A DNA stretch of 64,000 nucleotides from Opitutaceae bacterium EW11. GTDB taxonomy: Bacteria > Verrucomicrobiota > Verrucomicrobiia > Opitutales > Opitutaceae. The DNA lies in the NCBI GenBank assembly GCA_003054665.1, contig QAYY01000010.1, positions 62,001 through 126,000 of the forward strand. Direction: 5' to 3'. The translations under genes and the position numbers were made by a program. Positions 1 to 64,000 of the stretch are shown piece by piece (positions within the stretch are counted from its first letter, which is position 1; every line of letters begins with the position of its first letter). The notes under the pieces are model-generated. The model searched no databases. It was not told the DNA's origin and saw only the letters and a program-made list of their open reading frames with translations.

Positions 1-148
1 GCCGGTTGCATCGACGCCGCCAGCCGCTGGCTTTACGGCCGCCCGGATGGCTCCAAACGCACCGGTCTGGCGCCAAAACACGGTAAACGCATTCAGTCTG
101 CGGCAGCCAGCCGCCGGCCTGGCGAACGCGTCCGGAAACACTGGTCAA

Positions 149-165
149 GTATATGTAATATATAC
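149..165. promoter_or_regulatory. AT-rich inverted repeat upstream of the cytochrome gene
   Basis: A perfect 6-bp inverted repeat (gtatat, 5-nt spacer, atatac) lies in an AT-rich patch of otherwise GC-rich DNA, about 120 bp before the cytochrome start. It could be an operator or promoter element. No partner regulator is identifiable. The 148 bases before it hold no gene I can support. Confidence 0.3.
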
Positions 166-284
166 GTGTCTGCTCATATATCGACTTGAGCAATTTCCCG
201 CGCTCCGTTCCCCTCCGCACATCCAGCCTCGCTCGTTCTCTCCCTGCTTTCTTCAACGCAGACACCCCCCTCGGAGACCAAACT

Positions 285-2228
285 ATGAAATCTCGCGTGA
301 GTTGGACCGTCGCCGCCCTGCTATCAGCGTCCGGCACCCTCTTTGCCGGCGGCGGCAAGCCCACTCTGCTGGGCTGGAACAACCTCGGCATGCACTGCAT
401 GGACGACGACTACGACGTCTTCTCCATCCTGCCGCCCTACAACACCGTCAACGCGCAGTTCCTCGACGCGTCGGGGCATCTGCTGAAGTCGGGCTCCGGC
501 GTCACGCTCACCTATGAGGCGGTCGCGGATCCGGACGGATCGATCAACACCACCTCGGTCGGGAAAACGAATTTCTGGGTCGACGCCACCGACCTCTTCG
601 GCCCCGGCGCTCCGACTGCCGACAAGGGTCTCGCCGGCTTCGCCATGCCCGGCAAATCGAACGTCCCGCAGAAAATGGCCTGGACCGCCACGGCCCAGAA
701 CTGGTTCGAGGCGACGGGCATTCCGATCACGCCGACCGACGACGCCGGCCGCCGCAATTCGTATCCGATGATGCGGCTGAAGGCCCGCAACACCCAGGGC
801 ACGGTGCTCGCCCAGGTCGACGTCGTTCTCCCGGTTTCGGACGAAATGGACTGCCGCGCTTGTCACGCGTCCGGCAGCGGACCCGCCGCGATGCCCGCCG
901 GTGGATGGGAGTACGACTCCAACTCCAAACACGATTTCCGTTTCAACATTCTCAGGCTGCACGACGAGAAAAACGCCGGATCGGCGCTCTACCAAACCGC
1001 GCTGCAGACCGTGGGTTATTCGGCGTCTGGCCTGTACGCCACCGCGAAGGGCGGCATGTCCATCCTGTGCGCAGAGTGCCATTCCTCCGAAGCGCTCCCC
1101 GGCAGCGGCGTCGCCGGTGTTCCCCCGCTCACCCGGGCCGTGCACGGCGTTCACGCCAGCGTGATCAGCCCTCGGAGCGGCCTCAGTCTCAACGCCACGG
1201 CCAATCGCTCTTCTTGTTACGAATGTCATCCGGGATCGACGACCCAGTGCCTCCGCGGCGCGATGGGAGCAGCCGTGGATCCGGCCAACGGACAGCTGGC
1301 GATGCAGTGCCAGAGCTGCCACGGCACGATGTCGCAGGTCGCCTCCACCTCTCGCACCGGCTGGCTCGACGAACCCAACTGCCAAGCGTGCCACACCGGC
1401 ACCGCCCGCCAGAACAGCGGCCAGATCCGTTTCACCAACGCACTGCTAGCCAACGGTACCGTCCGCGTCCCGCAGAACACGCGCTTCGCCACGACTCCGA
1501 ACACCCCCGCGCCCGGCAAGTCGCTCTACCGGTTCTCCGCCGGCCATGGCGGACTGCAATGCTCGGCGTGTCACGGATCGACCCACGCGGAATTCACGAG
1601 CAGCCACCGAAACGACAACATTTACTCTCAGGAACTGCAGGGGCACGTGGGCGTGCTGGCCGAGTGCACCGCCTGCCACGCGAAGCAGCCCACCACGGTG
1701 GCCGGCGGCCCGCACGGCATGCATCCGATCGGCAACGCCTGGATCGACAAACACGAGGACGCGGTGAACTCCGGTTGCCAGGACTGCCACGGGACCGACT
1801 GGCGCGGCACCGTTCTTAGCCAGGCAAAGGCCAACCGCACGTTCAGCGTCGAGGGCAAGACGGTCAAATTCTGGCGCGGCCAAAACGTCAGCTGTTACGA
1901 GTGCCACAACGGTCCGCGAGGCGAAGGCAACGCGCCCGCCGCGCCCAAGGTGCTCGCCTCCGTCACCCTCGCCGGCATCTCCGGGGTGAGTTCGATCAGC
2001 AGGACGGTGAGCTGGTCGCCGACGAGCGGGACCAGACTCCGCGTCGTTCAGCAGCCCCAACACGGCACCGTTTCGGTGAACAACAACCTGCTCACCTATT
2101 ATCCCGTTCCTGGATACGTGGGGAACGACGTTTTCACATACGCGGTCACGAACGGCACGCGCGAGTCCAACCTGGGCAGCGCTTCCGTAACCCTCTCCGC
2201 CGCGGCCGCAACCGTGGCGAAGAACTGA
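285..2228 (+). CDS. secreted nonaheme c-type cytochrome with C-terminal cadherin-like domain
   Basis: The product is about 647 residues with an N-terminal signal peptide. I count nine CxxCH heme c motifs (CRACH, CAECH, CYECH, CQSCH, CQACH, CSACH, CTACH, CQDCH, CYECH), so it should bind up to nine covalent hemes in the periplasm or at the cell surface and act in electron transfer. The N-terminal segment NLGMHCMDDDY followed by FSILPPYNT is a signature I associate with an uncharacterised multiheme family. The last ~90 residues (QPQHGTVSVN, then DVFTYAVTNG) look like a bacterial cadherin/Ig-like tandem domain, suggesting surface display. The start at 285 is chosen because GGAG lies 8 nt upstream and the signal peptide begins there; an in-frame upstream start at 186 has no such support. 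It is monocistronic, with a strong terminator right after it. The electron partner is unknown. Confidence 0.88.
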   Translation: MKSRVSWTVAALLSASGTLFAGGGKPTLLGWNNLGMHCMDDDYDVFSILPPYNTVNAQFLDASGHLLKSGSGVTLTYEAVADPDGSINTTSVGKTNFWVDATDLFGPGAPTADKGLAGFAMPGKSNVPQKMAWTATAQNWFEATGIPITPTDDAGRRNSYPMMRLKARNTQGTVLAQVDVVLPVSDEMDCRACHASGSGPAAMPAGGWEYDSNSKHDFRFNILRLHDEKNAGSALYQTALQTVGYSASGLYATAKGGMSILCAECHSSEALPGSGVAGVPPLTRAVHGVHASVISPRSGLSLNATANRSSCYECHPGSTTQCLRGAMGAAVDPANGQLAMQCQSCHGTMSQVASTSRTGWLDEPNCQACHTGTARQNSGQIRFTNALLANGTVRVPQNTRFATTPNTPAPGKSLYRFSAGHGGLQCSACHGSTHAEFTSSHRNDNIYSQELQGHVGVLAECTACHAKQPTTVAGGPHGMHPIGNAWIDKHEDAVNSGCQDCHGTDWRGTVLSQAKANRTFSVEGKTVKFWRGQNVSCYECHNGPRGEGNAPAAPKVLASVTLAGISGVSSISRTVSWSPTSGTRLRVVQQPQHGTVSVNNNLLTYYPVPGYVGNDVFTYAVTNGTRESNLGSASVTLSAAAATVAKN

Positions 2229-2242
2229 GTTCACGTCGAACG

Positions 2243-2281
2243 AGGGCTGCCGGGCCGGTGCAGAGCCTGGCAGCCCTTTTT
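2243..2281 (+). terminator. rho-independent terminator of the cytochrome gene
   Basis: A perfect 9-bp stem (agggctgcc / ggcagccct) with a 17-nt loop is followed by a run of five T. It starts 15 nt after the cytochrome stop codon and sits between this gene and the convergent TPR gene. Confidence 0.85.
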
Positions 2282-2310
2282 GCATCCGGACAGTGCGGCC
2301 CGCGGGCCCG

Positions 2311-4257
2311 TCAAGGGCGCCGGTCGCGCCGAAGCGCGTCGATCAGCGCGCGGACGGCCTGGCGGTCCGGCTCGAGCCGCAGCGCTTCCTCGTACTGCCG
2401 CAACGCTCCTGAGCGGTCGCCGGCCGCCGCCAGCAGTCGTCCGAGCTGGAAATGAGCCTCGGCCTGCGCGGGGTCGATCCGCAGGGCGGCGGAGTAGTCC
2501 GCGATGGCCTCGTCCGTTTTCCCAGGAAGCCGAGCCTCGAGCGCGCCGCGGCCGAGCAAGGCGGGAATGAGCGCCGGATCCAGCGACAGCGCCGCGCCGA
2601 ACTCCGCCAACGCCTCCCCGGCTCTCGTGGGGTCGACGGAAAGCGCGAGAGCCAGATTCGCATGCGCCTCGGCAAAGTCCGGCTTCGAGGACGCCGCCGC
2701 GCGAAACTCGTTCACCGCCTCGTCCGGTCGACGGAGCGAAACCAGGAGTTTGCCGAGGTTGTTGTGCGCGTCCGCAAAACCCGGCGCGAGTCGGAGCGCT
2801 TCGCGGAACTCCTGCTCCGCCTCGGCGGCGGTCTCGGGGCGTTTGGCGAGCGCGTTGCCTAGATTGAAACGCAGGTCCGGGCCGCTCGGTCGCAGGCGCA
2901 CCGCCGCGCGGATATGCGACACCGCCTCGTCGTGAGCCGCCGGCTCGCGTCCGAGAATCACGCCCAGATTGTTGTGCGCCATCCAGGAATCCGGATTCCG
3001 CGCGAGCGTCGTCCGGTACAGCGTCTCCGCCGAAGCATACGTTCGTGCCTGACGCTGCGTGAGCACGGCCAGCGTGATCAGCACGGCGGCGGGAATAGCC
3101 GTCCCGAGCCGGTTTCGGCTCGCAAACCAGCGGTTCGCCCGGGCCGTCCACCAGGCCGCGAGGCCGCAAAATGCCGCCGCCGCGGCGAAATACTGGAAGT
3201 GGTCCGCCACGTACGAGAACACGAACGGGTAAACGTTCAGAAAGCCGAGGACCGGGAAAAGCGTGCCGACGTAGATCGCCAGCAAGGCGGCCGGCCCGCG
3301 ATGTGTCCTGAAACGGGCGATACACACCGCCGAGACCGCCGCGAGCGCCGGCAGCGGGACGACGTTTTTCCAGTCGTGCAGATCGATCGTCCAGCGCGGG
3401 TAGGTGAAAAGCAGGTCCGAGGGCCAGGCGAGTTTGGACAGATAGAAGACCACGACGCGCCCTGCCAGGAACGTTCGCTGGACAAGCGTGAGCCCAAACT
3501 CGTCCCCGCTCGCTCCGACGTGCGTGCGCTCGTTCCAGGCGGTGAGCAATCCGAAGGCGGCGCCCATCGCGAACCACGGAAGCGTCGGCAGCACGTCCTC
3601 GCGCCAGCGCAGCCGGCCCTGCCTCCACCAGAGGATGCAGAGCAGGACGCCGGGAACCGGCGCGGTCACGCTCTTCGTCATCAAGGCGAGCGCGAACAGA
3701 GCGGTGGCCAGCCCATGCGCGCCGCGGCGGCGCGAGCCGTGGAATCCCAAATACACCAGCACCGCGCTGGAAGCGAAGAGACCGGCAAGGGTGTTCTTCT
3801 GCTCGCTCATCCACGCGACGGACTCCACGCAGACCGGATGCACGAGAAACAGCAGCCCGGCGAGCAGCCCTCCACGGAGTCCGAGCCGGCGCAGGATCAG
3901 CACCAGGACAACCGCCGTGGACACGTGCCACACGACGTTGACGAGATGGTATCCGAGGGTCGTATCGCCCCACAGGCGGCCCTCCAACCAAAACGCGGAG
4001 TACAGGACGGGGTAATACTGCTGCTGCGCGCCGAGACTCAGCCAGATGTCGCGCAGCCCGCGAATCGTCAGCTGGGAGGGCGGAAGCAGATGCGCCTGAT
4101 CGTCCCAGAGCAGCCCGCCGCGCAGGGACGGAAAATAGAGCGCGACCGCCACGGCAAGAAACGCCAGCCAGAGCAACCAGGGAGGAACGCGCTCCACGCC
4201 CGCGGCGCCGGGAGCCCGTTCGACGGACGCGGTGGAAGGCGGCTCAGGGGAGAACAT
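2311..4257 (-). CDS. multi-pass membrane protein with C-terminal TPR repeats
   Basis: The product is about 648 residues. Roughly ten hydrophobic segments span residues ~25-410. The first external loop carries the WDDQAHL motif, typical of the Asp-containing first loop in PMT/TMTC-like GT-C membrane proteins. The C-terminal ~220 residues contain six to seven TPR motifs (for example AHNNLG, ALRLAPGFADAHNNLGK, AALRIDPAQAEAHFQLG). Bacterial members of this architecture are mostly uncharacterised. A glycosyltransferase-like or assembly-scaffold role at the inner membrane is possible but unproven. An upstream in-frame start at 4317 exists; 4257 is preferred because the hydrophobic region follows naturally. 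It converges with the cytochrome gene and is otherwise alone. Confidence 0.8.
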   Translation of the reverse strand: MFSPEPPSTASVERAPGAAGVERVPPWLLWLAFLAVAVALYFPSLRGGLLWDDQAHLLPPSQLTIRGLRDIWLSLGAQQQYYPVLYSAFWLEGRLWGDTTLGYHLVNVVWHVSTAVVLVLILRRLGLRGGLLAGLLFLVHPVCVESVAWMSEQKNTLAGLFASSAVLVYLGFHGSRRRGAHGLATALFALALMTKSVTAPVPGVLLCILWWRQGRLRWREDVLPTLPWFAMGAAFGLLTAWNERTHVGASGDEFGLTLVQRTFLAGRVVVFYLSKLAWPSDLLFTYPRWTIDLHDWKNVVPLPALAAVSAVCIARFRTHRGPAALLAIYVGTLFPVLGFLNVYPFVFSYVADHFQYFAAAAAFCGLAAWWTARANRWFASRNRLGTAIPAAVLITLAVLTQRQARTYASAETLYRTTLARNPDSWMAHNNLGVILGREPAAHDEAVSHIRAAVRLRPSGPDLRFNLGNALAKRPETAAEAEQEFREALRLAPGFADAHNNLGKLLVSLRRPDEAVNEFRAAASSKPDFAEAHANLALALSVDPTRAGEALAEFGAALSLDPALIPALLGRGALEARLPGKTDEAIADYSAALRIDPAQAEAHFQLGRLLAAAGDRSGALRQYEEALRLEPDRQAVRALIDALRRDRRP

Positions 4258-4330
4258 TTCTGCCGGTCTGATACCGTGCGCCGCTCGGCCGAGGCAAGCA
4301 TTCGCCCGGAGAGACATCCGCTACGGGACC

Positions 4331-4372
4331 GGGCAGAGGACAGAGGTCAGAGGTCGGAAAACGGAGGACAGC
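4331..4372 (-). repeat. heptanucleotide tandem repeat, copy 1
   Basis: Read on the minus strand the segment splits into six consecutive 7-mers: GCTGTCC, TCCGTTT, TCCGACC, TCTGACC, TCTGTCC, TCTGCCC. The consensus is TCTGACC. Related heptad runs occur at 17299-17372 and 37619-37690. It lies about 75 bp before the start of the TPR gene. Confidence 0.7.
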
Positions 4373-4410
4373 TCAGTGCGGGCCGGCGGAACTCGAGCTG
4401 GCGGGAGTGG

Positions 4411-4446
4411 GCGCTTACGGGTGGCTCGACGCGTCCCGGCGGCACG
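4411..4446 (+). repeat. dispersed hairpin repeat, copy A (diverged)
   Basis: This is a diverged member of a roughly 38-bp intergenic repeat with consensus (c)GCTTGCGGGTGGNTCG followed by GCGCGTCCCCGCGNCGACAC. Other copies are at 27133, 37556, 42293 (minus) and 61707. Here the hairpin half is degraded. It sits next to heptad repeat copy 1. Confidence 0.5.
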
Positions 4447-4518
4447 AAACACGCAGGTCTTCGTCTGGCGCGGGCTGCGGTGCGCAGGCGTGAGTCTCGA
4501 AAAAACGCTCAGCGCCTT

Positions 4519-5232
4519 TTATCCCGCAGACGAGATTTCCTCGATCTCGCACTGGATCAGGTAACCGACGCCGGGGATGTTCTGTATCCAATCCGTTCCG
4601 TCGGGACGCAGGCCCAGCTTTTTCCGGAGGCGCCAGATGTGCGTGTCGAGCGTGTGTGAGTTCACCGTGTCGGCCATGCCCCAGATGTGTCCCAGGATCT
4701 GGCCGCGCGACGAAGGTTCTCCGCGGCGGCGGGCGAGAAACTCCAGAAGCTCGTAGTCCTTTCGCGTGAGGTGAATGTCCTCCGCGCCGCGGCGGCAGGT
4801 GACACGGCGCAAATCGACGATCACGTCGCCGAAGCGAAGCCGCGCCGGCCCGGTCTTGGGTTTCGAGCGCCGCAAGAGGACGCGGACCCGCGCGAGAAAC
4901 TCGGAATGGTCGCACGGCTTCAGCAGGTAGTCGTCGGCGCCCGCCTCCAATCCTCGGATACGCGAGGGGACATCCGATACGCCCGTGAGCATGAGGACGG
5001 GGAGCGACAGCCCGAGCCCGCGGATTTCGCCCAGGGTCTCCCAGCCGCTCCGGCGCGGCATGCGCACGTCGAGCACGGCCAAGGACGGTTTCTCGCGGTT
5101 GATCACGTCGATGACATCCGCTCCGTCGTCGCACTCCACGACGGCAAAGCCGGCATCGCGCAAGGTCTCGCCCAGTGCGAAACGCACCGTGGCATCGTCA
5201 TCTACGATCAAGATTTTTGCGCTCTCAGCCAT
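4519..5232 (-). CDS. OmpR/PhoB-family response regulator (orphan)
   Basis: The product has 237 residues. The N-terminal receiver domain has the acidic pocket (VDDD, residues ~10-13), the phospho-acceptor Asp55 in LDVRMP and the conserved Lys in KPCDHSE. The C-terminal half is a winged-helix DNA-binding domain (HLTRKDYELLEFLARRRGE, then VNSHTLDTHIWRLRKKLG and the GVGYLI wing). It should bind promoter direct repeats after phosphorylation. No histidine kinase gene is adjacent, so its partner is encoded elsewhere. Its target genes are unknown. Confidence 0.92.
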   Translation of the reverse strand: MAESAKILIVDDDATVRFALGETLRDAGFAVVECDDGADVIDVINREKPSLAVLDVRMPRRSGWETLGEIRGLGLSLPVLMLTGVSDVPSRIRGLEAGADDYLLKPCDHSEFLARVRVLLRRSKPKTGPARLRFGDVIVDLRRVTCRRGAEDIHLTRKDYELLEFLARRRGEPSSRGQILGHIWGMADTVNSHTLDTHIWRLRKKLGLRPDGTDWIQNIPGVGYLIQCEIEEISSAG

Positions 5233-5863
5233 ACAGCAAAGACTGCTAAACGATCCCTTGGCCCGCAGCGAACGATGCCGGACTATACACGTCGCCCCGG
5301 GATTTGCACGAGGCTGGCGCGCAGGATGGCATGCTGCGGTCGTTTCCCTCTCGCTCGTCGAATCCCGTCAGGCTCGCGCCCGATCGAGGATCCGCTGCAA
5401 CCGGTTTATCCCCGCGCCAAAACGCGAGGTCTGAAGGCTCGCCTCGGCGCCAAAACCGAAGACGCGATATCGGCGTGGCAGAGGGCCCCGGACGGAGCAC
5501 AGGCAACAATGCTGGGGTTTACACATAGTTGAAGCGGAACGAGGTGTATTGCGCCCGCCACAGCATGGCAACGTCAACAATCGCTCAACGGACGGCCGCA
5601 TCAGATGTGATTTTTTTGTGAGTGGGGACGGCGGACGAGCGGGACGATACAACAACGTGGACGGCTACGGCGGCCCCTTTTCGGGACCGTCGCCCGCCCA
5701 CTCCGGGATGGTTCCCGCCGGTTCAATCCGGCCGGCGGCATCTCTCCCGGTTGAAGATGCTTCCCCTCCCACACTCTGCAGCCAATTCGGGCCGGCGTCA
5801 GCCGGCCCCCCGATCGAGCATGAAGGAGCATGCCGAAGCCTAGCCGCGCGCTCCGCTCAGAGA
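5233..5863. other. intergenic region upstream of the chemosensory operon
   Basis: About 630 bp lie between the divergently oriented regulator gene and the most plausible start of the chemosensory operon. One plus frame is open from 5549, but its translation is low-complexity and not protein-like before about 5860. The region has GC-rich inverted repeats (for example acgg/ccgt flanking ccc/ggg at 5667-5690, and the gccgg/ccggc hairpin near 5719) and a T-tract at about 5611-5617. It may hold the operon promoter and a structured leader. I recognise no known riboswitch or tRNA in it. Confidence 0.4.
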
Positions 5864-7819
5864 ATGCTCCGGCTGGCCGCCCGTTTTCAGGTGCACGCTT
5901 CATTTCCAGTTCGTTGGAAAGCTCGCCGGAAACAGCTCGCACGTCTCGCCCGTCTGACGGCGAAAACGCTCGTCCGCCGTCTGCGCCTCGGAGCGCGGCA
6001 CGCGATGCACGCGGGGACGGAGAAACGCCGCCGTCCGGTCAGGCGCGAACTCTGCGCGCAACTCGCCGGTCTCGCCGCGGCTCTCCAGGAGGATGCGAAG
6101 CGGCTCGATCCACGCTTCGTCGAACTCGCGGAAACGCTCTCCCGCGTCCACTCGGGTGCCGAGTCGTTGACCCAGGGGTCCCGCACGTTGACCGAAACGG
6201 TTCGGGAACGTTTCGAGCGGGTGCACTTCACCGGAGATGATGGCTGCGTCTCCCACGCCCTCACCGAACTCCAGCAGGACCTCGGAGCGTTTCAAAAACA
6301 GCTCGGGCTTCTCGGCGACGTCACGGGCGGGCTCAGGGATCTCAATCGCCTGGGCAACGCCGTGCAAAAGATCGGCCTGGCCCTGCATTCCTCCACCTGC
6401 AGCTTCGCGGTCGAAAGCGCGCGCAGTGCCGAAGGGCGCGACGCATTCGCCGATTTTCTCATCAATCTCCGGCAGCTCGCCGACCGGATCGACAAGCTCG
6501 GCAACCGCATCATCGACGAATGCGACCGGGGCGCCTCGGAGCAGTCGAGCGTTTCGGGCGAGCTGCAGAACGGCCTTAGGCAACTCGAACAAATCGCGCC
6601 GGACACGATTGCCCTCGTCCGAACCGCCTCTGAGCGGGTGCAGGGAACGCTCGACGCAACCCACGAGGCACTGCACCGGATCGAGGGGCACGTCTCCGCC
6701 ATCAACCGGCATGCCGAGGCCGGCGTCTATTTTCTCCAGTCGGGCGACATCCTGCGCCAAAAGCTGGAGCACGTCGTCGAAGCCCTGGTGAGACCGAAGC
6801 CGCGCACCGACGGCGAACGCGTGCACGGGGCCGGCGAGCGGCTCGATGACGCCACGCTGGACCGTCTGCTCGCGGTGCAAATCGGCCAGCTCGAGGCCGT
6901 CGCCGCGGAAGCCGACGCCGCCCATCGGAAACTCTCGGACGCGTTTGAAGGCCTCGGTTGCGAAACGGAAGCGCTCCTGCGCGAGATCCGCGGATTCTCC
7001 GGCCTGGACTCCGCCAGCGCATCGCTCGCTCCGCTGGCCGCGGACATCCGCCGCCTGCAGTCGCTCGAACACCGCGCCCAGGAACTCACGTCCCGCTCGC
7101 AGGCCAGCGCCGCGCGGGCCGCGCAGATTGCAGAAGCCCTGACGCGCTACCTCGACGACGTTCACGAGGTGAACCGGGATCTGCATCTCCACGCCCTCAA
7201 CGCGATCGTGAAAACCGCGTGGCTGGGGACCAACGGCACGACGCTCGGCGTGCTCTCGACCTACGTCCACGAACTCTCGCGGGACTCCGCCGGCACGGTC
7301 GGCGATATCCTCGTCCAGCTCGGCAAGGTCAACGAATCCGCCCAGCGCGTGAAAGCGGCGTCGATCGTGGAATCGAGCGCCGCCTCCGAAGCGGCGCTCG
7401 AAACGGGACTCGTCTGCCTCGAGGAACTGCTCGCCGCGCTCCCGGAAAAAGCGCGGGCGACCGACGAACTCGCCGTCGCCCAGGCCGAAGCGCTCGAGGA
7501 AGCGCGCTTCCGCCTCGATGTTTTGCCCGAACTCTCCGGACGCACCGCCGCCCTCGTCCAGGAGTTGTCCCGGCTGCGCACCACCCTCTCGAAAGCTCAT
7601 CGCACGCGCCCGGCTCACGCCGCCGCCGAGCACGCGCTCACGGCGGCGTACACGATGGAAAGCGAGCGCCAGGTCCACCGGTCCGTCGTGCAACAGACAA
7701 GCCGCCGTCCGTCTCCTGGTGTTTCCAGCCTGGATACACCGCCCGCGATTCTCGAGGCCGCCACGGCGGAGCCCGCACCCGAAACCTCCGGCTTGGGAGA
7801 CAACGTTGAACTCTTCTAG
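5864..7819 (+). CDS. soluble MCP-like coiled-coil protein, first gene of chemosensory operon
   Basis: About 651 residues from this start. The sequence is almost entirely helical with heptad-like spacing and has no transmembrane segment or signal peptide. Near residues 440-480 it has LHLHALNAIVKTAWLGTNG followed by LGVLSTYVHELS. This aligns with the tip of the MCP signalling hairpin (LALNAAIEAARAGE, GFAVVADEVRKLA) but has lost most of the acidic, CheA/CheW-contacting residues. It is therefore a divergent cytoplasmic receptor-like protein, perhaps a scaffold or a sensor of an internal signal. It precedes STAS, CheY and CheA genes in the same direction. The start is uncertain: ATG at 5864 or 6005, or an upstream start at 5549, are all in frame, and none has a convincing ribosome binding site. 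Confidence 0.7.
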   Translation: MLRLAARFQVHASFPVRWKARRKQLARLARLTAKTLVRRLRLGARHAMHAGTEKRRRPVRRELCAQLAGLAAALQEDAKRLDPRFVELAETLSRVHSGAESLTQGSRTLTETVRERFERVHFTGDDGCVSHALTELQQDLGAFQKQLGLLGDVTGGLRDLNRLGNAVQKIGLALHSSTCSFAVESARSAEGRDAFADFLINLRQLADRIDKLGNRIIDECDRGASEQSSVSGELQNGLRQLEQIAPDTIALVRTASERVQGTLDATHEALHRIEGHVSAINRHAEAGVYFLQSGDILRQKLEHVVEALVRPKPRTDGERVHGAGERLDDATLDRLLAVQIGQLEAVAAEADAAHRKLSDAFEGLGCETEALLREIRGFSGLDSASASLAPLAADIRRLQSLEHRAQELTSRSQASAARAAQIAEALTRYLDDVHEVNRDLHLHALNAIVKTAWLGTNGTTLGVLSTYVHELSRDSAGTVGDILVQLGKVNESAQRVKAASIVESSAASEAALETGLVCLEELLAALPEKARATDELAVAQAEALEEARFRLDVLPELSGRTAALVQELSRLRTTLSKAHRTRPAHAAAEHALTAAYTMESERQVHRSVVQQTSRRPSPGVSSLDTPPAILEAATAEPAPETSGLGDNVELF

Positions 7820-8138
7820 CGCCAACGCTCCCCGCTCCCCCGAGCCCATGCCGTCGTCCGCGAAGGACGCCGGCACCTTCGCCGTCGCCGGGTCGCTCGA
7901 TCTCTATTCCGCACCCGAGGTCCGCGAAGCCCTGCTCGCCCGAAGCGCGGAGCCGTCGCTCACCGTCGACCTCTCCGGCGTCGAAACCTGCGACCTCGCC
8001 GGCCTGCAGCTGCTTCTTGCGGCGAAACGCTCCGCCGTTGCGGCGGGGCGGAGCGTGCGGCTGCGCAACCCGTCGGCGGCGGTTTCGGCGGCCTGCGAGG
8101 CCGTCGGAATCGGCGTCGAACACCTTTCCAACGACTGA
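7806..8138 (+). CDS. STAS-domain protein
   Basis: About 110 residues. A single STAS domain (FAVAGSLDLYSAPEVREAL, then LTVDLSGVETCDLAGLQLLL) as in anti-sigma-factor antagonists. In the phospho-acceptor loop the usual D-(S/T)-x-G is D-L-A-G, so the residue normally phosphorylated is missing and it may act as a constitutive docking protein. I chose TTG at 7806, overlapping the upstream gene by 14 bp, because GGGAG lies 6 nt upstream. ATG at 7848 is the alternative and lacks a Shine-Dalgarno. STAS proteins occur in many non-flagellar chemosensory operons. Confidence 0.78.
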   Translation: MNSSSANAPRSPEPMPSSAKDAGTFAVAGSLDLYSAPEVREALLARSAEPSLTVDLSGVETCDLAGLQLLLAAKRSAVAAGRSVRLRNPSAAVSAACEAVGIGVEHLSND

Positions 8139-8147
8139 ACTACTGCG

Positions 8148-8516
8148 ATGAAGAAAACTATCCTGACAGCGGACGATTCCGCGAGCATGCGGCAGATGGT
8201 CGCCTTCACCCTCCGGGGTGCGGGCTACGACGTAGTCGAGGCCGGCGACGGCGGCGAGGCGATGGAGCGCATCCAGGAGCAGCCGCCTCACCTGGTGATC
8301 ACGGACCTGAACATGCCCAACGTGGACGGCATCGAGCTGATCCGCCGGATCCGGGCGCATCCAACGTCCAAATACGTTCCGATCGTGATGCTGACCACCG
8401 AGTCCGCCGATCCGCGCAAGCAGGAGGGTCGCGCCGCCGGCGCCACCGGCTGGATCGTGAAGCCGTTCCGTCCGGAGCAGCTCGTCGCGGTGGCGAAAAA
8501 ACTCCTTCCGGCCTGA
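8148..8516 (+). CDS. cheY: CheY-type single-domain response regulator
   Basis: 122 residues, only a receiver domain. The acidic pair is ADD (residues 8-10), the phospho-acceptor is Asp53 (VITDLNMP), the switch Thr lies in MLTTES and the conserved Lys in VKPFRPEQ. It starts 9 nt after the STAS gene and is followed 19 nt later by cheA. It is the likely diffusible output or phosphate sink of this CheA; the output target cannot be read from the window because no flagellar or pilus genes are present. Confidence 0.93.
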   Translation: MKKTILTADDSASMRQMVAFTLRGAGYDVVEAGDGGEAMERIQEQPPHLVITDLNMPNVDGIELIRRIRAHPTSKYVPIVMLTTESADPRKQEGRAAGATGWIVKPFRPEQLVAVAKKLLPA

Positions 8517-8535
8517 ACCGCCGGCCGTCGTCCCG

Positions 8536-10545
8536 ATGTACCAGAGCGATCCAGCCCAAACCTTCCTCATCGAAGCCGAAGAACTCCTCGGCGTGATCGA
8601 GGAGCTCGCCCTCAAGCTCCAGGCCGATCCGGCCTCGGCCGACGCGGGCGCGGTGAATCAGCTTTTTCGCGCTTTCCACACGATCAAGGGCTCGGGCGGC
8701 ATGTTCGGCTTCGAAGCCGTCGCCGAGTTCACGCACCACGTGGAGTCCGCGCTCGACGACGTGCGCTCCGGCCGCGCCTCGCTCTCCAAGGAAACGCTGG
8801 AGTGCATCCTCGCCGCGAGGGATCACATCAAGGCGCTCCTCGAGGCTCCCGCCGGGTTCGACCGCAATGCCGGGGCCGAGGGCCGCAGGATCGTGGACGC
8901 GCTCTGCGCCGCCTGCGGGCGCCGCGCCGAACCCGCCGCAGCCTCCGGTGCGCAAGCGGCTGCCGCAGTCCAACTCGCCCCCGCCGGCGCCGAGCAGTCG
9001 TGGCACATCCATTTCCGCCCCAACCCGGAAATCCTCGTCTCCGGCGGCAACCCCGCCGCCCTGCTCGCCGAACTCCGGCAGCTCGGCCCGTGTAGCGTGA
9101 TCGCAGATACGGACCGCGTTCCGCCGCTCGAACAGCTCCAGCCGGACCGGTGCCACGTGAGCTGGGAAATCGACATCCGCACGTCCGCCGGCCTCAACGC
9201 CCTGAAGGACGTGTTCATCTTCGTCGAGGACGGCAGCGAACTCGCCATCACACCGATCCCGGCCGCCGGAGAAAAGCTCCACGCACCGGCGCACGCCAAA
9301 CACAGCGGCTCCGTCCACCCTCACCACGGCGGAGAGCACCACGGCGCCGCCGCGGCGAAAGCGCTCGCAAAAGAATCCGTCGTGCGGGTGCCCTCCGTGA
9401 AGCTGGACCGGCTGGTCAATCTCGTCGGCGAGCTCGTCATGACGCAGTCGCGCCTCAACCAGGTCGCCGCGCGGCTGGACGATCCGGACCTCGCCTTCTC
9501 CAGCGAGCAGATCGAGCGCCTGATCAACGAACTTCGCGACGAGGTGCTCGGCATCCGGATGATGCCGATCGGCTCGACCTTCGGGCGGTTCAAGCGCCTG
9601 GTCCACGATCTCTCCCGCGAACTCGGCAAGGAGATCGAACTCGTCACCGAGGGCGCGGAGACCGAACTCGACAAGACAGTGCTCGACCGGCTCGGCGATC
9701 CGCTCGTCCATCTCATCCGCAACAGCATCGACCACGGTATCGAGTCCGCGGAGACGCGGCGCCAGGGCGGAAAACCGCAGGCGGGCACGATCCGCCTCAG
9801 CGCGGCGCACACCGGCTCCTCGGTCGTGGTCACGATCCGCGACGACGGCCAGGGGATCGACCGGGAGTCCGTCCGCAGGAAGGCGCTGGAAAAGGGGCTC
9901 ATCTCGGCGGAGGCGGCGGTGCCCGACGCGGAGTTGCTCAATCTCGTTTTCCTCCCCGGGTTCTCCACCGCCAAGAAGGTGACCAACGTCTCCGGCCGCG
10001 GCGTCGGCATGGACGTCGTCAAGCGCGAGATCGAAGCCCTGCGGGGCACCGTCTCCATCGAGAGCACGGTGGGCGCGGGCACCGCCATTTCCCTTTCGCT
10101 GCCGCTCACGCTGGCGATCGTCGACGGCCTGCTTGTCTCCGTCGGCGGCGACACGTTCGTGATCCCGATGTCCGCCGTCGCCGAAAACGTCGAGCTGACG
10201 CGCGACCAGCGCGAGGCCTTCAACGGCCGTCACGTCCTCCCGGTCCGCGGCGCCCTCATCCCCTTCGTCAGTCTGCGCGAACTGTTCGACATGCCGGACC
10301 ACGGAGCCGGGCTGGAGCGCATCGTCATCGTGCAGCACGCCGGCGAGCGCGTCGGCCTGGTGGTCGATCGCGTGATCGGCAGCCACCAGACCGTGATCCA
10401 GGCGCTGGGCCGTTTCTACCGCGATCTGCGCGTTTTCTCCGGCGCCACGATCATGGGCGACGGGCGCGTGGCGCTGATCCTCGACGTCGCCGGCATCGTG
10501 CGGACCGCCGAGGCCGAAACCCGGAAATCCTCCCCCTCTCTCTAG
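8536..10545 (+). CDS. cheA: chemotaxis histidine kinase CheA
   Basis: 669 residues. The Hpt domain carries His48 (FRAFHTIKGSGG). Residues ~150-250 form the W-x-I-x-F-x-P-type domain (HIHFRPNPEIL, then DVFIFVEDGSELAI) found in many CheA proteins of non-flagellar systems in place of a classical P2. Next come the dimerisation domain (VPSVKLDRLVNLVGELVM), the HATPase_c domain (N box LIRNSIDHGIE, DDGQGID, GRGVGMDVVK) and a C-terminal CheW-like domain. It autophosphorylates on His48 and passes phosphate to CheY and CheB proteins under receptor and CheW control. All key motifs are intact. The next gene follows after 2 nt. Confidence 0.95.
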   Translation: MYQSDPAQTFLIEAEELLGVIEELALKLQADPASADAGAVNQLFRAFHTIKGSGGMFGFEAVAEFTHHVESALDDVRSGRASLSKETLECILAARDHIKALLEAPAGFDRNAGAEGRRIVDALCAACGRRAEPAAASGAQAAAAVQLAPAGAEQSWHIHFRPNPEILVSGGNPAALLAELRQLGPCSVIADTDRVPPLEQLQPDRCHVSWEIDIRTSAGLNALKDVFIFVEDGSELAITPIPAAGEKLHAPAHAKHSGSVHPHHGGEHHGAAAAKALAKESVVRVPSVKLDRLVNLVGELVMTQSRLNQVAARLDDPDLAFSSEQIERLINELRDEVLGIRMMPIGSTFGRFKRLVHDLSRELGKEIELVTEGAETELDKTVLDRLGDPLVHLIRNSIDHGIESAETRRQGGKPQAGTIRLSAAHTGSSVVVTIRDDGQGIDRESVRRKALEKGLISAEAAVPDAELLNLVFLPGFSTAKKVTNVSGRGVGMDVVKREIEALRGTVSIESTVGAGTAISLSLPLTLAIVDGLLVSVGGDTFVIPMSAVAENVELTRDQREAFNGRHVLPVRGALIPFVSLRELFDMPDHGAGLERIVIVQHAGERVGLVVDRVIGSHQTVIQALGRFYRDLRVFSGATIMGDGRVALILDVAGIVRTAEAETRKSSPSL

Positions 10546-10547
10546 TC

Positions 10548-10961
10548 ATGGCTCGCATCCTTCTCATCGACGATTCCGCTGCGGCGGTTGAAATCGTGCG
10601 CCAATGGCTCGTGGCCAGCGGCCACGACGTGCTCGCGCTCGGCGTCGCCGAGTCGATCAGCCGCCTCGCAAAACGGGAGACGGTCGACCTCGTGGTGACC
10701 GACGTCTGCATGGCCGAGGCCGAGCGGGCCGAATTGCTCCGCGTCGTGCGTCACCTGCGTCCGGAGCTCCCCTGCCTCGTGCTTCGCCCCGAGATGGGCT
10801 CGGTCCAGTGCCTGCCCGCAGCGCGCGTCCATCCGGCGACGCATCATCACGCGAAGCCGTTCAACCGCTGGCAGCTCGATGCCGCGGTTCACCGCACGCT
10901 CTCCGGAACCGCCTCGCATCCCGAACCCGCCGGGCTTTCCCGGGAACACGCCGTTTCGTGA
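10548..10961 (+). CDS. second CheY-like receiver protein
   Basis: 137 residues. A receiver domain with LIDDSAAA at the N-terminus, the putative phospho-acceptor Asp in VVTDVCMAE and Lys in HAKPFNRW. The loop usually carrying the switch Thr/Ser reads LVLRPEMGS, so it is divergent there. A basic/His-rich stretch (HPATHHHAK) precedes the Lys. The start lies 2 nt after the cheA stop, so it is probably translationally coupled. It may be a phosphate sink or an alternative output regulator for CheA. Confidence 0.82.
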   Translation: MARILLIDDSAAAVEIVRQWLVASGHDVLALGVAESISRLAKRETVDLVVTDVCMAEAERAELLRVVRHLRPELPCLVLRPEMGSVQCLPAARVHPATHHHAKPFNRWQLDAAVHRTLSGTASHPEPAGLSREHAVS

Positions 10962-10971
10962 CACCCCTTTC

Positions 10972-11469
10972 ATGAGCACGCCTATCACCTCCTCGGCCCA
11001 ATACATCACGTTCCAGCTCGGCAACGAGCTGTTCGCCATCGATGTCGCCCAAGTGCGCGAGATCCTCGAGCTCTCGCAGGTCACGCGCGTCCCGACCGCG
11101 CCGGATTACATGCGCGGCGTGGTCAACGTCCGCGGCCGGGCGATCCCCGTCGTGGATCTCCGCAAGAAGTTCGGCCTGCCGCCGGTGGCGGACACCCTCA
11201 CCTCGCGCGTCGTGGTGATGGAGCTCGAACTCGACGGCGAGTCCACGGTGGTCGGCGGCCTGGCCGACAGCGTGCACGAGGTGATCGAGCTCGACCCCGC
11301 GCAGATCAATCCGCCGCCGCGCCTCGCGGCTCGTTGGCGGACCGACCTCGTGCGCGGCATGGGACGGCGCAGCGATCAATTCATCATCATCCTCGACATG
11401 AGCGCCGTCTTCTCGAGCGAGGAGGTCGCGTTGATGAACGCCGACGCCCCCGCCGTCGCGCACGCCTGA
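10972..11469 (+). CDS. cheW: CheW adaptor protein
   Basis: 165 residues. The CheW SH3-like fold is clear (QYITFQLGNELFAIDVAQVREIL, split by the usual loop, then GVVNVRGRAIPVVDLRKKFG and the C-terminal FIIILDM). It links receptors to the CheA P5 domain. The start at 10972 (MSTPITSS) is 10 nt after the previous stop; an upstream in-frame start at 10879 would overlap the previous gene by 83 bp and adds only Pro-rich sequence. The last ~20 residues are a short Ala/Asp-rich tail. Confidence 0.94.
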   Translation: MSTPITSSAQYITFQLGNELFAIDVAQVREILELSQVTRVPTAPDYMRGVVNVRGRAIPVVDLRKKFGLPPVADTLTSRVVVMELELDGESTVVGGLADSVHEVIELDPAQINPPPRLAARWRTDLVRGMGRRSDQFIIILDMSAVFSSEEVALMNADAPAVAHA

Positions 11470-11496
11470 ACCCCTCTCAATTCAACGGGCTCTCAA

Positions 11497-13317
11497 ATGA
11501 AAAACTGGTCCATCGGAAAACGCATATCAGCCGGTTTTGCGGCTGTGATCGTCATCGCCGTCCTCCTGGGCGGCTTCGCCTACGTCAATCTCCGTGAAAT
11601 CCGCACGCGGACCGACCTGCTGGCCGGAAACGCGCTGCCTGCGATCGCGATCGTGCGGAGCATCGAGTCCAACTCGCACCAGAACTTCGCCGCACTGGTG
11701 ATGCACGTGATCACCGACAAGAAGGAGATCAAGTCCGACCTCGAGCGGAAGATGGAGAAAACACGGGTCGACAATTCCGAGCTGATGAAGAAATACGAAC
11801 CCACCATCGCGGACGATCGAGGCCGGGCGGTCTACAAGGTCTTCATTGAAACTCGCGACAAGTTCGCCGCCTCCCGCAGCGCCGTGATCGAACTCAGCCG
11901 TGAGATGAAGACGAACGAGGCCATGGCGCTGCTCCACTCCTCGACGGAGCCCGCCTTCGCCCAGTTCATCCAGGCGGTGACGGACCTGGTCGAATACAAC
12001 CTGAAGAACGGTGACGAAGCCGGCGCCGCCGCACGCAACGAGGTCGAAAACTCGATCCTCGGCATCCCGATCGGGCTGCTCGCCGCCGCCCTGGCCGGAG
12101 TCGCCGTCGCGGCCTTCATCACCCGGAGCATCACCAAGCCTCTGCTGACCGCCACCGCCGCGGTCGAAAAGGTGGCGATCGGCGATCTCAGCTCGACCGT
12201 GCAGGTGGATACGCGCGACGAGGTCGGCCGGATCTGCGCCTCGTTGAACCAGATGATCGAAAACCTCCGCAAGTCGGCGCAACTGGCGGACGCCGTCTCG
12301 AGCGGCGATCTCACCCAGGAAGCCGAGGTGCGGTCCGACAAGGACACGCTCGGCCTGGCTCTCAGGAAGATGATCGAAAACCTCCGCCACATCGTCGGAG
12401 AGGTCACCCAGGCTTCGGCCAATGTCGCCTCCGGCAGCGAGGAAATGAGCGCGACCGCGCAGCAGCTTTCGCAAGGCGCCACCGAACAGGCCGCGTCCGC
12501 CGAAGAGACAACGTCCTCGATGGAGCAGATGTCCGCCTCGATCCAGCAAAACGCCGACAACGCCCGCCAGACCGAAAAGCTGGCGTCGAAGGCGGCCGAC
12601 GACGCCAACACGTCCGGCCAGGCCGTCACCCAGACCGTCGCCGCGATGAAGGAAATCGCCGAGAAGATCAGCATCATCGAGGAGATCGCGCGCAAGACCG
12701 ACCTCCTCGCCCTCAACGCCGCGGTCGAAGCCGCGCGGGCCGGCGAACACGGCAAAGGCTTCGCCGTCGTCGCTTCCGAAGTCCGCAAGCTCGCGGAGCG
12801 TTCGCAGGCCGCGGCCGGCGAAATCTCGAAGCTCACCGGCAACGGCGTGCAGGTCGCCGAAAGTGCCGGGGCCCTGCTGGTGAAACTCGTGCCCGACATC
12901 CGGAAGACCGCGGAGCTCGTCCAGGAAATCGCCTCGTCCAGCGCCGAGCAGAACACCGGCGCCGCCCAGGTGAACAAGGCCATCCAGCAACTCGACCAGG
13001 TCATCCAGCAAAACAGCTCCGCCTCCGAGGAGATGGCGTCGACCTCCGAGGAGCTGTCCAGCCAGGCCGAACAGCTCCAGAACTCGATCTCGTTCTTCAA
13101 GGTGAACAGCGGCGCGACCAACGGAGCCCGCCCGGCGCCTGCCAAACCTGCGGCCCCCCCGGCCAAGGCGATCGCCCACATCGCGCCGCGCGTGACGGAA
13201 ATTCCGAAAAACGGCCGCGTGATCTCGCTCGAGCCTCCCGCAGGCGCGAACGGCGACTCGCAGGATCGCGAGTTCACGGCCTACCTCACCGGCACGAACG
13301 GCAGCGGACGCAAATGA
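11497..13317 (+). CDS. methyl-accepting chemotaxis protein with four-helix-bundle sensor
   Basis: 606 residues. TM1 lies at ~12-30, followed by a helical periplasmic sensor (4HB_MCP type) to ~185, TM2 at ~187-209 ([18 protein letters not shown]), HAMP, then a cytoplasmic coiled coil. The signalling tip is canonical: [18 protein letters not shown] and [16 protein letters not shown]. Gln/Glu pairs suited to deamidation and methylation are present ([18 protein letters not shown]). There is no C-terminal CheR/CheB-binding pentapeptide; the tail is Pro/Ala-rich. It is the only transmembrane receptor in the operon. The ligand is unknown. The stop overlaps the cheR start (ATGA). Confidence 0.95.
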
Positions 13318-14189
13318 CCGCGCTGCTCGGCGAAGGCGTTTCGACCCCTCTCCGGATCTCTCCGGAGAGCTTCCGCGCCTTCTGCCGATTCATCACCACG
13401 GAACTCGGCATCAAGATGTCGGAGGCGAAGATCCCGCTGCTGCAAAGCCGGCTCCAGCGCCGCCTCCGGATCCTGCAGCTGGATTCGATCGACGCCTACC
13501 GCGAATACCTCTTCGAGAGCCCGGGAGGCGAAGCGGAGCGGGTCAACTTCATCGACGCGGTCACCACCAACAAGACCGACTTCTTCCGCGAGCCGCAGCA
13601 CTTCGAGTTCCTGGACCAGGAGGCGCTTCCCTCGCTGGAGCCCCGCCCGGTCGGAGACCTGCCCGCGCCCTGGCTCCTCAAGCTCTGGTGCGCGGGCTGC
13701 TCGACGGGCGAGGAGCCGTACACGCTTGCGATGGTGCTTTCGGAATTCGGCCAGCGCCGCGGGCGCTTCGATTTCTCGATTCTCGGGACGGACATTTCAA
13801 CCCGCGTGCTCGCCCACGCCGAAACCGCAATCTACGACGAGGAACGGATCGACCCCGTGCCGCCCCTCCTCCGCGGCCGCTATCTGCTGCAGAGCAAGGA
13901 TCCCGAGAAGGCCCAGGTCCGCATCGTGCCCGCGCTGAGAAGCCGGGTGCGGTTCCACCGGTTGAACTTCATGGATCCCGAATACCCGGTGCGCGACGTG
14001 TTCGATGTGATCTTCTTCCGAAACGTGATGATCTACTTCGACAAGCCGACGCAGGAAGCGGTGATCAACAAGCTCTGCCGCAACCTCCGCCCCGGCGGAT
14101 ATCTTTTCGTCGGGCACTCGGAATCGCTCAGCGGGCTCCGTATTCCCGTCGAGCAGGTCGCCACGGCGGTGTATCGCCGGCTGGGTTGA
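13314..14189 (+). CDS. cheR: chemotaxis protein methyltransferase CheR
   Basis: 291 residues. The N-terminal helical CheR domain ([20 protein letters not shown]) is followed by the SAM-binding domain ([17 protein letters not shown], then [14 protein letters not shown] and [10 protein letters not shown]). It methylates receptor glutamates with S-adenosylmethionine. There is no TPR extension. Its start codon overlaps the MCP stop as ATGA (13314-13317), implying translational coupling with the receptor it modifies. Confidence 0.95.
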
Positions 14190-15284
<1,095 letters not shown>

Positions 15285-15439
15285 GGCGGCGGGCGAACTC
15301 GAGCGTGGATACCGCGCGACGCCACGCCAGGCGGGTGCGCTGTCCGGGTGCGGCGAAACTCGGCGGAGCCGGCAGCGTCGCGGCGCATGACGGCGCGCTC
15401 CGCGGCACGTCGAACCGGCCGCCATGGTTTTTTCGGAGC

Positions 15440-15477
15440 CTCTGGCTTGCACAAAACCCAGCCGCCGCTAGCCAGAG
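15440..15477. repeat. inverted repeat between cheB and the permease gene
   Basis: Perfect 8-bp arms (ctctggct / agccagag) flank 22 nt, about 75 bp before the permease start. A stretch of nine C follows shortly after. It might be an operator or an mRNA leader hairpin for the permease. The rest of the 265-bp gap shows no clear terminator. Confidence 0.35.
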
Positions 15478-15549
15478 TCGTCCCCCCCCCATCCGGCACG
15501 CGTCTAGCTTCGTACCCCCTTTGAAGCCCGAAGCCGCGCGCCTTTCCCC

Positions 15550-17073
15550 ATGAACCTTCTACGCAAGAAACCGGTGAAGCTCCTCCAGGAGGAGAGCCGG
15601 GCAGAACACGAACACAGCCTGAGCAAGGCCTTGAGCGGCGCGAATCTGATCAACCTCGGCATCGGTGCGATCATCGGCGCCGGTATTTTTGTCCTCACCG
15701 GTCAGGCCGCCGCGCAGTACGCGGGCCCGGGCATCGCGCTTTCGTTCGTCGTCTCCGGCATCGGCTGCCTCTTCGCCGGACTGTGTTACGCGGAGTTTGC
15801 GGCGATGATTCCCGTCGCCGGCAGCGCGTACACCTATTCGTACGCCACGCTCGGCGAATTTTTTGCGTGGATCATCGGCTGGGACCTGATCCTGGAGTAC
15901 CTCTTCACCGCCCCGACCGTCGCCGTCGGCTGGTCCGGGCACTTCGTGGCGTTCGTGAAGGAATTCGGCATCGAACTTCCGAGGTCGCTCACCACCGCCC
16001 CGTTCGACGTCGTGAACGGCCACCTTGTCGCGACCGGAGCGCTCGTGAACCTGCCCGCCGTCTTGATTCTGCTCTTCGCCAGCGCGCTGCTCGTGATCGG
16101 CATCAAGGAGTCGGCGCGGTTCAACAACCTGATGGTCTACACCAAAATCTCCGTGCTCGTCGCGGTGATCGCGTTCGGCATCTGGTACCTGCTGAAGAAC
16201 CCGGCCGTCGCGCTGAAAAACTGGACGCCGTTCATTCCGGAAAACACCGGCACCGAAGGACAGTTTGGCTGGAGCGGCATCCTGCGCGGGGCGGGCGTGA
16301 TTTTCTTCGCGTACATCGGTTTCGATGCCGTTTCCACGTCCGCGCAGGAGGCGAAAAACCCGCAGCGCGACATGCCTCGGGGCATCCTCGGGTCCCTCGC
16401 GATCTGCAGCGTGATTTTCATCACCCTCTCGCTCGTGCTCACCGGGATGGCGCACTACACCACGCTGAACAATCCGGCGCCGGTCGTGAACGCGCTCTTG
16501 GCCGCGGGAGCTCCGGCCATCCTCCGCTATGTCGTCGAGATCGCCGCCCTCGCCGGCCTGAGCTCGGTCATCCTCGTCATGCTCATGGGGCAGCCGCGCA
16601 TCTTTTTCTCGATGGCGCACGACGGCCTGCTGCCGGCCGCCTTCGCCAAGGTGCATCGGCGATTCCGCACCCCGCACATCACGACGATCTTCACCGGGAT
16701 TCTGGCCGCCGCGATCGGAGGAGTTCTCCCGCTCAGCCTGCTCGGCGAACTCGTTTCCATCGGTACCCTCTTCGCTTTCGTCGTGGTGTGCGTGAGCATC
16801 ATCGTGCTTCGGAAAACCCAGCCCGACACCCCCCGCCCGTTCCGCACGCCGTGGGTGCCGGTGATCCCCGCGCTGGGCGCCCTGCTCTGCCTAATGCAGA
16901 TGCGCTTCCTTCCGCCGGAGACGTGGGTGCGCCTCGTCATCTGGTTCGCCGTCGGGATCGTGATCTATTTCTCCTACGGCATCCGCCACTCGAAGTTGAA
17001 TCATCGCCGCCGGCATCCGGAAAAAGGCGAAGACTACCGCCTCGCGCCGGACACGCCGGGCGCCCAGGACTGA
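15550..17073 (+). CDS. APC-superfamily amino acid permease (CAT-type)
   Basis: 507 residues, with twelve or more hydrophobic helices. The family hallmark GAIIGAGIFVLTG in TM1 marks an amino acid/cation or cationic amino acid transporter-like permease of the inner membrane, as does FFAYIGFDAVSTSAQEAKNPQRDMP between TM6 and TM7, written here as two parts: FFAYIGFDAVS and EAKNPQRDMP. The protein ends with a cytoplasmic tail. The substrate cannot be deduced from the sequence. It stands alone, after the chemosensory operon and convergent with the SulP gene. Confidence 0.9.
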   Translation: MNLLRKKPVKLLQEESRAEHEHSLSKALSGANLINLGIGAIIGAGIFVLTGQAAAQYAGPGIALSFVVSGIGCLFAGLCYAEFAAMIPVAGSAYTYSYATLGEFFAWIIGWDLILEYLFTAPTVAVGWSGHFVAFVKEFGIELPRSLTTAPFDVVNGHLVATGALVNLPAVLILLFASALLVIGIKESARFNNLMVYTKISVLVAVIAFGIWYLLKNPAVALKNWTPFIPENTGTEGQFGWSGILRGAGVIFFAYIGFDAVSTSAQEAKNPQRDMPRGILGSLAICSVIFITLSLVLTGMAHYTTLNNPAPVVNALLAAGAPAILRYVVEIAALAGLSSVILVMLMGQPRIFFSMAHDGLLPAAFAKVHRRFRTPHITTIFTGILAAAIGGVLPLSLLGELVSIGTLFAFVVVCVSIIVLRKTQPDTPRPFRTPWVPVIPALGALLCLMQMRFLPPETWVRLVIWFAVGIVIYFSYGIRHSKLNHRRRHPEKGEDYRLAPDTPGAQD

Positions 17074-17298
17074 GGCGGACCGGGGCCGACGGTTCAGCTC
17101 CGCCCGCGCTTCAAGCCCATCCAGCCCACTCGCGCTGCCGGCAATGTGATCAAACGCCGGACTCCCGCCGCACTGCTCACGTTGAACCCAGATTCCGCGC
17201 CCTCCACAGGCTCTGCGTTTCGCGCCGCAAGGACGCGTCGCGCCGCCTCTGCGCAAAACCAACGAACACCCGTTCCACCAGCATCGCCCTAACCACTG

Positions 17299-17372
17299 GA
17301 TCTGACCTCTGATCTCCGTCCTCTGCCTTTTGTCCTCAGTCCTCTGACAGCCGGCATCTGCCCTCCGACCTT
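17299..17372 (+). repeat. heptanucleotide tandem repeat, copy 2
   Basis: The plus strand reads as heptads: TCTGACC, TCTGATC, TCCGTCC, TCTGCCT, TTTGTCC, TCAGTCC, TCTGACA, GCCGGCA, TCTGCCC, TCCGACC. It fills the end of the 304-bp gap between the convergent permease and SulP genes and stops 5 nt from the SulP stop codon. The rest of that gap (17074-17298) shows no gene. Confidence 0.7.
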
Positions 17373-17377
17373 CGCCG

Positions 17378-19237
17378 TCAACTCGGCCCCGTCGGAGCCT
17401 GCGGCGGAGGAGTCACGGGATTGTCCACGGGCAGGTGTTTGTCGTCGTAGAAAATGCGGACCTTCACGTCGCCCGTCGCGACGAGTTGCTGCGCTCGCTT
17501 CAGGGCCTTGCGCGTCGAGACGGTGGGATTGCTCTCGGCCGGGAAGATGCTGTCCTCGCCGATCTGCTTCATCAGGCCGCTGTTTCTCAGGACGCGGAAC
17601 ACGTCCGGATTGCTGCCGCTGATCAGGAGGTGCCGTCCGGTCTGGCGGAGATAGTCGTGCAGCGTCTCCAAGGCAAAGACGGTGGAAGCGTCCAGGTGCC
17701 GCGCGTTTTTCATCCGGAGAATGAAGATGCGGATGTTCTGGTCCTCGGCCAGGCGCCGGACTTCCTGGAGGAACAGGTCGGCCGCGCCGAAATACAGCTC
17801 GCCCTCCACGTGGATGATCGAGATCTGCGGATGCGTCCGCTGCGAGCGATCCGTCAGCTCCGCGAGGTTGCCCGTCTCGTTGATGGTGTATTCGGCCAGC
17901 GTCGGCGTCGTCGTCTTCTGGAGGAAAAGGGCGAGGGCCACGCCGATGCCGACGTAGATGGCGGTGTCGAGCTTGAGGAAGAGCGCCGCGCCGAGCGTGA
18001 CGAAAAAGACCACCGCGTCCGACCGGGTCGAGCGGCACGCGACGCGGATCTGATGCCAGTTCACCATCTTGAAGCCCACCCGGATCAGGTGCGCCGCAAG
18101 CGCCGCGACCGGGATGTAGGTGAACACCGGCGTGACGAAGAGGAGCACGATCAGCACCACGCCGCTGCTCAGCATCGACGAGAGCTGCGAGACGGCGCCG
18201 CTCTGAAAGTTCACCGCCGAGCGGGCGAACGAGGATGAGCCCGGCACGCCGCCGAAAAGCGCGCAGGCGATGTTCGCCACGCCCATGCCGATCAACTCCT
18301 GGTTGGGCTCGAGTTTCTGGCCGCTCTTCGCCGCGAGCGACTTCGTGATCGACGCCGCCTCCAGCATGCCGAGGAACGAAATAGCGATGGCCGTGCCGGC
18401 GAGATCGGGCAGGAGGTGGAGTTTCCTCGGCCCGAAATGAAAGCCGGTGAACACCGGCATGATGGCGCCGAGCGCGCCCTCGTCCTTCACCATGCGGAAC
18501 GGCGCCACGGGGTCGACGAGGGTGAAAATCTTCGCGGCGAGTCCCATCACCGCGAGACCGACCAGCGCCTCCGGCCAGCTGGGGCGAAACCGCCGCACCG
18601 CCTCGAAGATTCCGAGCGTGATCAGCCCGATCGCCACCGCCCACGGATTCACCTGGATCGTGGCGAGGTTCACCACCGCCTGCCGGACGTTGGTCAGGAA
18701 GTTCTGCGCCATGCCGACGTCGAACCCGAGCAGGTTGTGGAGCTGGCTTCCGATCAGGAGAATGCCGATGCCCGTGCTGTATCCAACAACCACCGACCGG
18801 GAGATGAACTTCGTGATCTCGCCGAAATTCAGCAGGCCGGCGAGAAACTGGACGACGCCGATCAGCATGCCGAGGTAGGCGGCGAGTTCGAGCGGCTCCA
18901 GCGTGGAGCCGGTGGTCGCCGCCACGGTGGCCGCGACGATCAGGCTGATCGAGCTCGTCGGCCCGAAGACGTGATGGTGAGAGGAGAAAAACAGCGCGCC
19001 GACAAACCCGCCGATCATCACCGACGCGATCACCGGCTGCGGCGGGAGATTCAGGATGAGCGCAAATCCGATCGCCTGCGGGATCGAAACGAGCGTCAGC
19101 GTCGAGCCCGCGATCAAGTCCGCCCGAAGCTTCTGCCAGGAATAGTTGCGCAGCTCCGAAACGAACGGGAAGCGCACTTTGAACATGCGAGAACCCAGCG
19201 CTGTAACCTCGTCGGCGATACCGGAGACAGGTTGCAT
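17378..19237 (-). CDS. SulP-family anion transporter with C-terminal STAS domain
   Basis: About 619 residues. The N-terminal SulP signature (LRADLIAGSTLTLVSIPQAI) opens about a dozen hydrophobic segments. A cytoplasmic STAS domain lies at ~460-570 (ISIIHVEGELYFGAADLFL, then RHLDASTVFALETL). SulP proteins move sulfate, bicarbonate or other anions across the inner membrane; the substrate is not determinable here. The start is uncertain: TTG 19249, ATG 19237 or ATG 19186 (MFKVRFPF), the last fitting family N-termini best. It lies about 100 bp downstream of the sigma-54 regulator gene on the same strand, so the kinase, regulator and transporter may form one unit. Confidence 0.9.
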   Translation of the reverse strand: MQPVSGIADEVTALGSRMFKVRFPFVSELRNYSWQKLRADLIAGSTLTLVSIPQAIGFALILNLPPQPVIASVMIGGFVGALFFSSHHHVFGPTSSISLIVAATVAATTGSTLEPLELAAYLGMLIGVVQFLAGLLNFGEITKFISRSVVVGYSTGIGILLIGSQLHNLLGFDVGMAQNFLTNVRQAVVNLATIQVNPWAVAIGLITLGIFEAVRRFRPSWPEALVGLAVMGLAAKIFTLVDPVAPFRMVKDEGALGAIMPVFTGFHFGPRKLHLLPDLAGTAIAISFLGMLEAASITKSLAAKSGQKLEPNQELIGMGVANIACALFGGVPGSSSFARSAVNFQSGAVSQLSSMLSSGVVLIVLLFVTPVFTYIPVAALAAHLIRVGFKMVNWHQIRVACRSTRSDAVVFFVTLGAALFLKLDTAIYVGIGVALALFLQKTTTPTLAEYTINETGNLAELTDRSQRTHPQISIIHVEGELYFGAADLFLQEVRRLAEDQNIRIFILRMKNARHLDASTVFALETLHDYLRQTGRHLLISGSNPDVFRVLRNSGLMKQIGEDSIFPAESNPTVSTRKALKRAQQLVATGDVKVRIFYDDKHLPVDNPVTPPPQAPTGPS

Positions 19238-19334
19238 AAAGCCGTTCAACGTAGGGAGCGGTTCGCCGTTCGGCGAGCCGCTTTGCTGGGCGAGCGCTCG
19301 CGCCCTCTCGGCAGGGTCTCGGCCGACCGGCGCT

Positions 19335-20761
<1,427 letters not shown>

Positions 20762-20765
<4 letters not shown>

Positions 20766-22138
20766 GCGTGGGAGGTGGCGGAAACGAGAGGGAGGCGGAT
20801 GTCAAAACGGGTTCCGGCTCCCGGTGCACTCCTGAAACGTATCTCCCCGCCGTGATTGTCGACGATTCGCGCCACCAACGACAGCCCAAGACCCGTGCCG
20901 CTGGCCTTCGTGGTGAAGAAGGGATCAAAGAGCCGGGAATGCAGTTCGGGCCGTATACCCGGACCATCGTCGCGCACGGTCAGCACCGCGACTTCCTGCG
21001 GCCGGCCGCGCAAGGGTCCGTGTTCGTGCCGCACCTCGAGCGCGATGTGCCCCGGTCGCGAGTCGAAGGCATCCTGCGCGTTTCGGATCAGGTTGAGCAC
21101 CGCCTGCCGGAGCTGATCGGCGTCCGCCCGCACCGAGACCGGATGCGGCGCCTGGAGTTGGAGCTGGATACCGCGGCTTCCGAGATCCGGCTCGACAAAC
21201 CGCGCCACCGCCGCGGCCCACTGGCTGAGATCGATCTCCGTCAGGATCGGCTGCGAGGGTCGCGCGTAGCTGAGCACGTCGCGCACGATCCGCTCCAGGC
21301 GGTCGATCTCGCGCGTGATCGCCGCCACGTCCTCGCCGGCGGCGTCCGAGGCGGCGGTCCGTTTCAGAGTGTAGAGCCGCGCCTTTATCGCGGTGAGCGG
21401 ATTCCGGATCTCGTGGGCGACACCCGCCGCGAGCGTGCCGAGAGCCGCGAGCTTTTCGTGTTGGGCGGATAGAGCCTTGCTTTCCACGAGCTGCGCGCGG
21501 AGAGGCCGGACGACGTCGCGCGCCACCAGCGCTCCGCTCGCCGCCGTGATCACGACGATGAAGCCGATGCAGCCAAACAGCGCGTTGCGAAGCCGGCGGA
21601 CTGCGTGGAGGGATGCGTTCCACAGGCTGCGGAGATGCGCGTCGTTCGCCGTGGCGAAGTCGTCCGCAATTCTTTCGAGATGCACGGCGCCCTCGTCGAG
21701 CCGGGCCATCGTCGACCGGTCGAGCGGCGCATCGAGCACGCCGGGACTCCGCTCCAGCTCGTCGATCGCCGCCTCGTAGCTCCGCAGGGCCGACGAGAGC
21801 TCGAGCAGGAGCCCCCGCTTTTCCTCTGTCGTGGAAATCGCCATACGCGACTTCAGGCGCTCGTCCAACGCGCCGCGGTCCCGGCGGATCGCGGCGGAGC
21901 TGTCGGCCGCCGGCACCGTGCCGACTTGGAGCAACGCGCGCTGGAGTCCGTAGAGCGTGGACCGGAAGTCGCGGGCAAAACCCGCCGCGTCCAACTCGAC
22001 GTCGAACAGCACGTCCACCGTGCGGCGCACGTCGCGGGCCGCCGCCAAGCCGATCCAGAGGGAGGCCGCGACCACGACGGCCAGGGAGACCACCAAAACT
22101 GCCAGTTTCGTCCGGAACACACGTGCTGGATCGCGCAT
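20762..22138 (-). CDS. membrane sensor histidine kinase (NtrB-like)
   Basis: 458 residues. TM1 spans ~11-33 and TM2 ~187-207, enclosing a ~150-residue helical periplasmic domain of the kind seen in four-helix-bundle sensors. The HisKA domain has His242 (GVAHEIRNPLTAIKARL). HATPase_c follows (N box LNLIRNAQDAF, DDGPGI, GTGLGLSLVARIV). It phosphorylates the sigma-54 regulator encoded immediately downstream. The signal is unknown. Because the SulP transporter follows, an anion-related signal is a guess only. Confidence 0.93.
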
Positions 22139-22322
22139 GGAAAACTGAACACGCCGAAGCGGGCCGTGGTTCCTCCCGGACGGTGGTCAATGTTCGACCA
22201 CCGGCTGGTCAGCCGCTTTCCGCATTCGAGCCGCGTTTCCGATCGGTCCAAAACGAATCCGTTGGCCTCCAGGGTCTTGGGCGAAACGCCGGCCGTGGCA
22301 CGCCCGGTGCAATCCGGAGGGC

Positions 22323-22790
22323 ATGATGATGAACCATCGAGAAAAACCCGCCGTCGCGAAGCGGCGCCGGGCGGAGAGGACGAAGCCGCTGATCCTGCTG
22401 GTCGACGACGATTCCGCCGTCCGCGAAAGCCTCCGCCGGGCGTTTCAGAACGACGAGTGGGAGATCGTGACCGCCAGCAGCGGCGAGGCGGCGCTCGACA
22501 GCCTGGGGAAACGGCTGCCCGATCTCGTCATCACCGATCTGCGGATGGCCGGGGTCAACGGCTGGGACCTGCTCTTCCACGAAATGATGGAGCGCCCCCA
22601 CCTTCCGATCTTCGTGATTTCGGCGCTGCCTCCGGAAGACACCGGCGGCGCGGACCGCATCGCGACGCGGTTTTTCCAGAAGCCGATCGACATTGAGAAG
22701 ATGGCCGAGGCCATTCGCGAAACCCTCCACGCCGAGGCTTCGCGAGAGACGACCGCGCGGGCGAAGCCCCGCAGTTCCGCCACGCCATGA
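22323..22790 (+). CDS. single-domain response regulator
   Basis: 155 residues. A basic N-terminal extension of ~20 residues (KRRRAERTK) precedes a receiver domain with VDDD, phospho-acceptor Asp72 (VITDLRMAG) and Lys in FFQKPIDIEK. There is no output domain. It is divergent from the kinase gene and overlaps the next regulator gene by 4 bp (ATGA, 22787-22790), so the two regulators and the BON gene are very probably one operon. Confidence 0.88.
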   Translation: MMMNHREKPAVAKRRRAERTKPLILLVDDDSAVRESLRRAFQNDEWEIVTASSGEAALDSLGKRLPDLVITDLRMAGVNGWDLLFHEMMERPHLPIFVISALPPEDTGGADRIATRFFQKPIDIEKMAEAIRETLHAEASRETTARAKPRSSATP

Positions 22791-23401
22791 ATCCGACCTC
22801 TTCAATCGGCAACGCGCGCCACGCCGCCTCGGCATCGGGAGACTACCCAGTTCTCGGCGCGACCTCGTCGGCTCAACCGAGTCCGAACGGCGCCGTCCGC
22901 CTCTGGCCCTCTCCAAACGCCGGTTCCGGCGCGGGGCGCCCCGCGACAACCACCGGCACGCGGATCGATCTCGAAACCAGCAGAAAAGTTGTCCTCTACG
23001 CGGAGGATCAACCGGATTGCGCTTTTCTATTCCGACGCGCCTACGAACGCACCGGACTCGCCGACCAGCTCCACATCGTCGCTGACGGCGCGCAGGCAAT
23101 CGCCTACCTCACGGGGGAGCGGCAGTATGCGGACCGTGCCCGCCATCCGCTTCCCGATGTCGTTTTCCTGGACATTCAGATGCCACTCGTCACGGGCTTC
23201 GAGGTCCTGCAGTGGATGAAGCGGACTCCCAGAATCGCGCGGATTCCGGTGTATCTGATCTCGCTTGTCCTGCGCCACGCCGACGAAACGGCGGCAAAAA
23301 AACTCGGAGCGAGCGGCAGCTTCGTCAAACCGGTCTCCCTCGCGGCGCTTTCCGAACTGATCCTCCAGGTTCGCGCCGGTCTGCCCGTGAAGTCGTCATG
23401 A
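22787..23401 (+). CDS. response regulator with long disordered N-terminal extension
   Basis: 204 residues. The first ~65 are Ser/Pro/Gly/Ala-rich and look disordered. The receiver domain follows, starting near RKVVLYAEDQ, with Asp129 (VVFLDIQMP) and Lys in FVKPVSLAA. The receiver resembles the Rcp1-like class (QLHIVADGAQAIAYL) that often serves bacteriophytochrome-type or hybrid kinases. It overlaps its neighbours by ATGA on both sides. No kinase lies in the same operon. Confidence 0.85.
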   Translation: MNPTSSIGNARHAASASGDYPVLGATSSAQPSPNGAVRLWPSPNAGSGAGRPATTTGTRIDLETSRKVVLYAEDQPDCAFLFRRAYERTGLADQLHIVADGAQAIAYLTGERQYADRARHPLPDVVFLDIQMPLVTGFEVLQWMKRTPRIARIPVYLISLVLRHADETAAKKLGASGSFVKPVSLAALSELILQVRAGLPVKSS

Positions 23402-24300
23402 CCGCACGCCACCGGATCGCTCCCGCGCTCCGCCGCGCTGGGGGGCTCGTTCTCGGACTGGCGGCGCTCCTCGGCGCCGCGCGCCCGGCGTCCGCCGCCG
23501 CCTCCGCGACTTCGTCCGTCTCCAGCGGGTCGCTCCATTTCAACCTTCCGACCGCCGGCGCCAAGGACCTCGGCCTTACTGTGACCGCGGGCGCCGTCAC
23601 GCTCACCGGCGCCGTGCAGAGCCTCGAGGCCGAGCGCAAACTCCTCGACGCGACCATGGCGGTCCCCAACGTGCGCAACGTGGTCGACCATCTGGTGGTT
23701 GACCCCGCGCATCGTCCGGACGCCGCGATTCGAGCCGACGTGCAAAGCGCGCTCGAGCGAGATCCGTCCGTGGGAACCGACTCCGTCCAGGTGGAGGTGA
23801 ACGCCGGCACCGTCACCTTGAAAGGCACGCTGAAAGAATGGCAGGAGCGCGATCTGGCCGGCTGGATCGCCGGAAAAGTCCCCGGCGTGCGCGCGGTGAG
23901 CAACGAGATCGGTCTCCTGCCCATGGGGCGGCCCGACGACGAAATCCGTCAGCAGATCGTCGACGATCTGGTGGTCGGCCTTTCGAGCGTGCGCGTGCCC
24001 GCTGAACCGTCGAACTCGCCTGCCGGCCATTCGGAAGACCGCCTCCTGGCAGTGACTCCGCCCGCAGTGGCAGTGAGCGACGGCGCGGTTGTCCTCACCG
24101 GGTCGCTCCCCACGCTGCTGGCCCGGAAGCAGGCCGAGGAAATCGCCGAATCCGTCATCGGCGTGAAATCCGTCGAGGACGACGTCACGCTTCAAACCAA
24201 CCCGCGCGTCTCCGACGGAGACATCGCGCGAGCGGTACGCGACGCCCTGGCGAAGCTCGGCGAAGACGAACAGAACGCCTCGCTCTACTCGCTCGACTGA
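23398..24300 (+). CDS. periplasmic protein with three BON domains
   Basis: 300 residues with a signal peptide ending near PASAAA. Three BON-type repeats are visible: LTVTAGAVTLTGAVQSL, then VQVEVNAGTVTLKGTLKEW, then VAVSDGAVVLTGSLPTL, each followed by a VxxV(x)D/E element. BON domains occur in OsmY-like periplasmic stress proteins and are thought to bind phospholipid or other hydrophobic surfaces. It is translationally coupled to the upstream regulator gene (ATGA at 23398-23401), which suggests envelope stress as the theme of the operon. Confidence 0.85.
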   Translation: MTARHRIAPALRRAGGLVLGLAALLGAARPASAAASATSSVSSGSLHFNLPTAGAKDLGLTVTAGAVTLTGAVQSLEAERKLLDATMAVPNVRNVVDHLVVDPAHRPDAAIRADVQSALERDPSVGTDSVQVEVNAGTVTLKGTLKEWQERDLAGWIAGKVPGVRAVSNEIGLLPMGRPDDEIRQQIVDDLVVGLSSVRVPAEPSNSPAGHSEDRLLAVTPPAVAVSDGAVVLTGSLPTLLARKQAEEIAESVIGVKSVEDDVTLQTNPRVSDGDIARAVRDALAKLGEDEQNASLYSLD

Positions 24301-24361
24301 CGAGGGAGAGACGAGAACCCGTCCCGGAAGTCGAACGGGAGAGCGAAGCTGCGGGACACCT

Positions 24362-26041
24362 CTAGGCCGTCGGCAGCTTCGCCGGAGAACGTGGATCGAT
24401 CGAGCCGCGCATGCCTCCGGTCAGGGACGAGACCCGGAAACCGCGCTGGCTCAAGACGCGGGCCGCGAAATACGCGGTTTTGCCAAGGGCGCAAACCGTC
24501 ACGACCGGACGCCCCGCATCCAGTTCTCCCATACGTCCGCGCAGCTCCGCCAGCGGGATATTGAGCACGCCCTCGGCGGGCACGGGATAGGCCTTCGCCA
24601 ACGGTTTCGGCCGAACGTCCAGCACCTGGGCGGATCCCGGAGCCGGGAGCCGATCGACCGCCTTGAGCAGCCCGTCGCGGATGTTGCACGCCGCGAAGCC
24701 CGCAAGGTTCACGATATCCTTCGCCGCCCCGAACGGCGGCGCGTAGGAAAGCTCCAGTTGCGCCAGATCGTCGATGGTGAGCCCGCCCATGATCGCGGTG
24801 GCGATCACATCGAGGCGCTTGTCCACGCCGTCCAGCCCCGCGGCCTGCGCGCCGAGGACGCGGCCCGTCTGCGGGTCCCACACCAGTTTCAAGGCCAGCG
24901 GCTTGGCCCCGGGGAAATAGCCGGCGTGCTGGTTGTCGTTCACGACCACCGCCTCAAATGGCCGACCAGCCGCCGCCAGCCGTTTCTCGGACCAGCCCGT
25001 CAATCCCGCCGCAACGTCGAAGACGCGGACAATCGCCGTGCCGAGCGTTCCAAGATAAGGTTTCGTCTGCCCCGGACGGAAGATGTGATCCGCCGCGAGG
25101 CGGCCCTGCCGGTTGGCCGGCCCGCCCAGCGCGACCGCCACAAACTCGCCGGTAACGAAATCTTCCGTTTCCACCGCATCGCCGGCCGCGTAGACGTCGG
25201 GATCCGAGGTTCGCAGGTAGCGATCGACGCGGATGTGCCCGCGCGGCCCGAGAACAAGTCCGGCCGCTCGCGCGAGCGCCGACTCCGGCCGGATGCCGAC
25301 GGACATCACCACGAGATCGGCCTCGATGGTCCGGCCGGACCCGAGGCGGCACACCAGCGAAGACGGCGACGGGTCGAAGCGGCTGACGCTGTCGGAGAGA
25401 ATCACCTCCACCCCGTGCCTGCGCAGTTCGTCCCGTACGAGGTTCGTCATGCTCCCGTCGAGGAGCGGCAGCACCTGATCCTGCAACTCGACGATCGCGA
25501 CGCGTTTGCCGAGGCGGTTCAGCTGCTCGGCCACCTCGAGCCCGATGAAGCCGGCGCCGATCACCGCGATCCGCTCCGCCTGCTCGGCGAAACGCTTCAA
25601 GCGGTCCATGTCGGCCAGACTCCTCAGAGTGTGGATGCGAGGGTCGTCGGCGCCCGGGAGCACGGGTTTCACCGGAGCGGCTCCGGTGGCGAGCACGAGC
25701 TTGTCGTAAGGCAGCCATTCCAGCTCCGCCGTCGCGCCGTTGCGGATACGCACTCGCTTCGAAGGGCGGTCGATCTCCAGGACCTCCGTGTTGGTGCGCA
25801 CGTCGATGTTGAGAAGCGCCTTCAGTGTCTGCGGTGTCTGCACCGCAAGCGCGGCCCGGTCGGCGATTTCGCCGCCGACGTGGTACGGAAGTCCGCAGTT
25901 GGCGAACGACACATCGGGACCGCGCTCCAGGAGCGTGATGCTGGCGTTCTCGCTGAGACGGCGCGCACGGGCGGCAGCCGAAGCGCCCGCTGCGACGCCT
26001 CCGACGATGACGAGGCGAAGAGAGGAGGAGGTGGAGTCCAT
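24362..26041 (-). CDS. CoA-disulfide reductase / rhodanese fusion
   Basis: 559 residues. An FAD-dependent pyridine nucleotide-disulfide oxidoreductase (FAD site IVGGVAAGASAA, NAD(P)H site IAVIGAGFIGLEVA, FAD ribityl site DVYAAGDAVE) with the single redox Cys49 in SFANCGLPY, the mark of coenzyme A disulfide reductases. The C-terminal ~100 residues form a rhodanese domain with Cys517 in VCALGKTAY. CoADR-rhodanese fusions reduce CoA-disulfides, CoA-persulfides or polysulfide with NAD(P)H. I place the start at 26041 (MDSTSSS); the frame stays open upstream but is not protein-like there. It lies downstream of the small membrane protein gene and divergent from the ArsR regulator, its likely controller. 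Confidence 0.92.
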   Translation of the reverse strand: MDSTSSSLRLVIVGGVAAGASAAARARRLSENASITLLERGPDVSFANCGLPYHVGGEIADRAALAVQTPQTLKALLNIDVRTNTEVLEIDRPSKRVRIRNGATAELEWLPYDKLVLATGAAPVKPVLPGADDPRIHTLRSLADMDRLKRFAEQAERIAVIGAGFIGLEVAEQLNRLGKRVAIVELQDQVLPLLDGSMTNLVRDELRRHGVEVILSDSVSRFDPSPSSLVCRLGSGRTIEADLVVMSVGIRPESALARAAGLVLGPRGHIRVDRYLRTSDPDVYAAGDAVETEDFVTGEFVAVALGGPANRQGRLAADHIFRPGQTKPYLGTLGTAIVRVFDVAAGLTGWSEKRLAAAGRPFEAVVVNDNQHAGYFPGAKPLALKLVWDPQTGRVLGAQAAGLDGVDKRLDVIATAIMGGLTIDDLAQLELSYAPPFGAAKDIVNLAGFAACNIRDGLLKAVDRLPAPGSAQVLDVRPKPLAKAYPVPAEGVLNIPLAELRGRMGELDAGRPVVTVCALGKTAYFAARVLSQRGFRVSSLTGGMRGSIDPRSPAKLPTA

Positions 26042-26082
26042 GGGAAAACTGGGAGAGTTGGGCCCGGCGCGGGTTGTCCGGG

Positions 26083-26532
26083 TCAGCGTTCCTGCGCCAC
26101 GCGCAGCGCCCGGATGAAGCCGGAGGGATCGGCAGGGCTGAAGAAGACCGTGCTTCCTCCGCGGCGGATGAGCGTGACCGCCTTGCGGCGATCGGTCACG
26201 GCCTCGAACTCCAGGGTCTGCCCGGCGGGCGGGGCGTCGGTGGAAATCCCGACGATATCGCCGAGGACGATCGAGGTGCGGGAACAGCCGCAATCGATCA
26301 GCACCCGGTCTTCGGCGATCGTGACCTCGCCCGTCTTCGGCCGCGCCGCCGCCAGACTCATGATCCCGCTCGCGAGGAAGGCCGCGCCGGCGGCCACCAG
26401 CGACACCGTCGCGCCTTGGCCGAACCAATACAGCATCGCGAAAAGCACCAGGGACGGCACCGCCGAGAAGGAGAATGCCAGCTCCCAGTCGAAACACTTG
26501 CGCGGCGGAGCGAGTTCAAACGTGGTGTCCAT
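26083..26532 (-). CDS. small membrane protein with PH-like cytoplasmic domain
   Basis: 149 residues. Two adjacent hydrophobic helices lie at ~19-62 (SAVPSLVLFAMLYWFG and VSLVAAGAAFLASGIMSLAA). The soluble C-terminal part rich in beta strands (VTIAEDRVLIDCGCSRTSI, then TVFFSPADPSGFI) resembles bacterial PH-type membrane-associated proteins. Two cysteines in DCGCS are notable beside a sulfur-redox enzyme. The function is unknown. It is 41 bp upstream of the CoA-disulfide reductase gene on the same strand, so the two are probably co-transcribed. Confidence 0.7.
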   Translation of the reverse strand: MDTTFELAPPRKCFDWELAFSFSAVPSLVLFAMLYWFGQGATVSLVAAGAAFLASGIMSLAAARPKTGEVTIAEDRVLIDCGCSRTSIVLGDIVGISTDAPPAGQTLEFEAVTDRRKAVTLIRRGGSTVFFSPADPSGFIRALRVAQER

Positions 26533-26663
26533 GACGAGGGAAGGTTGAGAGAGCGATCGTCGCCGGTCCGGCGCAGGAGCCAGCCGGCAACCCGGCGGCG
26601 GAGGGCGTCGCCCGGCCCGCGGCCGGGGGATCGTCCTGGGCGCCGGCCCGCGACAGATCTTTA

Positions 26664-26692
26664 TTGACTATATGCGCAATGATGCATTTAGT
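26664..26692 (+). promoter_or_regulatory. ArsR operator overlapping a sigma-70-like promoter
   Basis: ACTATATGC at 26667-26675 and GCATTTAGT at 26684-26692 form a 26-bp interrupted palindrome with one mismatch in 9-bp arms, typical of ArsR/SmtB-type operators. TTGACT (26664-26669) and CATTTA (26685-26690), 15 nt apart, could be -35 and -10 elements inside it. It sits just before the ArsR gene and between it and the divergent sulfur-redox genes, so it could repress both directions. Confidence 0.65.
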
Positions 26693-26698
26693 CCGGGC

Positions 26699-27088
26699 AT
26701 GTCAAGCTCCTGTTTTCCCTCGCGGGGCAAGAAAAACCTCCGCCTGCTTTCCGAGGAGGCGCTGTCCCTGGTGGCGCGCCGCTTCGCGATCCTTTCCGAA
26801 CCGATGCGCCTTCACCTTCTTCATCTGCTGGTCGACGGAGAGCTCTCCGTGACCGAGTTGGTGACGGCCACGGGCGGCACGCAGGCGAACATTTCCCGGC
26901 ATCTCCACACGCTGGCCGATGCGGGACTGATCCACCGCCGCAAGGACGGGCTGCAGGTCTTCTACTCGATCGCCGACGCGTCGATCTTCGATCTCTGCAA
27001 CGCGGTGTGCAGCAGCTTGGAAAAACACCTCACCCAGCGCGCCGACGTGTTTCACGCCGCGACGAGCGAAGCGCTCGGGACGATCTAG
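26699..27088 (+). CDS. ArsR-family transcriptional repressor
   Basis: 129 residues from this start. A winged-helix HTH is clear (AILSEPMRLHLLHLLVDGE, SVTELVTATGGTQANISRHL, then LIHRRKDGLQVFYSIAD). Cysteines occur at the N-terminus (SSSC) and in the C-terminal helix (DLCNAVCSSLE). In persulfide sensors of this family, one Cys near the HTH and one in the last helix form the switch, so sulfur sensing is plausible but unproven. ATG at 26672 would extend it by nine residues but lies inside the operator palindrome, so I prefer 26699. It is divergent from the CoA-disulfide reductase operon. Confidence 0.88.
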   Translation: MSSSCFPSRGKKNLRLLSEEALSLVARRFAILSEPMRLHLLHLLVDGELSVTELVTATGGTQANISRHLHTLADAGLIHRRKDGLQVFYSIADASIFDLCNAVCSSLEKHLTQRADVFHAATSEALGTI

Positions 27089-27132
27089 TTCCCTGGGAGC
27101 ACCGGGGTTCGTACTCCTCTTCCCTCGAGGCG

Positions 27133-27170
27133 CACGCTTGCGGGTGGGTCGGCGCGTCCCTGCGCCGACA
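27133..27170 (+). repeat. dispersed hairpin repeat, copy B
   Basis: A member of the family also found at 4411, 37556, 42293 (minus) and 61707. The distal half folds as GTCGGCGC - loop - GCGCCGAC (8-bp perfect stem). It lies in the 417-bp gap 27089-27505, which holds two more hairpins but no gene I can support. Confidence 0.7.
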
Positions 27171-27250
27171 TCTTCGCCCTGCCCGCGCCAGTCCTCCGTA
27201 GGCCGCTCGGCTTCGCCTGTCGGCGGAGTTCCCTCTCTGCTCCGTTGTGG

Positions 27251-27270
27251 GCCGGGTGCCCCCACCCGGC
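27251..27270. repeat. palindromic hairpin
   Basis: Perfect 8-bp arms gccgggtg / cacccggc around a cccc loop, in the intergenic repeat cluster between the ArsR gene and the Cys-rich protein gene. There is no T-run after it, so it is more likely a REP-like element than a terminator. Confidence 0.5.
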
Positions 27271-27379
27271 GGTTTGCGGCGGCGCTCTGCGCAGGGGGGC
27301 ACCGCACTCACATCGGGAAAAATAGTGCGGGCGATGATCCTCTGAGAGCGCCGGCCGCTGGCCGCGATCGAGTTTGGAT

Positions 27380-27396
27380 GCGGGCGGGACGCCCGC
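27380..27396. repeat. palindromic hairpin (gcgggcg-gga-cgcccgc)
   Basis: Perfect 7-bp arms with a 3-nt loop, the third hairpin in this gap. GC-rich inverted repeats of this type are common dispersed intergenic elements in related genomes as far as I recall; only this copy is seen in the window. Confidence 0.45.
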
Positions 27397-27505
27397 GCTC
27401 CCGGGGGCGGATCGCTCCGGGGCATATCTCACCGGCGTCGGATTCCGATGTCTGCGATTTACGCGCGTGTAAGATTCGCCGCTGGGCGGGATTTAACCGG
27501 GTGTC

Positions 27506-27871
27506 ATGAAATACACTCGTTCTCTGATTCTCACGACAGCGTTGGCGGGGTTGGTTGCCCTTCCCCTTTTCGGCCGCGGTCCGGGCGGCGGCAATCGCGG
27601 CGGAGGCGGCTGCGGCGGTGCGGGAGCGTGCCAGTACGACGCATGCCCGTACGACTGCCCCCGCGATCCGATGCTTTGCACCGGCACGTGCCCTGCCCTC
27701 AACACGCCCTTGCAGGATGGTTCAGGCAAGGTCGAGAAGCAGCGCGGCAACCCGAACTCCACGGGCACGCCGCTGCGCGACGGCTCCGGCAAGGCCACGG
27801 CGCCCGGCAAGGGGGCAAAGGACGGCACGGGCAATCAGGCCAACTGCCCTAACCCGGCCCCGAAATCCTGA
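27506..27871 (+). CDS. small secreted Cys/Gly-rich protein
   Basis: 121 residues. A signal peptide (residues ~1-23) is followed by a Gly-rich segment (GPGGGNRGGGGCGGAG), a Cys cluster (CQYDACPYDCPRD, then CTGTC) and two copies of a PLxDGSGK motif (PLQDGSGK, PLRDGSGK). Seven or more cysteines in the mature part suggest metal binding or disulfide bonding outside the cytoplasm. I do not recognise the family. A strong hairpin follows its stop codon. It lies upstream of the ECF sigma gene on the same strand and may belong to that regulon. Confidence 0.72.
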   Translation: MKYTRSLILTTALAGLVALPLFGRGPGGGNRGGGGCGGAGACQYDACPYDCPRDPMLCTGTCPALNTPLQDGSGKVEKQRGNPNSTGTPLRDGSGKATAPGKGAKDGTGNQANCPNPAPKS

Positions 27872-27880
27872 TCTCTCCCA

Positions 27881-27916
27881 CTGCGGCGGCTCGAGGCAGG
27901 GCTCGCGCCGCCGCAG
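27881..27916 (+). terminator. strong hairpin after the Cys-rich gene (no U-run)
   Basis: Arms of 10 bp (ctgcggcggc / gccgccgcag) with an inner CGAG/CTCG extension form a long stem 10 nt after the stop codon. The T-run of a classical terminator is missing, so this may be a 3' stabilising or weak termination structure separating the Cys-rich gene from the sigma factor gene. Confidence 0.5.
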
Positions 27917-28003
27917 CGCATCCGCTCTATTGTCCACGTGGTTCTTTCGCTCGAGCTTTTCGCCGCGGCCTGGCTGAACCCTCTCCTGTCGGGTTGGGCG
28001 GCG

Positions 28004-28573
28004 ATGGCGAGCGTGCCGCCCGCTCGGGAAACATCTTCGGATGAAGAAGACACCGTGTGCATGGCCCGGCTTGCCGCGGGCGAAACTCACGCCCTGCAGC
28101 CGATCTTTGATCGTTGGAAGCTCCCGCTTCTGACCTATTTTTATCGCGCGCTGGGTTCGCATGCCGACGCGGAGGACCTCGTCCTGCAAACGTTCGCCCG
28201 CGTGCACCGCGCCGCGGATCGCTACCGGCCGGAGGCCAGATTCACCACCTGGCTTTTCGCCATCGCCCGCCGCGAACTCCTCCACGAATTGCGGCGGCAG
28301 CGGCGCAAACCGGTCGAGCCGGTCCCGCCGGAGGACCTCGACCTCTCCCTCGTTTCCGGGCAGACCGCGGACCCCCAACGGGTGAGGGAGGCGGAGGAGC
28401 ATCTCCTCTCCGCGCTCCAACGGCTGCCGGAACGCGAGCGCAGCGCGCTCCTTCTCGCCAGCAGCGGCGACCATTCGCACGCCGACCTCGCGACGACGCT
28501 CGGCGTCTCGCCGGGAAACCTCAGCGTGATCCTGCACCGCGCCCGCGAGAAACTCCGCGTCCTCCTTTCCTGA
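28004..28573 (+). CDS. ECF-family RNA polymerase sigma factor
   Basis: 189 residues. Region 2 is clear (LLTYFYRALGSHADAEDLVL, then FARVHRAADRYRPEARFTTW and LFAIARRELL), as is region 4 with its HTH (LPERERSALLLASSGDHSHA, then DLATTLGVSPGNLSVILHRA). It directs RNA polymerase to an unknown regulon, presumably including its neighbours. The start at 28004 (MASVPP) is chosen; a GTG start at 27938 would add a hydrophobic stretch atypical for sigma factors. The next gene, 5 bp downstream, looks like a membrane partner that could act as anti-sigma factor. Confidence 0.92.
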   Translation: MASVPPARETSSDEEDTVCMARLAAGETHALQPIFDRWKLPLLTYFYRALGSHADAEDLVLQTFARVHRAADRYRPEARFTTWLFAIARRELLHELRRQRRKPVEPVPPEDLDLSLVSGQTADPQRVREAEEHLLSALQRLPERERSALLLASSGDHSHADLATTLGVSPGNLSVILHRAREKLRVLLS

Positions 28574-28578
28574 ATACC

Positions 28579-28974
28579 ATGGACCAGAACCCAGAACCTT
28601 CGAAGGCGAAGTCGCGCATCGACCCCGAGTCGCTGCTCGGCGCCCGCCTGCGGACCGTCCGGCCGGAGCTCGACCGGCGTTTCGAGGAGATGCGCCGGGA
28701 CCTCGCGCGCACTCCGCGGAGGCCGGCATGGCTGGAGTGGCTCGCCGCGCGTTCGCCGGCGCAGCTCGGCTGGGCCGCGGCAGCGGCAATCGTCGTGGCC
28801 GCGGGCACGGTGGTTTTTCGACCCGCCACACAGAGCGGCGGCGCGCCGGACTTCGATCCGGCGGAGTACGGCGAACTGCTCTCGCTTAACGACGCTCTCG
28901 CCCCCGCGCTTCCCCTGGCCGACCGCGACTTGCGCTCCGCCGTGATCGAAATGCCCGTTTCCCCGAAATCGTGA
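28579..28974 (+). CDS. small membrane protein, putative anti-sigma partner
   Basis: 131 residues. A charged N-terminal cytoplasmic part (~75 residues, with RPELDRRFEEMRRDLA) is followed by one transmembrane helix (GWAAAAAIVVAAGTVVF) and a short outer domain. The gene order sigma factor then single-pass protein fits an anti-sigma factor, but the zinc-binding HxxxCxxC motif of ZAS proteins is absent, so this role is inferred from position only. Confidence 0.65.
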   Translation: MDQNPEPSKAKSRIDPESLLGARLRTVRPELDRRFEEMRRDLARTPRRPAWLEWLAARSPAQLGWAAAAAIVVAAGTVVFRPATQSGGAPDFDPAEYGELLSLNDALAPALPLADRDLRSAVIEMPVSPKS

Positions 28975-28985
28975 TCCCTTCTCCC

Positions 28986-29450
28986 ATGAAAACCTCTCTC
29001 GCTCTCGTGGTCCTGCTCCTCGCGCCTGTCGCGCTTTTCGCGCAGAATGGTCCCCCGGCTCACCGCGGGCCGGGCGTGCACGCGGCGCTCCACGCCGGGG
29101 ACGAACTAGCCGTGCTCGACCAGTTTCTGGGTCTCTCCAATGCCGAGCTCGACCAGCTGCAGCAGGCGATCGCACGGGTCCGGGCGATGTCGCCCGCCGA
29201 ACGTGCGGCCCTGAAGGAAAAGATCGTCGCATACCGGCAGCTTCCGGAAAACCAGCGCCAGCAGGTCCGCCGCGGCTGGGGTTTCGAGAACGATCAGGAC
29301 CGCCAGGACTGGCCGACGATGATGCACGCCAAGACCGACGACGAACGTGCGACCGTGCAGAAAGAGCTTCAGGCGCTCCCCCCCGAACAACGCGCCGCCC
29401 GCAAACACGAGCTTCTGGAAGCTTGGCGCGCCGCGTCCTCTCGGCCGTAG
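28986..29450 (+). CDS. secreted helical protein, DUF3106-like
   Basis: 154 residues with a signal peptide ending at LFAQN. The mature part is helical and charged, with repeats of the LSPAER/LPxxQR type (MSPAERAALKEK, LPENQRQQVRRG, LPPEQRAARKHELLE) as in DUF3106-like or CpxP-like periplasmic proteins. The start at 28986 gives a clean signal peptide. It is the last gene of the sigma factor group (11 bp after the previous stop) and converges on PBP2. The function is unknown. Confidence 0.75.
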   Translation: MKTSLALVVLLLAPVALFAQNGPPAHRGPGVHAALHAGDELAVLDQFLGLSNAELDQLQQAIARVRAMSPAERAALKEKIVAYRQLPENQRQQVRRGWGFENDQDRQDWPTMMHAKTDDERATVQKELQALPPEQRAARKHELLEAWRAASSRP

Positions 29451-29553
29451 GGACGCAGGCATGACAGCGTCTCTGGAAGCGCGGACGGAGCCGCGTCCTC
29501 GATCGTGGTTTCGGGAGGTATTCGGAGGGCGCCGGCAAACGCCGAACCGGCTT

Positions 29554-31524
29554 TCAGCCTGACGCGGCGTTGTCGTGCGCGCCGCCCGGGCGCGCCGGCT
29601 CGGCGTGGCCGGTCTTCTTCTGGAAATACACCTTGAGAATCGCCTGCGCGACGGGCGCCGCGTAGAGGCCGCCGGCGTAGTTTTCCCCCGGGGTGTCTCC
29701 TTCGGCCGCGACTGCGATCGCGATTTCGGGATGCTCGAGGGGAGCGAAACAGATGAACCACGCGACGTTCTTTTTTCCCGGGATCTGCGCGGTGCCCGTC
29801 TTGCCCGCGATGCGCAGGCCCGGAATCCGCATCGCCGGAGCCGAAAGCATCTTCGCCGTCCCGATCGTCGTGCACTCCTCCATGCCCTTGAGCAACGCGG
29901 CGCGCTGGCTCTCGGTAAGCCCGATGGCCTCCGAGTGCTGCCCGGGACGGTTCGGATCGTGCCGCAGGGTCGGTTGCGTGAGCGTTTCGCCGCGCGCCAC
30001 CGAAGCGGCAAAACACGCGAGCTGTATCGGACTAAGCAGGACGAAACCCTGCCCGATCGACATGTTCGCCGTGTCTCCGGGGAACCAGGCCTCGCCGCGC
30101 TCCTTCTTTTTCCAGGCCCCGTCGGGAATCAGCATCCGCTTCGGCTCGTGCGGGAGATCGATGCCGGTCCGATCGTCGAGATGGAAACGGCGCGCCTCCG
30201 CGGAGAGTTCGTCCACCGTGGTGAGGATTCCCGCGGTGTAGAAATAGATGTCGCAACTCTCCGCGATGGCCTCGGGAAGCAGGATCCTTCCGTGGTGGGC
30301 GAGTCCGTTTTCGCAGGTGAAGGTGTGGCCCGAAATCCGCATCGAACCCTCGCAATCCGCGATGGTTTCGTCGGGCGTGATCGCGCCGCTTCGCAGCGCG
30401 GCGACCGTCGTTACGATTTTGAACGTCGAGCCCGGAGGATAGAAGCTCGTGATCGCGCGATTCGGCCACGCCTGGTTTTCCTCGATCGCCGCGCCCGCGG
30501 CCTTGGAGAGAAACGGAGAGAAATCAGAGAGGCTGTAGTCCGGTTTGCTCGCCATCACCAGGACCTCGCCCGTGCGAACGTCGAGCGCCACCGCTGCGCC
30601 GATCTGGTCGCCGAGAGCGGACTCCGCCGCCGTTTCGAGATCGAGGTCGATGGAACACGCAAAATCGTGACCCGGCGTGGGCGGGTGCTCCTCCAGCGGC
30701 GGGTTGATCCGGTAACCCGCGGGGTCGACGCGAAAGATCGTGCTGCCCGGCTGGCCCTGGAGCAGTTCGTCGTACTGCCGCTCGAGGCCGTCCCGGCCGC
30801 GCGTGCCCTTGAGCTTGAAGGTGGTGAGGTCCTCGCCCGGCAGGCCCTGCGCGTCGACGTCCTCCGTCGGCCCGACGTAGCCGAGCACGTGCGCCGCGGC
30901 GGAGCCGTGCGGATACAGCCGGGCGCTTGCCGCGAATAGCTGCAGCGGCGTGTTTGGCGGCAGACCCTCGACGAGCTTGGCGAACTCCTCCGGCGCCAGA
31001 TCCTCGACAAGGGGAAACGGAAGCAGCAGCTGCTGGCGGAAGTGCTGCTTCAGCGCATCGGCGTCCAATGTCAGCTGGCGCCCCGTCACCCGGGAAATCT
31101 GGTCGAGGAAGCCCTGCACCACCTGGTAGCGCGCGATCTGCTCCAGCTGCGGCGCCGTGGGGATGTCCTTGTCCCCCGCCTCGCGGTAGTTTCGCCGGAT
31201 CTCGAGGTACTCGCGGTGAAACTGCGGCCGGAGTTCGTCGAGGTAGAGAACGGCCCCGTAGCGCGGGCGGTTCCCGACCAGCAGCTCGCCGTTGCGGTCG
31301 TAGATGTTTCCGCGCGGCCCCGGCAGGATCACACGCCGGAGGCTCTGCACTTTCTCCTGCTCCTCGTACTGGCCGGTCCGATACAGCTGCCGGTAGGCCA
31401 TGCCCCCAACCAGCACGACCATGAGAGCCGCGAGAATCCCGTAGAACAGCCGCAGGCGCACGTCGTAGCCTTTGTGCGCCTGGATGTAACTGGGAGTGGG
31501 TCCTTCTTGCACCGGCAGCGGCAT
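29554..31524 (-). CDS. mrdA: penicillin-binding protein 2 (elongasome transpeptidase)
   Basis: 656 residues. One N-terminal transmembrane helix (~28-43), the PBP dimerisation domain with RGNIYDRNGELL, then a transpeptidase domain with Ser366-x-x-Lys369 (PPGSTFKIV), the second motif as SCD (AESCDIY) and KTGTAQ. It is a class B PBP that cross-links peptidoglycan during cell elongation. The partner RodA and MreBCD are not in the window. It follows pstB by 65 bp on the same strand, so read-through from the phosphate operon is possible. The frame is open further upstream, but 31524 (MPLPVQEG) gives a normal PBP2 N-terminus. Confidence 0.92.
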   Translation of the reverse strand: MPLPVQEGPTPSYIQAHKGYDVRLRLFYGILAALMVVLVGGMAYRQLYRTGQYEEQEKVQSLRRVILPGPRGNIYDRNGELLVGNRPRYGAVLYLDELRPQFHREYLEIRRNYREAGDKDIPTAPQLEQIARYQVVQGFLDQISRVTGRQLTLDADALKQHFRQQLLLPFPLVEDLAPEEFAKLVEGLPPNTPLQLFAASARLYPHGSAAAHVLGYVGPTEDVDAQGLPGEDLTTFKLKGTRGRDGLERQYDELLQGQPGSTIFRVDPAGYRINPPLEEHPPTPGHDFACSIDLDLETAAESALGDQIGAAVALDVRTGEVLVMASKPDYSLSDFSPFLSKAAGAAIEENQAWPNRAITSFYPPGSTFKIVTTVAALRSGAITPDETIADCEGSMRISGHTFTCENGLAHHGRILLPEAIAESCDIYFYTAGILTTVDELSAEARRFHLDDRTGIDLPHEPKRMLIPDGAWKKKERGEAWFPGDTANMSIGQGFVLLSPIQLACFAASVARGETLTQPTLRHDPNRPGQHSEAIGLTESQRAALLKGMEECTTIGTAKMLSAPAMRIPGLRIAGKTGTAQIPGKKNVAWFICFAPLEHPEIAIAVAAEGDTPGENYAGGLYAAPVAQAILKVYFQKKTGHAEPARPGGAHDNAASG

Positions 31525-31589
31525 CGAAAGCCGAAGCCAGCCTCGTTCTTCCGAGAACTCAAGCCCGCGACGCGCGAAGGCGGAGAATC

Positions 31590-32441
31590 TCAGCCGAAGC
31601 GCCCCGTGATGTACTCTTCCGTCTGACGATGCTCCGGCCGCTGGAAGATCTTCTGGGTTGTGCCCATTTCGATGAGCCGGCCCAGATACATGAAGGCGGT
31701 GTGGTCCGAAACGCGCGCGGCCTGCTGCATGTTGTGCGTGACGATCACGATGGTGAACGTCTCCTTCAACTCGTGGACCAGCTCCTCGATGCGCGCGGTG
31801 GCGATCGGGTCGAGGGCCGACGAGGGTTCGTCCATCAGCAGGACCTCGGGCCGCATCGCGATCGCCCGGGCGATGCACAGCCTCTGCTGCTGTCCGCCGG
31901 ACAGGCTGATTCCGGGACGGTTGAGGTTGTCCTTCACCTCGTCCCAGAGCGCGGCCATCCGCAGGCACTCCTCCAACCGCTCGCGCAGCACCTCCTTGTC
32001 GCGAACGCCGTTGAGGCGGAGCCCGACGAGCACGTTCTCGCGCACGGAAAGCGTGGGAAATGGATTCGACTTCTGGAAAATCATCCCGACGCGGCGGCGG
32101 AGGATCGTGGGGTCCATGCCGGAGCGATACAGGTCGTCGCCAAACAGTCGCACCCGCCCGGTCATTCGCGTGCCGGGCGTCACTTCGTGCATCCGGTTGA
32201 GCGTGCGCAGAAGCGTCGATTTTCCGCAGCCGCTGGGACCGATGATCGCCGTCACGCTCCGGGCGGGAAAACCCAGGGAGACGTCGAACAGCGCCTGGTT
32301 TTTGCCGTACCAGAGGTTCAGGCCCTCCACGCTGATTGCGATCTGCCGCACGGGCTGCGGTGACTGTCCGACCGCCGGTTGCGGCGGGCGCATCGGTTCG
32401 GAATAGGTGCGGGGCTCGGGGCTACCCAACGGCGGATTCAT
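31590..32441 (-). CDS. pstB: phosphate ABC transporter ATP-binding protein PstB
   Basis: 283 residues. Walker [11 protein letters not shown]-loop IFQKSNPFP, signature LSGGQQQRL, Walker [13 protein letters not shown] and H-loop VTHNM are all present. The FQKSNPFP and [11 protein letters not shown] segments are specific for PstB. A ~35-residue Pro-rich N-terminal extension precedes the core. Its start overlaps the pstA stop (ATGA, 32438-32441 on the minus strand). Confidence 0.95.
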
Positions 32442-33313
32442 AGGCGTTTTGCCCGCGTCAGGAAGCGGACGGAGAGGTTGAGCAAAAAGATGAGCGAGAT
32501 CAGCACCAGCGCCCCGGCCCACGCCTGCCGGTGCCAATCCTCGTAGGGCGACACCGCGTAGGTGTAGATTTGCAGGGGCAGCGCGGCAATCGGCTGCGTA
32601 AGGCCCAGGTTCCAGTTGAGATTTCCGAAGGCGGTGAACAGAAGCGGCGCGGTCTCTCCGGAGATGCGGGCCACCGCGAGCAGCACGCCGGTGACGATAC
32701 CCCGGGAGGCCGTGCGCACGACGATGTGGACGACGATCTTCCACCGGGCGATGCCGAGGGCGAGCGCGGCCTCGCGGTATCCGCCGGGCACCAGCAGAAG
32801 CACCTCCTCCGTCGTCCGGAGGACGAGCGGAATCATCATGATCGCGAGCGCGACGGCTCCCGCCAGGGTCGAGAAGCCGTGCATCGGCACAACGACGACG
32901 CCGAAGACGAGCACGCCCCAGATGATCGACGGCACGCCGTTGAGGACGTCCGCGACGAACCGAATCGACGCCGCGACAGCGGGAGAGCTGTATTCGGAAA
33001 GGTAGATCGCGCCGAGGACGCCGATCGGCGCGCCCAAAGCGGTCGCGAGCGCCAGCAGCTCGGCCGAGCCAGCGATGGCGTTGGCCATGCCGCCCCCGGG
33101 ACTGCCCGGCGCGGCCGGCGTGCGGGTGAAGAAATCCACGTTCACCGAAGACGCTCCCTGGAGGAGGAGATGGAAAAGGACGAAACCGAGGGGCAGGATC
33201 ACCGCCGCCGCGCTGAGGACGGCGAGCGCGCTCATCGCTCCGCTCTTGAACCGGCGCCAGCGATGCTGGTGCTGGTCCTCGAGCCGGCGTCCGCTGGCCT
33301 CGACGGTTGTCAT
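32438..33313 (-). CDS. pstA: phosphate ABC transporter permease PstA
   Basis: 291 residues with six transmembrane helices and the cytoplasmic EAA loop ([15 protein letters not shown]). The segment [12 protein letters not shown] is typical of PstA. It forms the inner-membrane channel with PstC. Its start overlaps the pstC stop as ATGA (33310-33313 on the minus strand). Confidence 0.95.
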
Positions 33314-34311
33314 GCGAACCGGCTGCCTCCCTTGGTCGTCGCGGCCCTCACCAGCAGGAGGGCGCCCACGTTCACCACGACGGTGATGACGAGGAGGATC
33401 AGCCCCAGTTCGAACAGCGCGCTGGTGTACATCCGATCCGCGCCCGCTTCGCCGAACTCGTTCGCGATCACGCTCGCGAGGGTGTAGCCCGGCGCGAAAA
33501 GCGAGGCGGAAATCTGCGGGCTGTTGCCGATCACCATCGTCACAGCCATCGTCTCGCCGAGGGCGCGCCCGAGGCCCAGAACGGCCGCGCCGAGAAGTCC
33601 CCTGCGAGCGTAACTCAGGACCGCGATGCGAGTCACCTCCCACCGGGTCGCCCCGAGAGCATACGCCGCCTCGCGCTGCAGGTTGGGCACGGAGCGTAAG
33701 ATCTCCCTGGATACCGCAGTCACGATCGGAACGATCATCACCGCGACGATGATTCCCGCCGAAAGGTACCCGAGGCCGAAGATCGGCCCGGAGAAGAGCG
33801 ATCCGACCCCGGGAATCGGACCGAGGACGGCGCGGAGAGCGGGGAAAACCGCCGTCCGCAGCCAGGGGACGAGCACAAAGATGCCCCAAAGGCCCCAGAT
33901 CACGCTGGGCACCGCGGCGAGCATCTCGATCAGCGAGACCAGCGGCTGGCGAATCCAGACGGGAGCGAGATCCGTCAGGTAAACCGCGGTGAAAATGCTC
34001 AACGGCACCGCCAGAACCAGCGCGATGGCCGACGTCACAACGGTGCCGTAGATGAACGGCAGCGCTCCGTATTCCTCCGCGCCGGCGTTCCAGTCCTCAC
34101 TCGCGAGGAGCTTGAGCCCGAAGGCCCTCAATGTCGGCAGCGAGTCGGAAACAAGTTGCCAGACGAGGAGGAGCAGGATCGCGACCGCCACCAGGGCGGC
34201 CGCGAGGGCGACGCTTCGGAAGGTCGCGTTCCCCCACGGACTCGCCGCTTTCCCGACGGGAATCGGCGAGTCTTCGAGTTCGGTTTTCTCGGCCGGCAGC
34301 GGCACCAACAA
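33310..34311 (-). CDS. pstC: phosphate ABC transporter permease PstC
   Basis: 333 residues. Six hydrophobic helices, the EAA loop ([15 protein letters not shown]) and the PstC-typical [10 protein letters not shown] segment. The start is a TTG at 34311 with AAGG only a few nt upstream; the adjacent GTG codon may be the real start. It lies 55 bp downstream of pstS, separated by a strong hairpin that probably keeps pstS expression above that of the permeases. Confidence 0.94.
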
Positions 34312-34325
34312 TCCTTGATATAGAC

Positions 34326-34355
34326 GCGGAACCGGCCGGCTCGGGCCGGTCCCGC
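34326..34355 (-). terminator. pstS-pstC intercistronic hairpin
   Basis: ACCGGCC / GGCCGGT arms with a 6-nt loop, extended by gcgg / ccgc, lie between pstS and pstC. There is no T-run. Such hairpins after binding-protein genes usually attenuate transcription or protect the upstream mRNA. Confidence 0.55.
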
Positions 34356-34366
34356 ATAAACGAAAA

Positions 34367-35383
34367 TCAGGACTTCACCGAGGCAAGCTTGGCGAGAATC
34401 CGCTTCTGCACGCTCTCCGGCAGCGGAGCGTAGTCGAGTTCGGGGGAAATCTTCTGGCCCTCGGTGACGACCCACTTGAAGAATTTCGCCAGGGCGGCGC
34501 CCTTCGCGGCGTCCTTCTGCTGCTGATACAGGAGCACCCAGCTAGGTCCGGCGATCGGATACGCGGCGTCTCCGGGCGCGTTGACCATGGAGAACCGGAA
34601 ATCGTCCGGAATGGTGGCGGTGCCGAGGGCGACGGAGACGGATTCGGGCGAGGCTTCGACGAACTTTCCCGCCCGGTTCTTCATCGTGGCATAGGGGAGT
34701 TTGTTCTGCACCGCGTAAGCCAGCTCGACGTAGCCGATCGCGCCCGGCAGCTGCTTCACCTGTCCGGCGACCCCGGCGTTGCCCTTGCCGCCGATGCCGC
34801 CCACCCACTTCGGCGTGCTGCTGCGGCCGATGGAGGAATCCCAGGCGGAGCTGACGCTGCTCAGGTAGTCCGTGAAGATGTAGCTGGTGCCGCTCGAGTC
34901 GGAGCGGTGCACGGCGACGATGTCGGAGTTGGGGAGGCTCACTCCGGGATTCAGCGCGGCGATCTTCGGGTCATTCCACTTGGTGATCTTGCCCAGGTAA
35001 ATGTCGGCCACGGTCTCGCCGTCGAACTTCAGTTTCGGCGATCCCGGGAGGTTGTAGCTGAGCACCACCGCGCCCGCGACGATCGGGAGTTGGAGGACCG
35101 GGCCGTTGTTCGACTTGGCCATCTTCTGATCGTCCATCGTGAAATCGGACGCGCCGAAATCGATCGTCTGGCTCAGCAGGGCGCTCTGGCCGAAGCCGGA
35201 GCCGTTGGCCTGGTAGTTGAAGGTGACGGTGGGATCCACTTTGCGGTAGGCTTCGAACCACTTCGCGAACGCCGGCTGATCGAAGGAGCTGCCGCCGCCG
35301 TTCAGGGCGGTTTCGGCGCGACCCGCGACCGCAACGCACAGGGCCACGCACGCAAGGGACAGTGAGAGCAGGGCTTTTTTCAT
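34367..35383 (-). CDS. pstS: periplasmic phosphate-binding protein PstS
   Basis: 338 residues with a signal peptide (residues ~1-23). Family motifs include LNGGGSSFDQPAFAKW, FGASDFTMDD, HRSDSSGTSYIFTDYL and LPGAIGYVELAYA, which line the phosphate site. It captures inorganic phosphate for PstCAB. A Pho-box-like direct repeat lies 47-64 nt upstream of the start. phoU and phoBR are not in the window. Confidence 0.95.
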   Translation of the reverse strand: MKKALLSLSLACVALCVAVAGRAETALNGGGSSFDQPAFAKWFEAYRKVDPTVTFNYQANGSGFGQSALLSQTIDFGASDFTMDDQKMAKSNNGPVLQLPIVAGAVVLSYNLPGSPKLKFDGETVADIYLGKITKWNDPKIAALNPGVSLPNSDIVAVHRSDSSGTSYIFTDYLSSVSSAWDSSIGRSSTPKWVGGIGGKGNAGVAGQVKQLPGAIGYVELAYAVQNKLPYATMKNRAGKFVEASPESVSVALGTATIPDDFRFSMVNAPGDAAYPIAGPSWVLLYQQQKDAAKGAALAKFFKWVVTEGQKISPELDYAPLPESVQKRILAKLASVKS

Positions 35384-35429
35384 CGCCCCTAGCGGGTGCC
35401 AACACACCTCGTCGATGCAAACGCCCCAG

Positions 35430-35447
35430 GTGAACTCTCTGTGACAA
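35430..35447 (-). promoter_or_regulatory. Pho-box-like direct repeat upstream of pstS
   Basis: On the minus strand TTGTCAC, 4 nt, AGTTCAC form two 7-bp direct repeats at 11-bp spacing, the layout of PhoB binding sites (consensus CTGTCAT twice). It is well placed 47-64 nt upstream of pstS. The match is partial. Confidence 0.5.
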
Positions 35448-35703
35448 TTGCCTTCGGATGTCGCGAAGCACCTCCGGCCGCTCGCTTTCACCGCCTGCGC
35501 CTGGCCCCAGGGCAACGAGCCGATGCTTGGCGCCGGTCTTCCCGAACAGCGGAAAACCGGTCGGAGACAAAGGCCGTATTCAGAATGACCTTGCAGTCGG
35601 CCCCGCCTTTTTCTCGTCCGGGGGCGACCTTGGAAAGAACCCGCCGGAACCGCGAGGGGTGGCGCGTCGGCCAGCGTATCACCGGGGTGAACGACAACCG
35701 CCC

Positions 35704-36093
35704 ATGAACACAAAACTTCTCGGATTATTGCTCGTCGGTTCACTCGCGGCCGCGCTTTCGCCCGTTGCGAAAGCCGGACCTGGAATCGACTACTGGAGGC
35801 GCGTCTCCGACCACCGCGCCGCGACCCCGGCCAAAGCCGACGAATCGCAGCCGGCAGCGAAGCCCTGCACCGACTCGAAGCTGGTCAACGTGACCGAAAC
35901 CCGAAACGCCTGGGAGAACGGCCGCGGTCCTCTGGAAACGAAAGCCGTCGGAACGAAATGGACCTGCACGTCCTGCGGCGAAACAACCACCACCGTACGC
36001 CGCGCCTGGACCAACGGGAAAGGCCCGCTCATCACCCACAAAGCCCGCACCCAGCACGACTGCTCCTCCTGCGGGGGCGCTGAAAAGAGCTGA
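35704..36093 (+). CDS. small secreted protein with CxxC pairs
   Basis: 129 residues with a signal peptide ending near AKAG. The mature part carries two CxxC pairs (WTCTSCGETT and DCSSCGG) and a duplicated element ETRNAWENGRGPL / VRRAWTNGKGPL followed by xTKAxxT(K/Q). The CxxC spacing suggests a zinc-ribbon-like or metal-binding fold outside the cytoplasm. I do not recognise the family. It is divergent from pstS, and its promoter region could overlap the Pho-box-like site. Confidence 0.7.
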   Translation: MNTKLLGLLLVGSLAAALSPVAKAGPGIDYWRRVSDHRAATPAKADESQPAAKPCTDSKLVNVTETRNAWENGRGPLETKAVGTKWTCTSCGETTTTVRRAWTNGKGPLITHKARTQHDCSSCGGAEKS

Positions 36094-36110
36094 GCTCGAA
36101 AGCGGTCTCC

Positions 36111-36142
36111 CGCCGTCCGCAACGTGCGAGCGCCGGACGGCG
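36111..36142. repeat. hairpin after the CxxC protein gene
   Basis: 9-bp perfect arms (cgccgtccg / cggacggcg) with a 14-nt loop begin 17 nt after the stop codon at 36093. There is no T-run. It resembles the 27881 hairpin in position and lack of a U tract. Confidence 0.45.
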
Positions 36143-36297
36143 CCAGAGCCGAACTTCAGCCGCAGATTCAGCGGGCGGGGAGAGCGGTGTTGTAAGGCTC
36201 CGCAAAGTCATGTCTGGATATGCCGTCGGCCGCCCGCGACTTCCGTCCCTGGGCAGTCGCCGACTTTGGCAACTGATGGGAGCCCCGCTTTCGATTC

Positions 36298-37548
36298 ATG
36301 AAACCCCTCGCACTCCTCTGCGGCGTGTCGCTTGTGGCGAACGCCACCCTCGCAGCTTTTCTTCTGGGAAAACCTGCCGCGCGCACCGGAACCGCCGATA
36401 GCCTTTCGCCCGCCGGTATCCCTTCCGCCGCCTCGAAGGCGCCCGGACGAAACGAGTCCGAAAAAACGGCGGCAAAAACCAACACCGAATCCGGAAAACT
36501 CTGGGACGGTCTCGCGACGGAAAGCCTGCCGTCGCTCGTCGCGCGGCTCCGGACGGAAGGCTTCCCGCCCTCCGTCGTGAGATCCATCGTCGCGGGTTTG
36601 CTGAGCGAGAAATACTCCGCCCGAAAAAAGGAGATCCTCGCCAAACAGCAGGAGATACCCTTCTGGCGCTCCGGCTCGTTCCGGTACGACGCGAAGACGA
36701 TGGCCGCCATCCGGCAGATCTCCCGAGAGCAACGCGACGAGATGAAGGCGCTGCTGGGCGCGGATGCCTCCGAACTGAGCGGAGAGGCGCTCGCGTATAT
36801 GAAAATGCAATACGGCGACCTGGCCCCGGAGAAGATCGAGCAGATCCAGTCGATCACCTCGGATTACGGCGAAATGCGCTCGGAAATCTACTCCAACAGC
36901 AACGGCCTCATGCTGCCGGAGGACAACGAGAAGCTCGCGTTGCTGCGGAAGGAACAGCGCGCCGATCTCGCGGCGCTGCTCAGCCCCGCCGAGATCGAGG
37001 AGATGGAACTCCGATCGAGCGACCTATCGAACCAACTGCGTTTCCAGCTGGGAACGTTCAAGCCCACGGAACAGGAATTTCGCTGGCTCTATCGCACACT
37101 CCGCGCCGCGCAGGAGCAGGGTGGAGCGGATCTTCTCGTCGGCGGCGGGCTTACCAACCCGAGTTCGCAGGTCCGTTCCACCCTCCTCGCCCAAGCGGAG
37201 AAAGAACTCCCCGCCGATCGCCTCGCCGAACTGAAGCAGAACCTCGATCCCGCCTACCAGATGGCGAATCGCCTCGTCGCGCGCCTCGACCTTCCGACGA
37301 CCGCCGCCGTCGAGTTGGTCTCAATTCAGCAGGATATCCAGAACCGGGCCGCCACGCTGCGACGCGACAGGAATCTTTCTTCCGACGAGCGTAACGCGCA
37401 ACTCTCGGCCTTGAATCAGGAAGCCACCTCGCGGCTCACGCAGACGCTCACGCCGCGCGGCCTCGAGGCCTACAAACGCTACGGCGGCGGCTGGCTTCAG
37501 TCGCTTCAGCCCCGCCCCACGCCTCCCGGCACAAAGCCTCAAGGCTGA
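36298..37548 (+). CDS. membrane-anchored helical protein of unknown function
   Basis: 416 residues. An N-terminal hydrophobic helix (PLALLCGVSLVANATLAAF) acts as signal anchor, then a low-complexity linker (~30-65), then a long alpha-helical region with repeated LSxEQR/LLxPxExxE-type segments (ISREQRDEMKALLGAD, LRKEQRADLAALLSPAEIEE). The style resembles other Verrucomicrobiota hypothetical proteins encoded near RNA polymerase sigma genes, but no catalytic motif is visible. A REP-like hairpin and a heptad repeat follow it. The function is unknown. Confidence 0.75.
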   Translation: MKPLALLCGVSLVANATLAAFLLGKPAARTGTADSLSPAGIPSAASKAPGRNESEKTAAKTNTESGKLWDGLATESLPSLVARLRTEGFPPSVVRSIVAGLLSEKYSARKKEILAKQQEIPFWRSGSFRYDAKTMAAIRQISREQRDEMKALLGADASELSGEALAYMKMQYGDLAPEKIEQIQSITSDYGEMRSEIYSNSNGLMLPEDNEKLALLRKEQRADLAALLSPAEIEEMELRSSDLSNQLRFQLGTFKPTEQEFRWLYRTLRAAQEQGGADLLVGGGLTNPSSQVRSTLLAQAEKELPADRLAELKQNLDPAYQMANRLVARLDLPTTAAVELVSIQQDIQNRAATLRRDRNLSSDERNAQLSALNQEATSRLTQTLTPRGLEAYKRYGGGWLQSLQPRPTPPGTKPQG

Positions 37549-37555
37549 CGGTTAT

Positions 37556-37593
37556 CACGCTTGCGGGGGGTTCGGCGCGTCGCCGCGACGACA
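37556..37593 (+). repeat. dispersed hairpin repeat, copy C
   Basis: Matches the consensus CACGCTTGCGGG-GG-TCGGCGCGT followed by CGCCGCGACGAC. It starts 8 nt after the stop of the preceding gene. The hairpin half pairs tcggcgcg with cgcgacga with one mismatch. Confidence 0.65.
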
Positions 37594-37618
37594 CTCCTGC
37601 TGCACAGCCTCCGCGTTC

Positions 37619-37690
37619 CGGACTCCGACATCTGACGTCCGGCGTCTGACAGCTGACAGTTGTCCCTGACACCTGGCCTCTGATCCCCGC
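37619..37690 (+). repeat. heptanucleotide tandem repeat, copy 3
   Basis: Heptads TCCGACA, TCTGACG, TCCGGCG, TCTGACA, GCTGACA, GTTGTCC and a degenerate end. It follows hairpin copy C by 25 bp, the same pairing of the two repeat types as near 4.4 kb. The remaining 160 bp of this 304-bp gap (37549-37852) should hold the promoter of the TonB receptor; a perfect palindrome gctgatcagc is at 37741-37750. Confidence 0.65.
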
Positions 37691-37852
37691 CTCACCGCGG
37701 CCCCGAGACGTTTCGTTTTTCCTGCAAATGGCGGATTTTTGCTGATCAGCCTGCTGGCTGCGCCGGGACGGCGGATACACAACGATGGTCAGTTCCCGTA
37801 TTGACGGAGGCCTACGTCGATTCGGGTGCGATCCCCTCGAAACGTATCCCCC

Positions 37853-40447
37853 ATGCATAACCCACACCTCCGGCCAGCCCCCTCCCACCTGGCCCATCTG
37901 CTGACTCAACGAAAGCCGCTACTGGCGACTTCGTTTTTGCTCCTCGCTGCCGCCCAACTCCCGGCTCAACAGGCGCCCGACGTCGCCAAGGATACCCTGA
38001 ATCCCGACGAAGCGCGGAAGGAGGAGTTTTCCAACGACGTGCTGAAGCTCGACGACTTTGTGGTCACCGCCGTCGCCGCTCCCGGCACGGTGAGCAAGAT
38101 GCAGTCCAGCGTCTCCGTCAGCACGCTGCCGATGGAGCAGATCCAAATCTCCGTCCCCCGCAATACGTCGGAGATCTTCCGCAGCCTCCCCGCCATCCGC
38201 TCCGAGGCCACGGCCGGCGACGCCAACTCCAACATGACCGCTCGCGGCCTGCCGCTCTCCACCGGCGGTTCGCAATACGTCCAGATTCAGGAAGACGGAG
38301 CCCCAATCCTGCAGTTCGGCGACATCGCGTTCGCCACGGCCGACACGTTCCTCCGCGCCGACTCGACGCTCGGCTCGATCGAGGCGGTCCGCGGCGGCTC
38401 GGCTTCCACGTACGCCACTAGCGCCCCCGGCGGCGTGATCAACCTCATCAGCAAGACGGGCGAGGTGACGGGCGGCAGCGTGGCTCTCACGCGCGGCATC
38501 GATTTCGACACCAATCGGCTGGATTTCGAATACGGATCCCCGATCAACGAGAGTCTCCGCTTCCACGTCGGCGGCTTCTACCGGACCGGCGAGGGCTCCC
38601 GAAAGACAGGCTTTTCCGGATACAACGGCGGGCAGGTGAAGCTCAACGTCACCCGGCAGTTCGAAGGCGGCTACGTGCGCTTCTATTTCAAGGCACTGAA
38701 GGACCAAGGTCCCACCTACATGCCGATGCCGGTCAAGGTCGCCGGCTCGGAGTCGAATCCCACCTATGAATCGCTCCCGGGCTACGACTTCCTCCGCGAC
38801 ACGCAATACACCCCGGCGCTGACGCGCGACGTGCGCATCGGCGGCAGCGGCTCGATCACGTCCACCGACATCACCGACGGCGTTGTCGCGAACTCCGTCT
38901 CCATCGGCGGCGAGTTCAACTTCAACCTGCCCGGCGGCTGGAATCTCGTCGATCGCGCCAACTTCTCCGCCAACAACGGACAGTTCGTGGCGCCGTTTCC
39001 CGCCGAGGTGACCGAGGCGCAGGCGCTGGCCGACGCGATCGGCGGCGCCGGCGCGACGCTCTGGTACGCCTCGGGCGCGCGGGCCGGACAGCAGATCGCG
39101 AATCCCGCCGCGCTCAACGGCAACGGCCTCCTGTCGCGTGTTCACATCTTCAATACGAAGCTGAACCGGATGGATCTGTTCTCGAACAACCTGAAGCTGA
39201 ACAAGAGCTTCACCCTCGACAACGCCTCCAAGCTCAACGTCGGCCTCGGCTACTACATCTCGAAGCAGTACATCGACCAGGACTGGAACTGGAACAGCTA
39301 CCTGCAGGACGTGAAACGCGATGCCGACCTGATCGACGTCCGCAGCGCCCCCGCTTCCGGCGACCCCGCTTCGAGCGGACAACTCGTGACGGAACACGGT
39401 CTGATCGCGTACGGCGTCCCCGCCTGGGGCTGGTTCGCCCGCAAATACGATCTGAAGTACGACATCAGCTCCCCGAATCTGAACCTCGGCTACACGTCGC
39501 AAAAGCTCAGCGTCGACGCCAGCGTCCGCCGCGACGGCGGCAAAGCCCGCGGCGCAAAATACGACGCCACGACGACCCGGCAGGTCGTCGACATGAACGG
39601 CGACGGGGTGATCTCCTATCCCGAGTCACTGGGTGCTCAGCGGATCGATCTGACGAAGCCGGCCCCGATGGTGAACTACGATTTTCACCATCTCTCCTAC
39701 TCGGGCGGCGTGAACTACCAGTTCACCAAGGCGGTCGCCGTCTTCGGCCGCTACAGCAAGGGCGCGGCCATCCGCGCCGACCGTCTGCTCGATGCCGGCA
39801 ACGTCCAGGCCGACGGCTCCATCCCCGACAACGACGTCGCGTTCAACACGACCAAACAGGCCGAACTCGGCGTGAAATACCGCCCGAAGAACCTCGTGCC
39901 CGGAAACCTCGCCTTCTTCGTCACGGCCTTCCAGGCGAAGACCAACGAGGCGAACTCCGAAGCCGCGAAGGGCGGCGCTCCCCTCATCCTCCGCAACTAC
40001 GACGCAAAGGGCCTCGAGCTGGAGTCCGCGTACACGATCAACCACTTCGACCTCCGAGCCAGCCTCACCTACACCGACGCGGAAATCGTCGGCGCCAACG
40101 ACCCGACCGTCATCGGCCACACGCCGCGCCGCCAGGCCAAGTGGATCTACTCGATCTCGCCGTCCTACACGTATCGGAAACTCAACGTCGGCCTCAGCCT
40201 CATCGGCACGAGCAAGGCCTACACTCAGGACAACAACCAGCTCGTCATGCCGGGCTTCGCCTACGTCAACGCCTCCGCCGGGTATGAGCTCTCCAAGGGC
40301 CTGTGGATTTCTCTCAGCGTCAACAACGCCTTCAACGCCACCGGTGTGAGCGAAGCGGAGGAAGGCAGCCTTCCCGCCAACCGCATCGTGCGGGCCCGCA
40401 GCATCCCCGGCCGCACCACGTCGGTACAGCTCAAGTACCTGTTCTAG
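37853..40447 (+). CDS. TonB-dependent outer-membrane receptor (likely for sucrose or an oligosaccharide)
   Basis: 864 residues. A signal peptide (to ~AAQLPAQ) and a TonB-box-like region (VLKLDDFVVTAV) precede the plug domain (EIFRSLPAIRSEATAG, SIEAVRGGSASTYATSAPGG). A long beta-barrel follows and ends in aromatic Phe (LKYLF), as expected for BAM-dependent insertion. TonB receptors import substrates across the outer membrane using proton-motive force. The downstream genes (sucrose phosphorylase, AraC regulator, sugar symporter) suggest a sucrose-type ligand. There is no SusD partner, as usual for Verrucomicrobiota. The start is ATG 37853; an upstream start at 37826 is less likely. Confidence 0.93.
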   Translation: MHNPHLRPAPSHLAHLLTQRKPLLATSFLLLAAAQLPAQQAPDVAKDTLNPDEARKEEFSNDVLKLDDFVVTAVAAPGTVSKMQSSVSVSTLPMEQIQISVPRNTSEIFRSLPAIRSEATAGDANSNMTARGLPLSTGGSQYVQIQEDGAPILQFGDIAFATADTFLRADSTLGSIEAVRGGSASTYATSAPGGVINLISKTGEVTGGSVALTRGIDFDTNRLDFEYGSPINESLRFHVGGFYRTGEGSRKTGFSGYNGGQVKLNVTRQFEGGYVRFYFKALKDQGPTYMPMPVKVAGSESNPTYESLPGYDFLRDTQYTPALTRDVRIGGSGSITSTDITDGVVANSVSIGGEFNFNLPGGWNLVDRANFSANNGQFVAPFPAEVTEAQALADAIGGAGATLWYASGARAGQQIANPAALNGNGLLSRVHIFNTKLNRMDLFSNNLKLNKSFTLDNASKLNVGLGYYISKQYIDQDWNWNSYLQDVKRDADLIDVRSAPASGDPASSGQLVTEHGLIAYGVPAWGWFARKYDLKYDISSPNLNLGYTSQKLSVDASVRRDGGKARGAKYDATTTRQVVDMNGDGVISYPESLGAQRIDLTKPAPMVNYDFHHLSYSGGVNYQFTKAVAVFGRYSKGAAIRADRLLDAGNVQADGSIPDNDVAFNTTKQAELGVKYRPKNLVPGNLAFFVTAFQAKTNEANSEAAKGGAPLILRNYDAKGLELESAYTINHFDLRASLTYTDAEIVGANDPTVIGHTPRRQAKWIYSISPSYTYRKLNVGLSLIGTSKAYTQDNNQLVMPGFAYVNASAGYELSKGLWISLSVNNAFNATGVSEAEEGSLPANRIVRARSIPGRTTSVQLKYLF

Positions 40448-40691
40448 TTCTCCCGTCGCGGCGGCTCTGTTTTGGCCCCGCGTCCCTTCCGCCCAACCTC
40501 CCCCCAAGGACACCCAAAACGCAGAGATGGACAGACCCGTCAGGAGTCTCCGGAAGAGCCCCGGCCGTTCGTTCCCGCGGCGTGCATCGACCTTTGCGCG
40601 CCGCCCGCACGGCCCGCTCGCCGGGAATACCTGATCCGAGGCGCGGGCGAGCCCAACGCCGCCCGCGCCTCCCCTTTTCGCGGACCTCGTC

Positions 40692-42179
40692 ATGAAGAAT
40701 CAAGTACAGCTCATCACCTACGTCGATCGGCTCAGTGGAGGCGGACTGGCGGAACTCCGCGCGCTGCTCGACGGCCCGCTCGCCGGCCTGTTCGGCGGAG
40801 TCCATCTGTTGCCGTTCTTCCACGCCATCGATGGAGCCGACGCCGGGTTCGACCCGATCGACCACTTGAGCGTCGACCGGCGCCTGGGCGACTGGGGCGA
40901 CATCCGGGAGCTCTCCGCCGGATACGAGGTGATGGCCGATCTGATCGTGAACCATGTCTCCGCCGCCTCGCCGCAATTCGAGGACTTCTACCGGCACGGA
41001 GACGCCTCCCGTCACGCAGGCCTCTTCCTCACGTTTGACGACGTGTTTCCCCGGGGCGCGACCGAAGGCGATCTCCTGAAGATCTACCGGCCCCGACCGG
41101 GGCTGCCGTTCAGCACCGTGACCCTCCGCGACGGAAGCCGTCGCGTGCTTTGGACGACGTTCACCTCGCAGCAGCTCGACATCAATGTCCGGCATCCCGA
41201 AGGCCAAGCCTACCTCCGGTCGATCCTGGAACGCTTCCGCGAGAGCGGCGTTCGCTCGATCCGGCTCGATGCGACAGGGTACGCGATCAAGAAGGCCGGC
41301 ACGGGCTGCTTCATGATCCCGGAGACCTACGCTTTCATCGCGGAGCTCACGGCCCAGGCCCGCGCGATGGGCATCGAGGTGCTCGTGGAGATTCACTCGT
41401 ATTATCGCCGCCAGGTGGAGATCGCGGCCAAGGTGGACCGCGTCTACGACTTCGCCCTTCCCCCGCTGGTCCTCCACACGCTTTTCACCGGCAACGCCCG
41501 CGCGCTGAAGTCGTGGCTCGCGATCAGCCCGCGCAACGCGATCACCGTTTTGGATACGCATGACGGCATCGGCGTGATCGACGTCGGCGCCGACCCTGCG
41601 AACCCGGCCCAAAGTCCCGGACTGCTCTCGCCTTCGGAAATCGACGCGCTCGTCGAGACGATGCACACGAGGAGCCAGGGACAGAGCCGGCAGGCGACCG
41701 GCGCCGCGGCCTCCAATCTCGATCTCTACCAGGTCAACTGCACCTACTACGACGCCCTCGGCGGCAACGACCGCGACTATCTGTGGGCGCGAGCCATCCA
41801 GTTTTTCGCGCCCGGCATCCCGCAGGTCTATTACGTCGGTCTGCTGGCGACAAAAAACGACATGGAGCTGCTCCGCCGCACCGGCGTCGGGCGCGACATC
41901 AATCGCCATCACTATCGGAAGGGCGAGGCCGCGTTGGAGACGGAAAAACCCGTCGTGCGAGCGCTCTTCGACCTGATCCGTTTCCGAAACCGGCATCCGT
42001 CGTTCGGCGGCGATTTTAAGCTGGTGGAAAGCCGCGACGAGTCGCTCATGCTCCAGTGGACAAACGGCGCCGCTTGGTCGCGCCTGACGCTGGACTTCAC
42101 TTCGGGCTCGGGCGAGATCCGGTATTCGATCGACGGCGCCGCTCCGACCGCGGAAGGAAAGATCGTCATAGCGGTGTAA
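40692..42179 (+). CDS. sucrose phosphorylase (GH13 subfamily 18)
   Basis: 495 residues, the normal length for the family. Catalytic residues by alignment with known sucrose phosphorylases are nucleophile Asp193 (IRLDATGY), acid/base Glu233 (LVEIHSYYRRQVEIA) and transition-state Asp291 (LDTHDGIG). The segments PFFHAIDGADAGFDPIDH and AIKKAGTGCFMIPE are also diagnostic. It converts sucrose and phosphate to glucose 1-phosphate and fructose in the cytoplasm, saving one ATP per glucose. A related GH13_18 specificity (for example glucosylglycerate or sucrose 6'-phosphate) cannot be excluded by eye. The 244-bp gap before it shows no gene. Confidence 0.92.
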   Translation: MKNQVQLITYVDRLSGGGLAELRALLDGPLAGLFGGVHLLPFFHAIDGADAGFDPIDHLSVDRRLGDWGDIRELSAGYEVMADLIVNHVSAASPQFEDFYRHGDASRHAGLFLTFDDVFPRGATEGDLLKIYRPRPGLPFSTVTLRDGSRRVLWTTFTSQQLDINVRHPEGQAYLRSILERFRESGVRSIRLDATGYAIKKAGTGCFMIPETYAFIAELTAQARAMGIEVLVEIHSYYRRQVEIAAKVDRVYDFALPPLVLHTLFTGNARALKSWLAISPRNAITVLDTHDGIGVIDVGADPANPAQSPGLLSPSEIDALVETMHTRSQGQSRQATGAAASNLDLYQVNCTYYDALGGNDRDYLWARAIQFFAPGIPQVYYVGLLATKNDMELLRRTGVGRDINRHHYRKGEAALETEKPVVRALFDLIRFRNRHPSFGGDFKLVESRDESLMLQWTNGAAWSRLTLDFTSGSGEIRYSIDGAAPTAEGKIVIAV

Positions 42180-42292
42180 CCGTTTTCCCACGACACGACG
42201 CTCGGGTGCTCGATCGGCGCCGGGCGTCTCATCGACGTCCAGCGCCGGCCCGCGTTTCAACCGCGCCGCAGGACTTGTCTCCGGTCCGAAGA

Positions 42293-42320
42293 AGGGACGC
42301 GTCGCCTCACCCGCAAGCGA
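42293..42320 (-). repeat. dispersed hairpin repeat, copy E (partial, minus strand)
   Basis: On the minus strand cGCTTGCGGGTG, agg, CGaCGCGTCCC matches the first two thirds of the repeat consensus; the distal hairpin half is missing. It lies just downstream of the araC-type gene stop, between it and the convergent sucrose phosphorylase gene. Confidence 0.5.
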
Positions 42321-42330
42321 CCTCTGCTCG

Positions 42331-43338
42331 CTACTCCGGCGACTTCACGTGGGCCTTGGCCATCATCTCCGGGCTGAGGCCGAATCCGTATTCCTCGCGA
42401 TTGTAGAAAACGACCTTGGGCTCCTTCTCGACCGAGCAGGCGGTTCGCTGGCCCTCTTCGCGGTACTGCTGGGGTGAGCGGCCCGTCGACTGCCGGAAGA
42501 CGCGGGCGAAATAGTTCGCGTCGCTGTAGCCGCAGGCGCCGGCGATTTCCTTCACGCTCAGTTGCGTGCTCCTCAGGGCTTCGACCGCGCTCTGCAGACG
42601 CAGCCGGCTGATCAGCTCGATGATCCGTTCCCCCGTCTGATGGTGGAACACCTTCGAAAGATGCCGCGCCGAGCAGCGCAGCGCCTCTGCCAGCGACTCC
42701 ACGCTGAGCTCCGGATCCTCGAGGTTGTTGCGGATCAGCCACTGGCACTGGAACACCCGGTCGGTATCGGAATACCGCGCAGGAGAGAGGTCCTCGACCA
42801 GCGCGAGCAGCAGGGCGAATTCCGCGAGAAGCAGGCCCTTGATCACCGTGTCGCTCACTCGCGGCGCGTAGAAGCGCAGGTCGCTGACGCGATTCAGGTA
42901 CTCGACCAGATCGTTGTAGAACGGAGTCGTGTAGAAATAGATGTCGTTCACGCCCGGCGTGCCCGGCAGCGCCTCGCGGGCGATGTGAATCGCGACCGTG
43001 TCGTTGTAGAAGCAGACCACCAGGTTCTCGAAATCCGTATCCGTGCGGCGGACGAACTCCCCGTGCGGCACGCCCTTCGGCATGATGCACACCTCGCCCG
43101 GCAGCAGCGTGAACTTCTGGTCGGGAAACGAAAAATCGGTCGCGCCGCCGAGCTGCACGAAAAGCTCCGGCTTGAAATGGTACGCCATCTTCGGATGCCG
43201 CTCGTACAGATCGCGCGTCTGAGGGATGCGATAGCGCTGCTGGCCTTTCTCGAGCGCGGCGATCTGACGGCGAAACGTCTCGGCAAACAGCCGTTGGACG
43301 TCCCGCTCGGCGGACGGGTGGGGAGAAAAGGAATGCAC
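42331..43338 (-). CDS. AraC-family regulator of the sucrose locus
   Basis: 335 residues. An N-terminal cupin-like sensor (FSFPDQKFTLLPGEVCIMPK, GVPHGE) is followed by two C-terminal AraC HTH motifs (LSVESLAEALRCSARHLSKV and LSVKEIAGACGYSDANYFAR, with the FRQSTGRSPQQYR signature). It probably binds the sugar and activates the flanking genes. It is divergent from the transporter gene; direct repeats suited to AraC dimers lie in the shared 134-bp region. Confidence 0.92.
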   Translation of the reverse strand: MHSFSPHPSAERDVQRLFAETFRRQIAALEKGQQRYRIPQTRDLYERHPKMAYHFKPELFVQLGGATDFSFPDQKFTLLPGEVCIMPKGVPHGEFVRRTDTDFENLVVCFYNDTVAIHIAREALPGTPGVNDIYFYTTPFYNDLVEYLNRVSDLRFYAPRVSDTVIKGLLLAEFALLLALVEDLSPARYSDTDRVFQCQWLIRNNLEDPELSVESLAEALRCSARHLSKVFHHQTGERIIELISRLRLQSAVEALRSTQLSVKEIAGACGYSDANYFARVFRQSTGRSPQQYREEGQRTACSVEKEPKVVFYNREEYGFGLSPEMMAKAHVKSPE

Positions 43339-43368
43339 GGTGGGGTTGGCGGGCGTCGGCGAAAGCCT

Positions 43369-43401
43369 GGCGCAAAAATGCTAAGGAAGCGCCAAAACTG
43401 C
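43369..43401. promoter_or_regulatory. direct repeat, candidate AraC-type operator
   Basis: GGCGCAAAAATGC (43369-43381) and AGCGCCAAAACTGC (43388-43401) are near-identical half-sites about 20 bp apart, the spacing AraC-family activators use. They lie between the divergent regulator and transporter genes. Confidence 0.4.
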
Positions 43402-43472
43402 GAGCGCCGAGGCTCGTCGTGTCAACATTTCCGCCCCAGCTTCTCGTTCGCACCGCCCCACCCCGCCTGCCC

Positions 43473-44813
43473 ATGCCCCTCGCCAAGCCGCGCCTCTCGT
43501 TCTGGCAGATCCTGAACATGAATTTCGGATTCTTCGGAATCCAGTACTCGTTCGGACTTCAGCAGGGCAACATGAGCCCGATCTACAAGTACCTCGGCGC
43601 CGACGAGGCGACGCTGCCCTTCCTCTGGCTCGCCGGACCGATGACCGGCCTGCTCGTGCAACCGATCATCGGAGCGATGAGCGATCGCACGCTCAGCCGC
43701 TGGGGACGCCGCACGCCGTACTTCTTCATCGGCGCGGTGCTCTGCAGCGTGAGTCTCTTCTGGATGCCGTTCAGCCAGACGCTGTGGATGGCGGCGGGAC
43801 TTCTCTGGATTCTCGACGCGGCGAACAACATCACGATGGAGCCGTACCGGGCTTTCGTGAGCGACAAACTCGATCCCGAGCAGCACTCCCTCGGTTTCCT
43901 CACCCAGAGCGCCTTCACCGGCCTCGGGCAGACGCTTTCCTACCTCACGCCCTCGCTGCTCGTCGCGTTCGGGATGAACAAGGACGCGGTGAACTCGCGG
44001 CACATTCCCTATATCACCGTCACGGCGTTCGTCGTCGGCGCCGTGTTCTCCATCTGTTCGATCCTCTGGACGCTGAAGACCACGAAGGAGCATCCGCTCG
44101 ACGAGGAGGAAAAGCGGAGAATCCGGAGTCAGCCCGCCGGGCTGGGCAGCACGTTCGCCGAGATCGTGAGCGCGATCCGCGAAATGCCGCTGACGATGCG
44201 GCAGCTCGCGCTGGTGAAGCTTTTCCAGTGGTACGCGATGTTCTGCTACTGGCAGTACATCGTGCTCTCGATCTCCACCACGCTGTTTGGCACGACGGAC
44301 CGGACCTCCACCGCCTTCCGCGACGCCAACCTGATCAACGGGCAGGTCGGCGGCTTCTACAACTTCGTCGCGTTCCTGGCGGCCTTCGCCCTCGTGCCGT
44401 TCACGCGCCGTTTCGGCGCGAAAGTCTCGCACGCCGTCTGCCTCACCCTCGCCGGCATCGGCATGCTGTGTATCCCAGCGATCCATACAGAAGCGCTGCT
44501 CTTCGTGCCGATGATCGGAATCGGCTTCGCCTGGGCCAGCATGATGGGCAATCCCTACATCCTGCTGGCCGGCTGCATTCCGCCGCATCGCGTCGGCGTC
44601 TACATGGGCGTCTTCAACATGTTCATCGTCATTCCGATGATCCTGCAGATCTTCACCCTCCCGCTGTACTACCGCGCCTGGCTGGGCGCCAATCCGGAGA
44701 ACGTCATCCGTCTGGCCGGCGCGCTGCTCCTCTGCGGAGCCGTCTCGGTGCTCTTCGTCAAAGCCCGGCGTGCACCCGCCGCGGTCGCTGCAGAGGCGAT
44801 TCCGGTCCGCTGA
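43473..44813 (+). CDS. MFS sugar symporter (sucrose transporter-like, GPH/SUT type)
   Basis: 446 residues with twelve hydrophobic segments. The first region ([20 protein letters not shown], then [19 protein letters not shown] and [15 protein letters not shown]) matches bacterial and plant SUT-like sucrose:proton symporters, including the RWGRRxP motif after TM3. It would carry sucrose or a related disaccharide over the inner membrane. The start ATG 43473 is preferred over GTG 43419. It is divergent from the AraC-type regulator and completes outer-membrane uptake, inner-membrane uptake, phosphorolysis and control in one locus. Confidence 0.9.
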
Positions 44814-45413
44814 CGGCGACGACGGGGCTCGTGTATCGGGAAAACCGATAGCTCCGGCCGGCGGCCACCCTTTCCCCCCCAGCGGACTGAGTGGAGCTGG
44901 CAGACGCCTGGGCGCCGCTTCAGCGCACTCGCTCCTCCTCGCCGATCGACGTTCGTGAGGATGCGCGCTCCGCAGAGGGTGCTCCAACCGCCTCCGACGG
45001 TTTCCCGCAGCCCGTCCCACTTTAGGGAATGCCATCTCCCGCATTCGGCCGCACCCGCAACCACGGCAAATGTGCGTGATTCACAAGGCGCTACTCTCCA
45101 GCAAGCTGTGCCTTTGTGCCAGCGGTGGAATAACGGCTGCTATGGACTGAATCCTCGTCCTGCGTCACCGGCTCGCCGCCATGGCTTCATTCCAAACTCA
45201 GCCCTTCCCCGCGCTCTTTTCCTGCACTGGATTGCAGGCGGGCATGAGTTCATTTCTGCCCTTTCGCGCGGATGCAGCCGCGGACGACGTGCTCGCCTTG
45301 CGGAGGCCCCCGGGCGGACACGGGCAGGCGCGAAGCCGAAACGCTTCGCTTCCCTCAACTGCGCATCCGCCGTCGTTCATGCCGGGCGGGGGCGCGCGGA
45401 AATACTTCGAGCC
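44814..45413. other. 600-bp intergenic region without a recognisable gene
   Basis: A plus-strand frame stays open from 44955 into the glyoxalase gene, but its translation is low-complexity and no protein family is visible. I see no tRNA, repeat family member or terminator. It presumably carries the promoter of the glyoxalase-led gene group. Confidence 0.4.
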
Positions 45414-45809
45414 ATGAAGATCCGAGGCACCGATTTCGTTTTGTATCCAGTCAGCAATCTTGCCGCCGCGGTGGCGTTCTACCGCGACGTTTTGGGTCTG
45501 CGCGCGGACATGTACAGCGAAGAGTACCACTGGGCGGAGTTCGACTGCGGCGACGTCACCCTGGCCCTCCACGGCGTGGACAAGCCGGTGAAAGACGGCT
45601 CGGGCACCCAGCTCGCGCTCGCGGTGGAAGACCTCGACGGAGCGCTCCGCGAACTGAAGGCGAAGGGGGTTCCGGCCGTTTCGCCGATTCAGGACTTCGG
45701 CGTCTGCCGGGCGTTCGAAGTGCGCGACCCCGACGGCCACTCCATCCTCCTTCACCACCGGGCGGACGGCTCCTTCGGCAACACTCCGGCTCCGGCCTCC
45801 GCCCCATGA
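45414..45809 (+). CDS. glyoxalase/bleomycin-resistance superfamily (VOC) protein
   Basis: 131 residues, one VOC domain of two beta-alpha-beta-beta-beta modules (FVLYPVSNLAAAVAFYRDVL with GLRADM, then LALAVEDLDGALRELKAKGV and VRDPDGHSILLHH). Metal-ligand positions include His in ALHG and His near the end. VOC proteins include lyases, dioxygenases and resistance proteins; the substrate is unknown. Its stop overlaps the next start (ATGA, 45806-45809). Confidence 0.85.
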   Translation: MKIRGTDFVLYPVSNLAAAVAFYRDVLGLRADMYSEEYHWAEFDCGDVTLALHGVDKPVKDGSGTQLALAVEDLDGALRELKAKGVPAVSPIQDFGVCRAFEVRDPDGHSILLHHRADGSFGNTPAPASAP

Positions 45810-46282
45810 ACACCTCCGCTCTCCGCATCGAAAAGCTGCCGGCCATGCGCGTGGCGAGCGTGCAGGCGACAAGCACCACGCCCGAACGCGACGCCTGGGC
45901 GAAGCTGGAGGCCTGGGCCGCGCCGCTCGGCCTGCTCAACGATCTCGATCGCCATCCCGTTTTTGGTTTCAACAACCCGCGTCCCCGGCCGAACCATCCG
46001 GACCACGGATATGAGTTTTGGATACGCGTCGACCCGGAGACCGCCGCGGCGCCCGGGATCGCGTTGAAGGATTTTCCCGGCGGACTTTTCGCCGTCACTC
46101 GCTGCCGGCTTGTCGGCGATCCCGCCGGCGAAATCGACCACGTCTGGCTGGATCTCTGGAAATCCGTCCAGACGGGGCCCTACCGCTGGCGCCAGGCACA
46201 GGAGCTGGAGAAGCCGGTGGATCCTCGAGCGCCCGAGAGCGAACTCTGCCTCGACCTCTATCTGCCGGTGACCGCCGTCTGA
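45806..46282 (+). CDS. GyrI-like / AraC effector-binding domain protein
   Basis: 158 residues. A stand-alone SHS2-type effector-binding domain (IEKLPAMRVASVQATSTTPE, then FGFNNPRPRP, YEFWIRVDPE, FPGGLFAVTRCRL and CLDLYLPV). GyrI-like proteins bind or hydrolyse small hydrophobic or toxic molecules. It is coupled to the VOC gene by a 4-bp overlap, so the pair may handle the same compound. Confidence 0.8.
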   Translation: MNTSALRIEKLPAMRVASVQATSTTPERDAWAKLEAWAAPLGLLNDLDRHPVFGFNNPRPRPNHPDHGYEFWIRVDPETAAAPGIALKDFPGGLFAVTRCRLVGDPAGEIDHVWLDLWKSVQTGPYRWRQAQELEKPVDPRAPESELCLDLYLPVTAV

Positions 46283-46370
46283 CCGCCCGACTCGAACCGC
46301 GCCGTACCCGTCCGCCGATCCCGCGAACCACGTCCGGTCCCGAAGGCCCCGCTACCACATCTTGAATACG

Positions 46371-47075
46371 ATGAAAGACACCATGGACTTGAACCCCGCC
46401 TCCAGTCTGAACTCGGTTCTCGACGCACTCGCCGAGCCGCTTTTCTTCGGGGGCGAGATTCCGCGCGACCAGCGCGTCGCCGCGGCGAGGTGGATCGCGG
46501 CCCGCCAGGGGCTGCCGAGGTCGTACGGCGGAATGTTCGCTCCGACCGACGGCGACGCCAAAGGCATCCGCCTCTTCACCGGCGAGCCCGTGGTCAGCAG
46601 AGCCGGCATCGGCCACCTTCTGGGCGAAGAAGCCTGCCGCATCCTCACCGTCCTGGAGGTGAAGGAGCCGGTCGTCCAGACCGCGCTCCACCGTGCGGTC
46701 GGCAACATGTCCGAGCTCCTCGAGTCCTCCGAAAAACGCGGGTACGACACCTCGATGTACTGCTGCGGCACCTGCTCGTCCGGCTATTGGCGGAATCTCG
46801 CGCTCGGAATCTTTCCACGTTCCGAGGAGCGACTCCACCGCGGCCTGCGCAGGCTGAAAGATCTGCGGAACGAGGAGGGCCGCTGGCAGAAATTTCCATT
46901 TTACCACACCTCGCTCGCCTTGGTTGAAATCGGCCCGAGCCTGGCCAAGGACGAGCTGCGGTACGCGGCGCGCACCTGGGAGCGGATCCTGCCGCGGCTG
47001 GCGAGAGCGAAAGACCGCTACGCGCAACGCCGGGCCTCGGTGGGCCGGCGCCTGCTTGAACTCTGTTCGTCCTGA
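46371..47075 (+). CDS. conserved protein of unknown function with CCGTC motif
   Basis: About 234 residues. Helical, with a central CCGTCSSGYWRNLA segment followed by EERLHRGLRRLKDLRNEEGR and WQKFPFYHTSLALVEI. The pattern of paired helices with GxW and FPFYxTxLAL recalls repeats of alpha/alpha-toroid proteins (prenyltransferase/squalene-cyclase-like), but the length is far too short for a cyclase. No signal peptide. It lies 88 bp after the GyrI-like gene and 6 bp before the permease gene, so it is probably in their operon. The function is unknown; the Cys cluster suggests metal binding or redox. Confidence 0.7.
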   Translation: MKDTMDLNPASSLNSVLDALAEPLFFGGEIPRDQRVAAARWIAARQGLPRSYGGMFAPTDGDAKGIRLFTGEPVVSRAGIGHLLGEEACRILTVLEVKEPVVQTALHRAVGNMSELLESSEKRGYDTSMYCCGTCSSGYWRNLALGIFPRSEERLHRGLRRLKDLRNEEGRWQKFPFYHTSLALVEIGPSLAKDELRYAARTWERILPRLARAKDRYAQRRASVGRRLLELCSS

Positions 47076-47081
47076 TTCGCC

Positions 47082-49508
47082 ATGAACCATCTCCGCTTCG
47101 CCCTTCGGCAGTTCGGCAAATCGCCCGGCTTCACCGCCATCGCCGTCCTCACGCTGGCGCTGGGAATCGCGTCTGCGACGACGCTGTTCAGCGTGATCCA
47201 AGCCCTGGTCATTCACCCCTTCCCGTATCCGGACGCGGAGCAGATCGTCTACGTGCGCTCGAACAGCGGGCAACCGCTGTCGACGGCCGACTACAACGAC
47301 CTCGTCAAGGAACTGCGCAGTCTGTCCGAGCTGGGGGCCTATGTGCCGCGTCGGATCAACCTGGGCGGCGAGCGTGCGGAATCGGTGCCGGCGATCCTCT
47401 GCACCTCGGGCGTGCTTCGTGCGCTCGGCATCCAGCCGATGCTGGGCCGCTGGTTCACGCCGTCGGACGACGAGCCGGGCGCCGAGGCCGTTGCGGTGAT
47501 CAGCCACGCGCTCTGGCTCCAGCGCTTCCAGGGTGACTCCGCCGTGGTCGGTTCGGTGCAGCAGGTCGACGGCCGCGCGACCAGAATCGTCGGCGTGATG
47601 CCGGCGACCTTCGAGTTTTCAAGCCCGTGGTATCAGGGTTCCGACTACCAGCTCTGGGCCCCGCTGCACTTCACGCCCGATGAAATGAAGGACCGGGGAA
47701 GCCACTGGATGCTCGGCCTGGGGCGCCTGAAACCGGGGGTCACGCTGGCGCAGGCCGACGCCGAGATCAAAGCGGTCGGGGCGCGCCTGGCCGCCGCGTA
47801 TCCAGACACCAATACCGGCAAACCTTTCCTGGCCGTCTCCATCCGGCAGGAAATCACGAGACAAACGGCCTCCGGCCTTCGCCCGCTGGGCGCCGCGGTG
47901 GTGCTGCTCATGCTCGTGGTCTGCGCCAACGTCGCCGGGCTCCTGCTCGCGCGCGGCAAACGCCGCGAGGCCGAGTTCGGCATTCGCCTGGCGCTGGGCG
48001 CATCGAGAAAGGCTCTCGCGCTCCAGCTTCTCGGCGAAACGCTCGTTCTCGCCCTGCTCGGCTGCGCCGTGGGCGTGATCCTTTCGCTCTGGGGCGTAGC
48101 CGTGGTCCGGAACTTGATTCCAGCGACGCTCATCATCGAGGCGCGAAGAGCGGCCATCGACGTCCACGGCTGGGTCCTCCCCTTCGCCGCCGGCGCCGGC
48201 CTGCTCGCGGCGCTGCTTTCCGGGGTCGCTCCCGCGATCACGGCGGTGCGGGGCTCGGTCGGCGCTTCGCTGCACGAATCGGGAAGGACGCAGACGGGTT
48301 CGCGCGTCCACCGTCGCCTCCTCCGGCGGCTCGTCATGGCCCAGACGGCGGTGACGGTGCTCCTCGCCTATGGCGCAATCCTGTTCACCGGAAGCTACGT
48401 GAACGTCGTTCGGGCGAATCGCGCGCTGGAGACCGACCAGGTGCTCACCGTCGAAATCGCGCCGAAGGGCGAGCGATACAAAGCCGTCGGCACCCGGATC
48501 CAGTTCTGGAACGCCATGATGGAGCGCGTTCGGAGCCTTCCGGGAGTGGAACGCGCCGCAATGACGACCAAACTTCCCCTGGAGGGCGGAAACAATTTCG
48601 ACGTGCTGGCCGACGGCGAAACGTTCGACGCCAAAGTCCGCCGCCCGCTCGTCGAGAACTCCGGCGTCTCGCCCGACTATTTCGCCGCGATGGGCATCGG
48701 CTGGCTGCGAGGCAACCCGGTCGATTTTGTCACCCCCAAGGGCCCCGTTTTCCCCGCGGTGATCAACCAAACTCTTGCGCGCAAGGTCTGGCCGCAGACC
48801 GATCCGCTGCAGCACCAACTGCGCATCAACATGCCGAATTCTCCTTATGTTTTTCAGGTCGTCGGCGTGGTGGAGGATGTACGGCAATGGGGCGCGGAGG
48901 CCGCGCCCATGCCCGAACTCTATTATGCCTGCACGCTGAACGGACTACCCGAAGAAGCGCTCCCGCCGAACAGCGCCTACCTGGTGGTGCGCGCTCGTGG
49001 GGATGCGCGCGGCCTTACCGCCGCGATCCGGGAAGAGCTCGCCAGACTCGACCCGGGTCTGGCCGTGTCGCGCGTCCGCACGATGTCCGGAGTGCTCCAT
49101 GACGCCGGCAGCAGCCGCCGGTTCTCCTCCGGCTTGGTGAATCTGTTCACCACGATCGCCGTCGTGCTCGCCGCAATCGGCGTGTATGGAACGCTCTCCT
49201 ACAACCTGGCCCAGCGCACCCGTGAATTCGGAGTCCGCATCGCCGTCGGCGCCCAGCGACGCCACATCTTCGCCCTCGTGCTTGCTGAGACCTCCCGCTG
49301 GCTGCTCGGAGGGCTTCTGCCCGGGATTGCGCTCTCCGTCGGCTGCGCCTTCGCCGCGGGCAGATGGGTCTACGGCGTGGATCCACTCAGCCCGCTGACC
49401 GTGCTTCTTGGTGCGGGCGGCGTCGGTGTGGTGCTGTTGCTCGCTTGTCTGGCCCCCGCCAGGCGCGCCACCAGAATCAATCCCGTGGACGCTTTGCGCG
49501 CGGAGTGA
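47082..49508 (+). CDS. orphan MacB/FtsX-type ABC permease (ADOP-like)
   Basis: 808 residues. The N-terminal segment LRFALRQFGKSPGFTAIAVL, TM1, a MacB periplasmic core domain (~50-240), FtsX helices at ~280-400, a second periplasmic domain and a second FtsX block at ~690-800 form the duplicated permease layout. There is no ATPase gene next to it, as in the acidobacterial duplicated orphan permease family, so it may borrow an ATPase encoded elsewhere or work in mechanotransmission. It is a distant paralogue of the two permeases at 56.7-61.6 kb. Confidence 0.88.
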   Translation: MNHLRFALRQFGKSPGFTAIAVLTLALGIASATTLFSVIQALVIHPFPYPDAEQIVYVRSNSGQPLSTADYNDLVKELRSLSELGAYVPRRINLGGERAESVPAILCTSGVLRALGIQPMLGRWFTPSDDEPGAEAVAVISHALWLQRFQGDSAVVGSVQQVDGRATRIVGVMPATFEFSSPWYQGSDYQLWAPLHFTPDEMKDRGSHWMLGLGRLKPGVTLAQADAEIKAVGARLAAAYPDTNTGKPFLAVSIRQEITRQTASGLRPLGAAVVLLMLVVCANVAGLLLARGKRREAEFGIRLALGASRKALALQLLGETLVLALLGCAVGVILSLWGVAVVRNLIPATLIIEARRAAIDVHGWVLPFAAGAGLLAALLSGVAPAITAVRGSVGASLHESGRTQTGSRVHRRLLRRLVMAQTAVTVLLAYGAILFTGSYVNVVRANRALETDQVLTVEIAPKGERYKAVGTRIQFWNAMMERVRSLPGVERAAMTTKLPLEGGNNFDVLADGETFDAKVRRPLVENSGVSPDYFAAMGIGWLRGNPVDFVTPKGPVFPAVINQTLARKVWPQTDPLQHQLRINMPNSPYVFQVVGVVEDVRQWGAEAAPMPELYYACTLNGLPEEALPPNSAYLVVRARGDARGLTAAIREELARLDPGLAVSRVRTMSGVLHDAGSSRRFSSGLVNLFTTIAVVLAAIGVYGTLSYNLAQRTREFGVRIAVGAQRRHIFALVLAETSRWLLGGLLPGIALSVGCAFAAGRWVYGVDPLSPLTVLLGAGGVGVVLLLACLAPARRATRINPVDALRAE

Positions 49509-49611
49509 AGCCCCCCCCGGAATTCGAGGTTTTCTTCCTCTCCCTGTAACTCTTCGGCCCTTTCCCGGGTTATGGGAGTATCCCCGTCCTCGGGGTTCAC
49601 CGTCCCCTTCC

Positions 49612-50367
49612 ATGAAAATCCATCACACCCTGCTTTTTGCCGCAGGCCTCGCGGCCTCCGCCGTCGCGTATGCCGGCTATGACTACAAGGAGTCGTTCTC
49701 GCAGACAGGCGCGTTCGACCCGAACGGAACGCTCTCCCTCTCCAACGTGAACGGCAGCATCACGGTCGAGACCTGGGATAAAAACGAGATCCTCATCGAA
49801 GGAGAAAAACGGGCGAAAACCGAGGACGAGCTGAAGCGCGTCGAACTGAAGATCGATCTCACGCAGAAACGCGCCGACATCGACGTCCACCTTCCCAAAC
49901 GCACCGGTTTCGGCTCGACGATCCGCGCCGACGTCGTTTTTCGCATCAAGATTCCCGCCACTGCTTCGATCGACGAGATCCATTCCGTGAACGCCTCGGT
50001 CGTCATCGAAGGCGTGCACGGCGGAGTGCGGGCCGAAAACGTGAACGGTCGGATTCGCGCCCACAACATCTCTGGCAACGTGCGCCTCAAGACGGTCAAC
50101 GGCTCCGTCGACGCGAGTCTCGTCAAGCTCGACGGCAAGGACGAGGTCGCGGTCAAGACCGTGAACGGCGGCATCAAGCTGGCCGTCCCCTCCGGCGCGA
50201 GCGCGAAGCTCGAAGCCTCTGTGGTCAACGGCCATGTCGACTGCGAAATCCCGATCAAAGTCCAAGGCCACCTCAGCCACCGTCGCATTTCCGGCACGAT
50301 CGGAGACGGCGCGGGCAGCATCGACGCCTCGACCGTCAACGGAAGCGTCCAGATCTCCAAGACCTGA
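49612..50367 (+). CDS. secreted DUF4097-like beta-helix protein
   Basis: 251 residues with a signal peptide (to ~AYAGY). The mature part is built of short beta repeats around a VNG turn (LSNVNGSITVETW, IHSVNASVVIEG, VRAENVNGRIRAHN, LKTVNGSVDA, VKTVNGGIKL, ASTVNGSVQI), the hallmark of DUF4097/DUF4098 adhesin-like beta-helix proteins. Such proteins are periplasmic or surface located and of unknown role. It ends before a strong bidirectional terminator. Confidence 0.85.
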   Translation: MKIHHTLLFAAGLAASAVAYAGYDYKESFSQTGAFDPNGTLSLSNVNGSITVETWDKNEILIEGEKRAKTEDELKRVELKIDLTQKRADIDVHLPKRTGFGSTIRADVVFRIKIPATASIDEIHSVNASVVIEGVHGGVRAENVNGRIRAHNISGNVRLKTVNGSVDASLVKLDGKDEVAVKTVNGGIKLAVPSGASAKLEASVVNGHVDCEIPIKVQGHLSHRRISGTIGDGAGSIDASTVNGSVQISKT

Positions 50368-50510
50368 GCCGCCCCTTCGGCCCGGCCTGCGTTCTTTGCC
50401 GGGGTCCGGCGCAACATCTCCGCGCTCCGGACGCCAACGTTTTTCCCTCGCACCCAATCGCAGTCCGCTCACGCCCAGCTTCCGCCCGAGTGCGGGCGTT
50501 CGGATGACAA

Positions 50511-50538
50511 AAAGGCGCGGTGCATGCACCGCGCCTTT
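50511..50538. terminator. perfect 28-bp palindromic bidirectional terminator
   Basis: A perfect palindrome with aaaggcgcggtgca in one half and its complement in the other. On either strand the stem ends in a short T tract. It lies 143 bp downstream of the DUF4097-like gene and also faces the convergent Ig-protein gene. Confidence 0.75.
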
Positions 50539-50556
50539 GCGCATTGTTCCACTCCG

Positions 50557-50585
50557 AAAAAGGGCGCGCCCCGGGAGGCGCGCCC
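50557..50585 (-). terminator. rho-independent terminator of the Ig-repeat gene
   Basis: On the minus strand gggcgcgcc and ggcgcgccc form a 9-bp stem with a 6-nt loop followed by five T. It starts 9 nt after the stop codon of the Ig-repeat gene. Confidence 0.8.
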
Positions 50586-50594
50586 GACGTTGAC

Positions 50595-52883
50595 TTACTT
50601 CTCTTCGTAGACCTCGACCAGAGCCACGCCGGTGGTCCCGTTTTTACCGGAGACCTGTGCGGTGTAAGCGCCGGGGGCGAGAGTGAGGACCAGGGCCGCG
50701 TCCTTGCTGCCCGACTTCCAGGCAAAGGCGCTCGTTGCCGAAAAATCGGCCGTGAGTCCCGCCGTCCAGTCGTCGTTCTGCGCGATCTGCGTGCTGCCGC
50801 TGAACACGGTTAGCACCGGATCGGACAGATAGCCGGACACGTTGAACGCATCGAGCGCCGGGCCGGAGGCGCGGATCAGGACTTTTTTGGGCGCGCTTCC
50901 CTTGATGATGAAGCCGGCGATCAGGACCTGGTCGCCGGTCCCGACAAAGCCGCGCGTGGAGATGTTGTAGAGATCGGAGTCCGATTCCTCCTCGTCATCC
51001 GAGCCGGGCCTGGAGGTCGTGACCGTCAGGGTGGCGGCCGAGCTCGTCACGGATCCGCCGGAGTTCGAAACGACCACGGTGTAGCTGCCCGCGTCGGTCG
51101 CCTGGGCGGACGCGATCGTGTAGCTCGAGGCGGTCGCGCCGGAAACCGCCGCACCGTCCTTGCTCCACTGATACGCCAGCGAGGTGCCGCTTGCCGTGAC
51201 CGAGAGAACGACCGTGGTGCCGGCCACGACGGTCGCGCTCTGCGGCTGAGACGCGATCGTGGGCGCCGCCGTCCCCGTGCCCCCGCCTGAGCCGCCGCCC
51301 GTGCCTCCACCGGTGCCGCCACCCGACGTGGAAACCGTGAGTGTCGCGGCGTTGCTGGTGACCGAGCCGGCCGAGTTGGAAACGACGACGGTGTAGCTGC
51401 CCGCGTCGCCGGCGGCCGCCGAGGCGATGGAATAACTGGCCGAGGTCGCGCCCGAGAGCGCGGTTCCGTCCTTCTTCCATTGATACGTGAGCGAGGTGCC
51501 CGCCGCCGTGACGGAGAAGGTGACGCCGCCGCCCGCGGTGATCACGGCGCTTTGCGGCTGGCCAGTGATCGACGGGGCCGTGACCGTGGCCGAAATCGTA
51601 AGCGTGGCGGCCGAGCTCGTCACCGAGCCGGCCGAATTCGAAACGACCACGGTGTAGCTGCCCGCGTCGGTCGACGCGGCCGAGGCGATGCTGTACGTCG
51701 CGCTCGTCGCGCCGGAGATCGCGGTGCCGTCCTTTTTCCACTGATAGCTCAGGGGGGCCGTGCCGTTGGCGGCGACCGAGAAGCTCACCGAGCCGCCGGC
51801 TGTCGCGGTCGCGCTCTGGGGCTGCGTCGTGATCGTCGGCGCCGTGGCGGCAGCGTTCACCGTCAGCGTCGCCGCACTGCTCGTCGCCGAGCCCGCGCTG
51901 TTCGACACCACCACGGTGTAACTGCCGGCATCGGTCGTGGCCGCCGACGCGATACTGTACGTCGCGCTCGTCGCGCCCGAGATCGCGGTGCCGTCCTTCT
52001 TCCACTGATACGTCAACGGCGCGGTTCCCGCGGCGACCACGGAGAAGCTCGCGCTGCCTCCGGTGGTGATAGTGGCGCTCTGGGGCTGCGTGGTAATGGT
52101 CGGCGCCGTCGTGGCGGCGTTCACCGTCAGCGTCGCCGCGTTGCTCGTCGCCGAGCCCGCGCTGTTCGAGACCACCACGGTGTAGTTGCCGGCGTCGGTC
52201 GTGGCCGCCGAGGCGATGCTGTACGTCGCGCTCGTCGCCCCGGAAATCGCCGTGCCGTCCTTCTTCCACTGATACGCCAGCGGCGCCGTGCCGCTCGCGC
52301 CCACGGTGAAGCTGGCCGGGTTGCCCGCCGTGACCGTCGCGCTCTGCGGCTGCGTGGTGATCGACGGCGCGGTGGCCGCCGGGCCGGACACGTTGATGAC
52401 GTAGTTGAACACGGCCGTGGTGCCTCCGGTGGCGCCGGATTTCTCGAACGCCTGAATGGTCACCGTGTAGGCGCCAGCCGTCGTCGGATTACCGTGCAGA
52501 TAGAGGTTCGTCGTGTTGATCGTCCCCGACGAAATGCCTCCCGTGGTTGCGGTCGCCGTGGTGTAGAAAAGCAGGCCGGGCGGCACCGTGCCGCCGACCT
52601 TCCACGATTTCGGAGTCGAAGGAGTGCCCGTGATCGCGAAGGCGAAACTCGCGGCGGTCCCGACCGTGGCCGAAGCAGGGCTGGGCGTGGTGGGGACAAA
52701 CGTGGTCGCCCCGGCCATCGTCTGGACCGCGCCGAGCGCGGCGGCGCTGGCGACAACGGTCTTGAAGACGTCGCCGGTCGGGCGTTCCAGGATGTATTCG
52801 GCATCCTGAAAAAGCACCTTCAGCATCGGCACGCGCTGCAGGAGCGCGAGGAGGAGGAGCGACGGCAGGTTCAGGTGACGCAT
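50595..52883 (-). CDS. surface protein with five tandem Ig-like domains
   Basis: About 762 residues. After a ~60-residue N-terminal segment (VPMLKVLFQDAEYILERP) and a putative-Ig/cadherin-like domain (~65-180), five Ig-like repeats follow, each starting (S/T)ITxQPQSATV(T)AG and containing YQWKKDG and DAGSYTVVVSN. A GGGTGGG linker separates repeats 4 and 5. An acidic linker (PGSDDEEESDSD) leads to a C-terminal ~130-residue domain (LIRASGPALDAF, then AQNDDW and LAPGAYTAQVSG) common in Opitutus-type proteins. It is probably an extracellular adhesion or matrix protein. The start at 52883 (MRHLNLP) is preferred; an upstream start at 53033 would translate a hairpin. Confidence 0.82.
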   Translation of the reverse strand: MRHLNLPSLLLLALLQRVPMLKVLFQDAEYILERPTGDVFKTVVASAAALGAVQTMAGATTFVPTTPSPASATVGTAASFAFAITGTPSTPKSWKVGGTVPPGLLFYTTATATTGGISSGTINTTNLYLHGNPTTAGAYTVTIQAFEKSGATGGTTAVFNYVINVSGPAATAPSITTQPQSATVTAGNPASFTVGASGTAPLAYQWKKDGTAISGATSATYSIASAATTDAGNYTVVVSNSAGSATSNAATLTVNAATTAPTITTQPQSATITTGGSASFSVVAAGTAPLTYQWKKDGTAISGATSATYSIASAATTDAGSYTVVVSNSAGSATSSAATLTVNAAATAPTITTQPQSATATAGGSVSFSVAANGTAPLSYQWKKDGTAISGATSATYSIASAASTDAGSYTVVVSNSAGSVTSSAATLTISATVTAPSITGQPQSAVITAGGGVTFSVTAAGTSLTYQWKKDGTALSGATSASYSIASAAAGDAGSYTVVVSNSAGSVTSNAATLTVSTSGGGTGGGTGGGSGGGTGTAAPTIASQPQSATVVAGTTVVLSVTASGTSLAYQWSKDGAAVSGATASSYTIASAQATDAGSYTVVVSNSGGSVTSSAATLTVTTSRPGSDDEEESDSDLYNISTRGFVGTGDQVLIAGFIIKGSAPKKVLIRASGPALDAFNVSGYLSDPVLTVFSGSTQIAQNDDWTAGLTADFSATSAFAWKSGSKDAALVLTLAPGAYTAQVSGKNGTTGVALVEVYEEK
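51010..52380 (-). repeat. tandem Ig-domain coding repeats
   Basis: Five direct repeats of about 260-270 bp encode the Ig-like domains. Repeats 1-3 are the closest to each other at DNA level, including long nearly identical stretches around the YQWKKDGTAISGATSATYSI codons, which points to recent duplication or gene conversion. Confidence 0.8.
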
Positions 52884-52987
52884 CCGCACGACGAAAGCGC
52901 GGAAACGGGCGAGGCCGGACGGGAAAACGGCGTTTGTCGCGGAAGGGCGGGCCTCGGTGCGGGCCCGCACGGCAAACAGCCGGCGAG

Positions 52988-53011
52988 GCGCCGGCATCCG
53001 TGTGCCGGCGC
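52988..53011. repeat. hairpin between the DUF4266 gene and the Ig-repeat gene
   Basis: Perfect 9-bp arms (gcgccggca / tgccggcgc) with a 6-nt loop, in the 168-bp space between two minus-strand genes. There is no T-run. It could attenuate read-through from the flavinylation-type cluster into the Ig-protein gene. Confidence 0.5.
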
Positions 53012-53051
53012 GAGTGAAGGATAATAGCGCCATTGTGTTTTACTCCAGGGA

Positions 53052-53273
53052 TCAGTTGCAGCCGCAACCGCTTCCGCCCACGCCCCGGCCGCCGGATGCC
53101 GCTTCGCGGGAAAAGAAGATGTGTTCGGAAAGGGAGGTCGCCAGCGGATCGCGATCCGGGCGCATCTCGTAGCTCGCCAGCGTCGCACGCTGCCAGGGTT
53201 GCACGCTGGTGCAGGCGGAGAGGGAGAGCCCCGCGAGGGCGAGGCCGAGGAGGATCAGACGCTGTGGTTTCAT
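53052..53273 (-). CDS. DUF4266-like small lipoprotein
   Basis: 73 residues. A lipoprotein signal peptide with lipobox LSAC (Cys21) is followed by a ~50-residue mature chain with PWQRATLASYEM, DRDPLATSLSEHIFFSREAA and a Gly/Cys-rich end GGRGVGGSGCGCN. The layout matches my recollection of DUF4266 proteins. The C-terminal CxC could bind metal or form a redox pair. It is the last gene of the four-gene cluster and overlaps the thioredoxin-like gene by 4 bp (ATGA, 53270-53273 on the minus strand). Confidence 0.82.
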   Translation of the reverse strand: MKPQRLILLGLALAGLSLSACTSVQPWQRATLASYEMRPDRDPLATSLSEHIFFSREAASGGRGVGGSGCGCN

Positions 53274-53770
53274 GATTTTTCGTCCAGGAGCTGGGAGATT
53301 TCTTTGCGGAGTTCCTCGTCGGTCGTTGGATGGTAACCGCGGTGCACGAAACGCACCTTGCCGGTGCGATCGAGAAGGTAGGAAGTCGGCATCGTCGGGA
53401 CTTGCACCTGCCCGACGAGCTGCTGCTGGGCGTCGCGCACCACTGCGAACTCCGGCTTCATGCGGGAGAGGAACGCTTCATACGCCGGCCGGCGCTCGTC
53501 GACGCTGACGCCGAGAATGCGCAGACCGCGATCGGCATACTCGTGGTGGATCTTGTTGAGCGCCGGGAAGGACGCCTTGCAGGGGCCGCACCACGAAGCC
53601 CAGAAGTCCACGAGCACCACCTTGCCCGCCAGATCGGCGGGAAGCGCGCCTTCGAACTTAACGCGTTCGAGAGCGGGGAAAGCCGCGCCCGGAGTGAGCT
53701 CGGCGCGAACGACGGAGCCCGCGAGCAGCAGGGCGCCAAGTAGGACGTGCAGTTTAGTTTTGAACGACAT
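53270..53770 (-). CDS. TlpA/ResA-like periplasmic thioredoxin
   Basis: 166 residues with a signal peptide (~1-23). The thioredoxin fold has the active site WCGPC (Cys61, Cys64) in DFWASWCGPCKASFPAL and the cis-Pro loop PTMPTSYLLD. TlpA-like proteins reduce or shuffle disulfides outside the cytoplasm, often for metalloprotein maturation. Here it sits between ApbE and the DUF4266 lipoprotein, whose cysteines are an obvious candidate substrate. It overlaps the ApbE gene by 17 bp and the DUF4266 gene by 4 bp. Confidence 0.93.
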   Translation of the reverse strand: MSFKTKLHVLLGALLLAGSVVRAELTPGAAFPALERVKFEGALPADLAGKVVLVDFWASWCGPCKASFPALNKIHHEYADRGLRILGVSVDERRPAYEAFLSRMKPEFAVVRDAQQQLVGQVQVPTMPTSYLLDRTGKVRFVHRGYHPTTDEELRKEISQLLDEKS

Positions 53771-54728
53771 GTTTGAAAAATCCTCGGGTGCGGAAACGCG
53801 TGCCGCTTCCCACCAGCATTCCTTCGGTGCCGAAATGTGACTCGATCATGCGCACCCCCAGCTCGGTCCCCGCGATGAAACTCGCGGTGGAAAGGATGCC
53901 GGCGTGCAGACACGACGGCGCGATCACGGTGGATTGCGCGCAGCCGTTCATGACCGGACGTCCGGTGCGGACGTCGATGATGTGTCCGAAGCGGCGTCCA
54001 CCGAGGGTGAACCCGCGCAAATAGTCCCCCGAGGACGCCATCGCGGCATTCCTCAAGGCGACGCTCTCCCGATGCGAGCCGGGACGATCGGGGTCCTCGA
54101 TCCCGATGTGCCACGCAGGGCGGCCCGGAGGCGCGCCCACCCCGCGAAGGTCGTGGCCGAAATCGACGAGCACGTGGTCGAGCCCGTGCCCCGCGGCGAG
54201 TTCCGCCACGCAGTCGACGGCGTACTCCTTGCCCCAGCCGCCGAAGTCGAGCGCCATCCCCGGCTCGGGGAGGAAGACGCTGCCCGGCCGACGTGCGACT
54301 TTTCGCCAGCCCACCAGGCGTCGGGCGGCATCTATCTCCGCCTGCGTTGGGATCCGCGGCTGGGCCGCCTTGTAGTCCCAGGCTCGCATCAGCGGGAGCG
54401 CAGACGGATCGATCAAGCCTTCCGACGTGCGGAAAACCAGTTCGCAGAGGTCGAGCATCCGGTCCATCTCCGCGTCGACCTCGACCGGAGCCACGCCCGC
54501 CGCGGCGTTGATGCGTGAGACGAGGCTGTCGGGACGGAAACGCGAATAACGCTGCTCGAAGTCGGTCACCCACTGGACGGCGGCGCGCTGAAACGCCTCC
54601 GCCTGACGCGGATCGTCGGTCGCGAACATCAGCACACATTCCGTGCCGAGCGCGCGCCATGCAACGCGCCGGAGGGCGGGTCCGGAGCTCGCCGACGAAG
54701 ACGGCTTGAGCTGTGCGGGGGCCGACAT
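53754..54728 (-). CDS. ApbE-family FAD:protein FMN transferase
   Basis: 324 residues. Family features: ALGTECVLMF at the N-terminus, FGGWGKEYAVDCV (usual GGxxKGYAxD), LVDFGHDLRGVG (usual GGN/D), and GHIIDVRTGRPV with the following STVIAPS. The conserved metal-binding Asp of the AD(A/S)LST motif is Gly277 here (HAGILST), so the active site is unusual. ApbE enzymes attach FMN from FAD to Thr or Ser in target proteins. No clear signal peptide or lipobox is visible at the chosen start. The gene directly upstream, 4 bp away, encodes a protein with the ApbE target motif. Confidence 0.88.
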   Translation of the reverse strand: MSAPAQLKPSSSASSGPALRRVAWRALGTECVLMFATDDPRQAEAFQRAAVQWVTDFEQRYSRFRPDSLVSRINAAAGVAPVEVDAEMDRMLDLCELVFRTSEGLIDPSALPLMRAWDYKAAQPRIPTQAEIDAARRLVGWRKVARRPGSVFLPEPGMALDFGGWGKEYAVDCVAELAAGHGLDHVLVDFGHDLRGVGAPPGRPAWHIGIEDPDRPGSHRESVALRNAAMASSGDYLRGFTLGGRRFGHIIDVRTGRPVMNGCAQSTVIAPSCLHAGILSTASFIAGTELGVRMIESHFGTEGMLVGSGTRFRTRGFFKHVVQN

Positions 54729-54732
54729 GCGC

Positions 54733-55887
54733 TTACCAGCTGAGGCGGGCTCCGACCGTGAAGACGTTGGCGTTGGCGTAGGCGCTCTTCGGCGTGATGC
54801 CGTCGAGGCCCTTCATCAGGTAGCGCTGGTACTCGAAATTGACGTCAAACCGCTCGGGGACGACCTTCCACAGAACCTTGAAACCGAGCGTCTGGGTGCG
54901 CATGTGCGACAGACGGTGGTCCGAGGAGAAAAACGGTCCGTCGGGATTCGGCACGTCGCCCGGCACGATCGAGGTGCCGTTCAGGGTGATGTGGTAGAAG
55001 TCGGCCGCGCTCTGGGTGTACCAGCGGTAGCTCGGCGAGAGCACGATGCGTTCGCCGACGCGCTGGAGCCAGGCCAGGGACAGCGTGTGGCTGTTGATGC
55101 CGAAGCTGTCGTGATAAAACCGATACGAGGCGTCGAGCGCACCATCGAGGCTGGTGAACGCGCGGTTCGAACCGAGGTAAAGCGTCCACTTGTTGCGCTC
55201 GCCCGGGCGGTTCTCGATGAACGTCAGCGGGAGGAAGGTGCCCGCGATCACCTCGGTATCCTTCTCGATGATCTTGTACGGATCGCTCAGGTAGCCGGAA
55301 GCGCGGCCGTAGCTGAGATTGGCCGTGGCCGACCATTCGGGGGAGAGGAGCTGGGTCACGCCGACGATGAAGTCCGAAGCGCGTTTTTTCGCCCATTCCG
55401 GCTGATAGAAGACGTGGATCTTGTCGCGCGTCGTCGCCACGCCCAGAAGCAGCGTCGTGTTCTTCTGGTTGAAGTCCGTCGTCGTGTTCAGCGAGATGCC
55501 GTTGGAGACATAGTCGCTCTCCCGGCTGTTCGCGAGGCCGAGGGAAAGTCCCATCGGACTGAACGCCCGCGAGAACTCGGCGGCCCACGCCTTGCGCTTG
55601 TCGTGCATCTCCGTCAGCGGGACCTGCCCGTCGGCGCCGGCGGGCTCGCCGGTCGGCGTCGCTCCGGAGATCGAGTCGATCACTCCGGAGAGCTTCAGCT
55701 TCACCTCCGCGGGAAGGGATTGATCGATCTCCGCGGCATTGGAATTCACGCGGATGCGATCGCCGCTCTCCTGCCACGACTGGAATTTGTAGCTGGCAGA
55801 GCCTTCCGCGCGCGACGAGCGCGTGACGCTTAGGTAGACGACGGCCGCGCAGAAAACGGCCTTAACCGGGCGGGGGGAAAAACGCAT
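54733..55887 (-). CDS. DUF3570-like outer-membrane beta-barrel with flavinylation motif
   Basis: 384 residues with a signal peptide (cleavage near SSRAEG). The mature chain is rich in alternating beta strands and ends in an aromatic residue (GARLSW), as in outer-membrane barrels of the DUF3570 type. Residues 71-79 read D-S-I-S-G-A-T-P-T, an almost exact match to the ApbE flavinylation consensus D-x-x-(S/T)-G-A-(T/S), with Thr77 as the predicted FMN site; this is encoded at 55651-55677. First gene of the cluster, with a sigma-70-like promoter and an upstream direct repeat. The function is unknown; I infer an envelope redox role. Confidence 0.85.
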   Translation of the reverse strand: MRFSPRPVKAVFCAAVVYLSVTRSSRAEGSASYKFQSWQESGDRIRVNSNAAEIDQSLPAEVKLKLSGVIDSISGATPTGEPAGADGQVPLTEMHDKRKAWAAEFSRAFSPMGLSLGLANSRESDYVSNGISLNTTTDFNQKNTTLLLGVATTRDKIHVFYQPEWAKKRASDFIVGVTQLLSPEWSATANLSYGRASGYLSDPYKIIEKDTEVIAGTFLPLTFIENRPGERNKWTLYLGSNRAFTSLDGALDASYRFYHDSFGINSHTLSLAWLQRVGERIVLSPSYRWYTQSAADFYHITLNGTSIVPGDVPNPDGPFFSSDHRLSHMRTQTLGFKVLWKVVPERFDVNFEYQRYLMKGLDGITPKSAYANANVFTVGARLSW

Positions 55888-55932
55888 GGCGGACTCAGAA
55901 TCATTGAACGAAGAGAAGTTCCACTACTTTTT

Positions 55933-55962
55933 ATTAAAACCTTTGTTTATTCACTCTCGCAA
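55933..55962 (-). promoter_or_regulatory. putative promoter of the DUF3570-ApbE cluster
   Basis: On the minus strand TTGCGA (55957-55962) and TTTAAT (55933-55938) are spaced by 18 nt, matching -35 and -10 consensus at four and five of six positions. The region is clearly AT-rich relative to its surroundings and ends about 45 nt before the start codon. Confidence 0.45.
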
Positions 55963-55977
55963 AACTTTGGCCGGCGG

Positions 55978-56037
55978 GACTGCGCATTTCTTGTCCTAAA
56001 AGATTGTACGGACTGTGCATTTTTTGTCCCAGAAAAG
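55978..56037. promoter_or_regulatory. 33-bp-spaced direct repeat upstream of the cluster
   Basis: Two imperfect copies of a ~26-bp element, GACTGCGCATTTCTTGTCC followed by TAAAAG (55978-56002) and GACTGTGCATTTTTTGTCC followed by CAGAAAAG (56011-56037), lie 33 bp apart, about three helical turns. They sit just upstream of the -35 of the cluster promoter, where an activator would bind. Confidence 0.5.
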
Positions 56038-56206
56038 TTAGTAACCATTCCGTCACTTTTCCTGACTATGATGGGTTATCTCTCGTGAGCGCGGCCACTT
56101 GCCTCACGCATTCGTCGGTGAAACAGAGCCGCTGTTTTCTTTCTCCTCTCGTCCTGACAGGTCGCCGCGCAGCACTGTCGGGCGCGGAGTTACACGCTTT
56201 TCGAGG

Positions 56207-56485
56207 ATGCACACCGTCTGCCACACCCTCCATCAGCTCGCTGAGACTGCGACGTGTACCACCGTCGCCATTCACACATTCGCGGTAGGCATCGGCTCCA
56301 ACTCAGCGATGGACGGCTCGCTTCGTCGAGTCGCTCTTCTGCGCGTGTTCGGAAGGAATCGTTCAGGTCCGGTCGAACACGCGGCGTTTTTTCCCACGTC
56401 GGCGAATTCGACGCGATGGACCAAATACGTTCTTCCCCGGGGCTCCGTTGACGCACGGCCCCGCTGATCCCGCCGCGTCGGGTGA
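56207..56485 (+). pseudogene. internally deleted remnant of an orphan permease gene
   Basis: Starting at ATG 56207 the translation MHTVCHTLHQLAETATCTTV, then AIHTFAVGIGS, mirrors the start of the intact downstream copies (MHTVRHTLRQLAKTPTFTVV, AILTLAVGIGS) over about 42 residues and then loses homology. Around 56410-56430 ttcgacgcgatggacca resembles a later part of the intact gene. At 56466-56485 gatcccgccgcgtcgggtga resembles the 3' end of the intact copies including the stop codon. So both ends survive and about 2 kb between them is lost. It is the oldest member of the tandem array. Confidence 0.7.
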
Positions 56486-56667
56486 CGCCCCGGCTTCGGA
56501 GAAAACCTGTAACCTACTTTCACGGTTTCAGGTTATCCCCCCTGAAACCGCGGCCGACTGTCTCACGAAATCGCGAGCGGGATGGGAGCGCGGTCCTCTT
56601 GCCGCGCAAGACCGCCATCACGCCTGCCACGCAGCTCTGCTTTCGCGCGCGACAGGCGCCTTCGAAA
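56486..56667 (+). repeat. duplicated leader of permease copy 2
   Basis: About 180 bp before the permease start closely match 59062-59241 before the second copy, including gaaaacctgtaacct, a hairpin-forming element (cggtttcagg ... cctgaaaccg near 56523-56550) and cgcgagcgggatgggagcgc. The leader was duplicated with the gene and may contain the promoter. Confidence 0.7.
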
Positions 56668-59061
56668 ATGCACACCGTCCGGCACACGCTTCGCCAACTC
56701 GCCAAAACACCGACGTTCACCGTCGTCGCGATCCTCACGCTCGCCGTGGGTATCGGCTCCACCGCGGCGATGTACAGCACGTTGCGAGCCCTCGTCGTCG
56801 AGCCGCTCCCCTATCCCGCGTCCGACGAGCTCGTGCAGGTCTGGTCGAACATCCGCCAGCCTTTCTCCCAGCCCGACGCTTTCGACATGATGGACCGCAC
56901 GACGTCGTTCGCCGAGTTGGGCGTCTATTCGCCTCAAGCCGCAAACCTCGGGGGCGAAAAACCGGTATCCGTGCAGAGCGTGTCGTGCACCCCCGGCGTG
57001 CTGCGGGCGCTCGGCGTGGCGCCGGCATTGGGGCGCCTGCTCACGGTCGAGGACGAACAAACGGGCGCTCCGAAAGTCGCCGTGATCAGCCATGAGCTCT
57101 GGCACAAGTCGTTCGGCGGCGACCCGGGCCTGATCGGCCGCACCCTTCGCGTGAACGGCAGCAGCTGCACGGTGGTGGGGATCATGCCGCCTCGTTTTGA
57201 ATTCGTCTCACCGCGGATGCGCACGACCAGCGCCGAAATGTGGGTGCCGCTTCAGCTGAAGCGCGGTGACGGAGATCGCGGCGGCCACTGGCTGTGCATG
57301 GTTGGGCGCCTCAAGCCCGGCGTGTCCGTTGGCGCCGCCGACGCGGAGGTCAAGGCGGTCGGCGCGCAGCTCAAAGCCGATCACCCCGAAACGAACTCGC
57401 AGAAGCCGTTCCTCGTGCATTCGCTGCTCGAGGAGGCTGTGAGCGGAACAGCCTCGCGCGTCTGGCTCCTGTTCGGCTCGGTGCTTCTCGTCCTGCTCAT
57501 CGCGTGCGCCAACGTCGCCAGCATGCTGCTCGCGCGAAACGCGCGCCGCCAGGCGGAGTTCGGCCTGCGTGTCGCTCTCGGCGCCCAACGCCGGGACATC
57601 GTGAAGCTGGCGATGATCGAGAGCCTGATCCTCGCGGCGGGAGGCGCGGTCGCCGGGAGCGCGCTTGCCGTCGTAGGGATTCGGATACTCGCGCTGATCA
57701 CGCCCACCACGGACGGGCGCCGGGCGGCCATGGCGCTCGACGGCAAGGTCCTCGCCTTCACCATCGGGATCGCCGTGGCGGCGGCGCTGCTCGCCGGGCT
57801 CCCGCCCGCGCTCGCCTCGCTCCGATTGTCGATCACGGATCTGCTGCGCGCCGACAGCCGCAACACCACGGGATCGCGAACCCGCCACAATTTCCTGCGC
57901 GGGCTCGTCGTCGGACAGGTCGCGCTCGCCCTGGCACTCGCCAACGGGGCGGCGTTGCTCTCCGGCGGCTACCTCAAGCTGCTGGATGAGAATCGCGCCC
58001 TCTCGACGGAATACGTGCTCGCCGCACGTCTCGACCTCCAGGGAGAACGCTACCAGAAAACCGAAGCACGGGTACAGTTCTGGGAACAGCTCGCCGAACG
58101 CGCGGCCACCCTGCCAGGCGTCACTGCGGCCGGCATCACCTCGAAGCTGCCGCTCGAAGGCGGATCCAACACGAACATCCTGGTGAACGACGAGGTGTTC
58201 GACCCCCTCGCCAAACGCCCTCTCGCCGAGGTTTCCGCCGTCACTCCCGGATATTTCGGTGCAGCGGGGATCGCGATCCTCAGAGGACGCACGCTCGAGC
58301 CGGCCGACGCCAACGGAGACATCATCGGCATCGTCGTGAACCGCGCCCTCGCCGACAAATGCTGGCCCGGCGAAGACCCGCTGGGAAAAATCGTCCGCAA
58401 CAACAGCGCGAAGGCCAGCTTCACCGCCCGCGTGGTGGGCGTGGTCGAAGACGTACGTCAGTGGGGCGCGGACGCCGTTCCCCGGCCCGAAATCTACTGG
58501 TCCCCGAATCGGGCCTGGGGAAACCGCACGTTCATCCTTCTCCGCTCCAATCAGCCCGCATCGCAGCTCACCTCGGCGCTGCGGAAGACCGCCGACTCCC
58601 TCGATCCCGATCTCCCGCTGGCCAGCGTCCGAACACTCGACCAGGTCGTCTCCCAGGCGACGAAAGCCCAGCGCTCCGTGGTCCAGCTGGTCGACTTCTT
58701 CATGTCCGTGGCGCTCGGGCTCGTGGCCGTCGGTCTCTACGGCACCTTGTCGTACCACGTCCTGCAGCGCACTCGGGAGATCGGCGTGCGCATCGCGCTG
58801 GGAGCGACGACGGGAGACGTGCTTCGGTTCGTCTTTCGCCAGGGCCTCGGCTGGGTCCTCGTCGGCGTGGTGATCGGTCTGGGCGGCGCACTGGCTCTGA
58901 CGAGCACGCTCAAGTCGCTCGTCTACGGCCTGGAGTCGGTCGATCCTGCCGCTTTGGCTATGGCCGTCGCCGTGATCGCCGCCGCCACCGCCCTGGCCTG
59001 CTGGATCCCGGCTCGCCGCGCCGCGAAGCTCGATCCCACCGAGGCGCTGCGCGCGTCGTGA
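56668..59061 (+). CDS. orphan MacB/FtsX-type ABC permease (ADOP-like), tandem copy 2
   Basis: 797 residues. N-terminal MHTVRHTLRQLAKTPTFTVV, TM1, MacB-type periplasmic domain, FtsX block (VLLIACANVASMLLARNARR), second half with periplasmic domain and C-terminal FtsX block (GLYGTLSYHVLQRTREIGVR, CWIPARRAAKLDPTEALRAS). There is no cognate ATPase gene nearby. I start it at the ATG aligned with the other copies; the frame is open upstream to 56482 but that part is the shared leader. It is a close paralogue of the next gene, with which it forms a head-to-tail duplication. Confidence 0.88.
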   Translation: MHTVRHTLRQLAKTPTFTVVAILTLAVGIGSTAAMYSTLRALVVEPLPYPASDELVQVWSNIRQPFSQPDAFDMMDRTTSFAELGVYSPQAANLGGEKPVSVQSVSCTPGVLRALGVAPALGRLLTVEDEQTGAPKVAVISHELWHKSFGGDPGLIGRTLRVNGSSCTVVGIMPPRFEFVSPRMRTTSAEMWVPLQLKRGDGDRGGHWLCMVGRLKPGVSVGAADAEVKAVGAQLKADHPETNSQKPFLVHSLLEEAVSGTASRVWLLFGSVLLVLLIACANVASMLLARNARRQAEFGLRVALGAQRRDIVKLAMIESLILAAGGAVAGSALAVVGIRILALITPTTDGRRAAMALDGKVLAFTIGIAVAAALLAGLPPALASLRLSITDLLRADSRNTTGSRTRHNFLRGLVVGQVALALALANGAALLSGGYLKLLDENRALSTEYVLAARLDLQGERYQKTEARVQFWEQLAERAATLPGVTAAGITSKLPLEGGSNTNILVNDEVFDPLAKRPLAEVSAVTPGYFGAAGIAILRGRTLEPADANGDIIGIVVNRALADKCWPGEDPLGKIVRNNSAKASFTARVVGVVEDVRQWGADAVPRPEIYWSPNRAWGNRTFILLRSNQPASQLTSALRKTADSLDPDLPLASVRTLDQVVSQATKAQRSVVQLVDFFMSVALGLVAVGLYGTLSYHVLQRTREIGVRIALGATTGDVLRFVFRQGLGWVLVGVVIGLGGALALTSTLKSLVYGLESVDPAALAMAVAVIAAATALACWIPARRAAKLDPTEALRAS

Positions 59062-59241
59062 CGCCCCGGCTTTAAAGAAAACCTGTAACCTTCTTTCGCC
59101 GTTTCGGGTTATCCCCCGGAAACCGCGGCCAACTGTCTCGCAAAATCGCGAGCGGGATGGGAGCGCGGTCGTTTTTCCCCGCAAGACCGCCCTCACGTCT
59201 GCTCGCAGCGCTGCCTTCGCTCGCGGCAGGCGTCCCAGAAA
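59062..59241 (+). repeat. duplicated leader of permease copy 3
   Basis: Counterpart of 56486-56667. It begins directly at the stop codon of copy 2, so the duplicated unit (leader plus gene) is about 2.58 kb. The hairpin element is retained with changes on both sides of the stem (gtttcggg and ggaaac instead of gtttcagg and tgaaac). Confidence 0.7.
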
Positions 59242-61638
59242 ATGCACACCGTCCGCCACACGCTTCGCCAACTCGCCAAAACTCCGGCGTTCACCGCCGT
59301 CGCGATCCTCACGCTCGCCGTGGGTATCGGCTCCACCGCGGCGATGTACAGCACGTTGCGAGCCCTCGTCGTCGAGCCGCTCCCCTATCCCGCGTCCGAC
59401 GAGCTCGTGCACGTCTGGTCGAACGACGGGCAGCCGCTCTCGCAACCCGACACGTTCGACGTGATGGATCGGTCGACGTGTTTTGCGGAGCTGGGCGTCT
59501 ACTCCCCTCAGGCGGCGAATCTGGGAGGCGAAAAGCCGCAGTCCATCACGAGCGTCTCCTGCACTCCGGGCGTGCTGCGGGCTTTAGGCATCGCGCCGGC
59601 GCTCGGGAGGCTGCTCACGGACGCCGACGAAAAACAGGGCGCTCCCTCCGTTGTGGTGATCGGCGATGCGCTTTGGCACAACAGCTTCGGCGGCGATCCG
59701 CACATCCTTGGCCGGGATATCCGTGTGAACGGAGCCAATACGACGGTGGTCGGAGTGATGCCGCCCCATTTCGAATTTGCATCGCCGTGGATGCGCACGC
59801 TCAGCGCTCAGATGTGGGTGCCGCTTCAGCTGAAGCGCGGCGACGGCGACCGGGGAAGCCACTGGCTGTGCATGGTCGGACGTCTCAAGCCGGGGGTGCC
59901 CGTCGCGACCGCGGATGCGCAGATCAAGGCGATCGGCGCCCAGCTCAAGGCCGAGTATCCAAAATCCAATGCGCGGAAGCCTTTCCTCGTCCGCCCGCTG
60001 CTTTTCGAAGTCACGCGGGGCACGGCTCCGCGCGTCTGGCTCCTCTTCGGCGCGGTGGTTCTCGTCCTCCTCATCGCCTGCGCCAACGTCGCCAGCATGC
60101 TCCTGGCGCGAAACGCCCGCCGCCAGGGCGAGTTCGGGATCCGCGTCGCGCTCGGAGCGCTGCGGCGCGACATCGTGAAGCTGACGCTGATCGAAAGCAC
60201 GCTGCTGGCCGCCGGAGGCGCGGTGGGAGGTTCCCTCCTGGCCGTCGTCGGCACGCGCGTCCTGGCGATGATCGCGCCGGTCACGGCCGAACGCCGGGCC
60301 GCCATGGGCCTCGACGGAGGCGTGCTCGCCTTCACCGTCGGCGTGGCCCTGATCGCGGCGCTGCTCGCCGGCCTGCCTCCGGCACTGGCGTCGCTGCGCC
60401 TCCCGGTGACCGAGCTGCTGCGCGCCGACAGCCGGAGCACGACCGGCTCCAGGACCCGTCACAATTTCCTCCGCGGGCTGATCGTCGGCCAGGTGGCGCT
60501 CGCCCTCGCCCTGGCGAACGCCGCCGCGCTTTTCTCCGCGGCGTACGTGAAGCTCCTTCAAGTCAACCGGCCGTTGGCCACCGAATACGTGCTCTCCGCC
60601 CGGATCCAGCTTCGCGGCGAACGCTACGACAAGCGGGAGACCCGCGCGCAGTTCACCGAGCAGATCGCCGAACGGGTCGCGGCGCTTCCCGGCGTCAGTG
60701 CCGCCGGCACGACGAACAAGCTCCCGCTCGAGGGCGGCTCGAACATGACGATCCTGGTAAACGACGAAACGTTCGATCCTACCGCCGAACGCATTCTCGC
60801 CGAGGTCTCCTCCGTCACTTCGGGTTACTTCCAGGCTGCGGGCATCGCGCTCCTGCGCGGCCGCACCCTCCAGCCGTCCGACGCGGAGGGGGAAAACCCC
60901 GGGATCGTGGTCAACCGCGCGTTCGCCGAAAAGGCGTGGCCCGGCGAAAATCCATTGGGAAAACCCGTCCGCCAAAACTCGGACAAGCCCGAGTTCACCG
61001 CCCGCGTGGTCGGCGTGGTCGACGACGTCCGCCAATGGGGTCCGGAAACCCCGGCCCGGCCCGAACTCTACTGGTCGCCCAACCGCTCCTGGGGCAGGTA
61101 CCTGTTCATCGTGCTTCGCTCGACCCAACCCGCCTCGCGGTTCGCGCCCGAGATTCGCCATGCGCTGGACTCGCTCGATCCCGACCTGCCGCTGGCCGAC
61201 GTGCGAACGCTGCAGCAGGTGGTCGACCAGGCCACGCAGGGCCAACGCGCGATCGTCCAGATGATCGACTTCTTCATGGCCCTCGCCCTCGGACTCGTCG
61301 CCGTCGGGCTCTACGGCACCCTGTCGTACCACGTCCTGCAACGCACCCGGGAAATCGGCGTGCGGGTCGCCCTCGGAGCGACGGCGGCGGATGTGCTCCG
61401 GCTCGTCTTTCGCCAGGGCCTCGGCTGGGTGCTCGTCGGCGCGGTTCTCGGCCTGGTCGGTGCACTCGCCCTGACGAGCACGCTGAAGTCGATCGTGTAC
61501 GGCATGGAATCGGTCGATCCCCTCTCCCTCGCGATCGCCGTCGTCGTGATCGCCGCCGCCACCCTCCTGGCTTGCTGGATCCCCGCTCGGCGCGCCGCAA
61601 AGCTCGACCCAACCGAGGCCTTGCGCGCGACGGGATGA
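59242..61638 (+). CDS. orphan MacB/FtsX-type ABC permease (ADOP-like), tandem copy 3
   Basis: 798 residues with the same architecture as the previous gene and very high similarity along the whole length (for example identical HTLRQLAKTP, AVGIGSTAAMYSTLRALVVE and KLDPTEALRA segments). Divergence is concentrated in the periplasmic parts, as expected for duplicated permeases that have begun to specialise. There is no ATPase partner in the window. Likely an inner-membrane protein that acts on the periplasm, by export, mechanical coupling or signalling; not determinable. Confidence 0.88.
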   Translation: MHTVRHTLRQLAKTPAFTAVAILTLAVGIGSTAAMYSTLRALVVEPLPYPASDELVHVWSNDGQPLSQPDTFDVMDRSTCFAELGVYSPQAANLGGEKPQSITSVSCTPGVLRALGIAPALGRLLTDADEKQGAPSVVVIGDALWHNSFGGDPHILGRDIRVNGANTTVVGVMPPHFEFASPWMRTLSAQMWVPLQLKRGDGDRGSHWLCMVGRLKPGVPVATADAQIKAIGAQLKAEYPKSNARKPFLVRPLLFEVTRGTAPRVWLLFGAVVLVLLIACANVASMLLARNARRQGEFGIRVALGALRRDIVKLTLIESTLLAAGGAVGGSLLAVVGTRVLAMIAPVTAERRAAMGLDGGVLAFTVGVALIAALLAGLPPALASLRLPVTELLRADSRSTTGSRTRHNFLRGLIVGQVALALALANAAALFSAAYVKLLQVNRPLATEYVLSARIQLRGERYDKRETRAQFTEQIAERVAALPGVSAAGTTNKLPLEGGSNMTILVNDETFDPTAERILAEVSSVTSGYFQAAGIALLRGRTLQPSDAEGENPGIVVNRAFAEKAWPGENPLGKPVRQNSDKPEFTARVVGVVDDVRQWGPETPARPELYWSPNRSWGRYLFIVLRSTQPASRFAPEIRHALDSLDPDLPLADVRTLQQVVDQATQGQRAIVQMIDFFMALALGLVAVGLYGTLSYHVLQRTREIGVRVALGATAADVLRLVFRQGLGWVLVGAVLGLVGALALTSTLKSIVYGMESVDPLSLAIAVVVIAAATLLACWIPARRAAKLDPTEALRATG

Positions 61639-61706
61639 GAATGGCGTCTGTCGCGAATGGATGGATACCGGGCGAACCGCGCGAACCTCGGCTCCTCCTG
61701 GCAATT

Positions 61707-61746
61707 CACGCTTGCGCACGTGTCGTCGCGTCCCCGCGACGACACG
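61707..61746 (+). repeat. dispersed hairpin repeat, copy D
   Basis: cacgcttgcg is followed by a perfect 12-bp hairpin, cgtgtcgtcgcg - tccc - cgcgacgacacg. Compared with copy B the stem sequence has changed on both sides while pairing is kept. It lies in the 312-bp gap 61639-61950, which otherwise holds no gene I can support. Confidence 0.7.
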
Positions 61747-61950
61747 TCCCCGGGCCCGCATCCATCGCCGGTCGCCGCCCTCAGGTCGGAGTCAATTCCG
61801 GTTGCAATCGCAGATGGCAGGGAACCGGCCGCGGCCGGCGGGCTCGTCCAATGCTCCCGCCCACCCTCTCTCTTCCGGGATATCCGTGTCCCCACTTTTG
61901 GCCGGGGCAACGCGCTTGCCTTGGCGCAAGGCCGCGCCTCCACTGACGGG

Positions 61951-63222
61951 ATGAACCGAGCAGCCATTCCCCCGGCGGCGCACAAGGCTCCCGACCCTCG
62001 TTCGAGGATCGATCTGGTCGATGCGCTGCGAGGTTCGGCGCTTCTCGGAATCCTGCTCATCCACTCGGTCGAGCACTGGGATTTCATGCGAAACCCGGAC
62101 CACTCGGCGCCCTGGCTTGCGACCCCCGACGCGTTCGTGCGAGACAGCGCGTTTTTCCTCTTCGGCGGCAAAGCCTATGGCATCTTCGCGCTGCTCTTCG
62201 GCGTCAGCTTCTTCCTCATCCTCGACAGCTGGTCGCGCCGCGGCTTGAGGTTTGAAGGCCGGTTTCTCTGGCGGCTGTCGGTGCTCGCACTTTTTGGATA
62301 CGTGCACGGGCTCGTCTACTGCGGCGACATCCTGCTCATCATCGCCGCGCTCGGCGTGCCGCTCGTCTTCCTCAACCGGCTCGGCACCCGCGCCCTGCTG
62401 TGGATTTCCGCGCTGCTCATGCTCCAGATTCCGTCCGTCTACGAAACGGTGCACGTCCTCCTGCGGCCGGAATACCAGCCACCGCGGCCGCTTCACTGGG
62501 ACCTGTACGGGCGGCTCTTCGGCGTCTACGCCGACGGCTCGCTGCTCGACGTCCTGCGCGTCAATCTTTGGACCGGCCAGGCGGCGAAGACGTGGTGGAC
62601 GATCGAGACCGCACGGTGGCTGCAGATGATCGGACTTTTTGTGTGGGGCCTGCTGCTCGGACGGGAGGGCGTATTCGAAAATCCGATCCATGCCGTGCGG
62701 CTCGCCAGACGCGCGCTGATCGCCGGCGTGGTGGGCTTCGCCGTGCTCTACCCGGTGAAGCTTCACCTCGGCGGCTGGGGACTGAGCGGGATGCGCCACC
62801 ATGCGGTGGAGAACCTCGTGTCGTCCTACTGCAACCTGACCCAGCTGCTGGTCTGGGCGGGCGGCTTCACGCTGCTCTATCAATGGGGCAAGGCCCGGGG
62901 CCTGCTCAGGCTCCTCGCGCCGTACGGCCGCATGAGCCTGAGCTGCTATGTGACCCAGGCCCTGATCGGCGTGCCGCTCTTCTACGGCTTCGGCCTCGCC
63001 CTTTTCCGTTTCTGCGGTCCGTTCTACAGCATCCTGATCGGCGGCCTGATCGGGGTTGTGCAGATCACGGCGGCCAATCTCTGGCTCAAACGCTTCAACT
63101 ACGGACCGCTGGAATGGCTCTGGCGGGCCCTGACGTTCATGGACTTCAACGTCCCGATGCGCCGGCGCGCCGCCCGGTCGAGGATGGCGGAGCAGGAACC
63201 GCAGCCCGTATCCACGACCTGA
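61951..63222 (+). CDS. DUF418-family multi-pass membrane protein
   Basis: 423 residues. Begins with RIDLVDALRGSALLGILLIH, the DUF418/HpsE-like opening (DxLRGxALLGILLxN), followed by about ten transmembrane helices, with FFLFGGKAYGIFALLFGVSF and the C-terminal DUF418 core (APYGRMSLSCYVTQALIGVP, then YGPLEWLWRALTF). The family is uncharacterised and related to membrane acyltransferases. ATG 61951 is used; the frame is open further upstream but not protein-like. No operon partner is evident. Confidence 0.88.
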   Translation: MNRAAIPPAAHKAPDPRSRIDLVDALRGSALLGILLIHSVEHWDFMRNPDHSAPWLATPDAFVRDSAFFLFGGKAYGIFALLFGVSFFLILDSWSRRGLRFEGRFLWRLSVLALFGYVHGLVYCGDILLIIAALGVPLVFLNRLGTRALLWISALLMLQIPSVYETVHVLLRPEYQPPRPLHWDLYGRLFGVYADGSLLDVLRVNLWTGQAAKTWWTIETARWLQMIGLFVWGLLLGREGVFENPIHAVRLARRALIAGVVGFAVLYPVKLHLGGWGLSGMRHHAVENLVSSYCNLTQLLVWAGGFTLLYQWGKARGLLRLLAPYGRMSLSCYVTQALIGVPLFYGFGLALFRFCGPFYSILIGGLIGVVQITAANLWLKRFNYGPLEWLWRALTFMDFNVPMRRRAARSRMAEQEPQPVSTT

Positions 63223-63316
63223 CGCCGGCCGGGCGGGCGCGAATTCTCCGAGCGGAGCGCAAGATTGCGGCCCCGAGCGGAGCCGATTGACTGGGGTCGC
63301 GCCGGCACGGCGCGCC

Positions 63317-64000
63317 ATGAGCCCGTCCCCCGAAATCGAATCCCCGTCCGCCGAGGAGCCGCCGAGGCCGCTCCCCGGACCCGAGCGTTCGAATCCGTTT
63401 ACCGAATACGGGTTGGTTCTCGGGGTCGTCGCATTCATCACCGTCGCGGGCTGGTTCGTCCCGGCCAGCCACTATCCCCTCGGCTTCGTCTACCTGCTGG
63501 CGGTCGTCGGGCTCAGCATCCGCGTCGGCAAGGGCCCGGTGTTCTTCGCCGCGGTGGCCAGCGCCCTCGCCTGGAATTTCGTTTTCATGCCGCCGCGGCT
63601 GGCGTTTTCCGCGCTCCAGATCGACACCGCGATCATGCTCGCGACGTACTTTCTGGTCGCGCTCATCGCCGGCCAGCTGACGGCGCGGCTTCGCGCCCAG
63701 GAACGTTTCGAGCGCCTTCGCGAGCAGCGAGCCCGGACCCTGCTGCAGCTGAGCCGGGCCCTCGACTCCGCGGGCGGCGAGGACGACGCCGCCCATGCGG
63801 CCCTGCTCCAGGCGAGCCGGGCCTTCCCCGGCGACGCCGCGCTGTATCTGTTCGACGACGACGGGCGCCTCGGGGCGGCGCGGAACGGACGCCTCGCGCT
63901 CGAGCCCGCCGCCTGCCGCGCTCTGGAGGAGGCAAGGGCCTCGAGCTTCGCCGCGACGGCGGCGATCCACGGCACCGCGCTGCTTGTCATCGAACCGATT
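63317..64000 (+). CDS. KdpD-like sensor histidine kinase, 5' part (runs off the window)
   Basis: 228 codons are visible with no stop before the window end. After a Pro-rich N-terminus, a DUF4118-type membrane domain is clear: helices around YGLVLGVVAFITVAGWFV, LGFVYLLAVVGLSIRV and DTAIMLATYFLVALIAGQL, with the WNFVFMPPRLAF signature between them. A coiled coil (RLRAQERFERLREQRARTL) leads into the start of a GAF-like domain. In KdpD-type proteins a HisKA/HATPase core follows, here outside the window. The universal stress and KdpD N-terminal domains of true KdpD are absent, so this is the short, KdpD-like class. The partner regulator is not visible. Confidence 0.85.
   Translation, partial: MSPSPEIESPSAEEPPRPLPGPERSNPFTEYGLVLGVVAFITVAGWFVPASHYPLGFVYLLAVVGLSIRVGKGPVFFAAVASALAWNFVFMPPRLAFSALQIDTAIMLATYFLVALIAGQLTARLRAQERFERLREQRARTLLQLSRALDSAGGEDDAAHAALLQASRAFPGDAALYLFDDDGRLGAARNGRLALEPAACRALEEARASSFAATAAIHGTALLVIEPI

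Follow-up and report, generated by a model that had tools for sequence, protein, structure and literature searches.

A DUF3570 barrel operon of an Opitutaceae bacterium with an ApbE lacking a signal peptide and a candidate Ig-like partner

Background

In most accounts, exported proteins are flavinylated in the periplasm, which requires FAD outside the cytosol. In porin-cytochrome conduits such as MtrCAB, electrons cross the outer membrane by way of a barrel. ApbE flavin transferases act on targets with the consensus D-x-x-[S/T]-G-A-[S/T], and the catalytic triad of V. cholerae ApbE is Asp285-Ser241-His257, according to the sections of a review drawn on here (PMC12052999). Clusters of DUF3570, ApbE, thioredoxin-like (PF13899) and DUF4266 genes were described by Meheust et al. 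in 2021 (PMC8238504); DUF3570 occurred alongside DsbD in 227 clusters, and 316 clusters had the four genes but no DsbD. In the same account the DUF3570 protein of Chlorobium luteolum was flavinylated by its cognate ApbE, and flavinylation was lost only when both of its motifs were mutated.

Results

Cluster layout and relation to published modules

The window (the whole 64,000-nucleotide stretch of Opitutaceae bacterium EW11 DNA analysed here) carries a single minus-strand operon starting with the gene of a predicted DUF3570 outer-membrane β-barrel and presumed FMN carrier (54733..55887; 384 aa; PF12094, E 1.5e-69, 235 bits with a cut-off of 25). It is followed by genes for an ApbE flavin transferase (53754..54728; 324 aa; PF02424, E 4.5e-68, 230 bits, cut-off 25.6), a TlpA/ResA-like thioredoxin with a signal peptide-like N-terminus and WCGPC (53270..53770; Redoxin, E 1.2e-18, 67.8 bits) and a DUF4266 lipoprotein with lipobox LSAC and a C-terminal CGCN, i.e. 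CxC (53052..53273; PF14086, E 1.3e-22, 81 bits). Spacing is operon-like, with a gap of 4 bases between DUF3570 and ApbE and overlaps of 17 bases (ApbE/TlpA) and 4 bases (TlpA/DUF4266). Coordinates and profile matches bear out the four genes, positions, order and overlapping ends given in the original prediction. The end coordinates that it set for the cluster did not hold, since a fifth gene, for an Ig-like repeat secreted protein with Ig domains (named Ig_N here; ORF 50595..53033, minus strand), lies 18 bases after DUF4266 and seems to belong.

The four-gene module is already known: the same cluster appears in PMC8238504, which rules out an unpublished module, and DUF3570 was shown there to be an ApbE substrate. 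The present cluster differs in details. There is one flavinylation motif here against two in the published case, the thioredoxin is of the Redoxin/TlpA type (the fold is clear from Redoxin, while the match to PF13899 reached 14.3 bits against a cut-off of 27), and the Ig-like partner gene is an addition to the four genes described in that source. Clusters containing DsbD are one of two published forms; the window cluster is without it, and the single DsbD_TM match above cut-off in this genome lies on another contig (C11). An ApbE acting in the cytosol, the Asp/Gly swap and the position of the motif on a loop, all described below, go unmentioned in the parts of PMC8238504 consulted and appear to be new relative to them.

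NqrC and RnfG, which are FMN_bind proteins, resemble this system in ApbE, the D-x-x-[ST]-G-A-[ST] motif and phosphoester-linked FMN, and differ from DUF3570 in fold and location. NqrC/RnfG-like membership was dropped, as FMN_bind (PF04205) gave no match in the window genome at E 0.001; a multi-flavinylated protein class was also considered and dropped.

DUF3570 matches were found in 71 of 274 genomes of a wider set, and 40 regions were taken for comparison. Across the proteobacterial loci L174-L206, the recurrent families were DUF3570 (33 loci), TlpA (28) and ApbE (24), DUF4266 falling mostly under the length limit of this recurrent-gene search; other recurrent groups were few, at 4 to 10 loci each, and several of them were antisense-looking ORFs. 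The TlpA, DUF4266 and DUF3570 genes still form a group in loci that yielded no apbE.

A conserved flavinylation motif in DUF3570

DUF3570 residues 71-79 read DSISGATPT (55651..55677, minus strand), with FMN presumed on Thr77. Residues 71-77 fit the full ApbE consensus, which arose by chance in 0.3% of 20,000 shuffles of the window protein, against 6.6% for a bare [ST]GA[ST]. Among 79 aligned DUF3570 proteins (the partial proteins of L042, L044, L100 and L102 excluded; L048 and L205 appear to represent the same protein of one genome), [AST]GA[ST] occupied the site in 67, as strict [ST]GA[ST] in 53 and AGAT in 14, and the acid position held D in 73 and E in 6. The window protein has one [ST]GA[ST] motif, and two are present in e.g. 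L047, L048, L201, L202 and L206. The match of this segment to the ApbE consensus was confirmed and the motif is conserved across homologues; its SGAT threonine as the expected site fits the flavinylation reported for a homologue in the cited parts of PMC8238504.

Restriction of the motif to DUF3570 proteins encoded next to apbE is ruled out, as it persists in related clusters with no apbE in the stretch examined. Six DUF3570 proteins have SSAS or TSAS at the site; four of them have no ApbE within 3 kb and two stand beside a secreted canonical ApbE. At the level of whole genomes (57 relatives), all 21 with DUF3570 hold an ApbE somewhere, vs 17 of the 36 without DUF3570.

A linked ApbE without a signal peptide

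For the window ApbE no upstream start, hydrophobic N-terminus, signal peptide or lipobox was found. Signal-peptide-like N-termini were scored in 0/28 DUF3570-linked ApbEs vs 14/39 others (Fisher p = 1.7e-4), using a crude rule made for this analysis, under which 25 of the 39 unlinked ApbEs were negative as well. The same rule scored positive 34/43 DUF3570, 33/36 TlpA and 34/35 DUF4266 proteins. This ApbE comparison took 58 of 79 match rows and left 21 weaker ones aside, linked meaning same strand with centres within 1600 bases. The ApbE counts exclude L139 (partial domain) and a second fragment of L187, and the ApbE of L174, although adjacent, counted as unlinked on account of a very long DUF3570 ORF. 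Among proteobacterial linked ApbEs (centres within 1900 bases), 2/25 scored as secreted, both canonical and both beside SSAS-type DUF3570; three of the 25 are fragments (L187, L202, L204), which stay outside the counts below where a site is missing.

Since the linked ApbEs are without signal peptides, the flavin is probably added to DUF3570 in the cytosol before export, so whether ApbE can reach its target once the barrel has folded is probably beside the point. Alternatively, flavin attachment could take place in the periplasm ahead of barrel folding, performed either by a linked ApbE that leaves the cytosol through a route not recognised here or by a different, secreted ApbE of the cell. Characterised ApbEs are indeed mostly secreted lipoproteins, as far as the review sections drawn on indicate (PMC12052999), and in some DUF3570 genomes there are also canonical ApbEs with a positive signal-peptide score (e.g. 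L105, L106, L111, L113). We nevertheless consider periplasmic addition unlikely: besides the negative score of all 28 linked enzymes, the sole ApbE match of genome G015 is the linked one (L082), again without a signal peptide score, and the window genome's one further ApbE (L137) does not score one either. Cytosolic action has a precedent in the ApbE of Klebsiella pneumoniae fumarate reductase, which is likewise without a signal peptide; its substrate is soluble fumarate reductase, whereas here the substrate would be exported to the outer membrane (PMC12052999, in the same sections).

The E/G clade and its altered active site

DUF3570-linked ApbEs form one monophyletic clade, here called E/G (support 100/99). 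In the window enzyme Ser233 and His249 of the triad are kept, and Gly277 (53898..53900, minus strand; alignment to 6nxi_A) takes the place of catalytic Asp285 of the V. cholerae protein, while Glu168 (54225..54227, minus strand; alignment including PDB chains) occurs where most canonical ApbEs have Gly. Both changes, Asp to Gly and the nearby Gly to Glu, were present in 55/55 clade sequences covering both sites; none of these 55 had a signal peptide score, vs 16/35 other ApbEs.

The uniform loss of the triad Asp might be taken as a mark of lost activity, with the E/G proteins acting as FAD hydrolases or inactive relatives and the SGAT of DUF3570 being structural; treponemal Ftp, a relative, does hydrolyse FAD (cited portion of PMC4767422). 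This reading seems very unlikely to us, as equivalents of His257 (28/28) and Ser241 (23/23) are retained in the linked ApbEs that cover them, the nearby Glu was gained in all 55, the acid and GA of the target motif are conserved in DUF3570, and the C. luteolum protein is flavinylated by its cognate ApbE (PMC8238504, as excerpted). We assume that E/G enzymes are active flavin transferases without the triad Asp. The double swap serves as a natural experiment in ApbE catalysis, as well as a two-residue sequence test for the clade.

Counting against the scheme proposed below, genome G013 has an E/G ApbE and no DUF3570, and genome G028 (assembly 84% complete) has DUF3570 with a canonical ApbE as its sole match.

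Barrel model and placement of the motif

An AlphaFold2 model of the window DUF3570, drawing on 19 DUF3570 proteins from the window and related loci (two partials left out), had a pLDDT of 93.9 and 18 strands of at least 8 residues, a confident prediction in support of the barrel proposed originally. The even number of modelled strands, a signal peptide (approximately residues 1-27, by eye) and an aromatic C-terminus (RLSW, final residue Trp) are those expected of a BAM-type barrel. No family other than PF12094 matched the protein at E ≤ 1 in a profile search. Foldseek against PDB returned generic outer-membrane barrels, with TM by query length ≤ 0.58, and no functional lead among the best 50 of 511 matches (E ≤ 0.001).

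In the model DSISGATPT lies where strand 3 ends and loop 3-4 begins. Loops after odd strands were longer than those after even strands (p = 0.003), and likewise in a second model, of a gammaproteobacterial DUF3570 with 16 strands and a pLDDT of 81 (p = 0.008), parts of whose motif loop are under pLDDT 50. Across 79 homologues, large variation in loop length was seen in odd loops, the motif loop varying most (14 to 101 residues), and four odd loops were invariant in length. Outer-membrane barrels have both termini in the periplasm and their long loops outside. From loop lengths and this termini rule, rather than from the model itself, we infer that the motif lies on extracellular loop 2; the long motif loop could also fold into the barrel lumen.

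A proposed route for flavin and electrons

Taken as a whole, we regard as slightly favoured a scheme of cytosolic flavinylation before export, a surface-loop flavin and a thiol-fed electron route, for which we infer the order of events, the loop orientation, the electron route and the acceptor. A dedicated cytosolic ApbE would use cytosolic FAD as its source of FMN and modify Thr77 while the DUF3570 precursor is still unfolded, ahead of Sec export. Once in the outer membrane, the flavinylated protein would form a barrel of 18 strands (16 in the distant homologue) and carry its flavin on extracellular loop 2, at the top of strand 3. In the periplasm, a TlpA-like thioredoxin, perhaps kept reduced by the DsbD encoded elsewhere in the genome, and DUF4266, with a glycine-rich CGCN tail that might extend to the barrel, would deliver electrons from thiols to the flavin, from where they would go to an acceptor outside the cell. 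As in MtrCAB, electrons would cross the outer membrane through a barrel, here by flavin and thiols; by eye, no CxxCH haem motif was seen in the four translated cluster proteins, and a haem conduit was considered and dropped.

If this scheme is true, a cytosolic ApbE serves an outer-membrane barrel, Sec passes an FMN-carrying chain, FAD export is not needed, and a flavin can be placed on an extracellular loop beyond the reach of periplasmic enzymes after barrel folding.

Copper handling is another setting in which CxC tails and TlpA-like proteins are found, a point for a different view of the same genes. In that view the barrel is flavinylated, but TlpA and DUF4266 have a part in handling metals or maintaining disulfides, and the flavin is a sensor, an oxidase or a metal reductase and not a wire. 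The VIT1 ferrous-iron transporter in 25 gene clusters (PMC8238504, in the part cited) would suit it, and we hold this view to be possible but rather doubtful. The trio of TlpA, DUF4266 and DUF3570 without apbE fits a thiol function, and does not decide on the metal-handling view.

An Ig-like candidate partner

Translation of Ig_N likely starts at Met52 (position 52880), as judged from homologues. Its QTMAGAT (52704..52724, minus strand), found in an alignment census, contains a conserved GA[TS] and is a candidate second ApbE site. GA[ST] was present in 45/51 aligned Ig_N proteins and SAA[STA] in the other 6/51; the residue preceding GA[ST] was A in 33/51, and D stood at the acid position in 7/51. 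These departures from the ApbE consensus, together with a location after a hydrophobic stretch, would suit a mere signal-peptidase site in a protein that is a passenger of the locus, and to this explanation we give an even chance. Conversely, A63 and T64 are among just four invariant columns of a 28-row N-terminal alignment, and Ig_N follows DUF3570 across genomes (both in 20, neither in 35, one alone in 2): it was present in 20/21 genomes with DUF3570 vs 1/36 without (p = 3.6e-13). The search alignment was built from loci adjoining DUF3570, hence a recount without the 14 genomes supplying its rows, as far as traceable, which gave 6/7 vs 1/36 (p = 7.9e-6). The residue before GA in Ig_N also tracked that of DUF3570 (A/A 11, A/ST 0, ST/A 8, ST/ST 9; p = 0.004, kinship ignored).

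On these sequence grounds, GA[TS] of Ig_N is perhaps a second ApbE target, and the Ig-like partner would be a candidate client for an otherwise unexplained module in relatives of the window. More broadly, a cytosolic ApbE lineage whose catalytic acid has moved between loops might flavinylate, ahead of export, both DUF3570 and a family of secreted Ig-like proteins that have an N-terminal [HDNQ]-x-x-[AST]-G-A-[TS], with surface flavins and periplasmic thiols making up a metal-free electron route across the outer membrane; we offer this extension as a conjecture that is on balance improbable in its entirety. The inner SGATs of the fifth gene (residues 199, 264, 352, 440, 527 and 631) were set aside as evidence, five of them occurring at like places of Ig repeats and none having Asp at the acid position; the SGAT-bearing Ig repeat is presumably common in Verrucomicrobia.

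Gene cluster and flavinylation motif

Four genes with operon-like spacing occupy the minus strand of 53052-55887 in the order DUF3570, ApbE, TlpA-like thioredoxin and DUF4266, and ORF coordinates, family matches and motif position confirmed this cluster and its motif as originally predicted. The interpretation offered with it, a flavin on the barrel perhaps serving electron transfer across or at the outer membrane, was supported in part and had mostly been published: going by the available passages, Meheust et al. 2021 (PMC8238504) already set out its main idea and proved part of it, and nowhere else in the literature searched was DUF3570 or DUF4266 found to be named. As far as those passages go, what is new concerns a cytosolic clade of ApbEs with Glu168 and Gly277 in window numbering (E/G type; most canonical ApbEs have Gly and Asp there), the extracellular-loop placement of the motif and an Ig-like partner, Ig_N. 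Pointing away from the module, two tandem, similar large ORFs of ~800 residues each (56482-59061 and 59242-61638, plus strand) resemble MacB/FtsX-type ABC permeases, as judged by eye from the ORF list.

Residues 71-79 of the window DUF3570 read DSISGATPT, of which DSISGAT matches the ApbE target motif D-x-x-[S/T]-G-A-[S/T] as given in the available part of PMC12052999; the full motif arose in 0.3% of 20,000 shuffles of the protein with the same composition. Across 79 aligned DUF3570 proteins, the site was [AST]GA[ST] in 67 (14 of them AGAT), SSAS or TSAS in six and something else in six, with the acid position occupied by D in 73 and by E in six. A single motif is usual among the window's closer relatives. 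In several other DUF3570s, the same loop carries a second motif 11 to 40 residues further along.

The stricter test proposed with the motif, that it be conserved only where apbE is a neighbour, did not hold: the motif is kept at loci L031, L043, L080 and L093, among others, with no apbE in the stretch examined. At genome level, ApbE was present in 21/21 DUF3570 genomes vs 17/36 without DUF3570 (57 relatives; p = 1.9e-5). Four of the six SSAS/TSAS DUF3570s lack an ApbE within 3 kb, and two have a secreted canonical one. A DUF3570 subgroup at seven loci (L207-L213) from the class of the genome carrying the gammaproteobacterial locus L048 has SSAS/TSAS replacing [ST]GA[ST] in 6/7; apbE is absent nearby in 5/7, and in L210 and L211 it is of the secreted canonical type.

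ApbE clade and predicted localisation

ApbEs encoded on the same strand near DUF3570 (linked ApbEs) typically carry GG[FWI]GKE and C..AG..[SA]T; in the remaining ApbEs those two places are usually occupied by Gly and Asp (e.g. GGIAKG and ..ADALAT). The clade's Gly aligns with Asp285 of Vibrio cholerae ApbE (6nxi_A, chain numbering tied to the V. cholerae numbering via His257 and Ser241), a member of the Asp285-Ser241-His257 triad described in section 7 of PMC12052999. Glu with Gly was seen in 55 sequences, Gly with Asp in 27, other pairs in eight and Glu with Asp in none, so Glu and Gly go together; the E/G clade forms one side of a single branch in a 91-row tree (support 100/99). Its link to DUF3570 is strong, if not perfect: the nearly complete relative genome G013 has an E/G ApbE (L119), which may have another substrate, and no DUF3570 match, and in G028 DUF3570 is present and the sole ApbE match is canonical.

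The window ApbE has neither an in-frame start upstream of Met1 nor a hydrophobic N-terminus. A simple signal-peptide rule, run on every possible start, was positive for 0/28 linked ApbEs (the window's, 25 from relatives, one from Planctomycetota and one from Burkholderiales) vs 14/39 other ApbEs from the window's relatives; the same rule was positive for DUF3570 in 34/43, TlpA in 33/36 and DUF4266 in 34/35. At proteobacterial loci, 2/25 linked ApbEs scored, both beside SSAS-type DUF3570. Judged from sequence, the DUF3570-linked ApbE seems to be cytosolic. The window genome's second ApbE (L137 1471-2544, minus strand, contig C45) is canonical with no obvious signal peptide, and no FMN_bind protein was found in that genome as its substrate.

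Barrel model and proposed mechanism

Both termini of outer-membrane barrels are periplasmic and the final residue is aromatic; the window DUF3570 ends in Trp. The AlphaFold2 model of its mature form, built with 18 homologues (pLDDT 93.9), has 18 consecutive strands of eight or more residues, with loops of 5, 21, 2, 8, 7, 5, 4, 36 and 12 residues after odd strands and 3, 2, 4, 2, 2, 4, 3 and 3 after even ones (odd longer, p = 0.003). The L048 DUF3570 model (pLDDT 81) has 16 long strands, one hairpin fewer, and again longer odd loops (p = 0.008), with parts of the motif loop below pLDDT 50. Since both termini would be periplasmic, the odd loops of the modelled barrel should be extracellular. In the model, the motif sits where strand 3 passes into loop 3-4, predicted to be the second extracellular loop. 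Across 79 homologues the length of this loop spans 14 to 101 residues, a wider range than for any other loop; even loops are nearly constant in length (standard deviation 2.1 or less), and four odd loops are likewise invariant.

According to the model, the motif would lie beyond the reach of a periplasmic enzyme once the barrel has folded; a cytosolic ApbE acting before export would not have to reach it there. We propose that the chain is flavinylated in the cytosol, where ApbE and FAD would encounter the DUF3570 precursor, and is then exported and assembled into a barrel with FMN facing outwards; the likely reductants would be the WCGPC protein TlpA and the CGCN tail of DUF4266. The first steps draw on comparative evidence, and the last we infer. 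DsbD_TM is encoded elsewhere in the window genome. Sec has been reported to let bulky attached groups pass; in the literature searched, judged from its listing, no treatment of ApbE flavinylation before export or by way of the Sec translocon was found.

An Ig-like fifth component

The Ig-like gene 18 bases downstream of DUF4266 (50595-53033, minus strand) has Ig repeats behind an unusual N-terminus, the family we call Ig_N: R-x-R-W-L-x-x-P-A-x-L-L-x-x-L-L-Q-R-T-P, a second hydrophobic stretch, then [AST]-G-A-[TS]. Six further SGAT copies lie inside the gene, five in its Ig repeats. A search with an alignment of the N-terminus (about 75 residues, 28 rows) recovered Ig_N in 21/57 relative genomes, 20 of them DUF3570 genomes (p = 3.6e-13). 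The exceptions were G014 (81% complete), which has Ig_N and an E/G ApbE without DUF3570, and G031 (87% complete), with DUF3570 and without Ig_N. Because the alignment was drawn from DUF3570-adjacent loci, the count without the 14 row-supplying genomes is fairer: 6/7 DUF3570 genomes vs 1/36 others (p = 7.9e-6). Several of the six carry Ig_N away from DUF4266, on a different contig or kilobases distant. Of 39 DUF3570 genes encoding at least 350 residues, from loci of the window's relatives and from L046-L048, 27 are followed by a same-strand Ig_N gene within 2 kb and two have Ig_N upstream; ten have none in the stretch examined, which is short in some cases. A second Ig_N protein of the window genome, away from the module (L236 3612-5369, plus strand, contig C21), carries DTLAGAT (D-x-x-A-G-A-T).

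GA[ST] is present in 45/51 Ig_N N-termini, with H (31), D (7), N (6), Q (6) or F (1) at the acid position. Where the DUF3570 of a locus has Ala before GA, its Ig_N protein does too (11/11), against 8/17 otherwise (p = 0.004, kinship not corrected), a match suggesting that a single ApbE may read both motifs; the plain alternative is that the Ig_N motif marks a signal-peptidase site. No paper treating Verrucomicrobia, ApbE and immunoglobulin together was found in the literature searched. Loci L040 and L041 have two tandem DUF3570-TlpA-DUF4266 sets with no apbE in the stretch examined, and downstream of each set an Ig_N-like protein in which SAAT/SAAS replaces GAT; their DUF3570s retain [SA]GATP.
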